In this document: positions 1 to 54,003 of the stretch, one piece after another | Position numbering within the stretch: the stretch's first letter is position 1 | How the letters are laid out: each line of letters begins with the position of its first letter | Assembly: GCA_013177815.1 (NCBI GenBank) | Contig: JABLXM010000005.1 | Location: 1 to 54,003 of the forward strand | Reading direction: 5' to 3' | DNA length: 54,003 nt | Origin: Anaerolineae bacterium | Lineage (GTDB): Bacteria; Chloroflexota; Anaerolineae; Anaerolineales; Anaerolineaceae | The notes under the pieces: generated by a model | Database searches by the model: none | Seen by the model: only the letters and a program-made list of their open reading frames with translations | Told to the model about the DNA's origin: nothing | Translations under genes and position numbers: made by a program

Positions 1-1
1 G

Positions 2-325
2 GCGCGCGAGTTGAGCGGGGAGCCCGACCTGGTGATCGCTTCGCAACCGACGCGCGGGCTGGATATTGGCGCGACCGAGTATGTGCGCACGCGCATGGTC
101 GAGGCGCGCGACAACGGCGCTGCCATCCTGCTCATTTCGACCGAGTTGGAGGAGGTGATGTCGGTCTCTGACCGCATTGCTGTCATCTATGAGGGCGAGA
201 TCATGGGTATCGTTCCCGCCAAGGGCGCGGATATTCACGAGTTGGGCGAGATGATGGCGGGTGTGCTGCGGGTGGGCGACCGCACTGCCAAGACTACTGA
301 AACGGAGGTTGCAAAAGCAGCATGA
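2..325 (+). CDS. Nucleoside/sugar-type ABC transporter ATPase, C-terminal fragment
   Basis: The gene enters from outside the window; only about the last 107 residues are present. They contain the end of the second nucleotide-binding domain of an RbsA/YufO-type double ATPase. The Walker B region reads LVIASQPTRGLD, where the usual catalytic Glu is Gln. That substitution is common in the second domain of this family. An H-loop-like stretch, ILLISTELEEV, has no His. The stop overlaps the next start (ATGA), so it is cotranscribed with the two permeases that follow. The membrane-side partner genes indicate a BMP-type purine nucleoside importer; the lipoprotein binding component must lie upstream. 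Sure of the family, less sure of the substrate. Confidence 0.9.
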   Translation, partial: ARELSGEPDLVIASQPTRGLDIGATEYVRTRMVEARDNGAAILLISTELEEVMSVSDRIAVIYEGEIMGIVPAKGADIHELGEMMAGVLRVGDRTAKTTETEVAKAA

Positions 326-1599
326 AAACACCATCCAAACTCGGTTCTGTCTGGCGCGATTACCTCGAACGCTCTTTCAGCCTCACCGTGCCTGCTGCTG
401 CGATCCTGGCGGCATTCGCGGTGAGCGGTTTGATCATCCTGGCGTGGGGCAGCGATCCCATTGCAGCGTTCGGTGCATTGTCCAGTGGCGCCTTTGGCAG
501 CCCTAATGCCATTGCGACCACGCTACAGCGCATGACGCCCTTGCTCTTCACCGGCTTGGCGGTGGCGTATGGCTACCGCGGCGGCTTCTTCAATATCGGC
601 GCTGAAGGGCAGTTGTACATGGGTGCCATGGCGGCGGTTTGGGTGGGCATCAATTTGCCCGATCTACCCCAAGCCATCTTGTTGCCATTGTGCATTCTCG
701 CCTCGGCATTGGCGGGTATGTTATGGGTGCTGCTGCCGGCGTACCTGAAATCACGGCGCGGCATCAATGAAGTGCTGACCACCTTGCTGCTGAACTATAT
801 CGCTATCCAGTGGTTCGAATATATCATCCGGGTGGATCATTTCCAGAAGGATGTCGTCATCTATGGCGGCGCAGAGGCAAATTGGAAGTTCATCAATTTC
901 CTTGGACTCAAGGATGCGGCACAGCCACATCCCAAGTCGCCGATGCTGGTGGACGCGACCTTCATGCCTTCGCTGCAAACGTTGGTGGAATCAAAATGGT
1001 TCACTGCGCTGTTCGGCAACGCCGCCTGGTACCATGACTTGCTCCAGGTGAATGCGCTGGACCGTATCACGCTGGCGCCGCTGCTGGGATGGCTGATGGC
1101 GCTGTTCATGTTCTTCCTGATGTTCAAGACGGTGACCGGTTACCGTTCGCGCGCGGTGGGCGCCAACCCCGAAGCAGCGCGCTTCATGGGCATCAACATC
1201 AAACAGACCCTCTTCAAGACCGCGCTGATCAGCGGTATGCTGGGCGGTTTGGCTGGCGGCATGGAGGTGCTGGGCACCCAGCACCGGGTCATACCCAACT
1301 TCCTCATTAATGCCGGTTTCGACGGCATCCCGGTGGCGCTGATTGGGCAATTGCACCCACTGGGGGCGGTATTGAGTTCGCTGTTCTTCGGTGCATTGCG
1401 CGCCGGCGCCAATAAGATGCAGGTCATCACTTCGGTGCCGGTTGCAGTGGTTTACGTCATCCAGTCGCTGGCGATCATTTTTGCCATTGCGGGTACGACT
1501 TTCGATATCGGGAATAAGCTGAAGAAACGCCGTATATCCCGCGAATCGGATGAGAAGAAAAAAATCGCTGCGGCAGATGGAGAGGTTTCCAATGCTTGA
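322..1599 (+). CDS. BMP-family nucleoside ABC transporter permease (first subunit)
   Basis: A 425-residue polytopic membrane protein of the branched-chain/ribose permease superfamily, closest in pattern to YufP/NupP-type nucleoside permeases. The central motif GGFFNIGAEGQLYMGAM (about residues 87-103) is the signature of this subunit. The EAA-like coupling stretch is GANPEAARFMGIN (about 280-292). The protein ends in a charged cytoplasmic tail rich in Lys, Arg and Glu. The start overlaps the ATPase stop by four bases and the end overlaps the second permease by eight, so translation is probably coupled. Family members import purine nucleosides; the deaminase genes downstream fit that. Confidence 0.93.
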   Translation: MKTPSKLGSVWRDYLERSFSLTVPAAAILAAFAVSGLIILAWGSDPIAAFGALSSGAFGSPNAIATTLQRMTPLLFTGLAVAYGYRGGFFNIGAEGQLYMGAMAAVWVGINLPDLPQAILLPLCILASALAGMLWVLLPAYLKSRRGINEVLTTLLLNYIAIQWFEYIIRVDHFQKDVVIYGGAEANWKFINFLGLKDAAQPHPKSPMLVDATFMPSLQTLVESKWFTALFGNAAWYHDLLQVNALDRITLAPLLGWLMALFMFFLMFKTVTGYRSRAVGANPEAARFMGINIKQTLFKTALISGMLGGLAGGMEVLGTQHRVIPNFLINAGFDGIPVALIGQLHPLGAVLSSLFFGALRAGANKMQVITSVPVAVVYVIQSLAIIFAIAGTTFDIGNKLKKRRISRESDEKKKIAAADGEVSNA

Positions 1600-2548
1600 A
1601 CAATTCGGATCCATCTTTTTGGACGTGAATTTTTACACGGCGGTCGTTCGCATGGCGACCCCGATCATTCTTGCTGCGATGGGTAGTATCTTTGCGGAAC
1701 GCTCTGGCGTGGTCATGTTCAGCATGGAAGGCATGATGTTGATGGGCACGGTGGGCGGGATCATCGGTAGCGGCGTCACCGGTAATGTTTACCTGGGTTT
1801 GCTGACGGCAATGTTGTTTGGCATGGCAATTGGCTTGGTCTATGCGATCGTGGCGGTTTCGGTCGGTGCGCACCAAATTGTGACCAGCGTGGGCTTGAAC
1901 CTGGGCGCACTGGGGCTGACCGCCATCCTGTATGCGCTGACCTTCACGCGCGGTGATGAGATCATTCAAACCGTCATCCAGGTGCCAGGTCTATCAGCCT
2001 GGAAGATCCCCCTGTTGGGCGATATCCCTTTCATCGGTCCGGTGTTCTTCGATCATTTGCCGCTGGTCTACCTGGGCTACCTGACCCTGCCATTGGTATG
2101 GTTCGTCCTGTACAGGACTACCTGGGGCTTGAAGGTGCGCGCAGTGGGTGACCATCCACACGCCGCCGATACTGTTGGGATTAGCGTGCAAAAAGTGCGC
2201 TATGCCGCCATCCTGATCGCCGGCGCGTTCTCGGGTCTTTCGGGCGCCTATATCTCGATCGGGCTACTCAACTCATACATGGAAAACATGACGGCAGGGC
2301 GCGGTTTCATTGCCTATACTGCCATTGTGTTCGGCAAGTGGGAACCGGTTGGCGTCTTCCTGGGCTCGGTGTTGTTTGGAGCGGCAGACGCATTGCAGTT
2401 GCGGGTCAAGGCTGCCATTCCGGTCATTCCATACCAGTTCCTGGTGATGGTGCCCTACGTTGTCACCCTGATCGCCTTGATTTCAGTTGTTGGGCGCGCG
2501 AACTGGCCAGCCGCCTCCGGGCTTCCGTATAAGCGGGAGGAAAGTTAG
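1592..2548 (+). CDS. BMP-family nucleoside ABC transporter permease (second subunit)
   Basis: A 318-residue membrane protein, the YufQ/NupQ-type partner of the preceding permease. It has the typical N-terminal motif IFAERSGVVMFSMEGMML and the coupling stretch AVGDHPHAADTVGIS (about residues 180-195). I start it at the ATG inside the end of the previous gene, because GGAGAGG lies just upstream and an upstream in-frame ATG would add only a charged, non-conserved 14 residues. It ends the transporter operon; hairpins at 2585-2701 follow before the next gene. Confidence 0.93.
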   Translation: MLEQFGSIFLDVNFYTAVVRMATPIILAAMGSIFAERSGVVMFSMEGMMLMGTVGGIIGSGVTGNVYLGLLTAMLFGMAIGLVYAIVAVSVGAHQIVTSVGLNLGALGLTAILYALTFTRGDEIIQTVIQVPGLSAWKIPLLGDIPFIGPVFFDHLPLVYLGYLTLPLVWFVLYRTTWGLKVRAVGDHPHAADTVGISVQKVRYAAILIAGAFSGLSGAYISIGLLNSYMENMTAGRGFIAYTAIVFGKWEPVGVFLGSVLFGAADALQLRVKAAIPVIPYQFLVMVPYVVTLIALISVVGRANWPAASGLPYKREES

Positions 2549-2584
2549 TTGTATATCATTCAGACAAGATGAGTTGAACGGTGA

Positions 2585-2620
2585 GGGTGGTGTTTCCCGA
2601 TCATTTGGGAAACACTACCC
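2585..2620 (+). terminator. 14-bp hairpin after the transporter operon
   Basis: The arms 2585-2598 and 2607-2620 pair over 14 positions with one G-U pair and an 8-base loop. The core GTGTTTCCC/GGGAAACAC is perfect. There is no T-run directly after it, so it may be a 3'-end stabiliser of the permease mRNA or part of the leader of the next gene rather than a classical terminator. Confidence 0.55.
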
Positions 2621-2670
2621 CAGCCGCCGCAGCAAACTTAACAAACGATTGCACCTGTACGTGTTGGACC

Positions 2671-2701
2671 ACCGGCAGCTCACCTGGGTTGCCGGTTTTT
2701 T
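2671..2701 (+). terminator. Intrinsic terminator or leader attenuator before the aldo/keto reductase
   Basis: The stem ACCGGCA (2671-2677) / TGCCGGT (2690-2696) is followed directly by a run of six T. It sits only about 33 bases before the next start codon. It therefore either ends transporter transcription or acts as a conditional terminator in the leader of the aldo/keto reductase gene. The terminator loop base-pairs with 2711-2716 (ACCTGG with CCAGGT), which would allow a competing fold. Confidence 0.65.
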
Positions 2702-2734
2702 AAACTGTGACCAGGTAAAAAAAAGGAGTGAATG

Positions 2735-3754
2735 ATGGAATACAGGCGTCTGGGGAATAGCATTCTCAAAGTCAGTGAACTCTCATTTGGGGCGTGGGAG
2801 ACGATCGGGCGGGTGGACTTCGACACCTCGCGCGAATTGATGCTGGCGGCGTACGAGGCGGGGGTAAATCACTTCGACAATGCCGATGAGTACAGCGGCA
2901 AGGGCAATGCAGAAGAGGTGATGGGTAAGATCATCAAAGAAATGAAGCGCAGCGATATCATCATCTCCAGCAAGGTCTTCTGGGATGTTGGTCCGGGTCC
3001 CAACGACCGCGGGCTCTCGCGCAAGCACATCGTCGAGACGGTCAACGCCTCGCTCAAGAACATGGATGTCGAGTACCTGGATTTCTTCTACTGCCATCGC
3101 TACGAGGCAGCCGTCATTCAGCAAACCGACCCCAACCTGGAGGAGGTGGTGCGTGCCATGGATGACCTGGTGCACCAGGGCAAGATCCTGTACTGGGGCA
3201 CTTCGTGCTGGACATCTTTCCAACTGGCGAAAGCCTATAACCTGGCGGAGCGTTTCAACGCCTACAAGCCGGCAGTGGAGCAGCCGCAGTACAATATGTT
3301 CACCCGTGAGGCGGTGGAGAAGGACCTGGCGCCGGCGGCGCGCGAACTGGGCTTCGGCATTGTCACCTGGAGCCCGCTGTTGAATGGCATCCTGACCGGT
3401 AAGTACAATGATGGCATCCCCGCGGATAGCCGGCTGGCAGACCCGCACTTCACCTGGCTGGAATTCGACCGCATGCTCACGCCTGAACGCATCGAGAAGG
3501 TGAAGCAACTGACCGAACTGGCGGGCGACCTGGGAGGCTCGATGGCGCAACTGGCGATCGCCTGGCTGCTGCGGGTGCCGGAGGTGACCAGCGTCATCCT
3601 GGGCGCCAGCAAGGTCAGTCAATTAAAGGAAAACTTCAAGGCGCTGGACCTGGCAAAGAAGCTAACCCCCGAAGTGCTGGCGCGCATCGAGGAAATACTG
3701 GGCAACAACCCTTGCCCGGAAGAGTTTGCACCCGAAAAACCGTTCTTCGATTGA
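2735..3754 (+). CDS. Aldo/keto reductase
   Basis: A 339-residue (beta/alpha)8 NAD(P)H-dependent oxidoreductase resembling the voltage-gated-channel beta-subunit (AKR6) and YghZ group. Visible motifs are MEYRRLGNSILKVSELSFGAW at the N-terminus, the catalytic Asp-Tyr region HFDNADEYSGKGNAEE, the Lys in IISSKVFW and the His in FFYCHRYE. The cofactor-binding region near the C-terminus reads VILGASKVSQLKENF. Two ATGs lie in tandem; I take the second (2735) because GGAG is then at a normal spacing. It likely reduces a sugar or carbonyl intermediate of the neighbouring catabolic genes, which is inference from context. Confidence 0.9.
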   Translation: MEYRRLGNSILKVSELSFGAWETIGRVDFDTSRELMLAAYEAGVNHFDNADEYSGKGNAEEVMGKIIKEMKRSDIIISSKVFWDVGPGPNDRGLSRKHIVETVNASLKNMDVEYLDFFYCHRYEAAVIQQTDPNLEEVVRAMDDLVHQGKILYWGTSCWTSFQLAKAYNLAERFNAYKPAVEQPQYNMFTREAVEKDLAPAARELGFGIVTWSPLLNGILTGKYNDGIPADSRLADPHFTWLEFDRMLTPERIEKVKQLTELAGDLGGSMAQLAIAWLLRVPEVTSVILGASKVSQLKENFKALDLAKKLTPEVLARIEEILGNNPCPEEFAPEKPFFD

Positions 3755-3763
3755 GGCAAGCCA

Positions 3764-5221
3764 ATGCCAGTATTTTCCCCCAGACGATTTCAGATGGCGC
3801 ACTTGCCGGTTGAGCGTGATTCCAACCTGCCGGTGCGCACTTTTACGGCGCTGGAACGCACTGCCAAAGGGGTGTTGTTCGGCTGCCGCATGTGCGGCAA
3901 TTGCATCCTGCAGGAGACAGCCTTCATCTGCCCGATGACCTGCGCCAAGGGGCTGCGCAACGGCTTTTGCGGCGAAGCCACGGCGGAACGCTGCGTGGTG
4001 GACGCATCGCGACCGTGCACCTGGCGGTTGATCTTCGAGCGCTCGGAACGCATGGGGCGCATGGATAAACTGCTGGAAGTCAATGCGCCCATCAACGGCG
4101 CGCAAGCGGGGCATTCCGCCTGGCTGCCGTTCATCAAATTCTGGCGCGAACGCGGTCAGCCGGTGCTGACCGACCTGCTGGCAAACCGGGATAAGTTCTG
4201 GCGGGAATGGGACGCGCTGTGCTACGGTTTCCGCCAGCCGGATTGGTGGCAGAGCGATGCCGACTATCACCCGCCGGCGTACAATACTGCTATATCGCGC
4301 CTGGAACTCGAACTGCAACAAAAGCCTTTCATCGTGACTGCCGAGATCGAACCACCCGGCGACAGCGCAACGGACGACCTGCAGAAGAAATGCCAATTGC
4401 TCAATAAATACGTGATCAGCGTCAACTTCTCGGATAATGCCTTCGCCACCAGCCGTATGAGTAGCCTGGCGTGCTGCGTTCATTGCCTGGAGGCGGGCGG
4501 CGAGGCAGTGTTGCAGATGCAGGCACGCGACCGCAGCCGCAACGGCATCCTCTCGGACGTGATCGGCGCCTCGGCGCTGGGGGTGCGCAATATCCTGTGC
4601 CTGGGCGGTGACTATCACAACAAGACGCCGCAGGTCTTCCCCTGCCAGCCGGAGCAATTCGACATCGATGCGGTGCAGATGCTGTGGATGCTGCGCCGGC
4701 TGCGCGATGAGGGCAGGATGGCGGACGGGCGCGAGATCGAGAATCGCCCGCGCTATTTCCTGGGTGCGGCGGGCGCACCCTTCACGCTCAAGGCAGAGTA
4801 CAGCGCGCTGCGCATGGAGAAAAAGGTCAACGCCGGGGCACAGTTCATCCAGACCCAGATGGTCTTCGACCTCGAGGCGTTCAATACCTGGATGGCAGCC
4901 TGCGATAAACGCGGGCTGCTGGATAAAGCCGCTTTCCTGGCTGGGGTCTATCCGCTGCGCAGCGCCGAGGAGGCGCATGCGTTGGCGGCTGAGCCGGGTG
5001 TGACCATCCCGGAGGAGATCATACAACGCATGGAGGCGGCTTTCGTGCGCGATAGCCACGGCTGCGCCGGCGCATGTGAGCACCAGGAGGTCGAGGGGCG
5101 GCTGATTGCGGTGGAACTGATGCACCAATTGCGCGAGATGCCCGGCGTGCGCGGTGTGCACTTGATGGTCGGCGGGCAGGAGTCGGTTGTGCCGGTGTTG
5201 CTCGAAGAGGCGGGGTGGTGA
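3764..5221 (+). CDS. Methylenetetrahydrofolate reductase-like protein with N-terminal Cys-rich domain
   Basis: A 485-residue protein with two parts. Residues about 40-110 form the Cys-rich domain named for MTHFR C-termini (motifs GCRMCGNC, CPMTCAKG, GFCG), here at the N-terminus. Residues about 185-480 form a MetF-like TIM barrel beginning FIVTAEIEPP and containing NILCLGGD and GAQFIQTQMVFD. MetF reduces methylene-THF to methyl-THF; proteins with this architecture occur in acetogen-like and methyl-group-degrading bacteria, where the Cys-rich part is thought to pass electrons. No methyltransferase is beside it. It follows the reductase gene by nine bases and is probably in the same transcript. 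Confidence 0.85.
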   Translation: MPVFSPRRFQMAHLPVERDSNLPVRTFTALERTAKGVLFGCRMCGNCILQETAFICPMTCAKGLRNGFCGEATAERCVVDASRPCTWRLIFERSERMGRMDKLLEVNAPINGAQAGHSAWLPFIKFWRERGQPVLTDLLANRDKFWREWDALCYGFRQPDWWQSDADYHPPAYNTAISRLELELQQKPFIVTAEIEPPGDSATDDLQKKCQLLNKYVISVNFSDNAFATSRMSSLACCVHCLEAGGEAVLQMQARDRSRNGILSDVIGASALGVRNILCLGGDYHNKTPQVFPCQPEQFDIDAVQMLWMLRRLRDEGRMADGREIENRPRYFLGAAGAPFTLKAEYSALRMEKKVNAGAQFIQTQMVFDLEAFNTWMAACDKRGLLDKAAFLAGVYPLRSAEEAHALAAEPGVTIPEEIIQRMEAAFVRDSHGCAGACEHQEVEGRLIAVELMHQLREMPGVRGVHLMVGGQESVVPVLLEEAGW

Positions 5222-5247
5222 AAGGGAATAGTGAACAGAGACAAGTC

Positions 5248-5272
5248 AACTAGTCGATTAGTCGACCGGTCG
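5248..5272. repeat. Short AGTCGA-type intergenic repeat
   Basis: The 86-base gap between the MTHFR-like gene and the next oxidase holds three imperfect copies of an AGTCGA-like unit (CTAGTCGATTAGTCGACCGG). A related AGTCGG/AGTCGA stretch appears near 16,690, so this is a small dispersed intergenic sequence. No promoter is evident. Confidence 0.4.
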
Positions 5273-5307
5273 CCACTCACCAATTACGCTATGGGCACGA
5301 TTCAACC

Positions 5308-6495
5308 ATGACCGACATCCTCATCATCGGCGGCGGGTTCGCGGGGACGGCTTTGGCGTACTTTCTCGCCAGGGCAGGTGCTGTCGTGACGTTGCTGGAA
5401 GCGGGTGTCATCGGTGGCGGCACCTCGGCGGCGTGCGCCGGCAGGGTGCAGATCATCGAAAGCGAGACCGAAGTCTACCTGGATATGGTGTTGGCAGGTT
5501 TTGCACGCCTGCAAACCCTGGAGGATGAACTGGAAACCGACCTGGAGTGGCGCTTGCCGGGTCACCTGACTGTGTTGAGCAACCCACAGCAGTGGCGTCA
5601 GTACGAGCGGCTGGTGGCGCGGCTGCGCGCGCGGGGTGTTCCGGCGGAGATGCTGGACGGGCAATCTTTGCGTGTGGCTGAACCGTTGCTGGGCGCGGAG
5701 GGCGCACTGGGGGCGGCGTATTCGCACGAGGGGCACCTCAACCCGTTCAAGTTGTGCGCCGGGTTGGCGCGCGCCGCGCGCCGTCTCGGTGTCCGCGTGC
5801 TCACCCAAACACCGGTGACGGGGTTCGAGCAGCAGGGTGGGCGCATTCGCGCGGTGTTGGCTGGTGGACAACGGTACGAGGCGGACGCGATCGTGCTGGC
5901 GGCTGGCGCCTGGTCGGGCGGGCTGGCGGCACAAGCCGGTGGACAGTTCCCGATGAAATTCAGCCATGCTGAAGCCATCGTCAGCGAGAAACTGCCACCG
6001 CTGCTCAACCACCATATCGGCATGTCCGGCTTCTATGAAGCGGTGCACGGCGACGCCCGCACGGTCACGCTGGGAATTGGGCAGCACCCGGGCGGCAGCC
6101 TGCTGATCTCCAACGCGGTGCAACAGGCGCAGGCAATCGACCGCACCAGCACGGATTGGGGCATGCCGGCGGTGGCGCGCGCGGCGCAAGCCTGTTTTCC
6201 GCGCCTGGCGGGGGTGCGCATCCTGCGCACCTGGTCGGCGCCCAGCCCGTTCTTGCCGGATTTCCTGCCGGCGCTGGGTTGGCTGCCCGGCTTCGACAAC
6301 CTGTATGTGGCGGCGGGTTTTCACCTGGCAATCCCGACCATCCCGTTACTGACCGAGGCGGCGGCGGCGCACATTCTGGAGGGCGTGGTTTCGTCCTGGT
6401 TGGCGGGCTTCGAGCCAGGGCGCTTCGCCGGACGGGAAAGAGCCAATGGTTCAGAGGATACGGAGAATGAACGCGGAGAAAAGAGTAAAGAGTGA
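5308..6495 (+). CDS. DAO-family FAD-dependent oxidoreductase
   Basis: A 395-residue flavoprotein of the D-amino-acid/glycine/sarcosine oxidase fold. The dinucleotide-binding motif is ILIIGGGFAGTALAYFLARAG (residues about 4-24), and the second FAD contact is VLAAGAWSGGLA. The C-terminal FAD-binding stretch reads NLYVAAGFHLAIPTIP. It probably oxidises a secondary amine or amino acid; the substrate cannot be told. The last 20 or so residues (after RFAGRERA) are highly polar and are encoded by repeat-like DNA (CGGAGAATGAACGCGGAGAA), so the original C-terminus was probably replaced by intergenic repeat sequence. It is related to the oxidase at 12364 but clearly diverged. Confidence 0.88.
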   Translation: MTDILIIGGGFAGTALAYFLARAGAVVTLLEAGVIGGGTSAACAGRVQIIESETEVYLDMVLAGFARLQTLEDELETDLEWRLPGHLTVLSNPQQWRQYERLVARLRARGVPAEMLDGQSLRVAEPLLGAEGALGAAYSHEGHLNPFKLCAGLARAARRLGVRVLTQTPVTGFEQQGGRIRAVLAGGQRYEADAIVLAAGAWSGGLAAQAGGQFPMKFSHAEAIVSEKLPPLLNHHIGMSGFYEAVHGDARTVTLGIGQHPGGSLLISNAVQQAQAIDRTSTDWGMPAVARAAQACFPRLAGVRILRTWSAPSPFLPDFLPALGWLPGFDNLYVAAGFHLAIPTIPLLTEAAAAHILEGVVSSWLAGFEPGRFAGRERANGSEDTENERGEKSKE

Positions 6496-6645
6496 AAAGT
6501 AAAAGTAGAAAGTAATAAGTGAAAAGAGAAAAAAAGAAAAAAGAAAAATAAAAAATGAAAAGTGGAAAGCGGAAAGGTGAACATGGTATGCCGGGTTATG
6601 TACGACAGTCGACTTTTTACCCTTTTCTTTTTATTCTTTTCTCCC
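6496..6645. repeat. Homopurine tract with downstream homopyrimidine inverted partner
   Basis: From about 6473 to 6580 the + strand is almost entirely A and G, interrupted by a few T. From 6614 to 6643 it turns into a T/C-rich stretch whose reverse complement closely resembles 6526-6555, so the two can pair as an imperfect 30-bp stem. The stretch lies just before the ribosome binding site of the next gene (GGGAGGTG at 6646-6653). No gene is visible in it. Confidence 0.6.
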
Positions 6646-6658
6646 GGGAGGTGAATGG

Positions 6659-8098
6659 ATGATGGAAAACCAACAAACTTTGCGCGGGGCGATTGCCTAC
6701 AACGACCTGGTGGCGGCGGTGGGGGCAGGCAACGTCTCACGCAACCCGGTCGAACTTCAGGCGTACCTGGGCGACGCCTCTTTCTTGGGCATGGTGATGC
6801 CCAAGCACAAACTGCGCATAGATATGCCAGACTTCATCGTCTTTCCTGAAACGACCGAACAAACCGCCGAGGTGTTGCGGCTGGCGAACGTCCACAAACT
6901 GCCGGTCACTCCCTATTGTGGTGGGGCGGGAGTGCAGGGCGCGGCGGTGCCGCTCTACGGCGGCATCGTGTTGGATGTCAAGAAGATGGATAAGATCCTG
7001 GCGATCGATGAGACCAACCTGACCGTCACTTGCCAGAGCGGCATGATCGGGCAAACACTGGAATGGGCGCTCAACGCCAAAGGCTATACCTACGCCCACA
7101 TCCCGCAGTCCAGCTACTGCTCGGGTATTGGCGGCTTCCTGGCTGGGCACTCTGCCGGCGTGCTTTCCACCAAGTACGGCAAGATTGCCAGCATGGTGCT
7201 GGGCATGGAGGTGGTATTGCCGACCGGCAGGGTCATCCGCACGCGGGCGGTGCCGCAATCCGCCGCCGGACCCAACCTCAATCACCTTTTCATCGGCTCG
7301 GAAGGCACACTGGGTGTCATCACCGAAGCCACGCTGACCATTCACCCATTGCCGGAGGTACGCCAGTTCCGCAGTTATGTCTTCCCCGACCTGCATGCCG
7401 CCTTCGAAGCCGCCCGCAAGATCATGCGGCGCGGATTGGTGCCCGGCACGCTACGCATATCCGACCTGGTGGAGAGCCTGGAGTTCTACAAACAGGATGG
7501 CTCGTTCATGACATTGTCGTTCGACGGCTTCAAGGAGCTGGTGGATTTGCAGGAACGTGAAGCCATGGCGATCGCCAGGGCTGAAGGCGGCAAGGATCTC
7601 GGTCCGGAGCCGGGCGAGCGTTGGTGGCAGCACCGCTTCACCTCGGTTTACCCCAAGGACCAGGGAACACCACTGGACATGGGCAGGCACACGTTCAACG
7701 TCGGTAACGTCATCGAGACTGCCGGTTCGTTCACTTACCTGGAAGCGATCCATCAGGAGATGGGGGAAGCGGTCACGCGCATCCCGGGCACCACCTTCAA
7801 GGCGCACTTTTCGCACTGGTACAAGACCGGCGGCATGATGTATCCCTATGTCGTCAACAGCGGTGCCGCCAGCGACGAGGAGATGGTCGACCGCTACTTT
7901 GAGTTGCACCGCGCGGCGGTGGGCGCCGTGCTGCGGCTGGGTGGTACCATCACCCATCACCATGGCGTCGGACTGACACTGCGCGGCTTCATGCCACGGG
8001 AGTTCGGCGCGTCCTTCGAGGCGCTGCAAACCATCAAACACGCGCTCGACCCCAACAATATCATGAATCCCGGCAAACTGGGCTTCGAAGGGAGATGA
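6659..8098 (+). CDS. FAD-binding oxidase/dehydrogenase, GlcD-like
   Basis: A 479-residue flavoprotein of the vanillyl-alcohol-oxidase/PCMH fold. FAD-binding motifs are visible: VTPYCGGAGVQGAAVP (about 80-95) and the VTCQSGMIGQTLEWAL and GGFLAGHSAGVLSTKYG stretches. It ends in the family signature LDPNNIMNPGKLG. GlcD oxidises glycolate; relatives oxidise D-lactate, alkyl-glycerone phosphate and other 2-hydroxyacids. The start uses the strong site GGGAGGTG. The stop overlaps the Fe-S partner gene by four bases, so the two form a complex as GlcD and GlcF do. Which 2-hydroxyacid is used here is unknown. Confidence 0.9.
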   Translation: MMENQQTLRGAIAYNDLVAAVGAGNVSRNPVELQAYLGDASFLGMVMPKHKLRIDMPDFIVFPETTEQTAEVLRLANVHKLPVTPYCGGAGVQGAAVPLYGGIVLDVKKMDKILAIDETNLTVTCQSGMIGQTLEWALNAKGYTYAHIPQSSYCSGIGGFLAGHSAGVLSTKYGKIASMVLGMEVVLPTGRVIRTRAVPQSAAGPNLNHLFIGSEGTLGVITEATLTIHPLPEVRQFRSYVFPDLHAAFEAARKIMRRGLVPGTLRISDLVESLEFYKQDGSFMTLSFDGFKELVDLQEREAMAIARAEGGKDLGPEPGERWWQHRFTSVYPKDQGTPLDMGRHTFNVGNVIETAGSFTYLEAIHQEMGEAVTRIPGTTFKAHFSHWYKTGGMMYPYVVNSGAASDEEMVDRYFELHRAAVGAVLRLGGTITHHHGVGLTLRGFMPREFGASFEALQTIKHALDPNNIMNPGKLGFEGR

Positions 8099-9231
8099 GG
8101 ATGGAACTACAAAAAGTCGAACGCCTGGCGCGCCTGTGCGAGACCTGCCCCAAGATGTGCCGCCACGTGTGCACCACCCACGTGGTGACCCATTCCGAAG
8201 CCGATACGCCCAACCAGCGCTGTTCGGTGGCTTACCAGGCGCTGCTGCGTGGATACTTTCTGCCTGAGGAAGCACCTTACATGTACGAGAAATGCGCCAC
8301 CTGCGGGTTGTGCCTGACGTGGTGCGAGACCGACATCGACGCCGGCGAGGTGATGCTGGCGGCGCGCGTCGACCTGGTAGACCAGGGATTAGCACCGGAG
8401 GCGGCGCTGGCGCTGCGGGAGAGTATGAGCCGGCACGGCAACCCGCATGGCGACCCGGCGGAACGACGCTTCTCGGGCATCCGGGAGGCTCTCAAGGAAT
8501 TGCCGGAGACGGCAGAGGTGCTGTACTATGCCGGCTGCGATACGCTCTACCACCATCCCGAGATTGCATTGGCGGCGCTCAAGGTGCTGCGCGCTGCCGG
8601 CGTGGAGCACACCATGCTCAAGGCAGGCGAGCCGTGCTGCGGCGAACCGCTGCGGTTGATGGGTTTCTTGGATGACTTTCGCGCTGCGGCACGCCAGGTG
8701 ATGGAAAGCATCATTGCCAGCGGCGCGCGCACGGTGGTGTGTACCTGCCCGTCCTGCCTGCGCATGTTGCGGGAGGTCTACGCTGCCTATGACGTGCCGG
8801 TGCCGGCGGATTTGACTTTTCTGCATATGTCGGAGTACCTGAACCGGTTGCTGGTGGATGGGCGGCTGAAACTTACGAGGGATATCGGTCTCAGGATCAC
8901 TTATCATGATCCGTGCGACCTGGGGCGCCGGTTGGAGGTCTATGAACCGCCGCGCCAGGTGCTGGCGGCGCTGCCCGGGGCACAGTTCACCGAAATGTTC
9001 TTCAACCGCAAGGACGCACGCTGCTGCGGCGCCGGCGGTGGTCTGGCGCTCACCAACCTGCCGCTGGTGATGAAAGCCAGCCGCACCGTGGTGGATCTGG
9101 CGCAGGATGTGAACGCCGAAGTGCTGGTGACCGCCTGTCCGACCTGCAAGACCAGTTTCTCGCGCCATACGCTCAAGGGCGATGAGATGGAAACGCTGGA
9201 CCTGGTCGAATTGGTGGCGATGGCGCTATAG
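8095..9231 (+). CDS. (Fe-S)-binding protein, GlcF/CCG-domain subunit
   Basis: A 378-residue electron-transfer partner of the preceding flavoprotein. The N-terminal half has two cysteine clusters, CETCPKMCRHVC and CATCGLCLTWC, in the place of the two 4Fe-4S ferredoxin motifs. The second looks like a canonical CxxCxxC; the first is irregular. Two Cys-rich CCG-type domains follow (YYAGCDTLYHH...GEPCCGEPL at about 142-186 and YHDPCDLGRR...CCGAGGG at about 268-320). Such proteins pass electrons from the flavin to quinone. An alternative start two codons in (8101) is possible. Confidence 0.9.
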   Translation: MRMELQKVERLARLCETCPKMCRHVCTTHVVTHSEADTPNQRCSVAYQALLRGYFLPEEAPYMYEKCATCGLCLTWCETDIDAGEVMLAARVDLVDQGLAPEAALALRESMSRHGNPHGDPAERRFSGIREALKELPETAEVLYYAGCDTLYHHPEIALAALKVLRAAGVEHTMLKAGEPCCGEPLRLMGFLDDFRAAARQVMESIIASGARTVVCTCPSCLRMLREVYAAYDVPVPADLTFLHMSEYLNRLLVDGRLKLTRDIGLRITYHDPCDLGRRLEVYEPPRQVLAALPGAQFTEMFFNRKDARCCGAGGGLALTNLPLVMKASRTVVDLAQDVNAEVLVTACPTCKTSFSRHTLKGDEMETLDLVELVAMAL

Positions 9232-9250
9232 AGGAACATTGGCGGAAACA

Positions 9251-10738
9251 ATGGCTTTTCTCGGTATCGATTGCGGCACCCAGGGGACGCGGGCGATCGT
9301 TTTCGACGGCAGCGGGCGGGTGATCTCTGCCGGCGCCGCCAAACACGCGCTGCCGGTGCGCCTGCCGGATGGCGGGGTGGAGCAAGACCCGGCGGATCTG
9401 TGGCAGGCTTTTTGCCGCGCCTGCCGACAGGCGATATCCGGGCTGCCGTTTTCCTCCGACCGCATCATCGCCGCCTGCCTCACCAGTCAGCGTTCCAGCA
9501 TGTTGGCGGTCGACCGCGACGGTGAGCCGTTGCGCCCGCTCTTCAGTTGGATGGACCAGCGCAGGGTGGGGTCGCTTTCCCCGCACCTGCCGCCGCATTT
9601 GCAGGCGCTTCAGGCGAGCGCCAAAGCCTGTTGGATGAAGCAGCATGAACCGGAAAAATACGAGCGGGTACACCTCTTTCTCTCGGTGAGCGGCTGGCTG
9701 ACCTGGCAGGTGTGTGGTGACTTTGTGGATTGCCAGGGCAGCGTCGCCGGCGTATGGCCCTTCGATATCGAGCAGTTGATGTGGTCGCAGGATGCGCTGC
9801 TCTATCAAGCATATGCCACTCCGCGGGAAAAGTTGCCGCGGGTGCTGCCGCCGGGCGCGCCGCTGGGGACGGTCACCTGGTCTGCTGCGGCGCAAACCGG
9901 GCTGCCGCAGGGGTTGCGAGTGTTCGCCGGTTCGGGGGACAAAATGTGCGAAATGCTGGGGGCGGGCGCTACCGCGCTCGATCAGGGCTACATTACCTAC
10001 GGCAGCATGGCAGGGTTGGAGGTCAATGTTCCTGCGCCGCGCTTTGCCGGGGATGGCGCCTACTGGACCAACCCGGCAGCCGTGCCCGGTTTGTGGAACC
10101 TGGAATACGCCTTGCCGGGCGGTTACCTGATGCTGGACTGGTTCTGCCGGCAGTTCGGTCAGGCAGGCTGCGAAGCCGACCTGGACCGCGAGGCGCAGGC
10201 GCTGCCGCCCGGCTCGGATGGGCTGGTCGTGGCGCCTTATTGGGCGCCCAACACGCTGGCGAATGGCGCCCGCAGCGTGGTGCTGGGCATGAACGAGGGG
10301 CATAGCCGGGCGCATCTCTTCCGCGCCATGCTGGAAGGCACCGCTTTCGCCCTGCGCCAGGGGATGGAGCACATAACGACGGACACCGCGCAACCGTTGG
10401 CGGAACTGTTGGTGGGCGGCGGTGCGGCGGGCAGCGATCTGGTGATGCAGATCACGGCGGATGTGCTGGGGCTGCCCGCCGCGCGGGTGCAGACGACCGA
10501 GACTTGTGCGCTGGGCGCTGCCATGCTGGCGGCGGTCGGTGCAGGAGTGTTCGAGAACTGCCAGGATGCGGCGGCGCACATGGCGCAGCGGCAACAACTC
10601 TTCCAGCCGGCATTCGAACGGGCGCGTTTGTATGATGACATTTACCAGCAGGTCTACTTGAAAATATATCCGTCGCTACGCGAGGTCTACGGCGCGTTCG
10701 GGCGCGTCTTCGCAGCCAAAGGGGAGGCAATGACATGA
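9251..10738 (+). CDS. FGGY-family carbohydrate kinase
   Basis: A 495-residue two-domain sugar kinase. It has the N-terminal phosphate-binding motif FLGIDCGTQGTRAIVFD and the C-terminal adenosine motif LVGGGAAGSDLVMQITADV. FGGY kinases phosphorylate glycerol, xylulose, erythritol and related polyols. It overlaps the GlpD-like dehydrogenase by four bases, a pairing known from glycerol (GlpK-GlpD) and erythritol (EryA-EryB) breakdown, so it may phosphorylate a polyol that the next enzyme oxidises. I start at the ATG at 9251; a TTG at 9239 is possible. Confidence 0.9.
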   Translation: MAFLGIDCGTQGTRAIVFDGSGRVISAGAAKHALPVRLPDGGVEQDPADLWQAFCRACRQAISGLPFSSDRIIAACLTSQRSSMLAVDRDGEPLRPLFSWMDQRRVGSLSPHLPPHLQALQASAKACWMKQHEPEKYERVHLFLSVSGWLTWQVCGDFVDCQGSVAGVWPFDIEQLMWSQDALLYQAYATPREKLPRVLPPGAPLGTVTWSAAAQTGLPQGLRVFAGSGDKMCEMLGAGATALDQGYITYGSMAGLEVNVPAPRFAGDGAYWTNPAAVPGLWNLEYALPGGYLMLDWFCRQFGQAGCEADLDREAQALPPGSDGLVVAPYWAPNTLANGARSVVLGMNEGHSRAHLFRAMLEGTAFALRQGMEHITTDTAQPLAELLVGGGAAGSDLVMQITADVLGLPAARVQTTETCALGAAMLAAVGAGVFENCQDAAAHMAQRQQLFQPAFERARLYDDIYQQVYLKIYPSLREVYGAFGRVFAAKGEAMT

Positions 10739-12342
10739 AACTGTGGTCGAAGGACTGGCGCGAGGATATCTTCAGTCAGGTGGGTGGGCGCGAATGGGAC
10801 CTGGTGATCATTGGCGGCGGCATCACAGGTGCCGGGGTGCTGCGCGAGGCTGCCAACGCCGGGCTGGACGCGCTGCTGGTGGAAGCCAATGACTTCGCCT
10901 TTGGCACATCCAGCCGCTCGTCCAAGTTGATCCACGGCGGCATCCGTTACCTGCGCAACCGGCAGTATGACGTGACCTTCGAATCGGTGCGTGAACGGCA
11001 ATGGATGCTGCGCGAAGCCGAGCACCTGATCACGCCGTTGCCGTTCCTCTCGCCGGTCTACGAGATCAACGAGCGCAGCCAGCACGGTATGGGGCTGAGG
11101 ATACTGATCTACGACCTGATGGCAGGACGTTGGCAGCACCGCACCTATAGCCGCGAGGCGCTGCTGCAAGTTTGTGCGGGTTTCAACACCGAGGGGTTGC
11201 TGCGTGGTTACCTGTATGGCGACGCGCTGATGGATGACGCCCGGTTGGTGGTGCGGGTATTGCGCGAATCGGCACGGGCGGGCGGCATTGCCCTCAATTA
11301 CGCCCCGGTGCAGGACCTGCTGCGAACCGCCGACGGGCAGGTGAGAGGGGTGCTGCTGCAAGACCGCGCTGAACCGGGCGGCAGAACCTATGAGGTCAAA
11401 GCGCGCGCAGTGATCAACGCCGCCGGACCGTGGTCGGATGAATTGCGCGCCCGGGTGGGGGCGCCGGCGCGCCTGCGCAAACTGCGTGGCAGTCACGTGC
11501 TGCTGCCGTTGGAAAAGTGCGTCTCCCCCGATCACGCCGTCATGCTGCTGCACCCGCGCGACCAGCGCACCATGTTCGCCTTTGCCTGGGAGGGGGCTTT
11601 CATGGCTGGTACCACCGACCTCGATCATCCGGAAGCAGTGGAACGAACGCAATCCGAACCACGCGCCAGCCACGCCGAGATCGATTACATCATCGAGGCG
11701 CTGCAATTCACTTTCCCGGATGCCAATATCCGTCACGAGGATGTCATCTCGTCGTTTGCCGGGCTGCGCCCGGTGGTCAACACCGGCAAGGCGCGTCCCT
11801 CGGACGAGTCGCGCGCGCATGTGGTGTGGGATGAAAATGGGCTGGTGACCATCGCCGGCGGCAAGTACACCATCTTCCGCCGAATGGCGGCAGATGTGCT
11901 CAACTGCGCGGCAGCGCGCCTGCCGGGGTCGCCGGTCTTCCCCACCCGCCGGCGCATCTTCGACCGGTTGCCGGAGGAAATAGCGTACTCGGAAATGCCC
12001 CCCGCAGCGGCTGCATACCTGGCGGGTCGTTATGCCGCCGACCTGCCCGATTTGCTGGCTTGCGCCGGAGCGGGTGAACTGGAGTCAATCGACGGGTTGC
12101 CCAACGTGTGGGCGCAACTGCGTTGGGCGGCGCGCGCCGAAGCGGTGATCCATCTGGATGACCTGCTGTTGCGGCGGGTTAGAATTGGGATGACGCTGCC
12201 GGGCGGTGGCATGGGCTGGATGGCGCGCATCCGCGCAATCGTGCAACCCGAACTGGGTTGGGACGACCGGCGTTGGCAGGAAGAAGAGGATCGCTACGTG
12301 CGTACCTGGCGGGCGGCGTACAGCCCTGCGCCAGAATGGTAA
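10735..12342 (+). CDS. Glycerol-3-phosphate dehydrogenase-like flavoprotein (GlpD family)
   Basis: A 535-residue FAD enzyme. The Rossmann motif is DLVIIGGGITGAGVLREAA (about residues 22-40), followed by the GlpD signatures FGTSSRSSKLIHGGIRYL and FAGLRPVV. The C-terminal helical cap typical of GlpD/GlpA begins near residue 400. GlpD oxidises glycerol 3-phosphate to dihydroxyacetone phosphate with electrons to quinone; erythritol-phosphate dehydrogenase EryB is a close relative. The four-base overlap with the upstream kinase supports a kinase-dehydrogenase pair acting on one polyol. The substrate remains open. Confidence 0.9.
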   Translation: MKLWSKDWREDIFSQVGGREWDLVIIGGGITGAGVLREAANAGLDALLVEANDFAFGTSSRSSKLIHGGIRYLRNRQYDVTFESVRERQWMLREAEHLITPLPFLSPVYEINERSQHGMGLRILIYDLMAGRWQHRTYSREALLQVCAGFNTEGLLRGYLYGDALMDDARLVVRVLRESARAGGIALNYAPVQDLLRTADGQVRGVLLQDRAEPGGRTYEVKARAVINAAGPWSDELRARVGAPARLRKLRGSHVLLPLEKCVSPDHAVMLLHPRDQRTMFAFAWEGAFMAGTTDLDHPEAVERTQSEPRASHAEIDYIIEALQFTFPDANIRHEDVISSFAGLRPVVNTGKARPSDESRAHVVWDENGLVTIAGGKYTIFRRMAADVLNCAAARLPGSPVFPTRRRIFDRLPEEIAYSEMPPAAAAYLAGRYAADLPDLLACAGAGELESIDGLPNVWAQLRWAARAEAVIHLDDLLLRRVRIGMTLPGGGMGWMARIRAIVQPELGWDDRRWQEEEDRYVRTWRAAYSPAPEW

Positions 12343-12363
12343 GAAAGGAGCGTGATTGAGAGC

Positions 12364-13524
12364 ATGGCAGGATCATTTGATGCGGTGGTGGTTGGGGCGG
12401 GATATATCGGCGTTTCCGTCGCTTATCACCTCAGCAAAGTTGGTTTGAGCGTTGCATTGATTGACCGCGGCAAGTTTGCAGCGGCAGCCTCGCGTGGCAA
12501 TTACGGCAACATCCAAATCCAGGACATGGAATTGGAGCACAGTGTTGACATGATCCAGCGTTCAGCCGCCAAATTCGAGACGCTGGAGCAGCAACTGGAC
12601 TGGAAGGTGGGGTTGCGGCGCATGGGCGGGCTGCTGCCGGTGGAGACCGAGAGCCAGTGGCGCCTGATGGAAGAACGCAGCCGCATTGTACGCGCAGCCG
12701 GCTTCGACTCGCACATGGTGCCGGTGGAACGGCTGCCGGATGTGGAGCCGCTGCTCGAAACGAAAGGTCTGCTGGGGGGGCTGTATCATGACAACGAAGG
12801 GCAGGTTGACCCTTTCCAGTTCCTGCTGGGGCATCTGGTGCGCGCGCGCCAGAAGGGGTTGCGTGAGTTCTATGATACCGAGGTGACCGGATTCCTCACC
12901 AACGGGGGACGGATGGCGGGTGTGCAAACCATCGCCGGCGATTTTTACGCCGGCGCGGTGGTGTTGTGCACCGGCGCGCGTACCCGCCAGTTGGGTAAAA
13001 TGCTGGGGCGCGAGTGGGACGTTCGCTACGTCCTGGGGCAAGCCATGGTCAGCGAGCCGGTCGAAAAGTCACTGCGTTGCGGCGTGGCTTCGGCGTCCTT
13101 TTTCGAACGCACCGAGGAGGGCGCGGATAAGGGAGCCATCATTGCCAATATGGCGATCAGCCAGTCACCGCACGGGCACCTGTTGATGGGCGAAGCCATG
13201 TACGAGGCAGATCACTACCGCCTGGGGGTGCCTTACCCCTCGCTGCCGGGGGTCTCCCGGGCTGCCGTGCGTTATTTTCCATCCTTTGGCAAGCTGCGCG
13301 TGTTGCGAGGCTGGTGTTCGCCGGTGGCGCACACAGAGGACGGCTGCCCGTGGTTGGGGTGGGTGCCAGGGATCGAGGGGTTGATCATCGCCACCGCTTT
13401 CCGTTCCACTGTCATCAGCACACCGCTGGCGGGTGAGACGGTGGCGCAACTGGTCACGCAAGGCAAATGCGATTGGAACATCAGTCGGTTTTCTCCAGAA
13501 AGGAATATCGAATATGCGAATTGA
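12364..13524 (+). CDS. DAO-type FAD-dependent oxidoreductase, beta-like subunit of a three-component dehydrogenase
   Basis: A 386-residue flavoprotein with the FAD motif AVVVGAGYIGVSVAYHLSKVG at the N-terminus and the C-terminal stretch GLIIATAFRSTVIST. It overlaps the small 2Fe-2S gene by 11 bases, which in turn overlaps a large FAD/NAD protein by four. This trio has the composition of opine oxidases, HcnABC hydrogen cyanide synthase and dye-linked proline or hydroxyproline dehydrogenases, where this subunit holds the amine-oxidising site. I use ATG 12364 since the GTG at 12352 leaves only one base after GGAG. Confidence 0.87.
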   Translation: MAGSFDAVVVGAGYIGVSVAYHLSKVGLSVALIDRGKFAAAASRGNYGNIQIQDMELEHSVDMIQRSAAKFETLEQQLDWKVGLRRMGGLLPVETESQWRLMEERSRIVRAAGFDSHMVPVERLPDVEPLLETKGLLGGLYHDNEGQVDPFQFLLGHLVRARQKGLREFYDTEVTGFLTNGGRMAGVQTIAGDFYAGAVVLCTGARTRQLGKMLGREWDVRYVLGQAMVSEPVEKSLRCGVASASFFERTEEGADKGAIIANMAISQSPHGHLLMGEAMYEADHYRLGVPYPSLPGVSRAAVRYFPSFGKLRVLRGWCSPVAHTEDGCPWLGWVPGIEGLIIATAFRSTVISTPLAGETVAQLVTQGKCDWNISRFSPERNIEYAN

Positions 13525-13819
13525 AACCTCTTCTCATTTGCTTCCCAAGGTAACGCGCGGGAAGCAAGTTCAGGTCACCGTGGACGGTAAGACCGTAGCG
13601 GCTTACGAGGGCGAGACCGTGGCGGCTGTGCTGACCGCCAACGGCATCCACACTTTTCGCCTGACGCGCGAGCACAAGCACCCGCGCGGGTTGTATTGCG
13701 GCATGGGGGTTTGTTATGAGTGCCTGGTGCGGGTGGACGGCGTGGACAATGTGCGCGCCTGCATGACGGCAGTCGCCGATGGCATGGTGGTGGAAACCTG
13801 TAAGGAGGTGGAACTATGA
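13514..13819 (+). CDS. (2Fe-2S)-binding protein, small subunit
   Basis: A 101-residue ferredoxin-like protein of the HcnA/SoxA-N type. The plant-type 2Fe-2S ligands are in the pattern CGMGVCYEC (about residues 61-69) and a later Cys in RACMTAV (about 82). Many homologues are fused to the FAD/NAD subunit; here it is a separate gene, coupled by overlaps at both ends. It should carry electrons between the two flavoproteins. Confidence 0.9.
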   Translation: MRIETSSHLLPKVTRGKQVQVTVDGKTVAAYEGETVAAVLTANGIHTFRLTREHKHPRGLYCGMGVCYECLVRVDGVDNVRACMTAVADGMVVETCKEVEL

Positions 13820-15231
13820 GCTGGGACTACGAACTGGCGGTGATTGGCGCCGGACCGGCGGGCATGGAGGCTGCGTTGGCGGCTTCTGAACATGGTGTGC
13901 CCACCGTGATGGTCGATAACCGTCCGGCATCCGGCGGGCAGTTCTACATGCCCTTGCCGGCGACCTTCAACAAGGCATCCAAGAGCAGCGTGGACAAGGA
14001 CGGCAACTTCTTGCGCTCGCTGCTGGACGGGCAGCCGGTCAAACAATACAAGGATACGTTGGTGTGGGGCATCTTTCCCGAGGGCGAGGGCTGGAAGGTG
14101 GCGGTTTACGGACCTGCCGGACCGGAAGCCTTCAATGTACGCTATCTGGTGTTGGCAGCCGGCGCCTACGACACGCCGGTGCCCTTCCCCGGCTGGACGT
14201 TGCCGGGTGTGATGACCGCCGGCGGCGCGCAGATCATGGTCAAGAACCAACGTGTGGTACCGGGGAAGAAAGCCCTGGTCTCCGGCAGCGGTCCGCTCAT
14301 CCTGGCGGTGGCGGCGAATATGATCAGCGCCGGTATGCGGGTGGAGGCGGTGATGGAGGGCGCGCGCCTTTTCCCGCGCGTGCTGGGACACGCCTATGCC
14401 GCCTGGGGGCAGTGGCACCGCATGGCGGAGGGGGTCGAATACCTAACCACCCTGGTGAAAGCCGGCACACCCTACAAACTGGGCTGGTCGGTGATCGAGG
14501 CGCGCGGCGAGGAGCGCGTGGAGGAGGTGGTCGTCGCCCGCATGGGCGCCAATTGGAAGCCGCTGCCCGGCAGCGAGAAGACGCTGGCGGTGGATACGCT
14601 GGTGATCGGTTATGGGATGACGCCCAACACCGGACTCAGCCGGCTGATCGAGTGCAGGCACGAATACGACCGGCGGCGAGGTGGCTGGGTGCCGATGCGC
14701 GACGAGACGTTGCAGACCAGCCTGCCGGGTGTTTATGTGGCTGGCGATATGGCTGGCATCGGCGGCGCCGAACTGGCGCGGTTGGAGGGCAGGTTGAGCG
14801 GGCTGGCAGTGGCGGTGGCGAGCGGTCACCTGGAGCGCGGCACGGCTGGCGAATTATATGGACAAATGCAGCGCGGTTTGAAGTCACAGCGCCGCTTTGC
14901 CGGCATGTTGGGGGCGCTGTTCACACCCGGGCAGGGGTTGTTCTCACTGGCGAACGACGACACGCTGGTGTGCCGTTGCGAGGAGATCACGCTGGGCGAA
15001 GTGCGCGAGGCGGTCGCCGCCGGCGCGCGCACGCTGACCGAGGTCAAAATGATCACCCGCACCGGCATGGGCAATTGCCAGGGACGCATGTGCGAACGTT
15101 CGGTGGCGCACGCCCTGGTGGATGCGTTGGCGGCGGAGCAGGTTGATTTCGAGGGCATCGGCAATTACAAAGTTCGTCCGCCGCTGCACCCGCTGCCGGT
15201 TTCGGTGTTGGCAGAAGCAGCAGAAGATTGA
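13816..15231 (+). CDS. FAD/NAD(P)-dependent oxidoreductase with C-terminal BFD-like [2Fe-2S] domain
   Basis: A 471-residue protein. An FAD-binding GxGxxG motif starts it (LAVIGAGPAGMEAALAASEHG). A second nucleotide-binding motif is ALVSGSGPLILAVAANMISAG (about 154-174). GVYVAGDMAGIGGAELA is the third FAD contact. The C-terminal 80 residues contain a BFD-like Cys set (LVCRCEEI ... TGMGNCQGRMC). This matches the alpha subunit of opine, hydroxyproline and HCN-forming dehydrogenases. It closes the complex begun at 12364 and is followed 34 bases later by an amidohydrolase gene. Confidence 0.9.
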   Translation: MSWDYELAVIGAGPAGMEAALAASEHGVPTVMVDNRPASGGQFYMPLPATFNKASKSSVDKDGNFLRSLLDGQPVKQYKDTLVWGIFPEGEGWKVAVYGPAGPEAFNVRYLVLAAGAYDTPVPFPGWTLPGVMTAGGAQIMVKNQRVVPGKKALVSGSGPLILAVAANMISAGMRVEAVMEGARLFPRVLGHAYAAWGQWHRMAEGVEYLTTLVKAGTPYKLGWSVIEARGEERVEEVVVARMGANWKPLPGSEKTLAVDTLVIGYGMTPNTGLSRLIECRHEYDRRRGGWVPMRDETLQTSLPGVYVAGDMAGIGGAELARLEGRLSGLAVAVASGHLERGTAGELYGQMQRGLKSQRRFAGMLGALFTPGQGLFSLANDDTLVCRCEEITLGEVREAVAAGARTLTEVKMITRTGMGNCQGRMCERSVAHALVDALAAEQVDFEGIGNYKVRPPLHPLPVSVLAEAAED

Positions 15232-15265
15232 ACTGCGCCGCACGACTCTGAAAGAGAGCAACAGT

Positions 15266-16648
15266 ATGACAGAGAATACGATCTTGATCGAGAAGGGCTG
15301 GATCATCACGGTGGACGACGCCAAGACCGTCCACCGCGAGGGCTACGTCTTCATTTCAGGGGATAGCATCGAAGCGGTGGGGGCGGGTGCGCCGCCGGAT
15401 GACCTGCGCCAACGCGCCGGCACCACCATCGATGCCACCCGCATGACGGTCATGCCCGGTATGATCAACGCTCATAACCACCTGTTCCAGTCATTCCTGC
15501 GCGGGCTGTGCATTGACAAACCGTTGCTGGAATGGGTGGCGGGCGTCATTTGGCCTCTTGCACCCCATTTCAAAGGCGAAGAAGCCTACTGGGCAGCCAT
15601 GATTGGGCTGATCGAGAACCTCTACAGCGGCTCGACCGCCACCATCGATAACCAGTACATCCATCCGGACCACGCCATCGATGACGGCATCTACCGCGCC
15701 GCACGCGATACCGGCATGCGCCTCAACCTGGCGTATGGCTGGGGCGATATCAAGTATTTCCCGCCGCTGCACCAGCCGACGGAGGAGGTCATCGACGAGA
15801 GCACCCGTCTGTACGAGACCTATCATGGCAAGGAGAACGGGCGACTGCGCTTCGAGAACGGTGCGGTCATCCCGTGGGGCTGCACCGAGGAGGGCATGCT
15901 GCGGGTGTTCGAACTGGCGCGCAAGTGGGGCGTGGGCTCGCACCTGCACATCGCCGAGACCAAAGAGGAGGTGGATATCAACATCCGTGACCGCGGCACG
16001 CGGCACATCGAGTGGCTGGATAAGCTCGGCATCCTCGGTCCGGATGTGCAGTTGGTGCACTCGGTGTGGGTGGACGACCACGAACTGGAGTTGATGGCGC
16101 AGAGCAAGTCGGTGGTGGTGCATTGCCCGCTCAGCAACATGACCATGGGTACGGCGCCGGCGCGGGTGACCGAGATGCACCGCATGGGCATCGATGTGGC
16201 GCTCGCCAGCGATGGTTCTGCCAGCAACAACGCACAGGACATGTTCGAGGAGATGCGTGGGGCGCTGATGCTGGCACGCACCACCAGCCTCGACGCGATG
16301 GCGCTGATGCCAGCGGATGTGCTGTGGATGGCGTGCCGCGGCGGCGCCAAAGCCTTTGGACAGCCAGAGCTACTGGGCGCGTTGGCGCCGGGCAGAAAAG
16401 CTGATGTGGTGCTGGTGGATATGTGGCGTCCGGAGAGCGTGCCGCTGCACGATCCAGTTCCAGCGCTGGTCTTCCAACGTGGCGGGCGCATGGTGGATAC
16501 GGTCATCGTGGATGGGCGCATCCTGGTGCGCGACAAGCAGTTGACCTTCATCGACGAGCAGGAGGTACTGCGCGAGGCGCAGAAAGCTTGCGCCAGTTTG
16601 TTCAAGCGCGCCGGGCTGACCTATGAGCCGCTGCCGCTGAAGATGTAA
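15266..16648 (+). CDS. Amidohydrolase, ATZ/TRZ (SsnA/8-oxoguanine deaminase-like) family
   Basis: A 460-residue metal-dependent hydrolase. The metal site motifs are visible: MPGMINAHNHLFQSFLRG (HxH), HLHIAETKEEV, LVHSVWVDD and ASDGSASNNAQD. The active site resembles 8-oxoguanine, guanine and S-adenosylhomocysteine deaminases and s-triazine hydrolases. With a nucleoside-type ABC importer at the start of the locus, deamination of an imported purine-like base or nucleoside is a reasonable inference. The ATG at 15266 follows AAAGAGAG; the longer in-frame extension upstream overlaps the previous gene and is Arg-rich shadow. Confidence 0.9.
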   Translation: MTENTILIEKGWIITVDDAKTVHREGYVFISGDSIEAVGAGAPPDDLRQRAGTTIDATRMTVMPGMINAHNHLFQSFLRGLCIDKPLLEWVAGVIWPLAPHFKGEEAYWAAMIGLIENLYSGSTATIDNQYIHPDHAIDDGIYRAARDTGMRLNLAYGWGDIKYFPPLHQPTEEVIDESTRLYETYHGKENGRLRFENGAVIPWGCTEEGMLRVFELARKWGVGSHLHIAETKEEVDINIRDRGTRHIEWLDKLGILGPDVQLVHSVWVDDHELELMAQSKSVVVHCPLSNMTMGTAPARVTEMHRMGIDVALASDGSASNNAQDMFEEMRGALMLARTTSLDAMALMPADVLWMACRGGAKAFGQPELLGALAPGRKADVVLVDMWRPESVPLHDPVPALVFQRGGRMVDTVIVDGRILVRDKQLTFIDEQEVLREAQKACASLFKRAGLTYEPLPLKM

Positions 16649-17014
16649 TGCGTATAGATTGATTATAGATTAAGCAACTGATTGGTTCATGAGTCGGTTA
16701 GTCGATTGGTATTCGCTGATTTTCCGGTACTTTAATAATTCAATACGGGCAGGGGATAACCGTAGGGGCGAGGCATACCCTGACGGGCACACGTGCCTCG
16801 CCCCTACGGGAGCTGCGCGAGGAGCGCAGCGACGAAGCGATCTCGTTGATAGGTTGTGGGGATAGAATTGTTGTGGGTGTCCCAAAGGAGTTTTTCATTA
16901 ATGGGGGAGATGCTTCCCCCTGCGGGGACTTCGCGCTTCGCTCAGCATGACGAATCTGACTTTTGGGGCAGCGCCACGGAGGAAATCTTTTGATGGCTGC
17001 TGGGGAGGGGGTCT
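16649..17014. repeat. Intergenic repeat cluster with a perfect 16-bp inverted repeat
   Basis: This 366-base gap between convergent genes holds no gene. Bases 16760-16775 and 16794-16809 are a perfect 16-bp inverted repeat (CCGTAGGGGCGAGGCA and its complement) with an 18-base loop. It is followed by GAGGAGCGCAGCGACGAAGCG-like and CTTCGCTCAGCATGACGAAT-like stretches, which are the kind of REP-like sequence scattered between genes in many environmental genomes. The hairpin could end transcription from either side. Confidence 0.65.
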
Positions 17015-17830
17015 TTACTTCACTGCCTGCCACAGGCGCGTCAGTTCGCCCAGGTCTGTCACCACCAGGTCCGGCGCGATGCCCTTGCGCACCACGCTAT
17101 CCGCGTTATCCACGCCGGTGCTGACCAGGATGGCGCGCAACCCGGCTTGCTGAGCCCCGTGAATATCGGTCTCCAGCCGGTCGCCGATCATGACAGCCTG
17201 CGCCGGCGGGACGCCCAAGCGCTGCAAGCTCATCTGGAACAGGTGGGGCTGCGGCTTGCCCACCACCTCGGGTTGCACCCCGGTGGTGGCGGTCAGGAAA
17301 GCCAGGTTGGCGCCGCATTCGGGCGCCAATCCCTCCGCGATGGGATAGACCACATCCGGGTTGGTGCCGATGAACAGCGCGCCCTGGTGGATCAACAACG
17401 TGGCGTGCTTGAGCTTCTCGTAGGTCAACGTCAGGTCGCCGCCCACCACGACCGCGTCCACCGGCTGGCTGGCATCCGGCAGGATCACAAAACCGGCTTC
17501 CGTCAGCGCCTGGTGCAGCCCTTCCTGACCGACGACGTACACGCGTGCGCCCTCCGGCAGGCGGGTGCGCAGGTAAGCAGCGGTGGCGACCGAGACGGTG
17601 ATCATGTGGTCTTCATCGACCGGCAGCCCGGCGGATTGGAGTGCCTGGCTGTAGACGCTGGCGGGTTTGACCGCGCTGTTGGTCGCCACGCGATAGGCGA
17701 TATCGTGTTGTTGCAGCAGGTCGAGGAAATCCGCTGCGCCAGGCGTCGGTGCGCGCCCGCGCCACAGCGTGCCGTCGAAATCGAGCAGCACTGCACGGAT
17801 GTCTTTGAGGAATCTGGCATTATGCGTCAT
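17015..17830 (-). CDS. HAD-IIA family phosphatase (NagD-like)
   Basis: A 271-residue haloacid-dehalogenase phosphatase. Motif I is LLDFDGTLWRG (Asp nucleophile at about residue 16). Motif II is the Thr/Ser-rich VATNSAVKP. The class-IIA cap contains VDAVVVGGD. Motif III/IV is GKPQPHLFQ...MIGDRLETDIHGAQQAG. The family removes phosphate from sugar phosphates, phosphoglycolate or nucleotides. It runs convergently to the amidohydrolase and follows an FGGY kinase on the same strand, so it may belong to the sugar-phosphate side of the locus. Confidence 0.9.
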   Translation of the reverse strand: MTHNARFLKDIRAVLLDFDGTLWRGRAPTPGAADFLDLLQQHDIAYRVATNSAVKPASVYSQALQSAGLPVDEDHMITVSVATAAYLRTRLPEGARVYVVGQEGLHQALTEAGFVILPDASQPVDAVVVGGDLTLTYEKLKHATLLIHQGALFIGTNPDVVYPIAEGLAPECGANLAFLTATTGVQPEVVGKPQPHLFQMSLQRLGVPPAQAVMIGDRLETDIHGAQQAGLRAILVSTGVDNADSVVRKGIAPDLVVTDLGELTRLWQAVK

Positions 17831-17900
17831 AGATGGCTCCGGAAAAGGTTTCGTATGTGTTGCGGTTAGTCCAGTACATTAACAATCGAATGATAATGGC

Positions 17901-19415
17901 TTACGGGTGCGAAGGTGCAACCAACCCCTGGCTGGCTTCTGCCAGGCGGCGGTAGCGCCAGAACAAATCCGTGTAGGTGCGCGAATTGCCGGGGTTAGGC
18001 TCGACCACGCGCGATTGCACCGCGAAGACCCGCCGCGCGGCTTCGTGGCTGTCGAACAACCCCAAGCCCATGCCTGCCAGCATGGCGGCGCCCAGCGCCG
18101 GACCGTGGCTGTATTGCGTCAACCACACCGGCACACCGCAGGCATCCGCCACGATCTGGGTCAGCAACGGGTTGCGGGCTGCGCCGCCGATCATCCACAA
18201 CTGCTTCACCGGCATGCCGGCGTCCTTCAGGCGCTCCAGCGACCACACCAGTTCGAACACCGAGCCTTCCAGCACGGCGCGGCTGAGGTCGGCGCGGGTG
18301 TGGTGCAATCGCAGACCCCAAAAGCCGCCGCAGCCTGGCGCGTTTTCCAGTTGGCGCGAACCTGCCAGCGGCAGGAAGAACAGCCCGCCGGCGCCGGGTT
18401 TCGTCCCAGCCAGGGCGGTTTCGAAGACGGCGTACAGACCGGCACGGTCCAGCGGCTGGTGCGCGGCGGCGTTCTGCCAGAAGCGGTTGACCCACCACTC
18501 GGTAGTGCCGCCCAACCCACCCAGGAATTGTGAAATGATCCACACGTCCGGCTGCACGTGGAAGTTCAGGTTCATGCTGGTGGGGATGGTGGACATCTTT
18601 GCGCGGACGCTAACCCCGTTGATCACCCAGGCGGTGCCGCATGCCAGCAGCGCCTTGCCCGGCGTTACCATGCCGACCGCCAGCGCCTCGCAGGAGTGGT
18701 CCTGTCCGCCGTTGACCACCGGCGTGCCTGGCGGCAGCCCGGTCGCCTGGCAGACGGCTGGCAGCAGGTTGCCGATCACGGCGGTGGATGGCAGGATGGG
18801 CGAGAGTTGGGAGGGCTGGATGCCCACCAGCGCGCACAACTCGGGCGACCAGTCGCCGCCGGCGATGTCCGTCAGCAACATCTCGCCTGCCATCGAGGGA
18901 TTGGTGGCATAGACCCCGGTCAGACGAGCGACGAGGAAATCGCTGACCGAGAGGAAGCGGGCGGAGCGAGCAAAGTCATCCGGGCGCTCGCGCCGCAGCC
19001 ATTCGATCATCGGCAGCGGCAGCCCGGGGTCGAGCGACCAGCCGCTGATGCGGCGTACGGTCTCGTCGACGCCGTTGGCAAGCCATTCCGTCACGATGAG
19101 CGCCGAACGGGTGTCCATCCAGGTGATGATCGGGCAGGTGGACTGCATGGCTGCGTCGTCTGCGGTGAGGGAGCCGCCCTGGCTGGCAATCGCCAGCGCC
19201 AGCAGGCGGTGATTGCCCAGCCGGGCGCCGATCTCACTCAGTACGCCCAGTACAGCATTCCATAATTCGTCCGGGTCGATCTCGGCGAAGGTGGCTTGTG
19301 GGGTGTGCAAGGGAAAGGCGCGTTCGGCGGTCGCCAGTTCGTTCCCGTCCAGGTCGAACCAGACGGCTTTGGCGGCAGTGGTGCCGACATCCAGACTGAG
19401 AAGAGTATCGGTCAT
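17901..19415 (-). CDS. FGGY-family carbohydrate kinase (xylulokinase-like)
   Basis: A 504-residue sugar kinase. It has the N-terminal motif LLSLDVGTTAAKAVWFD, the substrate loop TPVVNGGQDHSCEALAVG and the C-terminal motif LWMIGGAARNPLLTQIVADA. The overall pattern resembles xylulokinase-like proteins of unknown specificity. It is divergent from the SDR genes, with 142 bases between them, and is transcribed toward the HAD phosphatase. Three FGGY kinases in this window are diverged from one another, so they probably phosphorylate different sugars or polyols. Confidence 0.9.
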   Translation of the reverse strand: MTDTLLSLDVGTTAAKAVWFDLDGNELATAERAFPLHTPQATFAEIDPDELWNAVLGVLSEIGARLGNHRLLALAIASQGGSLTADDAAMQSTCPIITWMDTRSALIVTEWLANGVDETVRRISGWSLDPGLPLPMIEWLRRERPDDFARSARFLSVSDFLVARLTGVYATNPSMAGEMLLTDIAGGDWSPELCALVGIQPSQLSPILPSTAVIGNLLPAVCQATGLPPGTPVVNGGQDHSCEALAVGMVTPGKALLACGTAWVINGVSVRAKMSTIPTSMNLNFHVQPDVWIISQFLGGLGGTTEWWVNRFWQNAAAHQPLDRAGLYAVFETALAGTKPGAGGLFFLPLAGSRQLENAPGCGGFWGLRLHHTRADLSRAVLEGSVFELVWSLERLKDAGMPVKQLWMIGGAARNPLLTQIVADACGVPVWLTQYSHGPALGAAMLAGMGLGLFDSHEAARRVFAVQSRVVEPNPGNSRTYTDLFWRYRRLAEASQGLVAPSHP

Positions 19416-19557
19416 GTGTGTGGTTTACTCGTGGCGAAAGATGCGATATTGTAACATGGCGGCGGAGAAGGAACGAAAACAGAAAAAGTAAAAAGGAAAT
19501 GAGGTGTTGGTGAGGATGGATACGGGTCGTCCTGATGGAAGAAAGGCTGCGCGAACT

Positions 19558-20340
19558 ATGGACGAACACATCTTTGGTAAGCGATTTGAGGGGCAGGTGG
19601 CGCTGGTGACAGGCGCGGGCAAGGGCATTGGGCGCGCCTGTGCGCTGCGCTTTGCGCGCGAGGGCGCCTGTGTGGCGCTGCTGAGCCGCACCCAGGCAAA
19701 CAATGATGACGCCGCTGCGGAATGCCGGCGCGCCGGCGCGGCGGCGCTGGCGTTGCGCTGTGATGTCGCCAGCCAGGCTGACATTCACGCCGCCTTCGAG
19801 CGCACCCTGGCGGAATGGGGGCGCATCGATATCGTCGTGGCAGCCGCCGGTGTTTACAGCGGGGCGGCGCTGCCGGAGGTGCCGCTGGCGCAGTGGCAGC
19901 GCACCATCGATACCAACCTGACCGGCGTCTTCCTGACCGACCGGGCGGCAGCGCCCATCATGATGCGGCAGCGCTGCGGCAGCATCATCAACGTTTCTTC
20001 GGTCGCCGGGGTTACCAGTTGGCAGCGCACCGCCGAGTACTCGGCTGCCAAGAGCGGCGTCATTGGGTTGACGCGCTCCGTCGCGGTGGAGTTGGCGCCT
20101 TATGGCGTCACCTGCAACGCGCTGTGCCCCGGCAGCACCCGCACCGACCAGGTGCTGGACGTGGCGCGTTATGCCGGTATGTCGCCGGAGGCGTGGCTGG
20201 CAGCCCGCCGGCGTGACTCGCCAACCGGACGGGTGGCGGAACCGTGGGAGATGGCTGGCGTGGCGGCTTTTCTCGCCAGCCCGGATGCGCGCTATATCAA
20301 TGGTCAGTCCATCGTGGTCGATGGCGGCATCAACATGTAA
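19558..20340 (+). CDS. Short-chain dehydrogenase/reductase (first of a tandem pair)
   Basis: A 260-residue classical SDR. The cofactor motif is VTGAGKGIGRACALRFA, NAAG is replaced by AAAGVYSG, and the catalytic set is INVSSVAG with YSAAK. The C-terminal VVDGGINM is typical of the FabG-like group. I start at ATG 19558 because it aligns with the start of the next, paralogous SDR (both begin M-acidic-E-x-IFGKRF). An upstream GTG at 19504 would add an unrelated 18 residues. It probably oxidises a sugar or polyol hydroxyl. Confidence 0.88.
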   Translation: MDEHIFGKRFEGQVALVTGAGKGIGRACALRFAREGACVALLSRTQANNDDAAAECRRAGAAALALRCDVASQADIHAAFERTLAEWGRIDIVVAAAGVYSGAALPEVPLAQWQRTIDTNLTGVFLTDRAAAPIMMRQRCGSIINVSSVAGVTSWQRTAEYSAAKSGVIGLTRSVAVELAPYGVTCNALCPGSTRTDQVLDVARYAGMSPEAWLAARRRDSPTGRVAEPWEMAGVAAFLASPDARYINGQSIVVDGGINM

Positions 20341-20372
20341 ATCATCTATACTTTATCGAAAGAGAGGAACAC

Positions 20373-21170
20373 ATGGAAGAAAAGATCTTTGGTAAACGGT
20401 TTGTAGGACAGGTGGCGCTGGTGACCGGCGCTGCCAAGGGCATTGGCGAAGCTTGTGCATTGCGCTTTGCCAAGGAGGGCGCCAACGTGGCGCTGCTGGA
20501 TTTCGACGACGCCAACAATGAGAAAGCGGCGGCAGCCTGCCGCGCGCAGGGTGTGGAGGCGCTCGCCATCCACTGCGATGTCTCCAGCAAGGAAAGCGTC
20601 CAGGCGGCGGTCGACCAGGTGATGCAGAAGTGGGGACGGATCGATGCGGTGGTGGCTTCCGCCGGCGTATATTCCGGCTTGATGCTGCCGGATGTGACGC
20701 TGGCGCAGTGGCAACGCACCATCGATATCAATCTGACCGGCGTCTTCCTGACCAACCAGGCAGTGGCGCCCATCCTGATGAAACAGAAGTCCGGCAGCAT
20801 TGTCAACATCTCGTCGATGGCTGGCAAGACCTCCTGGCCTTCCTCCGCGGAATATTCTGCCTCCAAGAGCGGTGTGATCGGTCTGACGCGCTCGGTGGCG
20901 GTGGAGCTGGCGCCCTACGGGGTGACCTGCAACGCCATTTGCCCCGGCAACACGCTGACCGACATGGTGCGCAATGTGGCGGCGTTGGTGGGAGGTCGCG
21001 ATGGTTTGAACGCCGAGGAGTGGCTGGCGATGCGCGCCAAGGACAGCCCGGCGCAACGTCTCGCCGAGCCGTGGGAGATCGGCGGGGTGGCGACATTCCT
21101 GGCTTCGAACGATGCGCGCTACCTCAACGGGCAAGCCCTCGAGGTCGATGGCGGGATGGTGATGTCGTAA
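20373..21170 (+). CDS. Short-chain dehydrogenase/reductase (second of a tandem pair)
   Basis: A 265-residue classical SDR closely similar to its neighbour along the whole length, with shared blocks such as KSGVIGLTRSVAVELAPYGV. The cofactor motif is VTGAAKGIGEACALRFA and the catalytic residues are in NISSMAG and YSASK. The first basic/acidic cofactor position after beta-2 is LLDFDDAN, where the Asp favours NAD over NADP; the first copy has LLSRTQAN, which lacks that Asp and has an Arg, hinting at NADP. The gene has its own site (GAGAGGAA) and lies 32 bases after the first. Confidence 0.9.
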   Translation: MEEKIFGKRFVGQVALVTGAAKGIGEACALRFAKEGANVALLDFDDANNEKAAAACRAQGVEALAIHCDVSSKESVQAAVDQVMQKWGRIDAVVASAGVYSGLMLPDVTLAQWQRTIDINLTGVFLTNQAVAPILMKQKSGSIVNISSMAGKTSWPSSAEYSASKSGVIGLTRSVAVELAPYGVTCNAICPGNTLTDMVRNVAALVGGRDGLNAEEWLAMRAKDSPAQRLAEPWEIGGVATFLASNDARYLNGQALEVDGGMVMS

Positions 21171-21229
21171 GACTGACGACGGACGACTGACGACGGACAG
21201 TAGCATGATGCCTGCGGTCTGTCGTCAGT
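21171..21229. repeat. Tandem 14-bp duplication with inverted partner
   Basis: GACTGACGACGGAC occurs twice in a row (21171-21184 and 21185-21198), starting one base after the SDR stop. An inverted copy, CTGTCGTCAGT, lies at 21219-21229 and could fold back as a hairpin. This probably serves as the 3' end of the SDR transcript; no T-run is present. Confidence 0.6.
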
Positions 21230-21278
21230 GGTCTGCTGCCTAATATTTGTGCTCGGCGGTCAGAGCAAGGAGGTTGGC

Positions 21279-22772
21279 ATGCAATTGATCCTCGGACTCG
21301 ACATCGGCACCCAGGCGGTGAAGGGTGTGCTGGTGACGCTGGACGGCAAAGTGGCAGCGCGCGCCGGGCTGGAGCGCCCGCCCATGCTGCCGCGCCCCGG
21401 CTGGGTGGAGATGGACCCCGAGCGCGATTGGTGGGGCAGCGGACTGCAAGTGGTGCGGCAGTTGCTGGCGCAGGTTGGCGCTGGTGACTCGGTCATCGCT
21501 GCCGGCGTCTCGGCGCTGGTGCCCTGCCTGGCGCTGCTGGATGCTCAAATGCAGCCGGTGCGTCCCGCCATCCTGTATTCCGACAACCGTGCCATCGAGG
21601 AACTGGACTGGGTCAACCGCACCGGCGGGCTGAACCTGACTGCCGAGGCAGTGGTGCCCAAACTGGTGTGGATCCAGCGGCGCGAACCTGGCAACTTCGC
21701 CCGCGGGCGGGTGCTGCTTTCGGCGCACAATTATATTGTCCAACGCCTGACCGGCGCCAGCGCCATGGATTACGACACCGCCGGCATCATGGGCGGCATC
21801 TTCGACCCAAAGAGTAAACAGTGGCGCACAGACCTGGTCGAACGGTTGGGGCTCGACCCCGCCCTCTTGCCGCCGCTCTCGCCCGCCACCGGCGTGGTGG
21901 GACGCGTCACCGAGGAGGCTGCGCGCGCCACCGGGCTGCCGGCTGGCATCCCGGTCATCGCCGGCAGCGGCGATACCTTCCCCACCCTGGTGGGCTGCGG
22001 CGCGGTGGATGTGGGCGACGCCATGATCTCGTTCGGCACCACCGGGTTGCTGACGGTCACGCTGAGACCGCTGGTCGAATCGGCGGCTGGTCCGCACTTC
22101 GGTGCCAGCGAGGCGGACGCTGCCGTGCTGTGGGGCGCCAACGTGCTCTCGGTTGGTCGGCTGATTCGCTGGTACCTCGACCAGTTCCCGCCGGCGGTGC
22201 CTTCGGGCGGCAACCTCTACGAACTGATGGAGCAGGCTGCCGCTGCCATACCGCCGGGCGCCGATGGCACGCTGGTGCTGCCGCACTGGCTGGGCAGGCG
22301 CACGCCGCTGCCCGACCACAACCTGCGCGGCAGCATTCTGGGGGTACTGCCCTCCACCACGCCGGGGCATGTCTACCGTGCGCTGATGGAAGCTTTTGCC
22401 TATAACATCCGCCAGGGCTTCGACCCGGTGCGCGAGCGCGTCCGGCGGGTGGTGCTGACCGCCGGCGGGGCGCGTTCCGGGCTGTGGCGGCAGATCATGG
22501 CGGATGTGCTCGATCACCCGGTGGAATACAATCCCGGCGGCAGCGGGGCGTTGGGCATCGCCTTCCTGGCGGCTTACGCGCTGGGGCACGTGACCGCGTT
22601 CAGCGATATCCGCCAACGCTGGCTGGCTGGGATGGAACGAATAGACCCGCGCGCAGAAGCCGTGGCGGTCTACCAGCGGCTATACCCGGTCTACTGCCAG
22701 TTCGATGACGTTGTGGCGGCGCCCTACGCCAGCCTGGCGGCGGCGCTGGCAGCCACGCCGGCAGGTGAGTGA
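21279..22772 (+). CDS. FGGY-family carbohydrate kinase
   Basis: A 497-residue sugar kinase with motifs ILGLDIGTQAVKGVLVTLDG at the N-terminus, IPVIAGSGDTFPTLVGCG in the substrate region and VVLTAGGARSGLWRQIMADV near the ATP site. The start follows a strong AAGGAGG. The stop overlaps the following amidohydrolase (TGATG), so the two are translated together. A kinase coupled to a base deaminase-like hydrolase suggests that the substrate has both a sugar or polyol part and a nitrogenous part, which is inference. Confidence 0.9.
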   Translation: MQLILGLDIGTQAVKGVLVTLDGKVAARAGLERPPMLPRPGWVEMDPERDWWGSGLQVVRQLLAQVGAGDSVIAAGVSALVPCLALLDAQMQPVRPAILYSDNRAIEELDWVNRTGGLNLTAEAVVPKLVWIQRREPGNFARGRVLLSAHNYIVQRLTGASAMDYDTAGIMGGIFDPKSKQWRTDLVERLGLDPALLPPLSPATGVVGRVTEEAARATGLPAGIPVIAGSGDTFPTLVGCGAVDVGDAMISFGTTGLLTVTLRPLVESAAGPHFGASEADAAVLWGANVLSVGRLIRWYLDQFPPAVPSGGNLYELMEQAAAAIPPGADGTLVLPHWLGRRTPLPDHNLRGSILGVLPSTTPGHVYRALMEAFAYNIRQGFDPVRERVRRVVLTAGGARSGLWRQIMADVLDHPVEYNPGGSGALGIAFLAAYALGHVTAFSDIRQRWLAGMERIDPRAEAVAVYQRLYPVYCQFDDVVAAPYASLAAALAATPAGE

Positions 22773-24058
22773 TGAGCATCCTGATCCGCGACGGGCAGGT
22801 GTTGACGCCGGAGGGTTTTGTGGAAGGCTACGTGCTGGTGGCGGATGGACGGGTGGCGTCGGTTGGCGCCGGCGCACCACCGCCGGATACCCATGCGGCG
22901 CAAGTGCTCTCAGCACGGCATGCCGCCGTGTTGCCCGGGCTGGTCAACGCTCACACCCACCTCAGCCAGACCTTTATGCGCGGTTTGGGCGGCGGGCGCC
23001 CGCTGATGCGTTGGCTGAAGGAGCGCATCTGGCGCTTGCAGGCTGCCATGAGCGCGGAGCAACTGCACCTGGCGGCGCTGCTGGGGCTGGTGGAAAACCT
23101 GCATTGCGGCGCCACCCAGGTGACCAACCATCACAAGGTGACGACCACGCCGGCGCACAGCGACGCTATCTGCCAGGCGGCGCTGGCGGTGCCGCTGCGG
23201 CTGACGCTGGCGCGCGCCTGGGTGGACTGCGGCGCCAACGCCGAGCCGGCGGATGAGATCCTGGCGGATTTGGCGCGTCTGTTCGACCGGTGGCACGGAG
23301 CGGGCGGCACGCTGGCGGTGGCATCCGGTCCGCTGGCGACCTGGCGCTGCTCGGCGGGGACGATGCAAGCCGCGCATACGCTGGCGGTGGGACAGGGTTC
23401 GTTCACACATATCCATGTCGCCGAGACGCGCGACGAGGTCGAGATTTCGCTCAAGGATACCGGCTTGAGCCCGGTGCAGTGGCTGGAGTCGCTGGGCGTG
23501 CTGGATGGGAATTGCCAGGTGGTGCATGCGGTGTGGGTCGAGCCGGACGAGATCGATCTGCTGGCGCGCAGCGGTGCGTTGGTGGTGCACTGCCCCATCA
23601 GCAACGCCGTGCTGGGTTCGGGCATCGCGCCGGTGGCGCGTTTGCTCGAATCCGGCGTTCGCCTACGCCTGGGCACGGATGGACCTGCCAGCAACGACAC
23701 GCAGGATATCTGGGAAGTGCTCAAGACGGCGGTGCAACTGGCGCGCGTCAGCGCGTTGGACCCGACCGTGCTGCCGCCCGCGCAGGCGCTGGGGTTGGCG
23801 CTCAGCCAGCCGGCGGTCACGCCGGGCATGCCGGCAGACCTGGCAGTGGTGAACCTGGATCACGCCCGCGCCATGCCGGTGCACGAGGTCGATTCGGCGT
23901 TGGTCTTCTGCACCCACGGCACGGACGTGCGCCATGTGCTGGTGGCGGGGCGCCCGCTGCTGGTGGATGGGGTGGTGACCGTGCTGGACGAGCCGGCGCT
24001 GCTGGCGGAATGTCGCCAGGCGGCAGCCAGCCTGCGGGCGGCGGCGGGGATCGAGTAG
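22772..24058 (+). CDS. Amidohydrolase, ATZ/TRZ deaminase family
   Basis: A 428-residue metal-dependent hydrolase related to the one at 15266. The metal motifs are VLPGLVNAHTHLSQTFMRG, HIHVAETRDEVE, VVHAVWVEPDE and GTDGPASNDTQD. An unusual histidine pair (TNHHK, about residue 113) sits where related deaminases bind substrate. It probably hydrolyses an exocyclic amine or amide. A GTG three bases upstream is an alternative start. No further gene follows on this strand until 25365. Confidence 0.9.
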   Translation: MSILIRDGQVLTPEGFVEGYVLVADGRVASVGAGAPPPDTHAAQVLSARHAAVLPGLVNAHTHLSQTFMRGLGGGRPLMRWLKERIWRLQAAMSAEQLHLAALLGLVENLHCGATQVTNHHKVTTTPAHSDAICQAALAVPLRLTLARAWVDCGANAEPADEILADLARLFDRWHGAGGTLAVASGPLATWRCSAGTMQAAHTLAVGQGSFTHIHVAETRDEVEISLKDTGLSPVQWLESLGVLDGNCQVVHAVWVEPDEIDLLARSGALVVHCPISNAVLGSGIAPVARLLESGVRLRLGTDGPASNDTQDIWEVLKTAVQLARVSALDPTVLPPAQALGLALSQPAVTPGMPADLAVVNLDHARAMPVHEVDSALVFCTHGTDVRHVLVAGRPLLVDGVVTVLDEPALLAECRQAAASLRAAAGIE

Positions 24059-24106
24059 GTTAGGTGCTTTTTACCGCAGGACGGAGAGGGCGCGGAGAAT
24101 AAGTAA

Positions 24107-24135
24107 TTAACCACAGAGGAGCAGAGACACAGAGC
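24107..24135. repeat. Dispersed AACCACAGAG-type repeat
   Basis: The stretch beginning TTAACCACAGAGGAGCAGAG recurs with small changes at 53927-53955 at the other end of the window. Just before it, 24074-24100 holds a related CGGAGAGGGCGCGGAGAA stretch that resembles the DNA encoding the tail of the gene at 5308. This is a small non-coding repeat family of this genome. Confidence 0.6.
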
Positions 24136-24155
24136 AAAGGGACAATATATTTGTT

Positions 24156-24866
24156 TTACGGCAATATCCCATCCAGATGGGATTGCAGCGTGCCTGCATC
24201 CATCGAGCCGTAGACCACTTCGTTGATGACGGCGTCGGTGCCGACGAAGTAACTGGTCGGGTACGAGTTGATGTGGTAGGCGCGCGCTGCGTCGCCGCTT
24301 TCATCCAGCAACACCGGGAAGGTCAGACCAAGGTCTTGGGCAAAGTCGATCACGTCGCTGCGGTAGTCATCGCGGGTGACATTGACCGCCAAAACGACCA
24401 GCCCATCCGGTTGATGCTGTTCGAACAAGGATTGGATGGCGGGCATCTCTTCCCGGCAGGGACCGCACCACGAAGTGAAAAAGTTGATCAGGATCGGCTT
24501 GCCGAAGTGCTCCGAGAGGGTGTGGGTATACCCACCCACGCTGGCGAGGGTGAAATCCGGTGGGGTATAGCCCGGCTCTGGGCGCATCTGGCGCAATTCC
24601 GGCGGCGGCGGGGCGGTGGGGGTGGCGAACGCCGGCAGGGTGGCAGTGATCCCTGGGGGCAGCGTGGCTGGCGCAGCAATGGGCGGCTGGTTGGCGGCGC
24701 GGTTGCGCTGCTGCAACACCACTGCCGAGACCAGCAACCCCACCAGGCAACATGCCAGCAGTCCCAACCCGCCGGCGGTCAGGATGGCAGCAGTGTTGCG
24801 CGGCTTGGGCTGCACGTTGGGGTTGGCGAAGAGGTCGGGAGCGGGGGTGTTGGATGGCTCGTTCAT
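24156..24866 (-). CDS. Membrane-anchored thiol-disulfide oxidoreductase, TlpA/ResA-like
   Basis: A 236-residue protein with a short cytoplasmic N-terminus, one membrane segment at about residues 27-50 (LTAGGLGLLACCLVGLLVSA), a Pro/Ala/Thr-rich linker to about residue 95, and a thioredoxin-fold domain. The redox motif WCGPC follows INFFTS, and the cis-Pro loop is SYPTSYFVG. Such proteins reduce disulfides outside the membrane, often for cytochrome maturation. It lies downstream of the pilin-like gene on the same strand, separated by a hairpin terminator. Confidence 0.9.
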   Translation of the reverse strand: MNEPSNTPAPDLFANPNVQPKPRNTAAILTAGGLGLLACCLVGLLVSAVVLQQRNRAANQPPIAAPATLPPGITATLPAFATPTAPPPPELRQMRPEPGYTPPDFTLASVGGYTHTLSEHFGKPILINFFTSWCGPCREEMPAIQSLFEQHQPDGLVVLAVNVTRDDYRSDVIDFAQDLGLTFPVLLDESGDAARAYHINSYPTSYFVGTDAVINEVVYGSMDAGTLQSHLDGILP

Positions 24867-24901
24867 GCAGGCTCCGGCAAGATGTTGGGATGGTTAAAGC
24901 A

Positions 24902-24926
24902 CAAGCCCCAAGCGCGTTGGGGCTTG
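24902..24926 (-). terminator. Intrinsic terminator of the pilin-like gene
   Basis: A perfect 10-bp stem, CAAGCCCCAA / TTGGGGCTTG, with a five-base loop lies 22 bases after the stop of the small pilin gene. On the minus strand it is followed by a short T-containing tail (TGCTTTAACC). It is likely to make the pilin transcript separate from, or more abundant than, the TlpA transcript. Confidence 0.75.
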
Positions 24927-24948
24927 ATTCGAAGCATGGAGGCACCGG

Positions 24949-25092
24949 TCATACCAGCATCACCACGTTGCTGAAGATGTGCCCCACCTGCGGACCGATC
25001 AGGAAGGGCACGGCGATCACCAGCACAGCCACCAGGATCATGGCGTATTCGACCAGTCCTTGGGCATTTCTGGTGGGCATGTGATATATCAT
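24949..25092 (-). CDS. Flp/Fap-type pilin (47 residues)
   Basis: A 47-residue protein: a short basic leader, then QGLVEYAMILVAVLVIAVPF and the ending GPQVGHIFSNVV. This is the pattern of type IVb Flp pilins, in which a Glu five residues into the mature hydrophobic helix (the E of LVEYA) is conserved and the prepilin peptidase cleaves just before QGLVEYA. It has the site AAGGAG nine bases upstream, a TATAAT box at 25131-25136 and its own terminator. No tad assembly genes are in the window, so they must be elsewhere. Confidence 0.85.
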   Translation of the reverse strand: MIYHMPTRNAQGLVEYAMILVAVLVIAVPFLIGPQVGHIFSNVVMLV

Positions 25093-25130
25093 GTCTTGCT
25101 CCTTGCAGCGCGGGTTCAATCAGTAACTGT

Positions 25131-25136
25131 ATTATA
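25131..25136 (-). promoter_or_regulatory. -10 box (TATAAT) of the pilin gene
   Basis: On the minus strand TATAAT lies 38 bases upstream of the pilin start. I see no good -35 at the usual spacing, so activation by a regulator is possible. It faces away from the promoter at 25268-25296. Confidence 0.5.
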
Positions 25137-25267
25137 TGGACTCCCCGCCGGTTTGCGAGCAAGGCGTAAGGAGACTGTAAAGGCGCCCGTGCGCCGCCGC
25201 GTTCTCCATTCCCAACCCTCGTTAACCGCTTGCAGACTTCAAGTAAGCAAAATGTAAGCAAAAGGGA

Positions 25268-25296
25268 TTGAAAGCGACCAGTTGCCTGACTATAAT
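25268..25296 (+). promoter_or_regulatory. Sigma-70 type promoter of the small secreted protein
   Basis: TTGAAA (25268-25273), a 17-base spacer and a perfect TATAAT (25291-25296) precede the gene at 25365. The predicted 5' untranslated region is about 60 bases, AT-rich, and ends in TTAGGAG before the start. Confidence 0.75.
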
Positions 25297-25364
25297 GTTG
25301 CAAGATGATCATTACCAATATCATCAATATTATTACCAAACTTTGAAAATTAGGAGAAATCATC

Positions 25365-25724
25365 ATGTTCAAGTCATCGCGTTTTGCCATCATCCTGGCG
25401 TTCAGCCTCATCCTTTCGGCAATGGTGTTTGCCTATGCGGCATCCAACACCGTTCCGGCGACCTCGGCTGGCGATGGCAGCGCCGCCATCACCGGCTACA
25501 CGGTCGGGAACGTCAAGTACAACCTCAACGCCACCAACCCGCAGGTCTTCGAGAGTGTGCAGTTCACGCTGACCGGCGCCTCGGCGCCCAGCACCGTTAA
25601 GATCAAGTTGGTGTCTGGCGGTTCCACCTGGTACGATTGTACCCTGGCTACCGGCACCTGGACCTGCCCCACCACCGCCACCGTCCTCTCGGCGGACCAG
25701 TTGACGGTTGTCGCGGTCGAGTAA
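25365..25724 (+). CDS. Small secreted protein next to a SipW-type signal peptidase
   Basis: A 119-residue protein with an N-terminal signal (basic MFKSSR, hydrophobic core to residue about 25, then AYAASN). The mature part is rich in Thr, Ser, Val and Asn and ends with one Cys pair (DCTL...WTCP) that could form a disulfide. It resembles small secreted proteins encoded next to SipW-like signal peptidases in other bacteria, where the model is TasA. It has its own strong promoter and terminator, as expected for an abundant structural protein. Its function is not known. Confidence 0.8.
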   Translation: MFKSSRFAIILAFSLILSAMVFAYAASNTVPATSAGDGSAAITGYTVGNVKYNLNATNPQVFESVQFTLTGASAPSTVKIKLVSGGSTWYDCTLATGTWTCPTTATVLSADQLTVVAVE

Positions 25725-25744
25725 TCTCCACACCAGACAGGATC

Positions 25745-25780
25745 GGCGCGGAACCCGGCTGCGGTGCCGCGCCTTTTGTT
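25745..25780 (+). terminator. Intrinsic terminator after the secreted protein gene
   Basis: The stem GGCGCGG (25745-25751) / CCGCGCC (25767-25773) is followed by TTTTGTT. It lies 20 bases after the stop of the secreted protein gene and just before the signal peptidase gene, so the peptidase is probably expressed by read-through at a lower level. Confidence 0.75.
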
Positions 25781-25787
25781 ACCTGTG

Positions 25788-27428
25788 ATGCTCACCTGGC
25801 TCCGTATGAACCGCAAGGCAATCATCAGCGCACTCTCGGCGCTGGCGGTGATCGCGGCCTGGCTGGTGCTCGCGCCTACCCGCTTTGGCGGGCGGGTCGA
25901 TTACGTCATCATCAACGGCAGCAGCATGGAGCCGGTCTTTCACATGGGCGATCTGGTGATCTTGCGACAGGCGCAAACTTACCAGGTGGGCGATATCATC
26001 ACTTACCGCCATCCCGAGGTCGGACCGATCATTCACCGCATCGTCAAGCAAGAGCTTGCTCATTTCATCCTGAAAGGCGATAATAATGATTGGACCGACA
26101 GTTACCAACCCACCGTCGAGGAGATCCTTGGTAAATACTGGTTGCACATTCCCGGGCTGGGCAACGTTTTTGTCTGGATGCGTACGCCCTGGGTGCTGGC
26201 TGGCTTCGTGCTGCTGGGCGGTCTGGTGATCGGTATGACGACGACTGAACAACCCGGACCCAAACGCAAGCGCAAATTGCGGCGGCGCCTGGCAAAGACG
26301 GCAGCGCGCGCCGCTCCGTTCATCGCCCGCCGGCAGGAAACCTGGCAGGCAGGTTTGTTCCTGCTGGTGCTGCTTTCGCTGGCGCTGGGGGTGGCGGCGT
26401 TCTCGCGCCCGCTCTACCGCCAGGTGCCGGATGACATCCACTATCGCTTGACCGGAACGTACCGGTACGCCGGCGTCAGCAGCGGGGGGGTGTATGACGA
26501 AGACCGTTTCGAGAGCGGCGAGCCGATCTTCCCGGCGCTGACCTGTACGGCAGACCTGCTGTTCGACTTCCTCTTCCAGGCGAACGCCGAGCACCAGGTG
26601 GGCGGCACCTTCCAACTACAGGCGGTGGTGGCTTCCGAGACCGGATGGAGCCGCCAGGTGAGCCTGCAACCGCCGGGCACCTTTAGCAGCGACGGCTTCC
26701 GCGCCGGCATGCAGTTGGATGTCTGCCAGGTGACCGATCTGATCGAACATATGCAGGAGAAGACCGGCTCCCAGAGCTACCAGTACTTCCTGCATATCTA
26801 TCCCAACGTCAACCTTTCGGGTGGGCTGGCAGGCAAAGCGCTGGTGACGAACTTCTCGCCGCCGCTGACTTTCATCGTGGGGCAGAACGAGGTCTATTTG
26901 CTCCCGAACGGCGAGGAAGATGGCGACCCACTGAACCCCAGCGAGGGACGTGTGCTGGCGGGCTTTCGCACGGCGCCCAATGTGATCAACCTGCTCTCGT
27001 TCGCGCTGCCGGTGCTGACGGCGCGCTGGTTGGCGGCGTTGGGTCTGCTGCTGGGCGCGGGCGGACTGGTGCTGGTCTACTGGGCGATGAACCAGGCACG
27101 CGCCGCGGGCGAATCGGCGCTGGCGCAGTGGACACTGGGCGGGCGGCTGGTGCAAGCCAACGGTAAACTCATCCGGCGCGGCGACCAGGTGGTGGAACTC
27201 GCCAGCCTGGAGGAGTTGATGCGGCTGGCGGACCGGCTGGGAGAACTGGTTTTCTTTCAGCAGGCGGATGGTATTGCCAGTTACCTGGTGCGTGACCAGG
27301 GTTTGGTCTACCGCTTCGAGCGCCCGGCGTTGCCACCCCAGCCGTCCGAAATTGAGGACGACGGGGACGCCAGCCCTCCCGGCGCTGCCCCGGATGTTAC
27401 GGACACCACGGAGCAGGGGGAGGACTGA
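25788..27428 (+). CDS. Signal peptidase I of the SipW/archaeal type with large C-terminal extension
   Basis: About 546 residues. After the first membrane segment comes the catalytic serine motif NGSSMEPVFHMGD, the box VGDIITYRH, and the motif IIHRIV, where His replaces the Lys of ordinary bacterial type I peptidases. This Ser-His arrangement is that of the S26B (SipW, ER and archaeal) group. A second membrane segment lies near residue 140. The remaining 400 residues include a beta-rich extracytoplasmic region, another membrane segment (about 405-430) and an acidic tail. The extension resembles the DUF5305-like domain linked to archaeal peptidases, recalled from memory. A GTG at 25764 lies within the terminator and is rejected; ATG 25806 is also possible. 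Confidence 0.85.
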   Translation: MLTWLRMNRKAIISALSALAVIAAWLVLAPTRFGGRVDYVIINGSSMEPVFHMGDLVILRQAQTYQVGDIITYRHPEVGPIIHRIVKQELAHFILKGDNNDWTDSYQPTVEEILGKYWLHIPGLGNVFVWMRTPWVLAGFVLLGGLVIGMTTTEQPGPKRKRKLRRRLAKTAARAAPFIARRQETWQAGLFLLVLLSLALGVAAFSRPLYRQVPDDIHYRLTGTYRYAGVSSGGVYDEDRFESGEPIFPALTCTADLLFDFLFQANAEHQVGGTFQLQAVVASETGWSRQVSLQPPGTFSSDGFRAGMQLDVCQVTDLIEHMQEKTGSQSYQYFLHIYPNVNLSGGLAGKALVTNFSPPLTFIVGQNEVYLLPNGEEDGDPLNPSEGRVLAGFRTAPNVINLLSFALPVLTARWLAALGLLLGAGGLVLVYWAMNQARAAGESALAQWTLGGRLVQANGKLIRRGDQVVELASLEELMRLADRLGELVFFQQADGIASYLVRDQGLVYRFERPALPPQPSEIEDDGDASPPGAAPDVTDTTEQGED

Positions 27429-27431
27429 GAC

Positions 27432-27878
27432 GTGAATGCCGGACGACGCCCGCATTTGATATGGGCTGCGATCGGACTGCTGGTGTTGGTCAGTGTGGCG
27501 ACGGCGCTGGCTGCCGGCAATGCCGTGCCGCAGACCGGCGCCGGGGTGGATACAGATAGCATCAATGCCAACAAGCTGAAGCCGCCGGAGTGCGCCGGGC
27601 TGAACCTGACGGCAGTAGTCACCGGCAGCGGTGTGGTCATAGGATCCAACGCCAATGAATTGATCCTGGGCAGCAGCGCGGTTGACGCGGTTGACAGCCG
27701 TAATGGGGACGATTGCGTGCTGGGCGGTGGTCATGATGATATGCTCCTGGGTCGCAACGGCGATGACGTTCTATTGGGCGGCGCCGGCAATGACGACCTG
27801 AACGGCGGTCCGGGCTACGATATTTGTTACGGCGGCGGGGGTTCCAATTCGTTCATCCAATGCGAAGAGATCTACTGA
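27432..27878 (+). CDS. Small secreted calcium-binding (RTX repeat) protein
   Basis: A 148-residue protein, GTG start behind GGAGGAC, with an N-terminal hydrophobic signal (IWAAIGLLVLVSVATALAAG). The second half has RTX-type nonapeptide repeats (GGxGxDxxx): LGGGHDDML, LGRNGDDVL, LGGAGNDDL, NGGPGYDIC. Such repeats bind Ca2+ and fold as a beta-roll outside the cell. Four Cys residues suggest disulfides. It starts three bases after the signal peptidase gene and is a plausible substrate of it. Confidence 0.8.
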   Translation: MNAGRRPHLIWAAIGLLVLVSVATALAAGNAVPQTGAGVDTDSINANKLKPPECAGLNLTAVVTGSGVVIGSNANELILGSSAVDAVDSRNGDDCVLGGGHDDMLLGRNGDDVLLGGAGNDDLNGGPGYDICYGGGGSNSFIQCEEIY

Positions 27879-27937
27879 CCTGCTGGTGCGACCGGGGGAT
27901 GCTATAATCCAGCCATACTATACTGTGAGATTTCCCT

Positions 27938-29779
27938 TTGCTGACCATCGGACAGGTTCTCCACAACCGCTACCGCATCGAGCAGCCGCTGGGGCAGGGC
28001 GGATTTGGAGCGGTCTACCGCGCGGTTGATCTGACGCTGAAGGTACCCTGCGCGCTCAAAGAGAACACCGAGACCAACCCGAAAGCCCAGCGCCAGTTCC
28101 TGCACGAAGCCAGCATCCTGGCGGCGCTGCGCCACCCCGGTCTGCCGCGCGTCACCGATTACTTCACCATGCCTGGGCAGGGGCAGTACCTGGTGATGGA
28201 CCTGGTGGCGGGCGAGGACCTGCAAACCCGCCTGGAACGGGCGGACAAGGGGCTGCCAACCAGCCTGACGCTGGAGTGGATGGTGCAGGTGTGCGCTGCG
28301 CTGGCATACCTGCATCGCCAGAAGCCGCCCGTCATCCACCGCGATATCAAGCCGCGCAATATCCTCATCACACCTGCCGGGCAGGCGGTGCTGGTGGATT
28401 TCGGCGTTGCCAAGCTGTACGACCCGACGGTGCGCACCACGCAAGGGGCGCGGGCGGTCTCGCCCGGCTATTCACCGCCCGAGCAGTACGGCACCGCCCG
28501 CACGGATGCGCGCTCCGATATCTACGCCCTGGGTGCAACGCTCTACACGCTGTTGACCGGTGAAGCGCCGGTGGAGAGCGTGCTGCGCACGGTGGGCACA
28601 GCGCTGCCGCCGCCGCGCGCGCTCAACCCGAACATCCCCCCGGCGCTGGAGGCAGTGACGCTCAAGGCTATGGCGATCCTGCCGGGCGAGCGCTACGCCA
28701 CGGCGGAGGAATTCTCGCAGGCGCTGCGCGGATTGCCGGCGACAACCCTTGCCGCACCTGCCCGGTCAGCCAACACCCAAGTTGCCCAACCCGCCGGCGG
28801 GCGCACGCGCGTCATCCACCCTGCCGTGCAGGCGCCACCGGTGAGCGCGCCCCAGCTCAGGTTGGGAGCGCCCGACCGGCGCACCTGGCTGGCGTTGGCG
28901 GCGCTGCTGGGCATTGCGCTGCTGGCAGGGTTGGGGGTGACGCTGACGCGCAAGAGCGGGCAGTTCCAGGCGGCGGCGCGCGCCACCCAGACCGCTGTGG
29001 AATTGATCGCTTTCCTGGGTACGCCGTGCGAAGCCGGCGACCTCCGCGAAGATCCCTTTGGCATCCCGATGGTGTGCGTGCCGGGCGGTGAGTTCCTGAT
29101 GGGTTCGACCAACTCGGATGCCTTCGCCGAGACGGATGAGTTTCCCCAGCACCCGGTGCAGGTGGATGACTTCTGGATCGACCAGACCGAGGTCAGCAAC
29201 GCCCAATATCGCCTGTGCGAACTGGCGGGCGCTTGCCAGCCGCCGCTTCAGACCGGCAGCGAGGCGCGCGGCTCGTACTACGGCGATCCGACCTTCAACG
29301 ATTACCCGGTCCTGTGGGTGACGCGCGCACAGGCAGCGGACTACTGCGCCTGGGTTGGCAAGCGTCTGCCAAGCGAGGCGGAGTGGGAGAAAGCCGCCCG
29401 TGGTGCAGACGGGCGGGTCTTCCCGTGGGGCGAATTCTACCCGCCGCCCGCCAACTGCGGCGGCAAAGGCTTCGATACCGCGCCGGTGACCGCTTACACC
29501 GAGGGTGCCAGCCCGTACGGCGCGCTCAACCTGGCGGGCAACGTGTGGGAGTGGGTGGCGGATGCCTATGGGGCGGATTTCTATTCGCGCTTGTTGTACG
29601 ACAACCCGCTGGGTCCGTTGGCGCCGGCGGGGGCGACACTGACCGGGGTGACGCGCGGCGGCGGCTGGAACGCGGATTGCACCAGCGCACGTGCGGCGGC
29701 GCGCCAGCCGGTGACGTGGATGGCGGAAAGCCCCGCCGACAGCGCCAACGCCTGGACGGGCTTCCGCTGCGCGCGGTAG
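27938..29779 (+). CDS. Membrane Ser/Thr protein kinase with C-terminal formylglycine-enzyme-like domain
   Basis: A 613-residue fusion, TTG start. Residues about 8-270 are a Hanks-type kinase: glycine loop LGQGGFGAVY, Lys in CALKEN, catalytic HRDIKPRN and the Mg loop DFGVAKL. A Pro/Ala-rich linker and one membrane segment (about 311-330) follow. Residues about 365-613 are an FGE/SUMF1-type domain (CVPGGEFLMGSTNSD, WIDQTEVSNAQY, RLPSEAEWEKAARG, GNVWEWVAD, RGGGWN). Bacterial kinases with this domain are common in large-genome bacteria, where the outer domain probably senses a ligand rather than modifying sulfatases. TTG lacks a clear binding site. Confidence 0.9.
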   Translation: MLTIGQVLHNRYRIEQPLGQGGFGAVYRAVDLTLKVPCALKENTETNPKAQRQFLHEASILAALRHPGLPRVTDYFTMPGQGQYLVMDLVAGEDLQTRLERADKGLPTSLTLEWMVQVCAALAYLHRQKPPVIHRDIKPRNILITPAGQAVLVDFGVAKLYDPTVRTTQGARAVSPGYSPPEQYGTARTDARSDIYALGATLYTLLTGEAPVESVLRTVGTALPPPRALNPNIPPALEAVTLKAMAILPGERYATAEEFSQALRGLPATTLAAPARSANTQVAQPAGGRTRVIHPAVQAPPVSAPQLRLGAPDRRTWLALAALLGIALLAGLGVTLTRKSGQFQAAARATQTAVELIAFLGTPCEAGDLREDPFGIPMVCVPGGEFLMGSTNSDAFAETDEFPQHPVQVDDFWIDQTEVSNAQYRLCELAGACQPPLQTGSEARGSYYGDPTFNDYPVLWVTRAQAADYCAWVGKRLPSEAEWEKAARGADGRVFPWGEFYPPPANCGGKGFDTAPVTAYTEGASPYGALNLAGNVWEWVADAYGADFYSRLLYDNPLGPLAPAGATLTGVTRGGGWNADCTSARAAARQPVTWMAESPADSANAWTGFRCAR

Positions 29780-30006
29780 GGGAGCAAAGATACAGGGGGA
29801 ATGTATAAAAACCCGAGGTGATGCGCGTGGGTGCTGATCGTAAGTCACGCTTGCAACGTGGTGCACCAGCTACAACACAGGGGGGCAACCCTTGAAGTTT
29901 CGGGCAGCCTGGTGGATGGTTGCCGGGGTGGGGCACGTGTGCCGCCAGGGTATACCTCGCTGAAGGGGATATTTTAACTTTTGGCTAACAAAAAGCGATC
30001 GAACCA
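29780..30006. other. Intergenic region, no gene seen
   Basis: This stretch between the kinase and the arginine promoter holds no convincing reading frame or T-run terminator. The only structure noticed is a GGGGGGCAACCC / GGTTGCC pair of short inverted segments (29879-29927). The arginine promoter and leader begin at its end. Confidence 0.5.
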
Positions 30007-30034
30007 TTGACACATTTCGCACGCGTGATACAAT
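30007..30034 (+). promoter_or_regulatory. Sigma-70 promoter of the arginine operon
   Basis: TTGACA (30007-30012), a 16-base spacer and TACAAT (30029-30034): a near-consensus promoter. Transcription should start about 30041-30042, only three or four bases before the leader-peptide ATG, so the leader would be read almost without a 5' untranslated region. Confidence 0.85.
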
Positions 30035-30044
30035 ACGCCCCAAT

Positions 30045-30122
30045 ATGAACACGCCAATCGTTTCTCTGCGTCGTCGTCGTCGTATGCTACCTGTCTATCC
30101 CCGTGAAGGATGGGAGCTTTGA
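30045..30122 (+). CDS. argL: Arginine leader peptide (25 codons, five consecutive Arg)
   Basis: An open frame of 25 codons and a stop, beginning ATG AAC ACG. Codons 9-13 (30069-30083) are five CGT arginine codons in a row, and codon 20 is a sixth Arg. The stop is TGA at 30120-30122. It lies between a strong promoter and a T-run terminator ahead of argG. This is the layout of ribosome-mediated attenuator peptides such as those of his, trp and leu operons. A ribosome starved of arginyl-tRNA would stall here and free 30101-30110 for antitermination. It has no Shine-Dalgarno sequence. The symbol argL is descriptive. The coding sequence is seen directly; the function is inferred but strongly constrained. 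Confidence 0.85.
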   Translation: MNTPIVSLRRRRRMLPVYPREGWEL

Positions 30123-30203
30123 CGTTGAGAAACGGAAAAGTGTAACCGGTCAGAAAGTGACCGAAGATCGCCCAAAATAACCCTCCTTCACGGAGGGTTT
30201 TTT
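30101..30203 (+). promoter_or_regulatory. Arginine attenuator: antiterminator and accessory hairpins
   Basis: CCGTGAAGGA (30101-30110) is perfectly complementary to TCCTTCACGG (30184-30193), which is part of the terminator stem, so the two folds exclude each other. Between them are CGTT-GAGA-AACG (30123-30134) and CGGTCA-GAAAG-TGACCG (30147-30163), which would shorten the loop of the antiterminator. The 5' strand of the antiterminator lies inside the last codons of the leader peptide. A ribosome that reaches the stop codon covers it and lets the terminator form; a ribosome stalled at the Arg run leaves it free. Confidence 0.85.
30181..30203 (+). terminator. Conditional intrinsic terminator in front of argG
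   Basis: The stem CCCTCC (30181-30186) / GGAGGG (30192-30197) with loop TTCAC is followed by TTTTTTATTTT. It ends 34 bases before the argG start and would stop transcription into the whole operon unless the antiterminator forms. Confidence 0.9.
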
Positions 30204-30236
30204 ATTTTGCCATCAATATCATCTGAAGGAGTAGCC

Positions 30237-31508
<1,272 letters not shown>

Positions 31509-31549
31509 GAGGCGGGAAGCGTGTCGACAGGATTGCGAAAGGAGGCGGC

Positions 31550-32920
31550 ATGACGCTGTGGGGTGGACGTTTTTCCGGCAAGCTGGACGAAGGCGCCTGG
31601 AAGTTGAACGCTTCGCTGCCGTTCGACCGGCGCTTAGCCAGGCAGGACGTGCAAGGCAGCCTGGCTTGGGCGGACGCCTTGTTGAAAGTGAGGGTGCTCT
31701 CGCAGGAGGAGCACGCCGCACTGACGGACGGGCTGCAAGCCGTTGCGGATGAATTCGCAAGCGGTTCGTTTGCCTTCGCGGAGACGGATGAGGACATCCA
31801 CACCGCGGTGGAGCGCCGCCTGGGCGAGCTGATCGGCGATACAGCCGGCAAGCTGCACACCGGGCGCAGCCGCAACGACCAGGTCGCCACCGATTTCAGA
31901 CTGTGGATGCTGGAAGCGCTGCCCGACTTGGAGCAAGCCATCCTGGGGTTGCAAGCCGTGCTGGTGAAGCTGGCAGCGGGGAACCAGGATGCCATCCTGC
32001 CCGGCTACACTCACCTGCAACGCGCCCAGCCGGTGCTGCTGGCGCACTGGCTGTTGAGTCACTTTTGGGCGTTGCAGCGCGACCACGAGAGGCTCGGCGA
32101 CCTGCAAAAACGGGTGGCGGTGATGCCGCTGGGCAGCGGGGCGCTGGCGGGCACGATCTTAGCCATCGACCGCCAAGCCCTGGCGGCTGAACTGGGATTT
32201 GCATCCCCATCAGAAAACAGCCTGGATGCCGTCTCGGACCGCGACTTTGCGGCTGAGTTCCTGTTCTGCGCCGCCATGACCGGCGTGCACCTGAGCCGGC
32301 TTGCAGAGGCGATGGTGCTCTTCACCACCGCCGAGTTCGGCTTCTTCGAATTGCCGGATGCCTTCTCGACCGGCTCCAGCCTGATGCCGCAAAAGAAGAA
32401 CCCCGACCTGTTCGAACTGGCGCGAGGCAAGGCTGGCACGCTGGTGGGGCTGCTGACCGGTTTGCTCGCCACCCTGAAGGGACTGCCCTCCAGCTACGAC
32501 AAGGACTTGCAGGAGGACAAGCAGCCGGTCTTCCAGGCATATGACACGCTGCTGAGCGTGCTCCCCGTGCTGGCGGGGGCGTTGGAGAACATGACCATCC
32601 TGAAGGACAACATGCGCGCCGCCATCGACGGCAGCCTGTACGCCACCGACCTGGCGGATTACCTGGTGAAGAAGGGTGTGCCCTTCCGCGAGGCGCACAG
32701 CCTGGTGGGCAGCGCGGTCCGGCTGGCAGCCGGGAAGAATACCGCGCTGGACGGGCTATCCCTGGCGGATTACCGGAAAATCGGTCCGTTCGAAGAAGAT
32801 GTTTACGAACTGTTCGACCCCCTGAGTTCTGTCAACAAGCACAATGCGCTCGGCGGCACCTCTCAGGAAAGCGTCAAAATACAAATTCAAAAAGCGCAAA
32901 CATTGATCAAAGGAGAATGA
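31550..32920 (+). CDS. argH: Argininosuccinate lyase
   Basis: A 456-residue enzyme splitting argininosuccinate into arginine and fumarate. The N-terminus LWGGRFSGKLDE and the superfamily signature GSSLMPQKKNPD (with the catalytic Ser) are typical, as are TGRSRNDQVATD and YTHLQRAQPV. AAAGGAGG precedes the ATG. Its stop is three bases before lysW, so the arginine genes and the LysW genes form one unit. Confidence 0.97.
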   Translation: MTLWGGRFSGKLDEGAWKLNASLPFDRRLARQDVQGSLAWADALLKVRVLSQEEHAALTDGLQAVADEFASGSFAFAETDEDIHTAVERRLGELIGDTAGKLHTGRSRNDQVATDFRLWMLEALPDLEQAILGLQAVLVKLAAGNQDAILPGYTHLQRAQPVLLAHWLLSHFWALQRDHERLGDLQKRVAVMPLGSGALAGTILAIDRQALAAELGFASPSENSLDAVSDRDFAAEFLFCAAMTGVHLSRLAEAMVLFTTAEFGFFELPDAFSTGSSLMPQKKNPDLFELARGKAGTLVGLLTGLLATLKGLPSSYDKDLQEDKQPVFQAYDTLLSVLPVLAGALENMTILKDNMRAAIDGSLYATDLADYLVKKGVPFREAHSLVGSAVRLAAGKNTALDGLSLADYRKIGPFEEDVYELFDPLSSVNKHNALGGTSQESVKIQIQKAQTLIKGE

Positions 32921-32922
32921 AA

Positions 32923-33093
32923 ATGAACACTGTGAAATGCCCCGAATGCGATGCCGAGATCACGCTGGAAGCCAACACCGAAGTCGGTGAGATTCTGGTT
33001 TGTCCGGACTGCGGCGTCGATCTCGAAATCACCGCGCTGGAGCCTGCCAGCGTGGAACTGGCTCCGATGGAGCAGGAAGACTGGGGAGAATGA
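32923..33093 (+). CDS. lysW: LysW amino-group carrier protein
   Basis: A 56-residue acidic protein. A zinc ribbon is formed by CPEC (Cys6, Cys9) and CPDC (Cys27, Cys30), and it ends in EDWGE, the invariant tail of LysW. The gamma-carboxyl of the last Glu is joined to the amino group of glutamate or 2-aminoadipate, which protects it and delivers it by charge to the following enzymes. Its place between argH and lysX makes glutamate, hence ornithine and arginine, the likely cargo. The ATG follows AAAGGAG by the usual distance. Confidence 0.95.
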
Positions 33094-33124
33094 CCGGCGA
33101 AGGGCGCCGGCGAGGTTCGGATTC

Positions 33125-33994
33125 ATGACGCAAAAACGATTGCATATCGGCGTGATCTATTCGCGCGTGCGGGTGGAGGAGAAGTGGATCTTTGGCGCGA
33201 TGGAAAAGTTCGGCATCGATTATGAGCGGCTGGACGACCGGGCGATCTCGTTCGACCTGGAGCGCCCCGAACCCTGGAAATCCTTCGATGCGGTGCTGTC
33301 GCGCAGCATCGGCTACACCAGCGGGTTGTACAGTCTGCGCGTGCTGAACGCCTTTGGCGTGCGCACGGTCAACAGGGCGTCGGTAGCCGAAATCTGCGGC
33401 GACAAGCTGGTGACCAGCGCCATGCTCAGCCGGGCAGGGGTGCCGCAGCCGCACACCGTCACCGCCTTCACGCCCGAAGCCGCCCTGGATGCCATCGAAG
33501 CCTTTGGCTACCCGGTGGTACTGAAACCGGTGGTGGGCTCTTGGGGGCGGCTGCTGGCAAAGATCAACGACCGCGAAGCCGCCGAAGCGGTGGTGGAGCA
33601 CAAAGCCACGCTGGGTTCGGTGCAGCACTCGGTCTTTTATATCCAGGAATATATCAAGAAGCCGGGACGTGACATCCGCGCCATCGTGATCGGTGAGCGG
33701 GTGCTGCTCGCCATCTATCGCAAATCGGAGCATTGGATCACCAACACGGCGCGCAGCGGCGAGGGCGAGATGTGCCCGCTCACCCCGAAGATCGAGGCGT
33801 TGTGCCTGCAAGCCGCCGCAGCCGTGGGTGGGGGCGTGCTGGCGGTGGACCTGGTGGAGCATCCCGACAAGGGGCTGCTGGTGAACGAGGTCAACCACAC
33901 GATGGAGTTCCACACCGCGCAGCCGATCAGCGGGGTGGATATTGCCGGCGAGATCGTCAACTACGTGGTGCAGGTCGCCAGGGGGGAGGCATGA
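33125..33994 (+). CDS. lysX: LysW-glutamate/aminoadipate ligase (LysX/ArgX, ATP-grasp)
   Basis: A 289-residue RimK-type ATP-grasp ligase that attaches an amino acid to the C-terminal Glu of LysW. Visible features are the N-terminal [14 protein letters not shown], the ATP-binding [30 protein letters not shown], and the metal-binding end [13 protein letters not shown]. LysX proteins use 2-aminoadipate and ArgX proteins glutamate. The sequence alone does not settle this, but the operon (argG, argH, Arg attenuator) favours glutamate. A longer frame upstream overlaps lysW and is a shadow. Confidence 0.93.
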
Positions 33995-34025
33995 GACAGC
34001 CTCGCAGCAAACGAAAGGAGAAGGT

Positions 34026-35060
34026 ATGGTCAGTGCAGCCATAATCGGCGGGTCGGGATACGGCGGGGGTGAATTGTTGCGGTTGTTGCTGGGGCACCCG
34101 CAGGTGACGGTGCAGCAGGTGACTTCGCGCTCGCACCTGGGCGAGTATGTGTACCAGGTGCACCCCAACCTGCGCAAGCGCAGCCAGCTCAAGTTCAGCG
34201 ACCCTGCTGCGCTCGAACCGGTGGATGTGCTGTTCCTAGCCCTGCCGCACGGCGCGGCGCAGAAGCGGATCGATGAATATGCGGCGCTGGCGCCCAGGAT
34301 CATCGACCTCTCGGCGGATTTCAGGCTGCGGGATGCCGCGCTGTATGAGCAATGGTATGGGCAGCCGCACGCCGCGCCGCACTGGCTGGGCAGGTTCGTC
34401 TACGGGCTGCCGGAACTGCGCCGTGCTGAAATCGCCGCTGCCAGTCATATCAGCGGGGTGGGCTGCAACGCGACCGCAGCCAACCTGGCGCTGCTGCCCC
34501 TGGTGCAAGGCGGGCTGGTGAAAGCCGAAACGCCGGCGATCATCGAGATCAAGGTGGGGTCGTCCGAATCGGGGGCAGAGGGCAATGCGGGATCGCTGCA
34601 CGCCGAGCGCGCCAACGTGGTGCGCACCTTCTCCGCTTTTGGGCACCGGCACACTGCCGAAGTCATCCAGGAGATGGGCATGGCGCACGCCAGCCTGACC
34701 ATGACGGCGGTCGACCTGGTGCGGGGCGCGCTGGCTACCGCGCACACCCAGGTGAAGGCAGGCGTGACCGGCAAGGACCTGTGGAAGGCGTACCGCAGCG
34801 CCGCCAACGAAAATCCGTTCATCCGGCTGGTGAAGGAACAGCGCGGCATCTACCGCGTGCCGGAGCCCAAGATCGTGAGCGGCTCCAACTATGCCGACCT
34901 GGGTTTCGAACTGGACGAAAGCAACGGACACGTGGTTTCGATTTGCGCCATCGATAACTTGATGAAGGGCGCTGCCGGGACGGCGGTGCAGTGCCTGAAC
35001 CTGATGATGGGCTGGGATGAGACCAGTGGGCTGGAGTTCACCGGGTTGCACCCCATATAG
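34026..35060 (+). CDS. lysY: LysW-gamma-glutamyl/aminoadipyl phosphate reductase (LysY, ArgC family)
   Basis: A 344-residue NADPH-dependent reductase converting the LysW-bound acyl phosphate to the semialdehyde. The nucleotide motif is AIIGGSGYGGGELLRLLLGHP, and the catalytic Cys147 is in SGVGCNATAAN; the catalytic His is probably in SLHAERANVVRTF. A site AAAGGAG stands ahead of the ATG. The gene is homologous to argC of the ordinary acetylated route. Confidence 0.93.
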   Translation: MVSAAIIGGSGYGGGELLRLLLGHPQVTVQQVTSRSHLGEYVYQVHPNLRKRSQLKFSDPAALEPVDVLFLALPHGAAQKRIDEYAALAPRIIDLSADFRLRDAALYEQWYGQPHAAPHWLGRFVYGLPELRRAEIAAASHISGVGCNATAANLALLPLVQGGLVKAETPAIIEIKVGSSESGAEGNAGSLHAERANVVRTFSAFGHRHTAEVIQEMGMAHASLTMTAVDLVRGALATAHTQVKAGVTGKDLWKAYRSAANENPFIRLVKEQRGIYRVPEPKIVSGSNYADLGFELDESNGHVVSICAIDNLMKGAAGTAVQCLNLMMGWDETSGLEFTGLHPI

Positions 35061-35076
35061 ATTTTTGGAGAGAAGC

Positions 35077-35895
35077 ATGGCACAAACTTCCACCATCGTG
35101 GTCAAACTCGGCGGCACGCAGGGGGTGGATTTTTCAGCCATCTGCGCCGATGCGGCGGAGATGATCCGCCAGGGGCAGCGGCTGGTGCTGGTGCATGGCG
35201 GCTCGGCAGAAGCCAACAGCCTGGGCGCAGCGCTGGGCGCCCCGCCCAGGTTCATCACCTCGCCATCCGGCTACACCTCGCGCTACACCGACCGCAAAAC
35301 GCTGGAAATCTTCTTGATGGCGGTGAACGGCAAGGTCAACGCGCTGTTGACCGAACAACTGCACAGGCTGGGGGTGAACGCCTTTGGGCTGTGCGGCATG
35401 GATGGCAGGTTGCTGGTTGCCGCGCGCAAGGAAGCCATCCAGAGTGTCGAAAACGGCAAGCGCCGGATGATCCGCGACGACTACACCGGCAAGATCGATG
35501 CGGTCGATGCGGCGTTGCTGGAAATGTTGTTGAACGCCGGCGTTCTGCCGGTGATCGCGCCGGTGGCGGTGAGCCACCAGGGCGAGGCGCTCAACGTGGA
35601 TGCCGACCGGGCAGCCGCGATGGTGGCAGGCGCCTTGAAGGCGGCGACGCTGGTGCTGCTGACGGCGGCGCCCGGTCTGATGGAAAAATTCCCCGATGAA
35701 AACAGCCTGGTTAAAAACCTGGCGCGGGAAAAGCTGCCTGCTGCGCTGGAAATGGCGCAGGGGCGCATGAAAAAGAAGGTGTTGGGCAGCGAAGAAGCCC
35801 TGCAGGCAGGCGCGGGCAGGGTCATCATCGCGGACGGGCGCGTCGAGCAGCCCATTTCCGGTGCGCTCGCCGGCGCCGGGACGGTAATCCAATGA
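35077..35895 (+). CDS. lysZ: LysW-gamma-glutamate/aminoadipate kinase (LysZ, ArgB family)
   Basis: A 272-residue amino-acid kinase that phosphorylates the side-chain carboxylate of the LysW-bound amino acid. The N-terminal VVKLGGTQG, the substrate loop LVHGGSAEANSLG, ALNVDADRAAAMVAGAL and LLTAAPGLME are the family's four motifs. The long insert PSGYTSRYTDRKTLEIF is typical of LysZ rather than of the N-acetylglutamate kinases. The start ATG is 16 bases after the lysY stop. Confidence 0.93.
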   Translation: MAQTSTIVVKLGGTQGVDFSAICADAAEMIRQGQRLVLVHGGSAEANSLGAALGAPPRFITSPSGYTSRYTDRKTLEIFLMAVNGKVNALLTEQLHRLGVNAFGLCGMDGRLLVAARKEAIQSVENGKRRMIRDDYTGKIDAVDAALLEMLLNAGVLPVIAPVAVSHQGEALNVDADRAAAMVAGALKAATLVLLTAAPGLMEKFPDENSLVKNLAREKLPAALEMAQGRMKKKVLGSEEALQAGAGRVIIADGRVEQPISGALAGAGTVIQ

Positions 35896-35917
35896 GCGGA
35901 AAGCAGGCAAGATCAAG

Positions 35918-37087
35918 ATGGATATTCTGGCAGTAGAGGAAAAACACACCTGCGGGACGTACGCCAAGCAGCCGGTTGTCATCGTGCGCGGCGAGGGCGC
36001 CTGCCTGTACGACGAGGACGGCAACGAATACCTGGACTGTTCTTCCGGGCACGGGGTGGCGAATTTGGGTCACGCGCACCCCAAGGTGGCGGAGGCAATT
36101 GCCAGACAGGCGCACACCCTGTTGACCTTGTTCGAGACCTTCCCCAACGACCAACGCGCGGCGCTGATGGAAAAATTTGCCGCCCTGCTGCCGGGTATGG
36201 AGCGGGTCTTCTTCTGCAACTCGGGCACCGAAGCGGTGGAAGCCGCCATCAAGTTCGCCCGCCTGTCCACGGGGCGGACGGGGATCGTCGCCGCCATGCG
36301 CGGTTTTCACGGGCGCAGCATGGGAGCGCTTTCCGCCACCTGGAACAAGGCGTACCGCGAGCCTTTCCTGCCGCTGGTGCCGGAGTTCAGCCACGTGCCC
36401 TATAACAATGGCGACGCGCTGGAAAAAGCGGTCGGTGGGGGGACGGCGGCGGTGATCTTGGAGGCGGTGCAGGGTGAGGGCGGGGTTTACCCCGCCGCAC
36501 CAGGTTATTTAAAGGAAGCGCAGCGCATCTGCCGGGCAGCCGGGGCGCTGCTGATCCTCGACGAGGTGCAGACCGGCTTCTGCCGCAGCGGCAAAATGTT
36601 TGCCTGCCAGCATGATGATGTCACGCCCGACCTGCTGTGCTGCGCCAAGTCGCTGGCTGGCGGCGTCCCCATGGGGGCGGTGTTGCTCGGACCGGCGGTG
36701 AAGAACCTCACGCCGGGGGTGCACGGCTCGACCTTTGGCGGCAATCCGCTGGCATGTGCGGCGGCGTTGGCGGCGCTGGCGGTGATGCAGGAGGAAAAGC
36801 TGGCTGAACAGGCGGCTGAAAAGGGCGCTTACCTGATGGAAAAGCTGGGCGCCATCCGGTCCCCGCTGGTGCGCGAGGTGCGCGGCATGGGGTTGATGAT
36901 CGGCATCGAACTCAAACAGAAGGTCACGCCCTACCTCAAGGCGTTGCAGGAAAAGCGCATCATTGCGCTGAACGCCGGGCTGACGGTCATCCGCCTGCTG
37001 CCGCCGCTCGTGATCACCTACCGGCAGCTCGACCGGCTGGCAGCCACCCTGGATGAAGTGCTCGCCGGCGAACCCGGCGGGGAATGA
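35918..37087 (+). CDS. lysJ: LysW-ornithine/lysine aminotransferase (LysJ, ArgD family)
   Basis: A 389-residue class III PLP aminotransferase that aminates the LysW-bound semialdehyde using glutamate. Signatures are [48 protein letters not shown], and the PLP lysine K244 in [14 protein letters not shown]. It ends eight bases before lysK. It corresponds to argD of the acetyl route. Confidence 0.94.
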
Positions 37088-37094
37088 GCCTGCC

Positions 37095-38141
37095 ATGAAT
37101 GAAACCCTGGTTGGATTGGTCAGCCAGTACAGCCCTTCCGGACAGGAAGCGGCGGCTGTGCGCTGGCTGGTCGAGCGCATGAAGGCGCTCGGATACGACC
37201 AAGCCTTCATTGATGGCGCGGGCAACGCGGTGGGCGTGATGGGTAGTGGCGCGCGCCAGGTCGTGCTGCTGGGGCACATCGACACGGTGCCGGGGGAAAT
37301 CCCCGTGCGCGTGGCGGAGGGCGTGCTCCACGGGCGCGGCGCGGTGGACGCCAAGGGCGCACTGGCTTGCTTCGTCGATGCCGCGGCTGGCGCCGGCGCT
37401 CCGGAGGGCTGGCAGGTGGTGGTCATCGGTGCGGTCGGGGAGGAGCGGGATTCGCGCGGGGCATATTACGCGGCGGAGCGCTACCGACCGGAATACGCCA
37501 TCATCGGCGAACCCAACCGCTGGGAGCGGGTGGCGCTGGGGTACAAAGGCACAGCCTGGGCACAGATCACCACCCGGCGCGGGCAGGCGCACACCGCCGG
37601 CGGCGGCAAGACCGCCTGCGAGGCGGCGCTGGAAGTGTGGGGGGCGATCCGCGCCTTTGCGGATGCCTATAACGCCGGCAACCCCCGCGTCTTCGACCAG
37701 GTGCAGCCCACGTTGAACCATTGGGATGCGGGGGAAGGGGACTTCGAGCAGTGGGCGCGGCTGAAGGTGGGCGTGAGGCTGCCCCCCGCCTTGCCGCCCG
37801 CGGCTTGGTACGACAGGCTGGAGCAGGTTGCCGGCGGTGTGCAAGTCGAACGGCTCGGTCAATCCATAACGGCGTGGACGTGCGACAAGAACACCCGGCT
37901 GGTGAGGGCGCTGCTGGCGGGCATCCGTGGCGCGGGCGGCAGCCCGGCGTTCGTGTACAAGACCGGCACCGCCGATTTGAACATCGTGGCGCCGGTTTGG
38001 GGCTGCCCGGCGCTGGTCTACGGTCCAGGCGATTCGGCGTTGGATCACACCCCGGATGAGAAGATCGACCTGGGGGAATACGGGCAGGCGGTGCAGGTGC
38101 TGGCATCTGCGCTGGGTAAGCTGATGCAAGCAGGGCGGTGA
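37095..38141 (+). CDS. lysK: LysW-ornithine/lysine hydrolase (LysK, M20 family)
   Basis: A 348-residue M20-type zinc peptidase that cuts the finished amino acid from LysW, regenerating the carrier. The metal site motifs are [25 protein letters not shown] and [10 protein letters not shown]. It is the last gene of the operon. Released ornithine would need ArgF (ornithine carbamoyltransferase), which is not in the window, to reach ArgG and ArgH. A longer upstream start would overlap lysJ and lacks a site. Confidence 0.93.
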
Positions 38142-38256
38142 CCCCCCGAACCTTCCGAAGGTTTGAACTGCGCGTTTGAAAACTGCCCTTACGGGATTTG
38201 CATGGTTTGCCGCCACGAAGTGACGAACATCACCCGCGGGCTGTGATTTCTGCAAG

Positions 38257-38285
38257 TTGACTTTGTCGCCCAAAATCCTTACGAT
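38257..38285 (+). promoter_or_regulatory. Promoter of the rrf2-cyd operon
   Basis: TTGACT (38257-38262), 17 bases, TACGAT (38280-38285). The predicted start point falls just before the palindrome at 38293-38317, so a bound repressor would block RNA polymerase. Confidence 0.7.
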
Positions 38286-38292
38286 AATCATC

Positions 38293-38317
38293 ATCGTTTA
38301 CTTAATAGGTAAACGAT
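38293..38317. promoter_or_regulatory. Perfect 9-bp inverted repeat, probable Rrf2 operator
   Basis: ATCGTTTAC and GTAAACGAT flank a seven-base spacer (TTAATAG). Rrf2 dimers bind such two-fold sites. It lies between the promoter and the start codon of the regulator gene, which suggests autoregulation and control of cydAB. Confidence 0.75.
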
Positions 38318-38338
38318 ACTGGGACGGGAAAGGCGACC

Positions 38339-38863
38339 GTGTTCAAGATCACCCGCAAGACCGATTACGCCGTACGGGTATGCGTGGCGCTGGCAAAGCA
38401 GCCACGCGGCGCCCGCCTGGCAACACAGAGCATCCAGGACAAGATGTTCATCCCGCACCCGTTGCTGCGGCGCATTGTGGCGGAACTCTCGAATGCGGGG
38501 CTGGTGCGCACCTTCGCCGGTCCCAACGGCGGGGTGGAACTCGCCCGCCCACCTGCCGAGATCACATTAAAGGACATCTTCCAGGTGATGGAAGGTCCGA
38601 TCTGCGTTTCTGAGTGCCTGATGGACCCGCAATCGTGTCCGTTGGAGGCGGGTTGCCCGGTGCGCGAGCGCTGGGGCAGCCTGCAAGCTACCATCCTGGC
38701 TGAACTGGCGCGCACCAGCCTGCGCCAGTTGGCGGAGGAGGCGACGGCAGCAGCAGCCCCCTGCCTGCACGCCGGGAAGAACTCCCCGGGTGGTTTGGCG
38801 GTGACTGAACACCAGGAATGCCAATCTCATATCCCTGATACAGAAAAGGAGGAAACCCACTGA
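38339..38863 (+). CDS. Rrf2-family transcriptional regulator
   Basis: A 174-residue winged-helix regulator starting at GTG (MFKITRKTDYAVRVCVALA). The DNA-binding part is residues about 1-65. Cys89, Cys93, Cys100 and Cys106 lie in the loop where IscR, NsrR and RsrR hold an Fe-S cluster, so it may sense NO, oxygen or Fe-S status. The last 25 residues are a polar tail. Its stop overlaps the cydA start (ATGA), so it most likely regulates the cytochrome bd operon. Confidence 0.9.
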   Translation: MFKITRKTDYAVRVCVALAKQPRGARLATQSIQDKMFIPHPLLRRIVAELSNAGLVRTFAGPNGGVELARPPAEITLKDIFQVMEGPICVSECLMDPQSCPLEAGCPVRERWGSLQATILAELARTSLRQLAEEATAAAAPCLHAGKNSPGGLAVTEHQECQSHIPDTEKEETH

Positions 38864-40257
38864 TGGACCCACTTGCTCTTGCCCGATGGCAATTCGCCAT
38901 CACCACTGTCTACCACTTTTTCTTCGTGCCCCTCACGCTGGGGCTTTCCGTGATGGTTGCCATCATGGAAACGATCTACGTCCGCACCGGTAACGAGACC
39001 TACAAGCGCATGACCAAGTTCTGGGGCAAGTTGTTCATGATCAACTTTGCCATGGGGGTGGTCACCGGCATTGTGCAGGAGTTCCAGTTCGGCATGAACT
39101 GGTCGGAGTATTCGCGCTTCATGGGCGATATCTTCGGCGCGCCGCTCGCCATCGAGGCGCTGCTGGCGTTCTTCCTGGAATCGACTTTCTTGGGCGTGTG
39201 GATCTTTGGCTGGAACCGGCTCTCGAAGGGGATGCACGCGGCTGCCATCTGGCTGGTGGCGATTGCCTCCAACCTATCGGCGGTGTGGATTCTGATCGCC
39301 AATTCGTTCATGCAGCAACCGGTGGGCTATGCGTTGGAGAACGGGCGCGCGGTGATGACCGACTTCTACGCGCTGGTCACCAATCCCAATATCTTCTACC
39401 AGTTCCCGCACACGGTGCTGTCGGGTTTCACCACCGCAGCGTTCTTCGTGCTGGGCATCAGCGCTTACCACATCCTGCGCAAGAACGAGGCCGACCTGTT
39501 CAAGCGGTCGTTCCGCATGGCTGCGGTCGTTGGCGTGATCAGTGTGGCGCTGTTGATCTTCAACGGTCACAGCCAGGGGCAGCACATGGTGCAAATCCAG
39601 CCGATGAAGACGGCAGCCGCCGAAGCGCTGTGGGAGACGGAAGACCCGGCTTCGTTCTCGCTGTTGACGATCACCGACCTGTCGCTGCGCAAGGAGGTCT
39701 TCTCGATCCGCATCCCGAAGTTGTTGAGCCTGCTCTCGTTCAACAAGTTGGAGGGTGAAGTGCGCGGGCTGAATGACCTGCAAGCCGAATTCGAGCAGAA
39801 ATACGGACCGGGCAACTATATCCCACCGGTCGCCATCCCCTACTGGGCTTTCCGCATCATGGTGGGGTTGGGCTTCTTGATGGCGGCGGCAGCGGTGGTT
39901 GCCATCTTCCTGACCTACCGCAACGCATTCGAAAAACGCGCCGGGCTGCTGCGTTTCTTCCCGCTGTTGATTCTGGCACCCTACCTGGCGAACACCGCCG
40001 GGTGGACGCTGACCGAGGTTGGGCGGTATCCCTGGGTGGTGTATGGGTTGATCACGCTGGAGGATTCCGTCTCGCAGGTTGTCACCGGCGGCATGCTGCT
40101 GGTCTCGCTGATCGGTTACATCCTGGTCTACAGCCTGTTGATCTTCGCCACGGTCTACCTGATACGCAAATATGCGCTGGCGGGACCGGAACCGGCGGTG
40201 ATCGAGACGGACGACCCTGTTGAGCCGAAGCCTTCGCTGATGGGCGCCCAGGGGTGA
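38863..40257 (+). CDS. cydA: Cytochrome bd ubiquinol oxidase subunit I
   Basis: A 464-residue integral membrane subunit carrying hemes b558, b595 and d. The N-terminal heme ligand His18 (TTVYHFFFVPLTLG) and the EALLAFFLES segment with its conserved Glu are present. The quinol (Q) loop between the middle helices is short, as in the CIO/Q-short class. The usual GRQPW motif reads GRYPWVVYG here, so Gln is replaced by Tyr. It reduces O2 to water with quinol at high affinity. It is followed by cydB and the CydDC exporter. Confidence 0.95.
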   Translation: MDPLALARWQFAITTVYHFFFVPLTLGLSVMVAIMETIYVRTGNETYKRMTKFWGKLFMINFAMGVVTGIVQEFQFGMNWSEYSRFMGDIFGAPLAIEALLAFFLESTFLGVWIFGWNRLSKGMHAAAIWLVAIASNLSAVWILIANSFMQQPVGYALENGRAVMTDFYALVTNPNIFYQFPHTVLSGFTTAAFFVLGISAYHILRKNEADLFKRSFRMAAVVGVISVALLIFNGHSQGQHMVQIQPMKTAAAEALWETEDPASFSLLTITDLSLRKEVFSIRIPKLLSLLSFNKLEGEVRGLNDLQAEFEQKYGPGNYIPPVAIPYWAFRIMVGLGFLMAAAAVVAIFLTYRNAFEKRAGLLRFFPLLILAPYLANTAGWTLTEVGRYPWVVYGLITLEDSVSQVVTGGMLLVSLIGYILVYSLLIFATVYLIRKYALAGPEPAVIETDDPVEPKPSLMGAQG

Positions 40258-40296
40258 GCGGCTGACCCGCACAATCGACGATATGGAGTGCATACA

Positions 40297-41313
40297 ATGG
40301 ACCTGAACATTACATGGTTTGTTTTGATCGCTGTTTTGTACATCGGCTTCTTCGTGCTGGAGGGTTTCGACTTCGGTGTGGGCATTTTGCTGCCCATTCT
40401 GGGGAAAAAGGACGTGGAGCGACGCGCCATTATCAACACGATCGGACCACACTGGGATGGCAACGAGGTGTGGCTGCTGACGGCGGGCGGCGCGACCTTT
40501 GCCGCCTTCCCGCAGTGGTATGCGACGATGTTCAGCGGTTTCTACCTGCCGCTGTTCCTGCTGCTGCTGGCGCTGATCGTACGCGGGGTGGCGTTCGAAT
40601 TCCGCAGCCAGGACGATAACCCGCGCTGGCGCGCGACTTGGGATTGGGCGATCTTCATCGGCAGCCTGCTGGCGGCGTTGCTGCTGGGGGTGGCTTTTAC
40701 CAACCTGGGGCGTGGCGTTCCCATCGATGCCAACATGCAGTACGCGGGTGGGTTCTTCAACCTGCTCAACTGGTACGCGGTGCTGGGCGGCGTTGTGAGC
40801 GTGCTGATCTTCACGCTGCACGGCGCCATCTTCCTAACGATGAAGACCAGCGACGACCTGAGTAAGCGGGCGCAGCGGCTTGCCAACCGGCTGTGGCTGC
40901 CCACCTTGATCGCGCTGGTGTTGTTCACGGTTGGCACTTATTTCCAGACCGACATTCTCAGTGACAAGGGATTCCCGCTGGGGGTGATGCCGCTGGTCGC
41001 CGTGGTGGCGGTCCTGTTGGCGGGCGTCTTCCAGCGCTCCGGGCGGCAAGGTTGGGCATTCACCATGACCTCGACCGGCATTGCTGCCTCCATCATCACG
41101 CTCTTCACGATCATGTTCCCGCGGGTGATGATCTCCAGCCTCAACCCGGAGTGGAGCCTGACGATCTACAACGCGGCTTCCAGCCAGTACACGTTGCGGA
41201 CGATGACGATCGTGGCGCTGATCTTCGTGCCGATCGTACTTGCCTATCAGGGCTGGAGTTACTGGAAATTCCGCAAACGCGTGCGCGCCACACCAGAAGA
41301 CCTGGTGTACTAG
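40297..41313 (+). CDS. cydB: Cytochrome bd ubiquinol oxidase subunit II
   Basis: A 338-residue membrane subunit with about eight helices, partner of CydA. The N-terminus LEGFDFGVGILLP, GPHWDGNEVWLLTAGGATFAAFP and SLNPEWSLTIYNAASS are strong CydB signatures. The ATG is preceded by TGGAGTG; a GTG at 40288 is less likely. It is followed by a hairpin at 41344-41394. Confidence 0.95.
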   Translation: MDLNITWFVLIAVLYIGFFVLEGFDFGVGILLPILGKKDVERRAIINTIGPHWDGNEVWLLTAGGATFAAFPQWYATMFSGFYLPLFLLLLALIVRGVAFEFRSQDDNPRWRATWDWAIFIGSLLAALLLGVAFTNLGRGVPIDANMQYAGGFFNLLNWYAVLGGVVSVLIFTLHGAIFLTMKTSDDLSKRAQRLANRLWLPTLIALVLFTVGTYFQTDILSDKGFPLGVMPLVAVVAVLLAGVFQRSGRQGWAFTMTSTGIAASIITLFTIMFPRVMISSLNPEWSLTIYNAASSQYTLRTMTIVALIFVPIVLAYQGWSYWKFRKRVRATPEDLVY

Positions 41314-41343
41314 CGCAGGGGGAGCAGCTTGCCGGTAAGTTAG

Positions 41344-41394
41344 CGAGCGAAGCGGGGCATCCTGAAGTATGAATGGGGTGCTTCGCTTCGCTCG
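41344..41394. repeat. Inverted repeat between cydB and the exporter gene
   Basis: CGAGCGAAGCG (41344-41354) and CGCTTCGCTCG (41384-41394) form a perfect 11-bp stem that continues with a few more pairs inward. Its GCGAAGC core resembles the repeat cluster near 16,830 and 16,935. It overlaps an in-frame ATG at 41373, which I therefore do not use as the start of the next gene. Confidence 0.6.
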
Positions 41395-41429
41395 ACAGTC
41401 TATTGGGTGATTCCCCGGTGGCTACAACC

Positions 41430-43925
41430 ATGTTCGATCGACGCTTGTTGCAACGCGCACTGACCGCCCGCACCGGGTTGATGCTGACCATCAGCCTGGG
41501 CTTTGGCGGGGGGGTGCTGGTGGCATTGCAGGCGCGCCTGCTCAGCCAGGTGGTCAGCCGGGTCTTTCTGGATGGCGCAGACCTGGGGCAGGTGACCCGG
41601 TCTTTGTTCATCCTGCTCGGCATCATGCTGGTGCGGGCGCTGTTGGTGTGGGGCGGCGAGATGGCAGCCAACCAGGTGGCGTCGCGCGTCAAGATCGACC
41701 TGCGGGATGAACTGATCGCGCATATCCACAAACTGGGACCGGCGTATACGCGCGGTGAGCGCAGCGGCGAACTGAGCAACACTGCCCTGGAGGGCATCGA
41801 GGCGCTGGACAGTTATTTCCGCGAATATCTGCCGCAGCTCTCGCTGGCGGTGCTGGTGCCGACGACGCTGGTGCTGCTGGTCTTCCCGATCGATTGGGTC
41901 TCCGGGCTGATCCTGGCGCTGACGGCGCCGCTCATCCCACTGTTCATGATGCTGATCGGCAGCGCCGCCGAGGGGGTCACCCGGCGGCAGTGGCGCGCGC
42001 TCAGCAGCATGTCGGCGCATTTCCTGGACGTGTTGCAGGGGTTGACCACGCTCAAACTGCTGGGGCGCAGCCGCGAGCAGGCGCGGGTGATTGCGCAGAT
42101 CAGCGAACGACATCGCAGCGCCACCATGGAAGTGCTGCGGGTGGCTTTCCTCTCCGCGCTGGCGCTGGAACTGCTCTCGACGCTCAGCACCGCCCTGATC
42201 GCAGTTGGGATCGGGCTGCGGCTGCTGGAGGGCAACCTGGCGTTCGTGGATGCCTTCTTCGTGCTGCTGGTGGCGCCGGATTTCTACCAACCGCTGCGGC
42301 TGCTGGGGACGCGCTTTCACGCCGGGGTTGCCGGCGTGACGGCTGCCGGACGCATCTTCGAGATCCTGGATACCCAACCTGCCAGCCCCGCGGTAGGAGA
42401 GGCAGTCGCCGCTGCGCCGGAGCAAACCCCGGCGCACGCGCCGGAGGTGGTGTTCGAAAACGTTTCTTACACCTACCCCGGCGAAACGCAGCCGGCTTTG
42501 AGGGATGTCTCGATACGGCTGCCGGCGGGCGCACGGGTGGCGCTGGTGGGTCCCAGCGGCGCCGGCAAGAGCACGATCGCGGCGCTGCTGATGGGCTTCA
42601 TCACGCCCGACACTGGGCGTATCCTGGTGGATGGCAAACCGCTGGCGACGATCCCGCCGCCGGCGTGGCGCCGGCAGGTGGCGTGGGTGCCGCAAGACCC
42701 TTACCTGTTCAGCGGCAGCGTGGCTGAAAACCTGCGCCTGGCGCGCGCAGGTGCGGGCGAGGAAGATGTGCGCGCTGCGGCGCGCGCCGCCGGTGCCGAA
42801 GGGTTCATCCTGGCGCTGCCGCAGGGCTACCATACCCCGATCGGTGAGCGCGCTGCCCGCTTGAGCGGCGGGCAGGCGCAGCGCCTGGCGCTGGCGCGCG
42901 CCTTCCTGAAGGACGCCCCGCTGCTGGTGTTGGACGAAGCCACCGCCAACCTGGACCCGTTGTTGGAAACACACATCCAGCGCGCCACGCGCCGATTGTG
43001 CCATGGGCGCACCACGTTGATGATCGCCCACCGGCTGAAGACCGTGCAGACCGCCGACCACATCCTGGTGCTGGATGATGGCAGGCTGGTGCAGACGGGC
43101 AGCCACGCCGAACTGCTCGATCAATCCGGTCTGTACCGCGAGCTGGTTGCAGCGGGCGAGGCGACTGCCGTGGATGGCGATACCCCGGACGCGCTGGTGG
43201 ATGAAGACCTGCCGGTGATGGTTGCACCGGTCGAGGGGCTGCCGGCACAAGACGAGCCGGTTGCCGGCACATTGCGCTTGCTGGTTTCCTTCCTGCGACC
43301 GTACTGGCGCTGGGCGGCGCTGGCTATCCTGCTGGGTTTTGCCACCGTTGCCAGCGGGGTGGGGCTGATGACCACGGCGGCTTATGTCATTGCCGCGGCG
43401 GCACTGCAACCTTCCATCGCCGAGTTGCAAGTGGCGATCGTGGGGGTACGCTTCTTCGGCATTGCGCGCGGCGTGTTCCGCTATCTGGAACGCATCACCT
43501 CGCATCAGACCACTTTTCGCGTGCTGGCGCGCATGCGGCTGTGGTTCTACAACGCCATCGAACCGCTGGCGCCCGCCCGCCTGGCGGCGTTTCACAGCGG
43601 CGACCTGCTCAACCGCATCGTCGCCAACATCGGCGTGCTGGAGAACTTCTACATCCGCGCAGTGGCGCCGCCGGCTGTGGCGATCCTGACCGCCGCCGCC
43701 GCAGGGGTCTTCATGGCGGCTTACCATCCCATGCTGGCGGTGGCGCTGCTGGCGTTCCTGGGGCTGGCGGGGATCGTCCTGCCCATCTTCACCCGCACGC
43801 TCAGCCGGGAGCACGGCGGGCAAGCCGTGTCGCTGCGCGCCGGACTGAACAGCGCGCTGGTGGATGGCGTCCAGGGCGTGGCGGATCTGCTGGTCTTCGA
43901 TACGATGGGTGTCCACCGTGAGTAG
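41430..43925 (+). CDS. cydDC: CydD-CydC fused ABC exporter, part before an in-frame amber codon
   Basis: About 831 residues. Residues 1-330 form the first six-helix exporter domain and about 345-570 the first ATPase: Walker A GPSGAGKSTIAALL, signature LSGGQAQRLALARA and Walker B LLVLDEATANLD. From about residue 610 the second exporter domain (CydC-like) begins. CydDC moves glutathione or cysteine outward and is needed for assembly of bd oxidase. Translation stops at TAG 43923-43925, but the reading frame continues unchanged after it (ISRLSRGYQRAQNGLARAN) into the rest of CydC. A single C-to-T change (CAG to TAG) explains it. An upstream ATG at 41373 lies in a hairpin. Confidence 0.85.
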   Translation: MFDRRLLQRALTARTGLMLTISLGFGGGVLVALQARLLSQVVSRVFLDGADLGQVTRSLFILLGIMLVRALLVWGGEMAANQVASRVKIDLRDELIAHIHKLGPAYTRGERSGELSNTALEGIEALDSYFREYLPQLSLAVLVPTTLVLLVFPIDWVSGLILALTAPLIPLFMMLIGSAAEGVTRRQWRALSSMSAHFLDVLQGLTTLKLLGRSREQARVIAQISERHRSATMEVLRVAFLSALALELLSTLSTALIAVGIGLRLLEGNLAFVDAFFVLLVAPDFYQPLRLLGTRFHAGVAGVTAAGRIFEILDTQPASPAVGEAVAAAPEQTPAHAPEVVFENVSYTYPGETQPALRDVSIRLPAGARVALVGPSGAGKSTIAALLMGFITPDTGRILVDGKPLATIPPPAWRRQVAWVPQDPYLFSGSVAENLRLARAGAGEEDVRAAARAAGAEGFILALPQGYHTPIGERAARLSGGQAQRLALARAFLKDAPLLVLDEATANLDPLLETHIQRATRRLCHGRTTLMIAHRLKTVQTADHILVLDDGRLVQTGSHAELLDQSGLYRELVAAGEATAVDGDTPDALVDEDLPVMVAPVEGLPAQDEPVAGTLRLLVSFLRPYWRWAALAILLGFATVASGVGLMTTAAYVIAAAALQPSIAELQVAIVGVRFFGIARGVFRYLERITSHQTTFRVLARMRLWFYNAIEPLAPARLAAFHSGDLLNRIVANIGVLENFYIRAVAPPAVAILTAAAAGVFMAAYHPMLAVALLAFLGLAGIVLPIFTRTLSREHGGQAVSLRAGLNSALVDGVQGVADLLVFDTMGVHRE

Positions 43926-44000
43926 ATCAGCCGTCTCAGCCGTGGGTACCAGCGCGCGCAGAACGGGCTGGCGCGCGCCAACGCGCTGCAAGCCGCTTCG

Positions 44001-44990
44001 ATGCTGTTGCTGAACAACCTGGGGGCGCTGGCGGTGCTGTGGCTGGCGATCCCGATGGTGCGGGCGGGGCACTTCGATGGGGTGGGGCTGGCGGTGATCC
44101 TGCTGCTGGCGCTATCCAGCTTCGAAGCCGTCCAGGCACTGCCGCTGGCTGCCAATCATTGGGATAAGAGCATGGCAGCCGCACGGGAACTGCAGGCGGT
44201 GGCAGCGGCGCGCCCGGCGGTGGCGCCGCCGGCTGACCCGCAGCCAATGCCCACCAACCCGCACCTGGCGATACGCGGGCTGTCGTTCACCTACCCTGGC
44301 GCACAGCGCCCCGCCATCCAGGAGCTGTCGCTGGACCTGGCGCGCGGTGAACGGGTCGCCATCGTTGGACCGAGCGGCGCCGGCAAGACCACGCTGGTGT
44401 GGCTGCTGGCGCGCTTCTGGGATTGCCCGCCGGGCACGATCCTGCTGGGCGGGCAGGACATCCGTGCTTATGCGCCGGAGGACGCACGGGCTGCCCTGGC
44501 GATCGTCTCGCAGCACACCCACCTGTTCAACGCCACCATCCGCGAGAACCTGTTGCTTGCCAGACCCACGGCGAGCCAGGCGGAGATGGAAGCAGCCTGC
44601 CGGCAGGCGCACCTGCACGATTTCATCCGGGGCTTGCCCGAAGGCTACGACACCTGGATCGGCGAACAAGGTGTGCGCTTGAGCAGCGGCGAGCGCCAGC
44701 GGTTGGCGCTCGCCCGCGCCGTGCTGCAGGAGGCGCCTATCCTGGTGCTGGATGAAGCGACCGCCAATCTGGACGCGTTGACCGGCGAAGCGGTGTGGAT
44801 GGCGTTGACAGGCGTGATGCGCGACCGGTCGACCCTGGTGATCACTCACCGGTTGACAGGTCTTGAAGATATGGATGAGATCATCGTGCTGCGGGACGGG
44901 CGGGTGGCGGAACGCGGGCGCCACGCCGAGCTGCTGGCGCGCGGCGGGCTATACACGCGCATGTGGAGTCAGCAAGAGATACTTCAGTAA
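44001..44990 (+). CDS. cydC: CydC-like ABC exporter, part after the amber codon
   Basis: The 329-residue continuation of the fused exporter in the same frame. The frame is open from 43926; the first ATG is at 44001. It carries the last membrane helices and the second ATPase: Walker A GPSGAGKTTLVWLL, signature LSSGERQRLALARA, Walker B ILVLDEATANLDA and ITHRLTG. Started at 44001 it would lack most of its membrane domain. It is therefore either read through the stop, or a dead fragment, or the stop is a sequence error. No ribosome binding site is evident before 44001. Confidence 0.75.
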   Translation: MLLLNNLGALAVLWLAIPMVRAGHFDGVGLAVILLLALSSFEAVQALPLAANHWDKSMAAARELQAVAAARPAVAPPADPQPMPTNPHLAIRGLSFTYPGAQRPAIQELSLDLARGERVAIVGPSGAGKTTLVWLLARFWDCPPGTILLGGQDIRAYAPEDARAALAIVSQHTHLFNATIRENLLLARPTASQAEMEAACRQAHLHDFIRGLPEGYDTWIGEQGVRLSSGERQRLALARAVLQEAPILVLDEATANLDALTGEAVWMALTGVMRDRSTLVITHRLTGLEDMDEIIVLRDGRVAERGRHAELLARGGLYTRMWSQQEILQ

Positions 44991-45034
44991 GGACATAGAC
45001 GGTAATGAGAAAATCGCAATGACTGGTGAGATGG

Positions 45035-45374
45035 TTAATGGCAGACGGCGTCGAAATAGCCCCATTTGGCGCCAGTGTCCCCGACATAAACTAGCACACT
45101 ACCCGGCACGAAGCGCGAGGCAAAGTTCACAATGATAGCCCGGATCAGTTCGCTATGCTTGCCGGGGCTTAGGGTGATTTCCTTGCCTGGCGCAATCTCA
45201 ACAGGGACGCGGTTCTGCTCGTGCACCTTAGCATAGCGTGCAACCAGCGTTTCACGCTCAACCAGATATGACGCTAGCGTGTAGAGCAGTGCGTTCGTTC
45301 TGCTGTGCCCGTGGCAAGCCTAAAGAAATGATGATCTGCTGCGCAGCCTTAATATAGTCGCTCTTATTGTTCAT
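45035..45374 (-). pseudogene. Remnant of a PstI/BsuBI-type restriction endonuclease gene
   Basis: The ATG (45374-45372) overlaps the methyltransferase stop as ATGA. The first frame gives MNNKSDYIKAAQQIII...LPRAQQNERTAL, matching the beginning of BsuBI/PstI endonucleases, then hits a stop. In the next frame ERETLVARYAKVHEQNRVPV, TLSPGKHSELIRAIIVNFA and VLVYVGDTGAKWGYFD match their C-terminal catalytic domain. It ends early at VCH. About 113 codons remain of some 320, so the DNA-binding middle and the end are lost and one frameshift is present. It cannot make an active enzyme. Confidence 0.8.
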
Positions 45375-46855
45375 TCTGTTATGGTACCAAACTTAGTATC
45401 AATCATAGCCTGTGTGAGTTCTCCTTGCTGTATAGCCCACTCGCCAAGCTTGATTAGTGTGTCACGACTGGGGTACTTCATTTGCCTAAGGTCGGTTGCA
45501 TTGACCTGTGTATGACCGTTGAAACGCCGGAAATTCTCATCAACCGCGGTTGTGTTAAGAAACACAGCCAGCCCACGGGCTAGTCGTTCGGGCAAGCCGT
45601 GTTTGTTCTCATGGAATAGGTTGAGGTGGTTCTCGAAGCCAAGAAGGGGCATGTCGCCGAACGTCTGAGGTTCAACCACACTCGCCACGATCCGACGTTT
45701 TTCTTCTTTGGACGAGAAACGTCTTACCACGCAGTAAAAGCCGTTCGGGTAAAGCCACTTTTCGGTGCCAGCGTTGCGCTTGATGACGTTGGGCTTTTTC
45801 GCACCCTCGATAGGCCATGTAGTCCCCCTGCTGTTAAAGTGGCTAGGGTAGAGCAAGGGTACGGTACCTGACTCTGGCATGTCGCGTAAGTACGCTTTCA
45901 GCCGGAAATCCACAATTGGTCCGGTCGATACCTTGATCCCAAGATCGGTCAATGTGAAACGAATTGCCGAGGATGACTCAATGACGCTTTTTTTGAGCGA
46001 CGTGGGCACATGGATAAACATCGCCGGGTCATCTGGGAACACAATCTGCTCAAAGGGGTGTTCGTGGGCGACAAGATCGCTGAAGGTGTCATCGGTTGAA
46101 GTAGAAACCGTCACCAGCCCCTGCTTGCCGCCTCGCTCCAACCGGAGGATGATATTTTCCTGCAGCACTTTATCATCCTCGAATGCTTTACTGCGTGACT
46201 TAAACAAGTGCATATGGCGGATCACTGCATGCTCAAGGATGAAGTAACGGAACGGTTGGTAATATGGACCATTGCAGAAGCTGCGCGGGATAATTGCCAC
46301 GATCTGCCCACCCGGCGCTGCCATTGCCACTGCTAACGCCACAAAGGCTGAATATAGGTTGACCGTTTCGATGCCAACTCTGCGCAGGGCTAATCGGTGC
46401 GCTGAATTGCTGTTGATCTTCTTATACGGTGGATTGAGAATTGCATGCGTGTAGAGTTCTACCCGTTGAGAGAAAAGACTGCCTGAAAGGGATTCAGTAG
46501 TAGCGTGAATAAAATCATCCCCTCGGATATTAGCGATGAAATTGCCACAATAATTGTACTTGTCAAGAGCTTGGTATAGATGCGAATGTAACGAGCTATC
46601 TATTTCGAAAGCATCCAATTCAACACTTTGAAAGTGAAACCCGCCTGATCGCCATCTTTCCAGGAAAGCCACCGATAACGACCCGATTCCTGCTCCAGCG
46701 TCTAACAATCGACAACATCCCTCGGAGTCGGGGAAAAGCTTAGCCATAAAAGTAGCGGTTCTTTCAGGCGTGAGGAATTGACCGAACAGTGATTTCTTCT
46801 TCGCCTCAGTGCTTTTCGAAATGTGCAATCTTTTTTTCTCAAGGACGGATAGCAA
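45371..46855 (-). CDS. N6-adenine DNA methyltransferase of a type II (PstI/BsuBI-like) R-M system
   Basis: A 494-residue methyltransferase, TTG start behind AGGAG. SAM-binding motif I is LLDAGAGIGSLSVAF (about 50-64) and the catalytic motif IV is NPPYKKI (about 139-145). FGQFLTPERTATFMAKLF at the start is typical of the Eco57I/PstI group. The C-terminal 200 residues should recognise DNA; the PstI family reads CTGCAG, but the target here is not known. Base composition is visibly more AT-rich than in the flanking genes, suggesting transfer. Its endonuclease partner is wrecked, so this is now probably an orphan methylase. Confidence 0.9.
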   Translation of the reverse strand: MLSVLEKKRLHISKSTEAKKKSLFGQFLTPERTATFMAKLFPDSEGCCRLLDAGAGIGSLSVAFLERWRSGGFHFQSVELDAFEIDSSLHSHLYQALDKYNYCGNFIANIRGDDFIHATTESLSGSLFSQRVELYTHAILNPPYKKINSNSAHRLALRRVGIETVNLYSAFVALAVAMAAPGGQIVAIIPRSFCNGPYYQPFRYFILEHAVIRHMHLFKSRSKAFEDDKVLQENIILRLERGGKQGLVTVSTSTDDTFSDLVAHEHPFEQIVFPDDPAMFIHVPTSLKKSVIESSSAIRFTLTDLGIKVSTGPIVDFRLKAYLRDMPESGTVPLLYPSHFNSRGTTWPIEGAKKPNVIKRNAGTEKWLYPNGFYCVVRRFSSKEEKRRIVASVVEPQTFGDMPLLGFENHLNLFHENKHGLPERLARGLAVFLNTTAVDENFRRFNGHTQVNATDLRQMKYPSRDTLIKLGEWAIQQGELTQAMIDTKFGTITE

Positions 46856-47095
46856 TGGTACGTCTCCTGCTTATGCGCTCTAATTAATAGTTATATCCCT
46901 AGATCATCAGAAGGTTCTGATTGCGCCGTCGAACGGACGTGAAATCCTTTCCTACGTGATACGTGTTCATCGATTTTATTTTTGGGCGAGCGAATGCCAC
47001 TGGGGTGGAACCACAGGAGATTGCTTCGGCTCGCGGTGCGAGCTTTGCGCAGTGGGGTAGAGGACCAGCGGGGCGCTTTTTTGCAGCCACGGCGG

Positions 47096-47656
47096 CTAAA
47101 ACAGGCGCGCCAGCAAGCGGTCGAAGCCGGCGGGGAACAGCACCTCCACCGCGCCGGCGATCAGGCTCGCCAGCCCGATCAATCCCATCACGGCGCCCAG
47201 CACGCGCTCTGGCAGGCTGCGCAGGATGATATCCCAGCGGGTGCTGCGATCCTCTTTGGCGCCCAACAGGTATTTGACGCCGCCTGAGAGCAATGCCATG
47301 CCAAGCAGCAACAGCGCCACGCCCGGTCGGGCTTTCAGGTAGTCCCAGAAGGCATCCCAGGCGCCGAAGATCAACACCAGCCCGGCAGCCGCGCTGCCGG
47401 CAGCCAACATCAGGGTGAACACGCCGCCCAGGATGGCGCCAATGCCGGTGTAAGTGCGTTCGCGGTGGGTGGTTTGGTCCCATTCGCTGGCTTGCAGGTA
47501 GTAAATATCGCGCACGCCGAACAGCGCGACACCCCCAGAGAGCAACAACAGCCCCAGCCCAGCCAGCCAGGTGGGTTGCCGGTTGATGCCAAAATATAGC
47601 ATGATGACTCCCAGGGCGATCAAGGCAATCTGGATGAAACGCAAAGGTTTAGACAT
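47096..47656 (-). CDS. Integral membrane protein, function unknown
   Basis: A 186-residue hydrophobic protein with four or five membrane segments (about residues 8-22, 26-45, 68-98, 108-128 and 155-180). I do not recognise the family. A charged loop (QASEWDQTTHRERTY) lies between the second and third segments. It is the last gene of a minus-strand group that starts with the toxin-antitoxin genes, ten bases after the phosphotransferase. The 240-base gap on its other side, before the methyltransferase, shows nothing beyond AT-rich DNA and short direct ACGTG repeats. Confidence 0.7.
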   Translation of the reverse strand: MSKPLRFIQIALIALGVIMLYFGINRQPTWLAGLGLLLLSGGVALFGVRDIYYLQASEWDQTTHRERTYTGIGAILGGVFTLMLAAGSAAAGLVLIFGAWDAFWDYLKARPGVALLLLGMALLSGGVKYLLGAKEDRSTRWDIILRSLPERVLGAVMGLIGLASLIAGAVEVLFPAGFDRLLARLF

Positions 47657-47665
47657 GTTTCCTCC

Positions 47666-48670
47666 TCATGATGACTGGTCTGCCCGGCGGGCGGCTGCCA
47701 GTGTGCCGTTGTCTCCGAAGTTGCTGGCGACGTAAGTGGTGATTGTTTCGAGGCGCTGGGCGCCAGGTGATGGCTGCTGCCACATTTCCCGGCAGAAGGC
47801 TGCCAGGTCCGCGATGACGCGCTCGTAACGAAAATAAGCCAGCGCGCTGGGGTCGACGGTGATTCTACCGTAACCTTGATAAAAAGAGGTTTCCGCCGCG
47901 GGGTCATCTGGGCGTCCGGTGAGGTTGCCGCCGATGACCATCAGGTCGTATTCGCGCGGCGCCAGGCGCGGGCTGTCCCAGTCCACGATTGCCAGTTTCC
48001 CATCGTGCTGAACCAGGATGTTCCAGGGCGTCAGGTCGCCGTGGCACAGCACGAACGGGGGCGGGTTGGCTGCCAACGAGGCTGCCAGCGCGCCGGCGCG
48101 TTCCAGCGCATGTGTGATCTCGTCCTGGTGGGCGCGCAGCACGGCAGCCAGCGGCTGCCCCGCGCCGCGGTCGAATTCCCCCGAAAGGGCGCGTTGCAGG
48201 TAATCCGCTGCCAGGGTGCGCTGCTCCGGTGAGAAGGTCTCTCGCTCCACCAACCTGACCAGGCGATCCGGCAGCGTCATGTGCTGCCAGGCGTGCACGG
48301 CGCGCCCCAACTGCGCCCATTGCGTGGGGGTAAGCCCGGTTTTCGCAGCCGACTCAGCCGATATAAAGGGATACAGGATGAATTGCTGCCCCTCCAGTCT
48401 GACCGAGCGTTCACCCGACTGCACTGCCAGTGGGGCAAGCGCCTGGGATATGCCGCGCGCGTGCAGGTATCGAGGGATTTCCAATGCGGCTGCATCTGCC
48501 AACTGCGAGCGCACTTTGAGGAAGTACGCTTTCCCTGTGGTCGCTACAACTTTGAACGTCCGGGCGTAGTAGTCTTCGCCCAAGTCCAGCGGGACAAGAG
48601 AAACTACCTCAAGGTAATAGTTTTCTCGGAGGGTCGAAAGGAGGACTGACTCGCAGAGAGGATCATTCAT
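47666..48670 (-). CDS. APH-fold phosphotransferase
   Basis: A 334-residue kinase-fold protein of the aminoglycoside/choline/homoserine kinase (APH) family. The catalytic loop is LCHGDLTPWNILV and the metal site is IVDWDSPRLAPREYDL. YFLKVRS carries the ATP-binding Lys. The pattern recalls spectinomycin phosphotransferase-like and other small-molecule kinases; no specific substrate can be given. Its start overlaps the Doc stop by eight bases, so it is translated from the toxin-antitoxin message. Confidence 0.85.
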   Translation of the reverse strand: MNDPLCESVLLSTLRENYYLEVVSLVPLDLGEDYYARTFKVVATTGKAYFLKVRSQLADAAALEIPRYLHARGISQALAPLAVQSGERSVRLEGQQFILYPFISAESAAKTGLTPTQWAQLGRAVHAWQHMTLPDRLVRLVERETFSPEQRTLAADYLQRALSGEFDRGAGQPLAAVLRAHQDEITHALERAGALAASLAANPPPFVLCHGDLTPWNILVQHDGKLAIVDWDSPRLAPREYDLMVIGGNLTGRPDDPAAETSFYQGYGRITVDPSALAYFRYERVIADLAAFCREMWQQPSPGAQRLETITTYVASNFGDNGTLAAARRADQSS

Positions 48671-49046
48671 ACCGTGCGTGATGTTTCAACCAGGCGGCAA
48701 TCCACGCGATGCTGACGCGCTCAGAAGCCACCTGCAACGTGAAGGTGATCATCTCGTCATGACTGCACGTGAAAGGGATGCCATTCAGGCGGAGGAACAG
48801 CACGGCGCTGGCGATGCCGGTGTGCTTGTTGCCGTCGATGAAAAGATGGTTGTTCACCAGCGAATGCATTAGCGCGGCAGCCTGTTGAAAGATGCCCGGG
48901 TAGTGGTCTTTGCCATCGAATGATGCCTGCGGGCGCTCCAGCGCCGATAGCAGCATGCTGGAATCGCGCACGCCGTACTCCCCACCAGTCTCGCTGACCA
49001 GGCGGTAGTTGATGAACAGCACCTGTTCGGGTGTCAGGTAGATCAT
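48663..49046 (-). CDS. doc: Doc-type (Fic fold) toxin
   Basis: A 127-residue death-on-curing protein. Doc phosphorylates EF-Tu and stops translation. The Fic/Doc motif HxFxDxNKR is present as H67-L-F-I-D71-G-N73-K74-H75, so the usual Arg is His. Length and the rest (SLLxALERPQ-like, FQQAAALMHSLVNNH) fit the family. It begins directly after the antitoxin stop. Whether the Arg-to-His change leaves activity is open; similar GNKH variants exist as far as I recall. Confidence 0.88.
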   Translation of the reverse strand: MIYLTPEQVLFINYRLVSETGGEYGVRDSSMLLSALERPQASFDGKDHYPGIFQQAAALMHSLVNNHLFIDGNKHTGIASAVLFLRLNGIPFTCSHDEMITFTLQVASERVSIAWIAAWLKHHARYE

Positions 49047-49289
49047 CTATTTTGCCAGGGCTTCGAGTGCCGGGCGATATTCTTTGATGAAATCGTTGAT
49101 CTGGTGCGCGAACTCCTGGCTGATGCCGTTTGCCAGCGGTTTTTCCACCGGGGTGATGACGATGCGACGCTGATCATCGTCCATGATCACGGAGACATCA
49201 GCGCCCTCGGACAAGTTGAGCTGATCGAGGAGTTCCTTGGGGATGGAAACAACCGTGCTGTTGCCAGTTTTGAAAAGTTTACGCAGCAT
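49047..49289 (-). CDS. AbrB/MazE-type antitoxin
   Basis: An 80-residue protein with an N-terminal swapped-hairpin DNA-binding domain (LFKTGNSTVVSIPKELLDQLNL, shown to ILLEGADVSV) and a C-terminal helical part that should bind the toxin. It is followed without spacing by doc. The usual Doc partner is Phd; an AbrB-type partner is a known variant. A perfect palindrome just upstream (49303-49316) is a probable autoregulatory operator. GGAG precedes the ATG. Confidence 0.9.
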   Translation of the reverse strand: MLRKLFKTGNSTVVSIPKELLDQLNLSEGADVSVIMDDDQRRIVITPVEKPLANGISQEFAHQINDFIKEYRPALEALAK

Positions 49290-49302
49290 GATAGGCTCCT
49301 GT

Positions 49303-49316
49303 ACTGTAATTACAGT
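49303..49316. promoter_or_regulatory. 14-bp perfect palindrome, toxin-antitoxin operator
   Basis: ACTGTAATTACAGT is fully self-complementary and lies 14 bases before the antitoxin ATG, between the -10 box and the ribosome binding site. AbrB-type antitoxins bind such sites and repress their own operon. Confidence 0.8.
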
Positions 49317-49319
49317 GTA

Positions 49320-49347
49320 AGTATATCACGGCGGACAGGATAGTAAA
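49320..49347 (-). promoter_or_regulatory. Promoter of the antitoxin-toxin operon
   Basis: On the minus strand TTTACT (49347-49342), a 16-base spacer and TATACT (49325-49320) precede the palindrome. The predicted start of transcription lies within the palindrome. Confidence 0.65.
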
Positions 49348-49350
49348 CCT

Positions 49351-49596
49351 TCATGACCTGGCAAGCATGCCCGTCACCTGCAGGAAGATGCCTTTCATCA
49401 TTGCCGGGATGGGAACAGCGCTGGCAGATGCCAACCCGGCTGCCTGTAGCGTCTGTTCCAGGTCGGCGGCGTCGACATTTTCACGGCAGATGGCGCACAC
49501 GTGGTCGCCGGAGAGCAGTTCGCCACAAACCGGCGCCAGGATGATCAGCGTCAGCACGGGCAGCCATCTTTTCCTCATGTCGCGCCGCCATGGCAT
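49351..49596 (-). CDS. Small exported or membrane protein, unknown
   Basis: An 81-residue frame with an N-terminal hydrophobic segment (LPVLTLIILAPVCGELLSG) after a basic start, then a CAIC motif and an Ala-rich part. LAPVCGELLSG resembles the beginning of larger polytopic proteins in related genomes, so it could be a truncated remnant. GAGGT lies before the ATG. I am not sure that it is a real gene. Confidence 0.4.
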   Translation of the reverse strand: MPWRRDMRKRWLPVLTLIILAPVCGELLSGDHVCAICRENVDAADLEQTLQAAGLASASAVPIPAMMKGIFLQVTGMLARS

Positions 49597-49727
49597 GGTT
49601 TCGACCTCATGGGAGCCGTCCTATCTTGCCCACTCAGCGGTGCTGCGCCAATCTGGACGTGCTGCGGCTGGTGGTGCAATGATTGACCGACGCCGAAATT
49701 GTGCCGCCCGCTCATTGTTCAATATTA

Positions 49728-49733
49728 TATAAT
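49728..49733 (+). promoter_or_regulatory. -10 box (TATAAT) of the polyphosphate kinase gene
   Basis: TATAAT within an AT-rich stretch (TATTATATAATTAG), 22 bases before the start codon. No convincing -35 is seen at 17 bases. Confidence 0.5.
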
Positions 49734-49755
49734 TAGCCCACCACAGGAGGTGAAC

Positions 49756-50577
49756 ATGGAGCGCTACCGCGTCAAACCCGGCGACAAGGTCGACCTGGAT
49801 AAATGGGATTCGCAGGATACCGGGGCATATCAGGGAAATAAATCGGACGGCAAGGACCGCCTGGAGGAACTGACCGCCGAACTGGAGGAACTGCAAGAAC
49901 TGCTGTTCGCCGAGAACAAGCACAAGGTGCTGGTGGTGCTGCAAGGCATGGATACCAGCGGTAAGGACGGCGTCATCCGGCACGTCTTCGAAGGCGTCAA
50001 CCCGCAGGGGGTGCGGGTGGCGGGCTTCAAGGTGCCCACCCCGCAGGAATTGGCGCACGATTACTTCTGGCGCGTCCATCAACAGGTGCCGGGCAACGGC
50101 GAGATCGTGATCTTCAACCGCAGCCACTACGAGGATGTGCTGGTGGTGCGGGTGCACGGACTGGTGCCGCCGGCGCGCTGGAAGAAGCGCTACGACCAGA
50201 TCAATGCCTTCGAGAAGATGCTGGCGGAGGAGGGCACCACCATCCTCAAGTTCTTCCTGCACGTCGACCCGGAGGAACAGCGCCAGCGCCTGCTGGCGCG
50301 GCTGGATGACCCCAGCAAGCACTGGAAGTTCAACCCGGGCGACCTGAAGGAGCGCGAACGCTGGGGCGAATACCAGCAAGCCTACGAGGATGCACTCGGC
50401 AAGACCAGCACCGCCTGGGCGCCGTGGTACATCGTGCCTGCCAACAAGAAGTGGTACCGCAACCTGGTCATCGCCAGCGTGTTGGTGGAAACGCTCAAGG
50501 GCTTTGACATGAAGTTGGAGGCGCAACTGGAGGATGTGCCCGGGCTGAAGGCGCAGTTGGGGGGAAGTAGTGATTAG
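49756..50577 (+). CDS. ppk2: Polyphosphate kinase 2 family protein
   Basis: A 273-residue PPK2 that moves phosphate between polyphosphate and nucleotides. Walker A is VLQGMDTSGKDGVIRHVF, Walker B is IVIFNRSHYEDVLVVRVH, and the lid module is about residues 175-205 with DPSKHWKFNPGD. Single-domain PPK2 proteins phosphorylate ADP and AMP to ATP. The ATG follows AGGAGG; a longer upstream frame is in the promoter. Confidence 0.94.
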   Translation: MERYRVKPGDKVDLDKWDSQDTGAYQGNKSDGKDRLEELTAELEELQELLFAENKHKVLVVLQGMDTSGKDGVIRHVFEGVNPQGVRVAGFKVPTPQELAHDYFWRVHQQVPGNGEIVIFNRSHYEDVLVVRVHGLVPPARWKKRYDQINAFEKMLAEEGTTILKFFLHVDPEEQRQRLLARLDDPSKHWKFNPGDLKERERWGEYQQAYEDALGKTSTAWAPWYIVPANKKWYRNLVIASVLVETLKGFDMKLEAQLEDVPGLKAQLGGSSD

Positions 50578-50656
50578 TGAACAGTTATTAGTGATTAGCA
50601 AATCGCATCCAGATAGATTGAATTGATCGACGGAAAATACTGGTTAAGCACTCAAC

Positions 50657-51151
50657 ATGAAAGAACCACTTCCCCTCACTCCCGCGGCGCAGCGGGTGCA
50701 GGACGCGCTGACCGCCCTGGGCATGCCCGGGCGGGTGATCGAGCACACCCAGCCCACCCGCACCGCCGAAGAAGCCGCGGCAGCCATCGGCTGCGCGGTG
50801 GCGCAGATCTGCAAATCGCTCATCTTCCGGCTGGAGCCGGGCGGCGAGCCGCTGCTGGTGATCGCCAGCGGCGCCAACCGGGTGGATGAACGCAAATTGG
50901 CGGCGTTGACCGGCAGAACGGTGGCGCGCGCCGACCCGGATTTCGTGCGCCTGCACACCGGCTTTGCCATCGGTGGGGTGCCGCCGCTGGGGCACCCGCA
51001 GCCGTTGACCACTTACATCGACCATCACCTGATGCAGTTCGAACAGGTTTGGGCAGCCGCCGGCAGCCCAAACGCCGTCTTCCCGCTCACGCCGGCGGAA
51101 CTGGTCACCTTGACGGGTGGTTCCCCACAGGACGTGGCGAAGGCGGGTTGA
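50657..51151 (+). CDS. YbaK/EbsC-type aminoacyl-tRNA deacylase
   Basis: A 164-residue protein of the YbaK/ProX superfamily, which hydrolyses mischarged tRNAs. The conserved Lys is in AQICKSLIFR (about residue 53), followed by LVIASGANRVDERKL, the GXXXP loop IGGVPPLGHP (about 110-119) and YIDHHLMQFEQVWAAAGSPNAVFPLTPAEL. It is monocistronic, 79 bases after the PPK2 gene in a stretch with repeated AGTGATTAGTGA-like units. Confidence 0.92.
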   Translation: MKEPLPLTPAAQRVQDALTALGMPGRVIEHTQPTRTAEEAAAAIGCAVAQICKSLIFRLEPGGEPLLVIASGANRVDERKLAALTGRTVARADPDFVRLHTGFAIGGVPPLGHPQPLTTYIDHHLMQFEQVWAAAGSPNAVFPLTPAELVTLTGGSPQDVAKAG

Positions 51152-51163
51152 CGCCGGGGCGGT

Positions 51164-52240
51164 TCAACCGAACAATTGCGGTTGGTTTTTCTCGAAACCA
51201 GCGAAGAGGGATTTTTTCACCTTTGCCGTCAGCAGGCTCAAGAACAGCAGCCTGCACAGGCGGTATTCGATGAAGAAGGTGTAAGCGCGGTACTTGGGCA
51301 GCGCCACGGTGCGGTGCGGCAGTTTGAACGCCGTCTGGACGCGCGGGTCGCGGCACATGCGGCGGATGAAGCGGTACTTCTGCCACAGCGAGCTTGGACT
51401 GCCCTGGGCGAACTCGACTTCGGCGGCGCGGATGGCGAAGAAGCGCAGCAGCCCGTTGATCTGCGGCGACATATCGAAGATATGCTTCTCATCATCCACC
51501 TGGTTGAGGTAATCGATCAGCAGCATGGTGCGTTCGAAGAACTCCTTTTTGTATTTGCGCGACATTTGCTGGGTGGTCTGGCGGTAGTGGTAGGGGTAGA
51601 AGTTATCCAGGAAGTAAACCCGTTCCGCTTCCAGCATGGCAGGGACGGTGCACGCCACGTCGGCGTAGTAATGCACCCGGTCATCGACGTTGGGCAGGTT
51701 CTTTTGGATGACTTCGCGCCGGAACAACTTGGTGACCCACACCGCGTCCAGCCCGGCGCTGCCAAAGCGCTCGTTGCGCAGCATGGTGGGGTAAACCTCT
51801 TTGACCAGCCGCGCCCGGTCATACAGCCCCGGCGGGTAGTTCTGACGCGAGCGCCGTTCGCCGTCGCTGTAGTCGGTGATGAAGTTGCAGATGGTGATAT
51901 CCGCCTGCTGTTCGACGGCGGCGCGCACCAGCTTCTCGTACATATCCGGCTCGATCCAGTCGTCGCTATCGACCCAACCGATGTAGTCGCCCTGCGCCTG
52001 CGCCAGCCCGGCTTTGCGGGCGGTGATCTGGTGCCCGTTCTCCTTGTGGATGACACGCACGCGCGGGTCGCGGGCGGCGTAGTCATCGCACATGGCGCCG
52101 CTGGCATCGGTGGAGCCATCATCCACCAGAATGAGCTCCAGGTTGGTGTAGGTCTGCGCCAGGATGCTCTCGACGCATTGCTGCAGGTAATCCTGCGCCT
52201 GGTAGACGGGCACGATGATGGTGACGAGGGGATCGTTCAT
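51164..52240 (-). CDS. Glycosyltransferase family 2
   Basis: A 358-residue GT-A fold enzyme. The N-terminal VTIIVPVYQAQDYLQQCVESI, the nucleotide site LILVDDGSTDAS and the metal site IGWVDSDDWIEPDMY (DSDD) mark the family 2 catalytic domain, residues about 1-210. The last 100 residues are basic and hydrophobic. It probably adds a sugar to a cell-surface polysaccharide. It runs toward the deacylase gene and away from the flippase gene. Confidence 0.93.
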   Translation of the reverse strand: MNDPLVTIIVPVYQAQDYLQQCVESILAQTYTNLELILVDDGSTDASGAMCDDYAARDPRVRVIHKENGHQITARKAGLAQAQGDYIGWVDSDDWIEPDMYEKLVRAAVEQQADITICNFITDYSDGERRSRQNYPPGLYDRARLVKEVYPTMLRNERFGSAGLDAVWVTKLFRREVIQKNLPNVDDRVHYYADVACTVPAMLEAERVYFLDNFYPYHYRQTTQQMSRKYKKEFFERTMLLIDYLNQVDDEKHIFDMSPQINGLLRFFAIRAAEVEFAQGSPSSLWQKYRFIRRMCRDPRVQTAFKLPHRTVALPKYRAYTFFIEYRLCRLLFLSLLTAKVKKSLFAGFEKNQPQLFG

Positions 52241-52417
52241 GATGTGGGTGTGTTCCTCCCTGGCGGTGGGCTGCCCCTGGCTGCAACGAGCGTCGGCGAA
52301 CGCCAGAAGTGGATTATAATCCCCTTCCGGGTCAGGTCACCGGCACGGCTCGATTTTCACGGCGGGATCCATCCGCCCGCTGCCGGCAGGTCCTGAATCA
52401 CAGATAACCAGGTACCC

Positions 52418-53929
52418 ATGTCGATCCTCGCACGGCTTAAAACAAACGGGAAGAAAGTGTTTTCCCTGTTCCCCAAGATCACCGGCGATATCCTGATCTA
52501 TGGGGTGGGTGGGTCGTTCTCCCAATTCATTGGCTTCATTTACACGATGGTGGTCACACGGGTGCTGAGTTCGAGCGAATTCGGCTCGGTGGACGTCATC
52601 AACGCCACCACCGGTTATTTCTCCGCCCTTATCAGCCTGAACTTGATCTCCGGCTTGATGCGGCACTACTTCGAGGTGCCGGACGACGATCCGGTCGAGC
52701 GGCGCAAGCTGGTCTCCAGCCTGATCTGGTTCATCGTGCTGTTCGGCGGGCTGGTGGTCCTGGTTGGCGCGCTCTTCAGCCAGCGCATTTCGCTGAGTTT
52801 GTTCAAGAGCGATGTCTACGCTTCTACCATCACGCTGGCGCTCGCCAGCCTGCCTTTCATCTCGCTCAAGAATGTGTTTTCGTCGGTCTTGCAAATGAAG
52901 CGCAAGCCGGCGCAGTACCTGACCATCAACATCCTGTACGCCATCCTGAACGTGCTGCTGGTGGTGCTGTTCGTGGAGCCGTTAGGTTTCCGCATCGACG
53001 GCATCTTCCTGGCGCAACTGGTCACCGCGGTGGTGATGATGCTGTTTGGCGCCTGGCAGTGCCGGGAGGTGATCGGGCTGACCTTCTCGCGCATGTGGTT
53101 CACCCGCCTCGCCGCTTATTCTCTGCCCAAAGTGCCCGGCACACTCTTCCAATGGGGCATGTCGTCCATCAACCGTCTGCTGCTGACGCAGTACACCACC
53201 GCCACCCAGATCGGGTACTACAGCATTGCCACCAAGCCGGTGCGCATGATGGAACTGGCGAACACCTCGTTCGGTCTGGCTTGGACGCCGGTCTTCATGA
53301 AGAACATCAACAGCGAGACCTTTCAGACCAAACTCAATCGCGGGCTGCGCTATTATATGTTCGCGGTGTTGCTGTTGGGGGCGGCGATCACCGCCTTCGC
53401 GCGGGAGATCATCCACATTCTGGCGCCGCCGGAATATCAGGCGGCGGTGGTGCTGGTGGGCTTGTTCGGGTTCAAGCAAGCCATATCGGGCGTCTATCAC
53501 TTCACCTCGTTCGGCGTGATCCAGACCAAGAAGACCATCTATGACTCGGTGTCGTTTGGGGTGGGGGTGGCAGTGACGGTGGGGGTCAGCCTGCTGTTGA
53601 TGCCACGCTACGGCATCTACGGCGCCGCCATCGCCGACCTGTGCGGACAGGTGGTGAAGACCATCCTGCACTCGTACATCGCCTACCGGCTTAAACCGAT
53701 CCGCTGGACGCTGACGCCGCTGTTGCTGGCGTTGGGGGGCTTCATCGCGCTGTGGCTGGGGACGGTTTGGGTGCAGTTGCCCAATGCCTGGCTGGACCTG
53801 CTGCTGCGCGTTGGCATGTTGGTGTTGTATGCGGTCTTCGTGCTGGTGATTGTCGACCGCGGGGAGATAATTGGCGAGTTTTGGCGCTCGCTGCGGGAGA
53901 AGTTCGCGGCGCCGGCTTCCGGGGGTTAA
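52418..53929 (+). CDS. Polysaccharide/oligosaccharide flippase (Wzx/MVF superfamily)
   Basis: A 503-residue membrane protein with about 12-14 helices. The beginning (DILIYGVGGSFSQFIGFIYTMVVTRVLSSSEFG) and the middle (SLPKVPGTLFQWGMSSINRLLLT) are typical of the Wzx-like polysaccharide exporters that flip lipid-linked sugars across the membrane. With the adjacent divergent glycosyltransferase it suggests the edge of a surface polysaccharide locus that may continue beyond the window. Confidence 0.92.
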   Translation: MSILARLKTNGKKVFSLFPKITGDILIYGVGGSFSQFIGFIYTMVVTRVLSSSEFGSVDVINATTGYFSALISLNLISGLMRHYFEVPDDDPVERRKLVSSLIWFIVLFGGLVVLVGALFSQRISLSLFKSDVYASTITLALASLPFISLKNVFSSVLQMKRKPAQYLTINILYAILNVLLVVLFVEPLGFRIDGIFLAQLVTAVVMMLFGAWQCREVIGLTFSRMWFTRLAAYSLPKVPGTLFQWGMSSINRLLLTQYTTATQIGYYSIATKPVRMMELANTSFGLAWTPVFMKNINSETFQTKLNRGLRYYMFAVLLLGAAITAFAREIIHILAPPEYQAAVVLVGLFGFKQAISGVYHFTSFGVIQTKKTIYDSVSFGVGVAVTVGVSLLLMPRYGIYGAAIADLCGQVVKTILHSYIAYRLKPIRWTLTPLLLALGGFIALWLGTVWVQLPNAWLDLLLRVGMLVLYAVFVLVIVDRGEIIGEFWRSLREKFAAPASGG

Positions 53930-53955
53930 CCACAGAGGCACGGAGACACAGAGGT
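53927..53955. repeat. Dispersed AACCACAGAG-type repeat (second copy)
   Basis: Begins within the flippase stop codon: TTAACCACAGAGGCACGGAG, with the same 5' part as the repeat at 24107. The remaining bases to the window end are purine-rich, like 6496-6580. Confidence 0.6.
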
Positions 53956-54003
53956 TATATTCAACAAAGAGACCGGAGAGAAAAGGGGTAAAAAGGACAA
54001 AGT

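Follow-up and report, generated by a model that had tools for sequence, protein, structure and literature searches.

The operon argG-argH-lysWXYZJK in the window (the whole stretch of 54,003 nt analysed here) is very probably controlled by a ribosome-mediated transcription attenuator that would sense charged arginyl-tRNA, as judged from the window's sequence and that of its relatives. A preliminary description had proposed a complete arginine attenuator ahead of argG, and this proposal is supported by conservation, covariation, spacing and codon choice. From these features we infer translation of the leader, the arginine signal, actual termination and co-transcription of the operon.

Leader, terminator and antiterminator ahead of argG

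The near-consensus promoter of the preliminary description was found again as a sigma-70-type promoter (TTGACA-16-TACAAT, 30007..30034, + strand) with 11 of 12 consensus matches. Its -35 box TTGACA (30007-30012) and -10 box TACAAT (30029-30034), read from the sequence on the + strand, are separated by a 16-nt spacer, and a TG precedes the -10 box. A promoter of such strength is by itself within chance (one found against 0.6 expected in the 601 bases scanned). The leader peptide MNTPIVSLRRRRRMLPVYPREGWEL is encoded by 25 codons (30045..30122, +), and codons 9-13 are all CGT (Arg), as described before; these five sensor codons occupy 30069..30083 (+). Between the -10 box and the start codon there are 10 nt; a transcript from this promoter would have only a few bases ahead of the ATG, too few for a Shine-Dalgarno sequence. 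The window leader would be nearly leaderless, a prediction made from the -10-to-ATG distance.

Between the leader and the first structural gene lies an intrinsic terminator, and the T-run terminator stem reported earlier is indeed present as a hairpin AACCCTCCttcacGGAGGGTT (30179-30199, +) with the T-rich tract TTTTATTTT behind it, the whole element covering 30179..30208. The antiterminator 5' arm CCGTGAAGGATGGG (30101..30114, +) begins 17 nt downstream of the Arg run, and its complement, the antiterminator 3' arm (30181..30193, +), consists of the terminator 5' arm and loop. The complementarity noted at first sight is exact over 10 bases: read in reverse complement, 30184-30193 (TCCTTCACGG) is identical to 30101-30110 (CCGTGAAGGA), and three further pairs, 30112-30114 with 30181-30183, follow past a one-base bulge. 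The duplex amounts to -20.0 kcal/mol, a value reached by none of 200 shuffles of the segment from the Arg codons to the terminator. Folding also predicts a 1:2 protector hairpin (30086..30117, +; arms 30086-30099 and 30105-30117), which in ribosome-free RNA of the window would sequester much of the antiterminator arm. A small hairpin, CGGTCA-gaaag-TGACCG (30147..30163, +), is predicted between the two antiterminator arms in both states.

The first operon gene is argG (argininosuccinate synthase; 30237..31508, +), with an SD-like AAGGAG at 30226-30231. It is followed by argH and the LysW-carrier genes lysW, lysX, an argC-like reductase gene, lysZ, lysJ and lysK (31550..38141, +), so that 30237-38141 holds a complete LysW amino-group-carrier cluster headed by argGH; lysW itself lies at about 32923-33093 (+; Pfam PF21344, E 1.5e-17). 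In the family search argG and argH score above the curated cut-offs, and through these two the downstream genes make the sensed amino acid. LysW-type genes could serve arginine or lysine, and several NCBIfam names point to lysine (LysX, [LysW]-aminoadipate kinase, [LysW]-lysine hydrolase); the tie to arginine therefore rests on argG, argH and the leader. The arrangement suggests that this Chloroflexota lineage makes arginine by a LysW-type route. The frame immediately before the attenuator, 27938-29779 (+), encodes a Ser/Thr protein kinase whose C-terminal part weakly matches formylglycine-enzyme-like families (GldK, EgtB, SenA).

Conservation of the leader in related genomes

We compared 88 argG upstream regions (the window, 55 loci, 12 named Chloroflexota loci and 20 further stretches) with a strict detector for a promoter ending 3-16 nt before a start codon, a clustered-Arg frame and a T-run terminator before argG. 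The three elements occur in this order in 45 of the 88 regions, against 4 of 1,760 dinucleotide shuffles. The Arg run and the complementary arms are not absent from close relatives; the opposite was found, and the Arg-rich frame, the covarying arms and the terminator recur in the upstream regions compared. Some of the detector's misses are contig ends (L090, L094 and L095, with 86-170 nt upstream). Twelve hand corrections (five frames re-chosen, seven added) gave a curated set of 52 leaders, and this curation came before the duplex, covariation, spacing, folding and codon analyses. Locus L010, apparently from the same species as L108, was left out of later counts.

Like the window with its five CGT codons, all 52 curated leaders are short frames with clustered Arg codons, this clustering being the rule by which they were selected. 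The first Arg of the cluster stands at codon 9 (median, IQR 8.5-9; 51 leaders). Among the 45 strict positives the -10 box ends 6-16 nt before the start codon. The commonest distance is 10 nt, with 19 cases that include several close relatives; the shortness is partly built into the detector through its allowed range of 3-16 nt. A Shine-Dalgarno-like string precedes the leader start in 1 of the 52 leaders. The leaders of the window's order are nearly leaderless, unlike that of locus L255 (genome G356, another family of the class), where an Arg-rich frame begins with GTG behind an AAGGAG-like Shine-Dalgarno sequence.

With a relaxed detector that leaves out the promoter, leaders were found in 13 of 50 regions of the wider class (10 of the 50 shared with the set of 88), compared with 3 of 490 shuffles, and in 2 of 40 regions of other classes of the phylum against 1 of 400 shuffles; in some matches (L151, L220) this detector picks a doubtful frame. 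In the family of one other-class match, two further regions (G457, G530) have Arg-rich frames and a terminator by eye, and a third (G649) does not. By these counts, argG lacks such a leader in most of the regions examined beyond the window's order.

Inspection by eye of 35 argF regions, the window genome's own included, revealed no leader in 34. The single exception is L174 (genome G034), where an Arg-rich frame (MTLESRLRRRTRYSPCSLGCQAYWVA) and a T-run terminator precede argF; here the attenuator may have relocated to a different arginine gene or originated there. With 1 of 35 at argF, the switch seems almost confined to argG, as far as these two genes show. When 21 loci without a leader at argG were scanned further upstream, only L104 (genome G046) was positive. 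Its leader MFALPRARRSSRRFVIP and terminator lie about 1.1 kb upstream of argG, ahead of a 322-codon open stretch that precedes argG, as if the switch had stayed at the head of the operon.

Covariation of the antiterminator arms

The antiterminator duplex is stronger than in shuffles at p<=0.05 in 38 of the 52 leaders, and 14 of the 52 miss this threshold. Cognate arms pair at -15.6 kcal/mol and non-cognate arms at -12.6 kcal/mol (n=51), and none of 10,000 permutations reaches the cognate mean. Related genomes are not independent; the draws were accordingly spread over genera, and the test was repeated after reducing the over-sampled family f12 to a single row (n=39), again with 0 of 10,000 permutations. 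The arms differ between loci and keep their pairing, as in the window (CCGTGAAGG with CCTTCACGG), L083 (CCGAAAAGG with CCTTTTCGG), L086 (CCAAGAAGG with CCTTCTTGG) and L122 (CCAGGGAAGG with CCTTCCCTGG). In the terminator, the 5 nt that follow the CCTT core also covary with the leader (3.68 vs 3.23 pairs; 9 of 10,000 permutations), in a test confined to the 25 of 51 rows with the core motif and weakened because the motif pattern left some of these 25, such as L086, out of register. Part of the paired terminator bases lie in the loop, so their agreement with the leader cannot stem from the terminator stem itself. Covariation thus supports an antiterminator that excludes the terminator.

Spacing and folding in the presence of a ribosome

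The antiterminator arm starts a median of 17 nt after the last Arg codon (IQR 16-19.5, MAD 2 nt), and 4 of 10,000 permutations of the Arg positions are equally tight. Measured from the leader stop, the MAD of the arm start is 9 nt; from the start codon it is 3 nt, a small deviation because the Arg cluster itself lies near codon 9. The leading edge of a ribosome lies about 10 nt downstream of its A-site codon, and the constant distance from Arg codons to arm suits a ribosome with an Arg codon in the A site.

We folded the RNA up to the terminator loop under ribosome masks that reach 10 nt downstream. In the window, the terminator 5' arm is predicted to form 1.0 pairs with upstream RNA when the RNA is naked, 10.8 when a ribosome is stalled on the Arg run, and 0.7 when it is at the stop codon. 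The masked folding proposed at the outset thus switches the pairing in the window, and the suggestion that a ribosome stalled on the Arg run frees the antiterminator is borne out by the constrained folds, in which an advanced ribosome or none does not free it. For 50 leaders (2 of the 52 were without a terminator in that script) the corresponding medians are 3.5, 10.8 (ribosome placed on the last Arg codon) and 3.0 pairs. In 10 of the 50, the window not among them, the naked RNA already has at least 8 expected upstream pairs, so termination would not be the default state of these leaders. When the ribosome is slid along the leader, the median pairing is maintained up to 9 nt beyond the Arg codons and falls thereafter. 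A leader was scored as having both switches if the stalled ribosome gave at least 4 pairs more than naked RNA and at least 4 pairs more than a ribosome 18 nt further on. This holds for 28 of 49 leaders, against 7 of 245 shuffles; in the constrained folds the other 21 of 49 do not show both.

The preliminary description had also held that a ribosome at the stop codon hides the arm. The window agrees (0.7 pairs) and its relatives do not: in the 52 curated leaders the arm start ranges from -61 to +18 nt relative to the last base of the stop codon, and where the stop is distant a ribosome there cannot cover the arm. The folding points instead to the 1:2 hairpin. The bases after the Arg codons form 9.4 expected pairs with the antiterminator arm (4.3 in shuffles), and at least 6 such pairs are predicted in 39 of 51 leaders against 80 of 255 shuffles. 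In the model that follows, the antiterminator would be hidden mainly by the predicted 1:2 hairpin, which a ribosome on the Arg codons would break, and the ribosome at the stop would be a part of this. The predicted architecture is the classical one of 1:2, 2:3 and 3:4 hairpins.

Sensor codons, arginine tRNAs and other short frames

The sensor codons of the leaders are CGT (87), CGA (49), CGC (28), CGG (4) and AGG (1), counts that take close relatives separately and so overstate independence. At 42 of these loci argG itself uses CGC (59%), CGG (16%), CGT (16%) and CGA (4%), and in the window genes CGT and CGA make up 7% and 2% of Arg codons. By these counts, the leaders favour Arg codons that the cell appears to use little. 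Two or more different Arg codons occur in 24 of 51 leaders, so the leader run is not merely a DNA repeat. Arg codons make up 18.7% of the leader frame and 8.8% of each shifted frame; this difference is not counted as evidence, because the leaders were selected for Arg clusters.

The window's own genome carries Arg tRNAs with the anticodons TCT, CCG, TCG, CCT and GCG (loci L298, L303, L311, L320 and L330). None of the 42 tRNA matches in this draft genome (88.9% complete) has the anticodon ACG, an absence that is to our knowledge unusual among bacteria. CGT is therefore probably read by GCG via wobble and CGA by TCG, and the idea that a single isoacceptor reads all sensor codons was dropped.

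The promoter-plus-ATG pattern occurs at 22 places in the same genome and at 5 in the reversed control. Besides the Arg leader, one further short frame has a run of a single amino acid: L216 (C260:7069-7111, minus strand), an Ile-rich frame MMFIIILFIYYTTIYS after a promoter-like site that precedes a frame resembling an ABC-transporter ATPase. By eye it has no T-run terminator, and it was not counted as a leader. L211 has an Arg pair within 27 codons. L197 (C18:10342) and L212 (C221:6572) are near-identical 34-codon frames (MANSRHP...) right after promoters, with shorter relatives at L198 and L209; the palindrome in the L197 and L212 promoters resembles a LexA box.

Search for ArgR and the place of the proposed attenuator

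Bacterial arginine control is taught mainly as ArgR, with T-boxes in some Firmicutes. The ArgR DNA-binding domain was detected in none of 61 genomes, comprising the window's own draft (88.9% complete) and 60 relatives, 41 of the 61 having a completeness of 90% or more and a contamination of 5% or less; the same search detected it in 9 of 14 control genomes. The 7 genomes behind the named loci also gave no ArgR match. In a phylum-wide draw, 51 of 251 genomes passed the ArgR cut-off and 54 had a match at E<=0.001, and all 54 belong to other classes of the phylum, none to the window's class; the window's own genome once more gave no match. As far as sampled, ArgR appears to be missing from the class, with or without a leader, and the window genome, which encodes no detectable ArgR, would not hold an ArgR regulon.

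ArgR is a protein repressor, unlike the proposed RNA attenuator, and it likewise acts on arginine genes. Its gene often stands directly upstream of argG in the other classes of the phylum. When coordinates were compared by eye, 34 of the 51 ArgR-bearing genomes had argR at most about 0.7 kb upstream of argG and on its strand; for the remaining 17 the two positions are not both given or lie on different contigs. Many ArgR-less relatives from other families of the class are without a leader at argG, and the leader is therefore not a simple consequence of ArgR loss.

Related leaders in Neomarinimicrobiota

Among 68 argG loci outside named Chloroflexota, the relaxed detector found 2 Arg leaders, against 4 in 680 shuffles. 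Both (L019 and L034) belong to Neomarinimicrobiota. The duplex of L019 amounts to -22.4 kcal/mol and begins 17 nt past the Arg cluster; that of L034 is no better than shuffles (p 0.44). A draw of 80 Neomarinimicrobiota genomes gave an ArgG match in 39. ArgG close to that of L019 (74-84%) occurs only in G667 (two copies), G733 and G748, the other full-length matches being at 45-50%. G733 and the second copy of G667 are preceded by Arg-rich frames and a hairpin with a T run, and the upstream region of G748 is cut by a contig end.

Upstream of the distant Neomarinimicrobiota ArgG, 13 of 18 proteins have an ArgR-like tail by eye, and the two tested against Pfam (those of L343 and L353) are ArgR. 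No ArgR match was found in G667 and G668. In a 98-row tree, the leader-bearing Neomarinimicrobiota ArgG stands beside Chloroflexota ArgG (SH-aLRT 88) and away from its own phylum. This tree is a quick one with a thinned choice of loci and a midpoint root, so that transfer of a Chloroflexota-like argG with its leader into some Neomarinimicrobiota is likely and not proven.

Proposed mechanism and alternative explanations

In the proposed mechanism, RNA polymerase would initiate a few bases ahead of the leader ATG, and the nearly leaderless frame would be loaded with a ribosome. When Arg-tRNA is short, the ribosome would halt on the CGT run (30069-30083); its footprint would break the 1:2 hairpin and end short of 30101. 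The bases 30101-30114 could then pair with 30181-30193, the terminator would be blocked and the operon read. When Arg-tRNA is plentiful, the ribosome would advance, first covering 30101-30114 and then freeing these bases into the 1:2 hairpin; with that hairpin formed, the terminator would form and transcription would end. Termination is also predicted for untranslated window RNA.

The same RNA switch could be thrown by nascent-chain arrest, with a basic, Arg-rich peptide stalling in the exit tunnel on a metabolite or drug; the signal would then be arginine, ornithine, a polyamine or a drug rather than an empty A site. Poly-basic chains slow ribosomes. The Salmonella speF leader orf34 has consecutive Arg codons (PMC6386406). 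Across families, however, the leader peptides share little beyond Arg by eye (they are alike within f12), the synonymous choice avoids the common CGC, which bears on tRNA supply and not on the peptide, and the arm spacing tracks the Arg codons; arrest by the peptide is thus improbable as an account of these leaders. We give about half as much credence to a coupling or reinitiation device in which leader translation in general, and not the Arg codons, sets readthrough. Such a device would fit a leader just ahead of a terminator, and PMC4833913 proposes that leader genes raise expression by reinitiation, but it gives no reason for the codon bias and the Arg-to-arm spacing, and in the 52 leaders at least 71 nt separate the leader stop from the argG match, with the terminator between.

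Chance, that is, the terminator of the upstream gene combined with a CGT microsatellite, is the least credible explanation and a very remote one. The window run is a pure CGT repeat, and the preceding kinase frame, likewise on the + strand, stops at 29779. Against this, the mixture of Arg codons in 24 of 51 leaders is not that of a repeat, the pattern and the covariation lie far above shuffles, and the promoter sits between the upstream gene and the terminator. Stalling at the Arg codons for want of charged arginyl-tRNA is the reading that we retain.

Relation to known systems

Ribosome-mediated attenuators are best known from the his, trp, leu, thr, phe and ilv operons of enterobacteria. The present element shares with them the run of end-product codons, the choice between 1:2, antiterminator and terminator hairpins, and the biosynthetic operon downstream. 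It differs from the his/trp/leu type in sensing arginine, in its nearly leaderless start, in belonging to another phylum, and in standing at the place where related classes encode argR. The preliminary description knew of no well-studied arginine attenuator of the ribosome-stalling kind, and our searches agree with it. In Rfam, no covariance model matched the window at its gathering score, T-box and other cis-regulatory families included, and a permissive search gave seven matches up to E 5, all far under the gathering scores. No arginine-codon transcription attenuator was found in searches confined to the open-access literature, a scope that does not settle priority.

A survey of Actinobacteria reports no conserved RNA element at arginine operons (PMC1262725). 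Two consecutive Arg codons of the Salmonella speF leader orf34 respond to low arginine, and this polyamine gene is reported to be controlled through Rho, ribosome-site access and RNase G (PMC6386406). The window element is not a leader of this type, since argG lies downstream behind an intrinsic terminator with an antiterminator. Mycobacterial leaderless poly-cysteine short ORFs likewise combine a leaderless frame with a codon run for one amino acid, a likeness drawn from a title cited in PMC13236596; they concern cysteine and Actinobacteria.

Implications for arginine regulation

We consider it probable that an arginine-codon attenuator controls arginine biosynthesis in much of the ArgR-less Chloroflexota, at the place of argR; that an argG-attenuator cassette passed to some Neomarinimicrobiota, again replacing argR; that the element senses charged Arg-tRNA via unfavoured CGT and CGA codons in a nearly leaderless peptide; and that it is the first classical attenuator for arginine. 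A large, poorly cultured lineage thus appears to use ribosome stalling in place of ArgR, and in two phyla a protein repressor and an RNA attenuator would share one slot ahead of argG. The leaders lend themselves to a clean comparison of the way in which attenuators keep sensor codons and antiterminator a set distance apart. For Anaerolineae, known mostly from metagenomes, the attenuator would provide a testable regulatory readout of arginine supply, and it argues for an arginine role of their LysW-type cluster.
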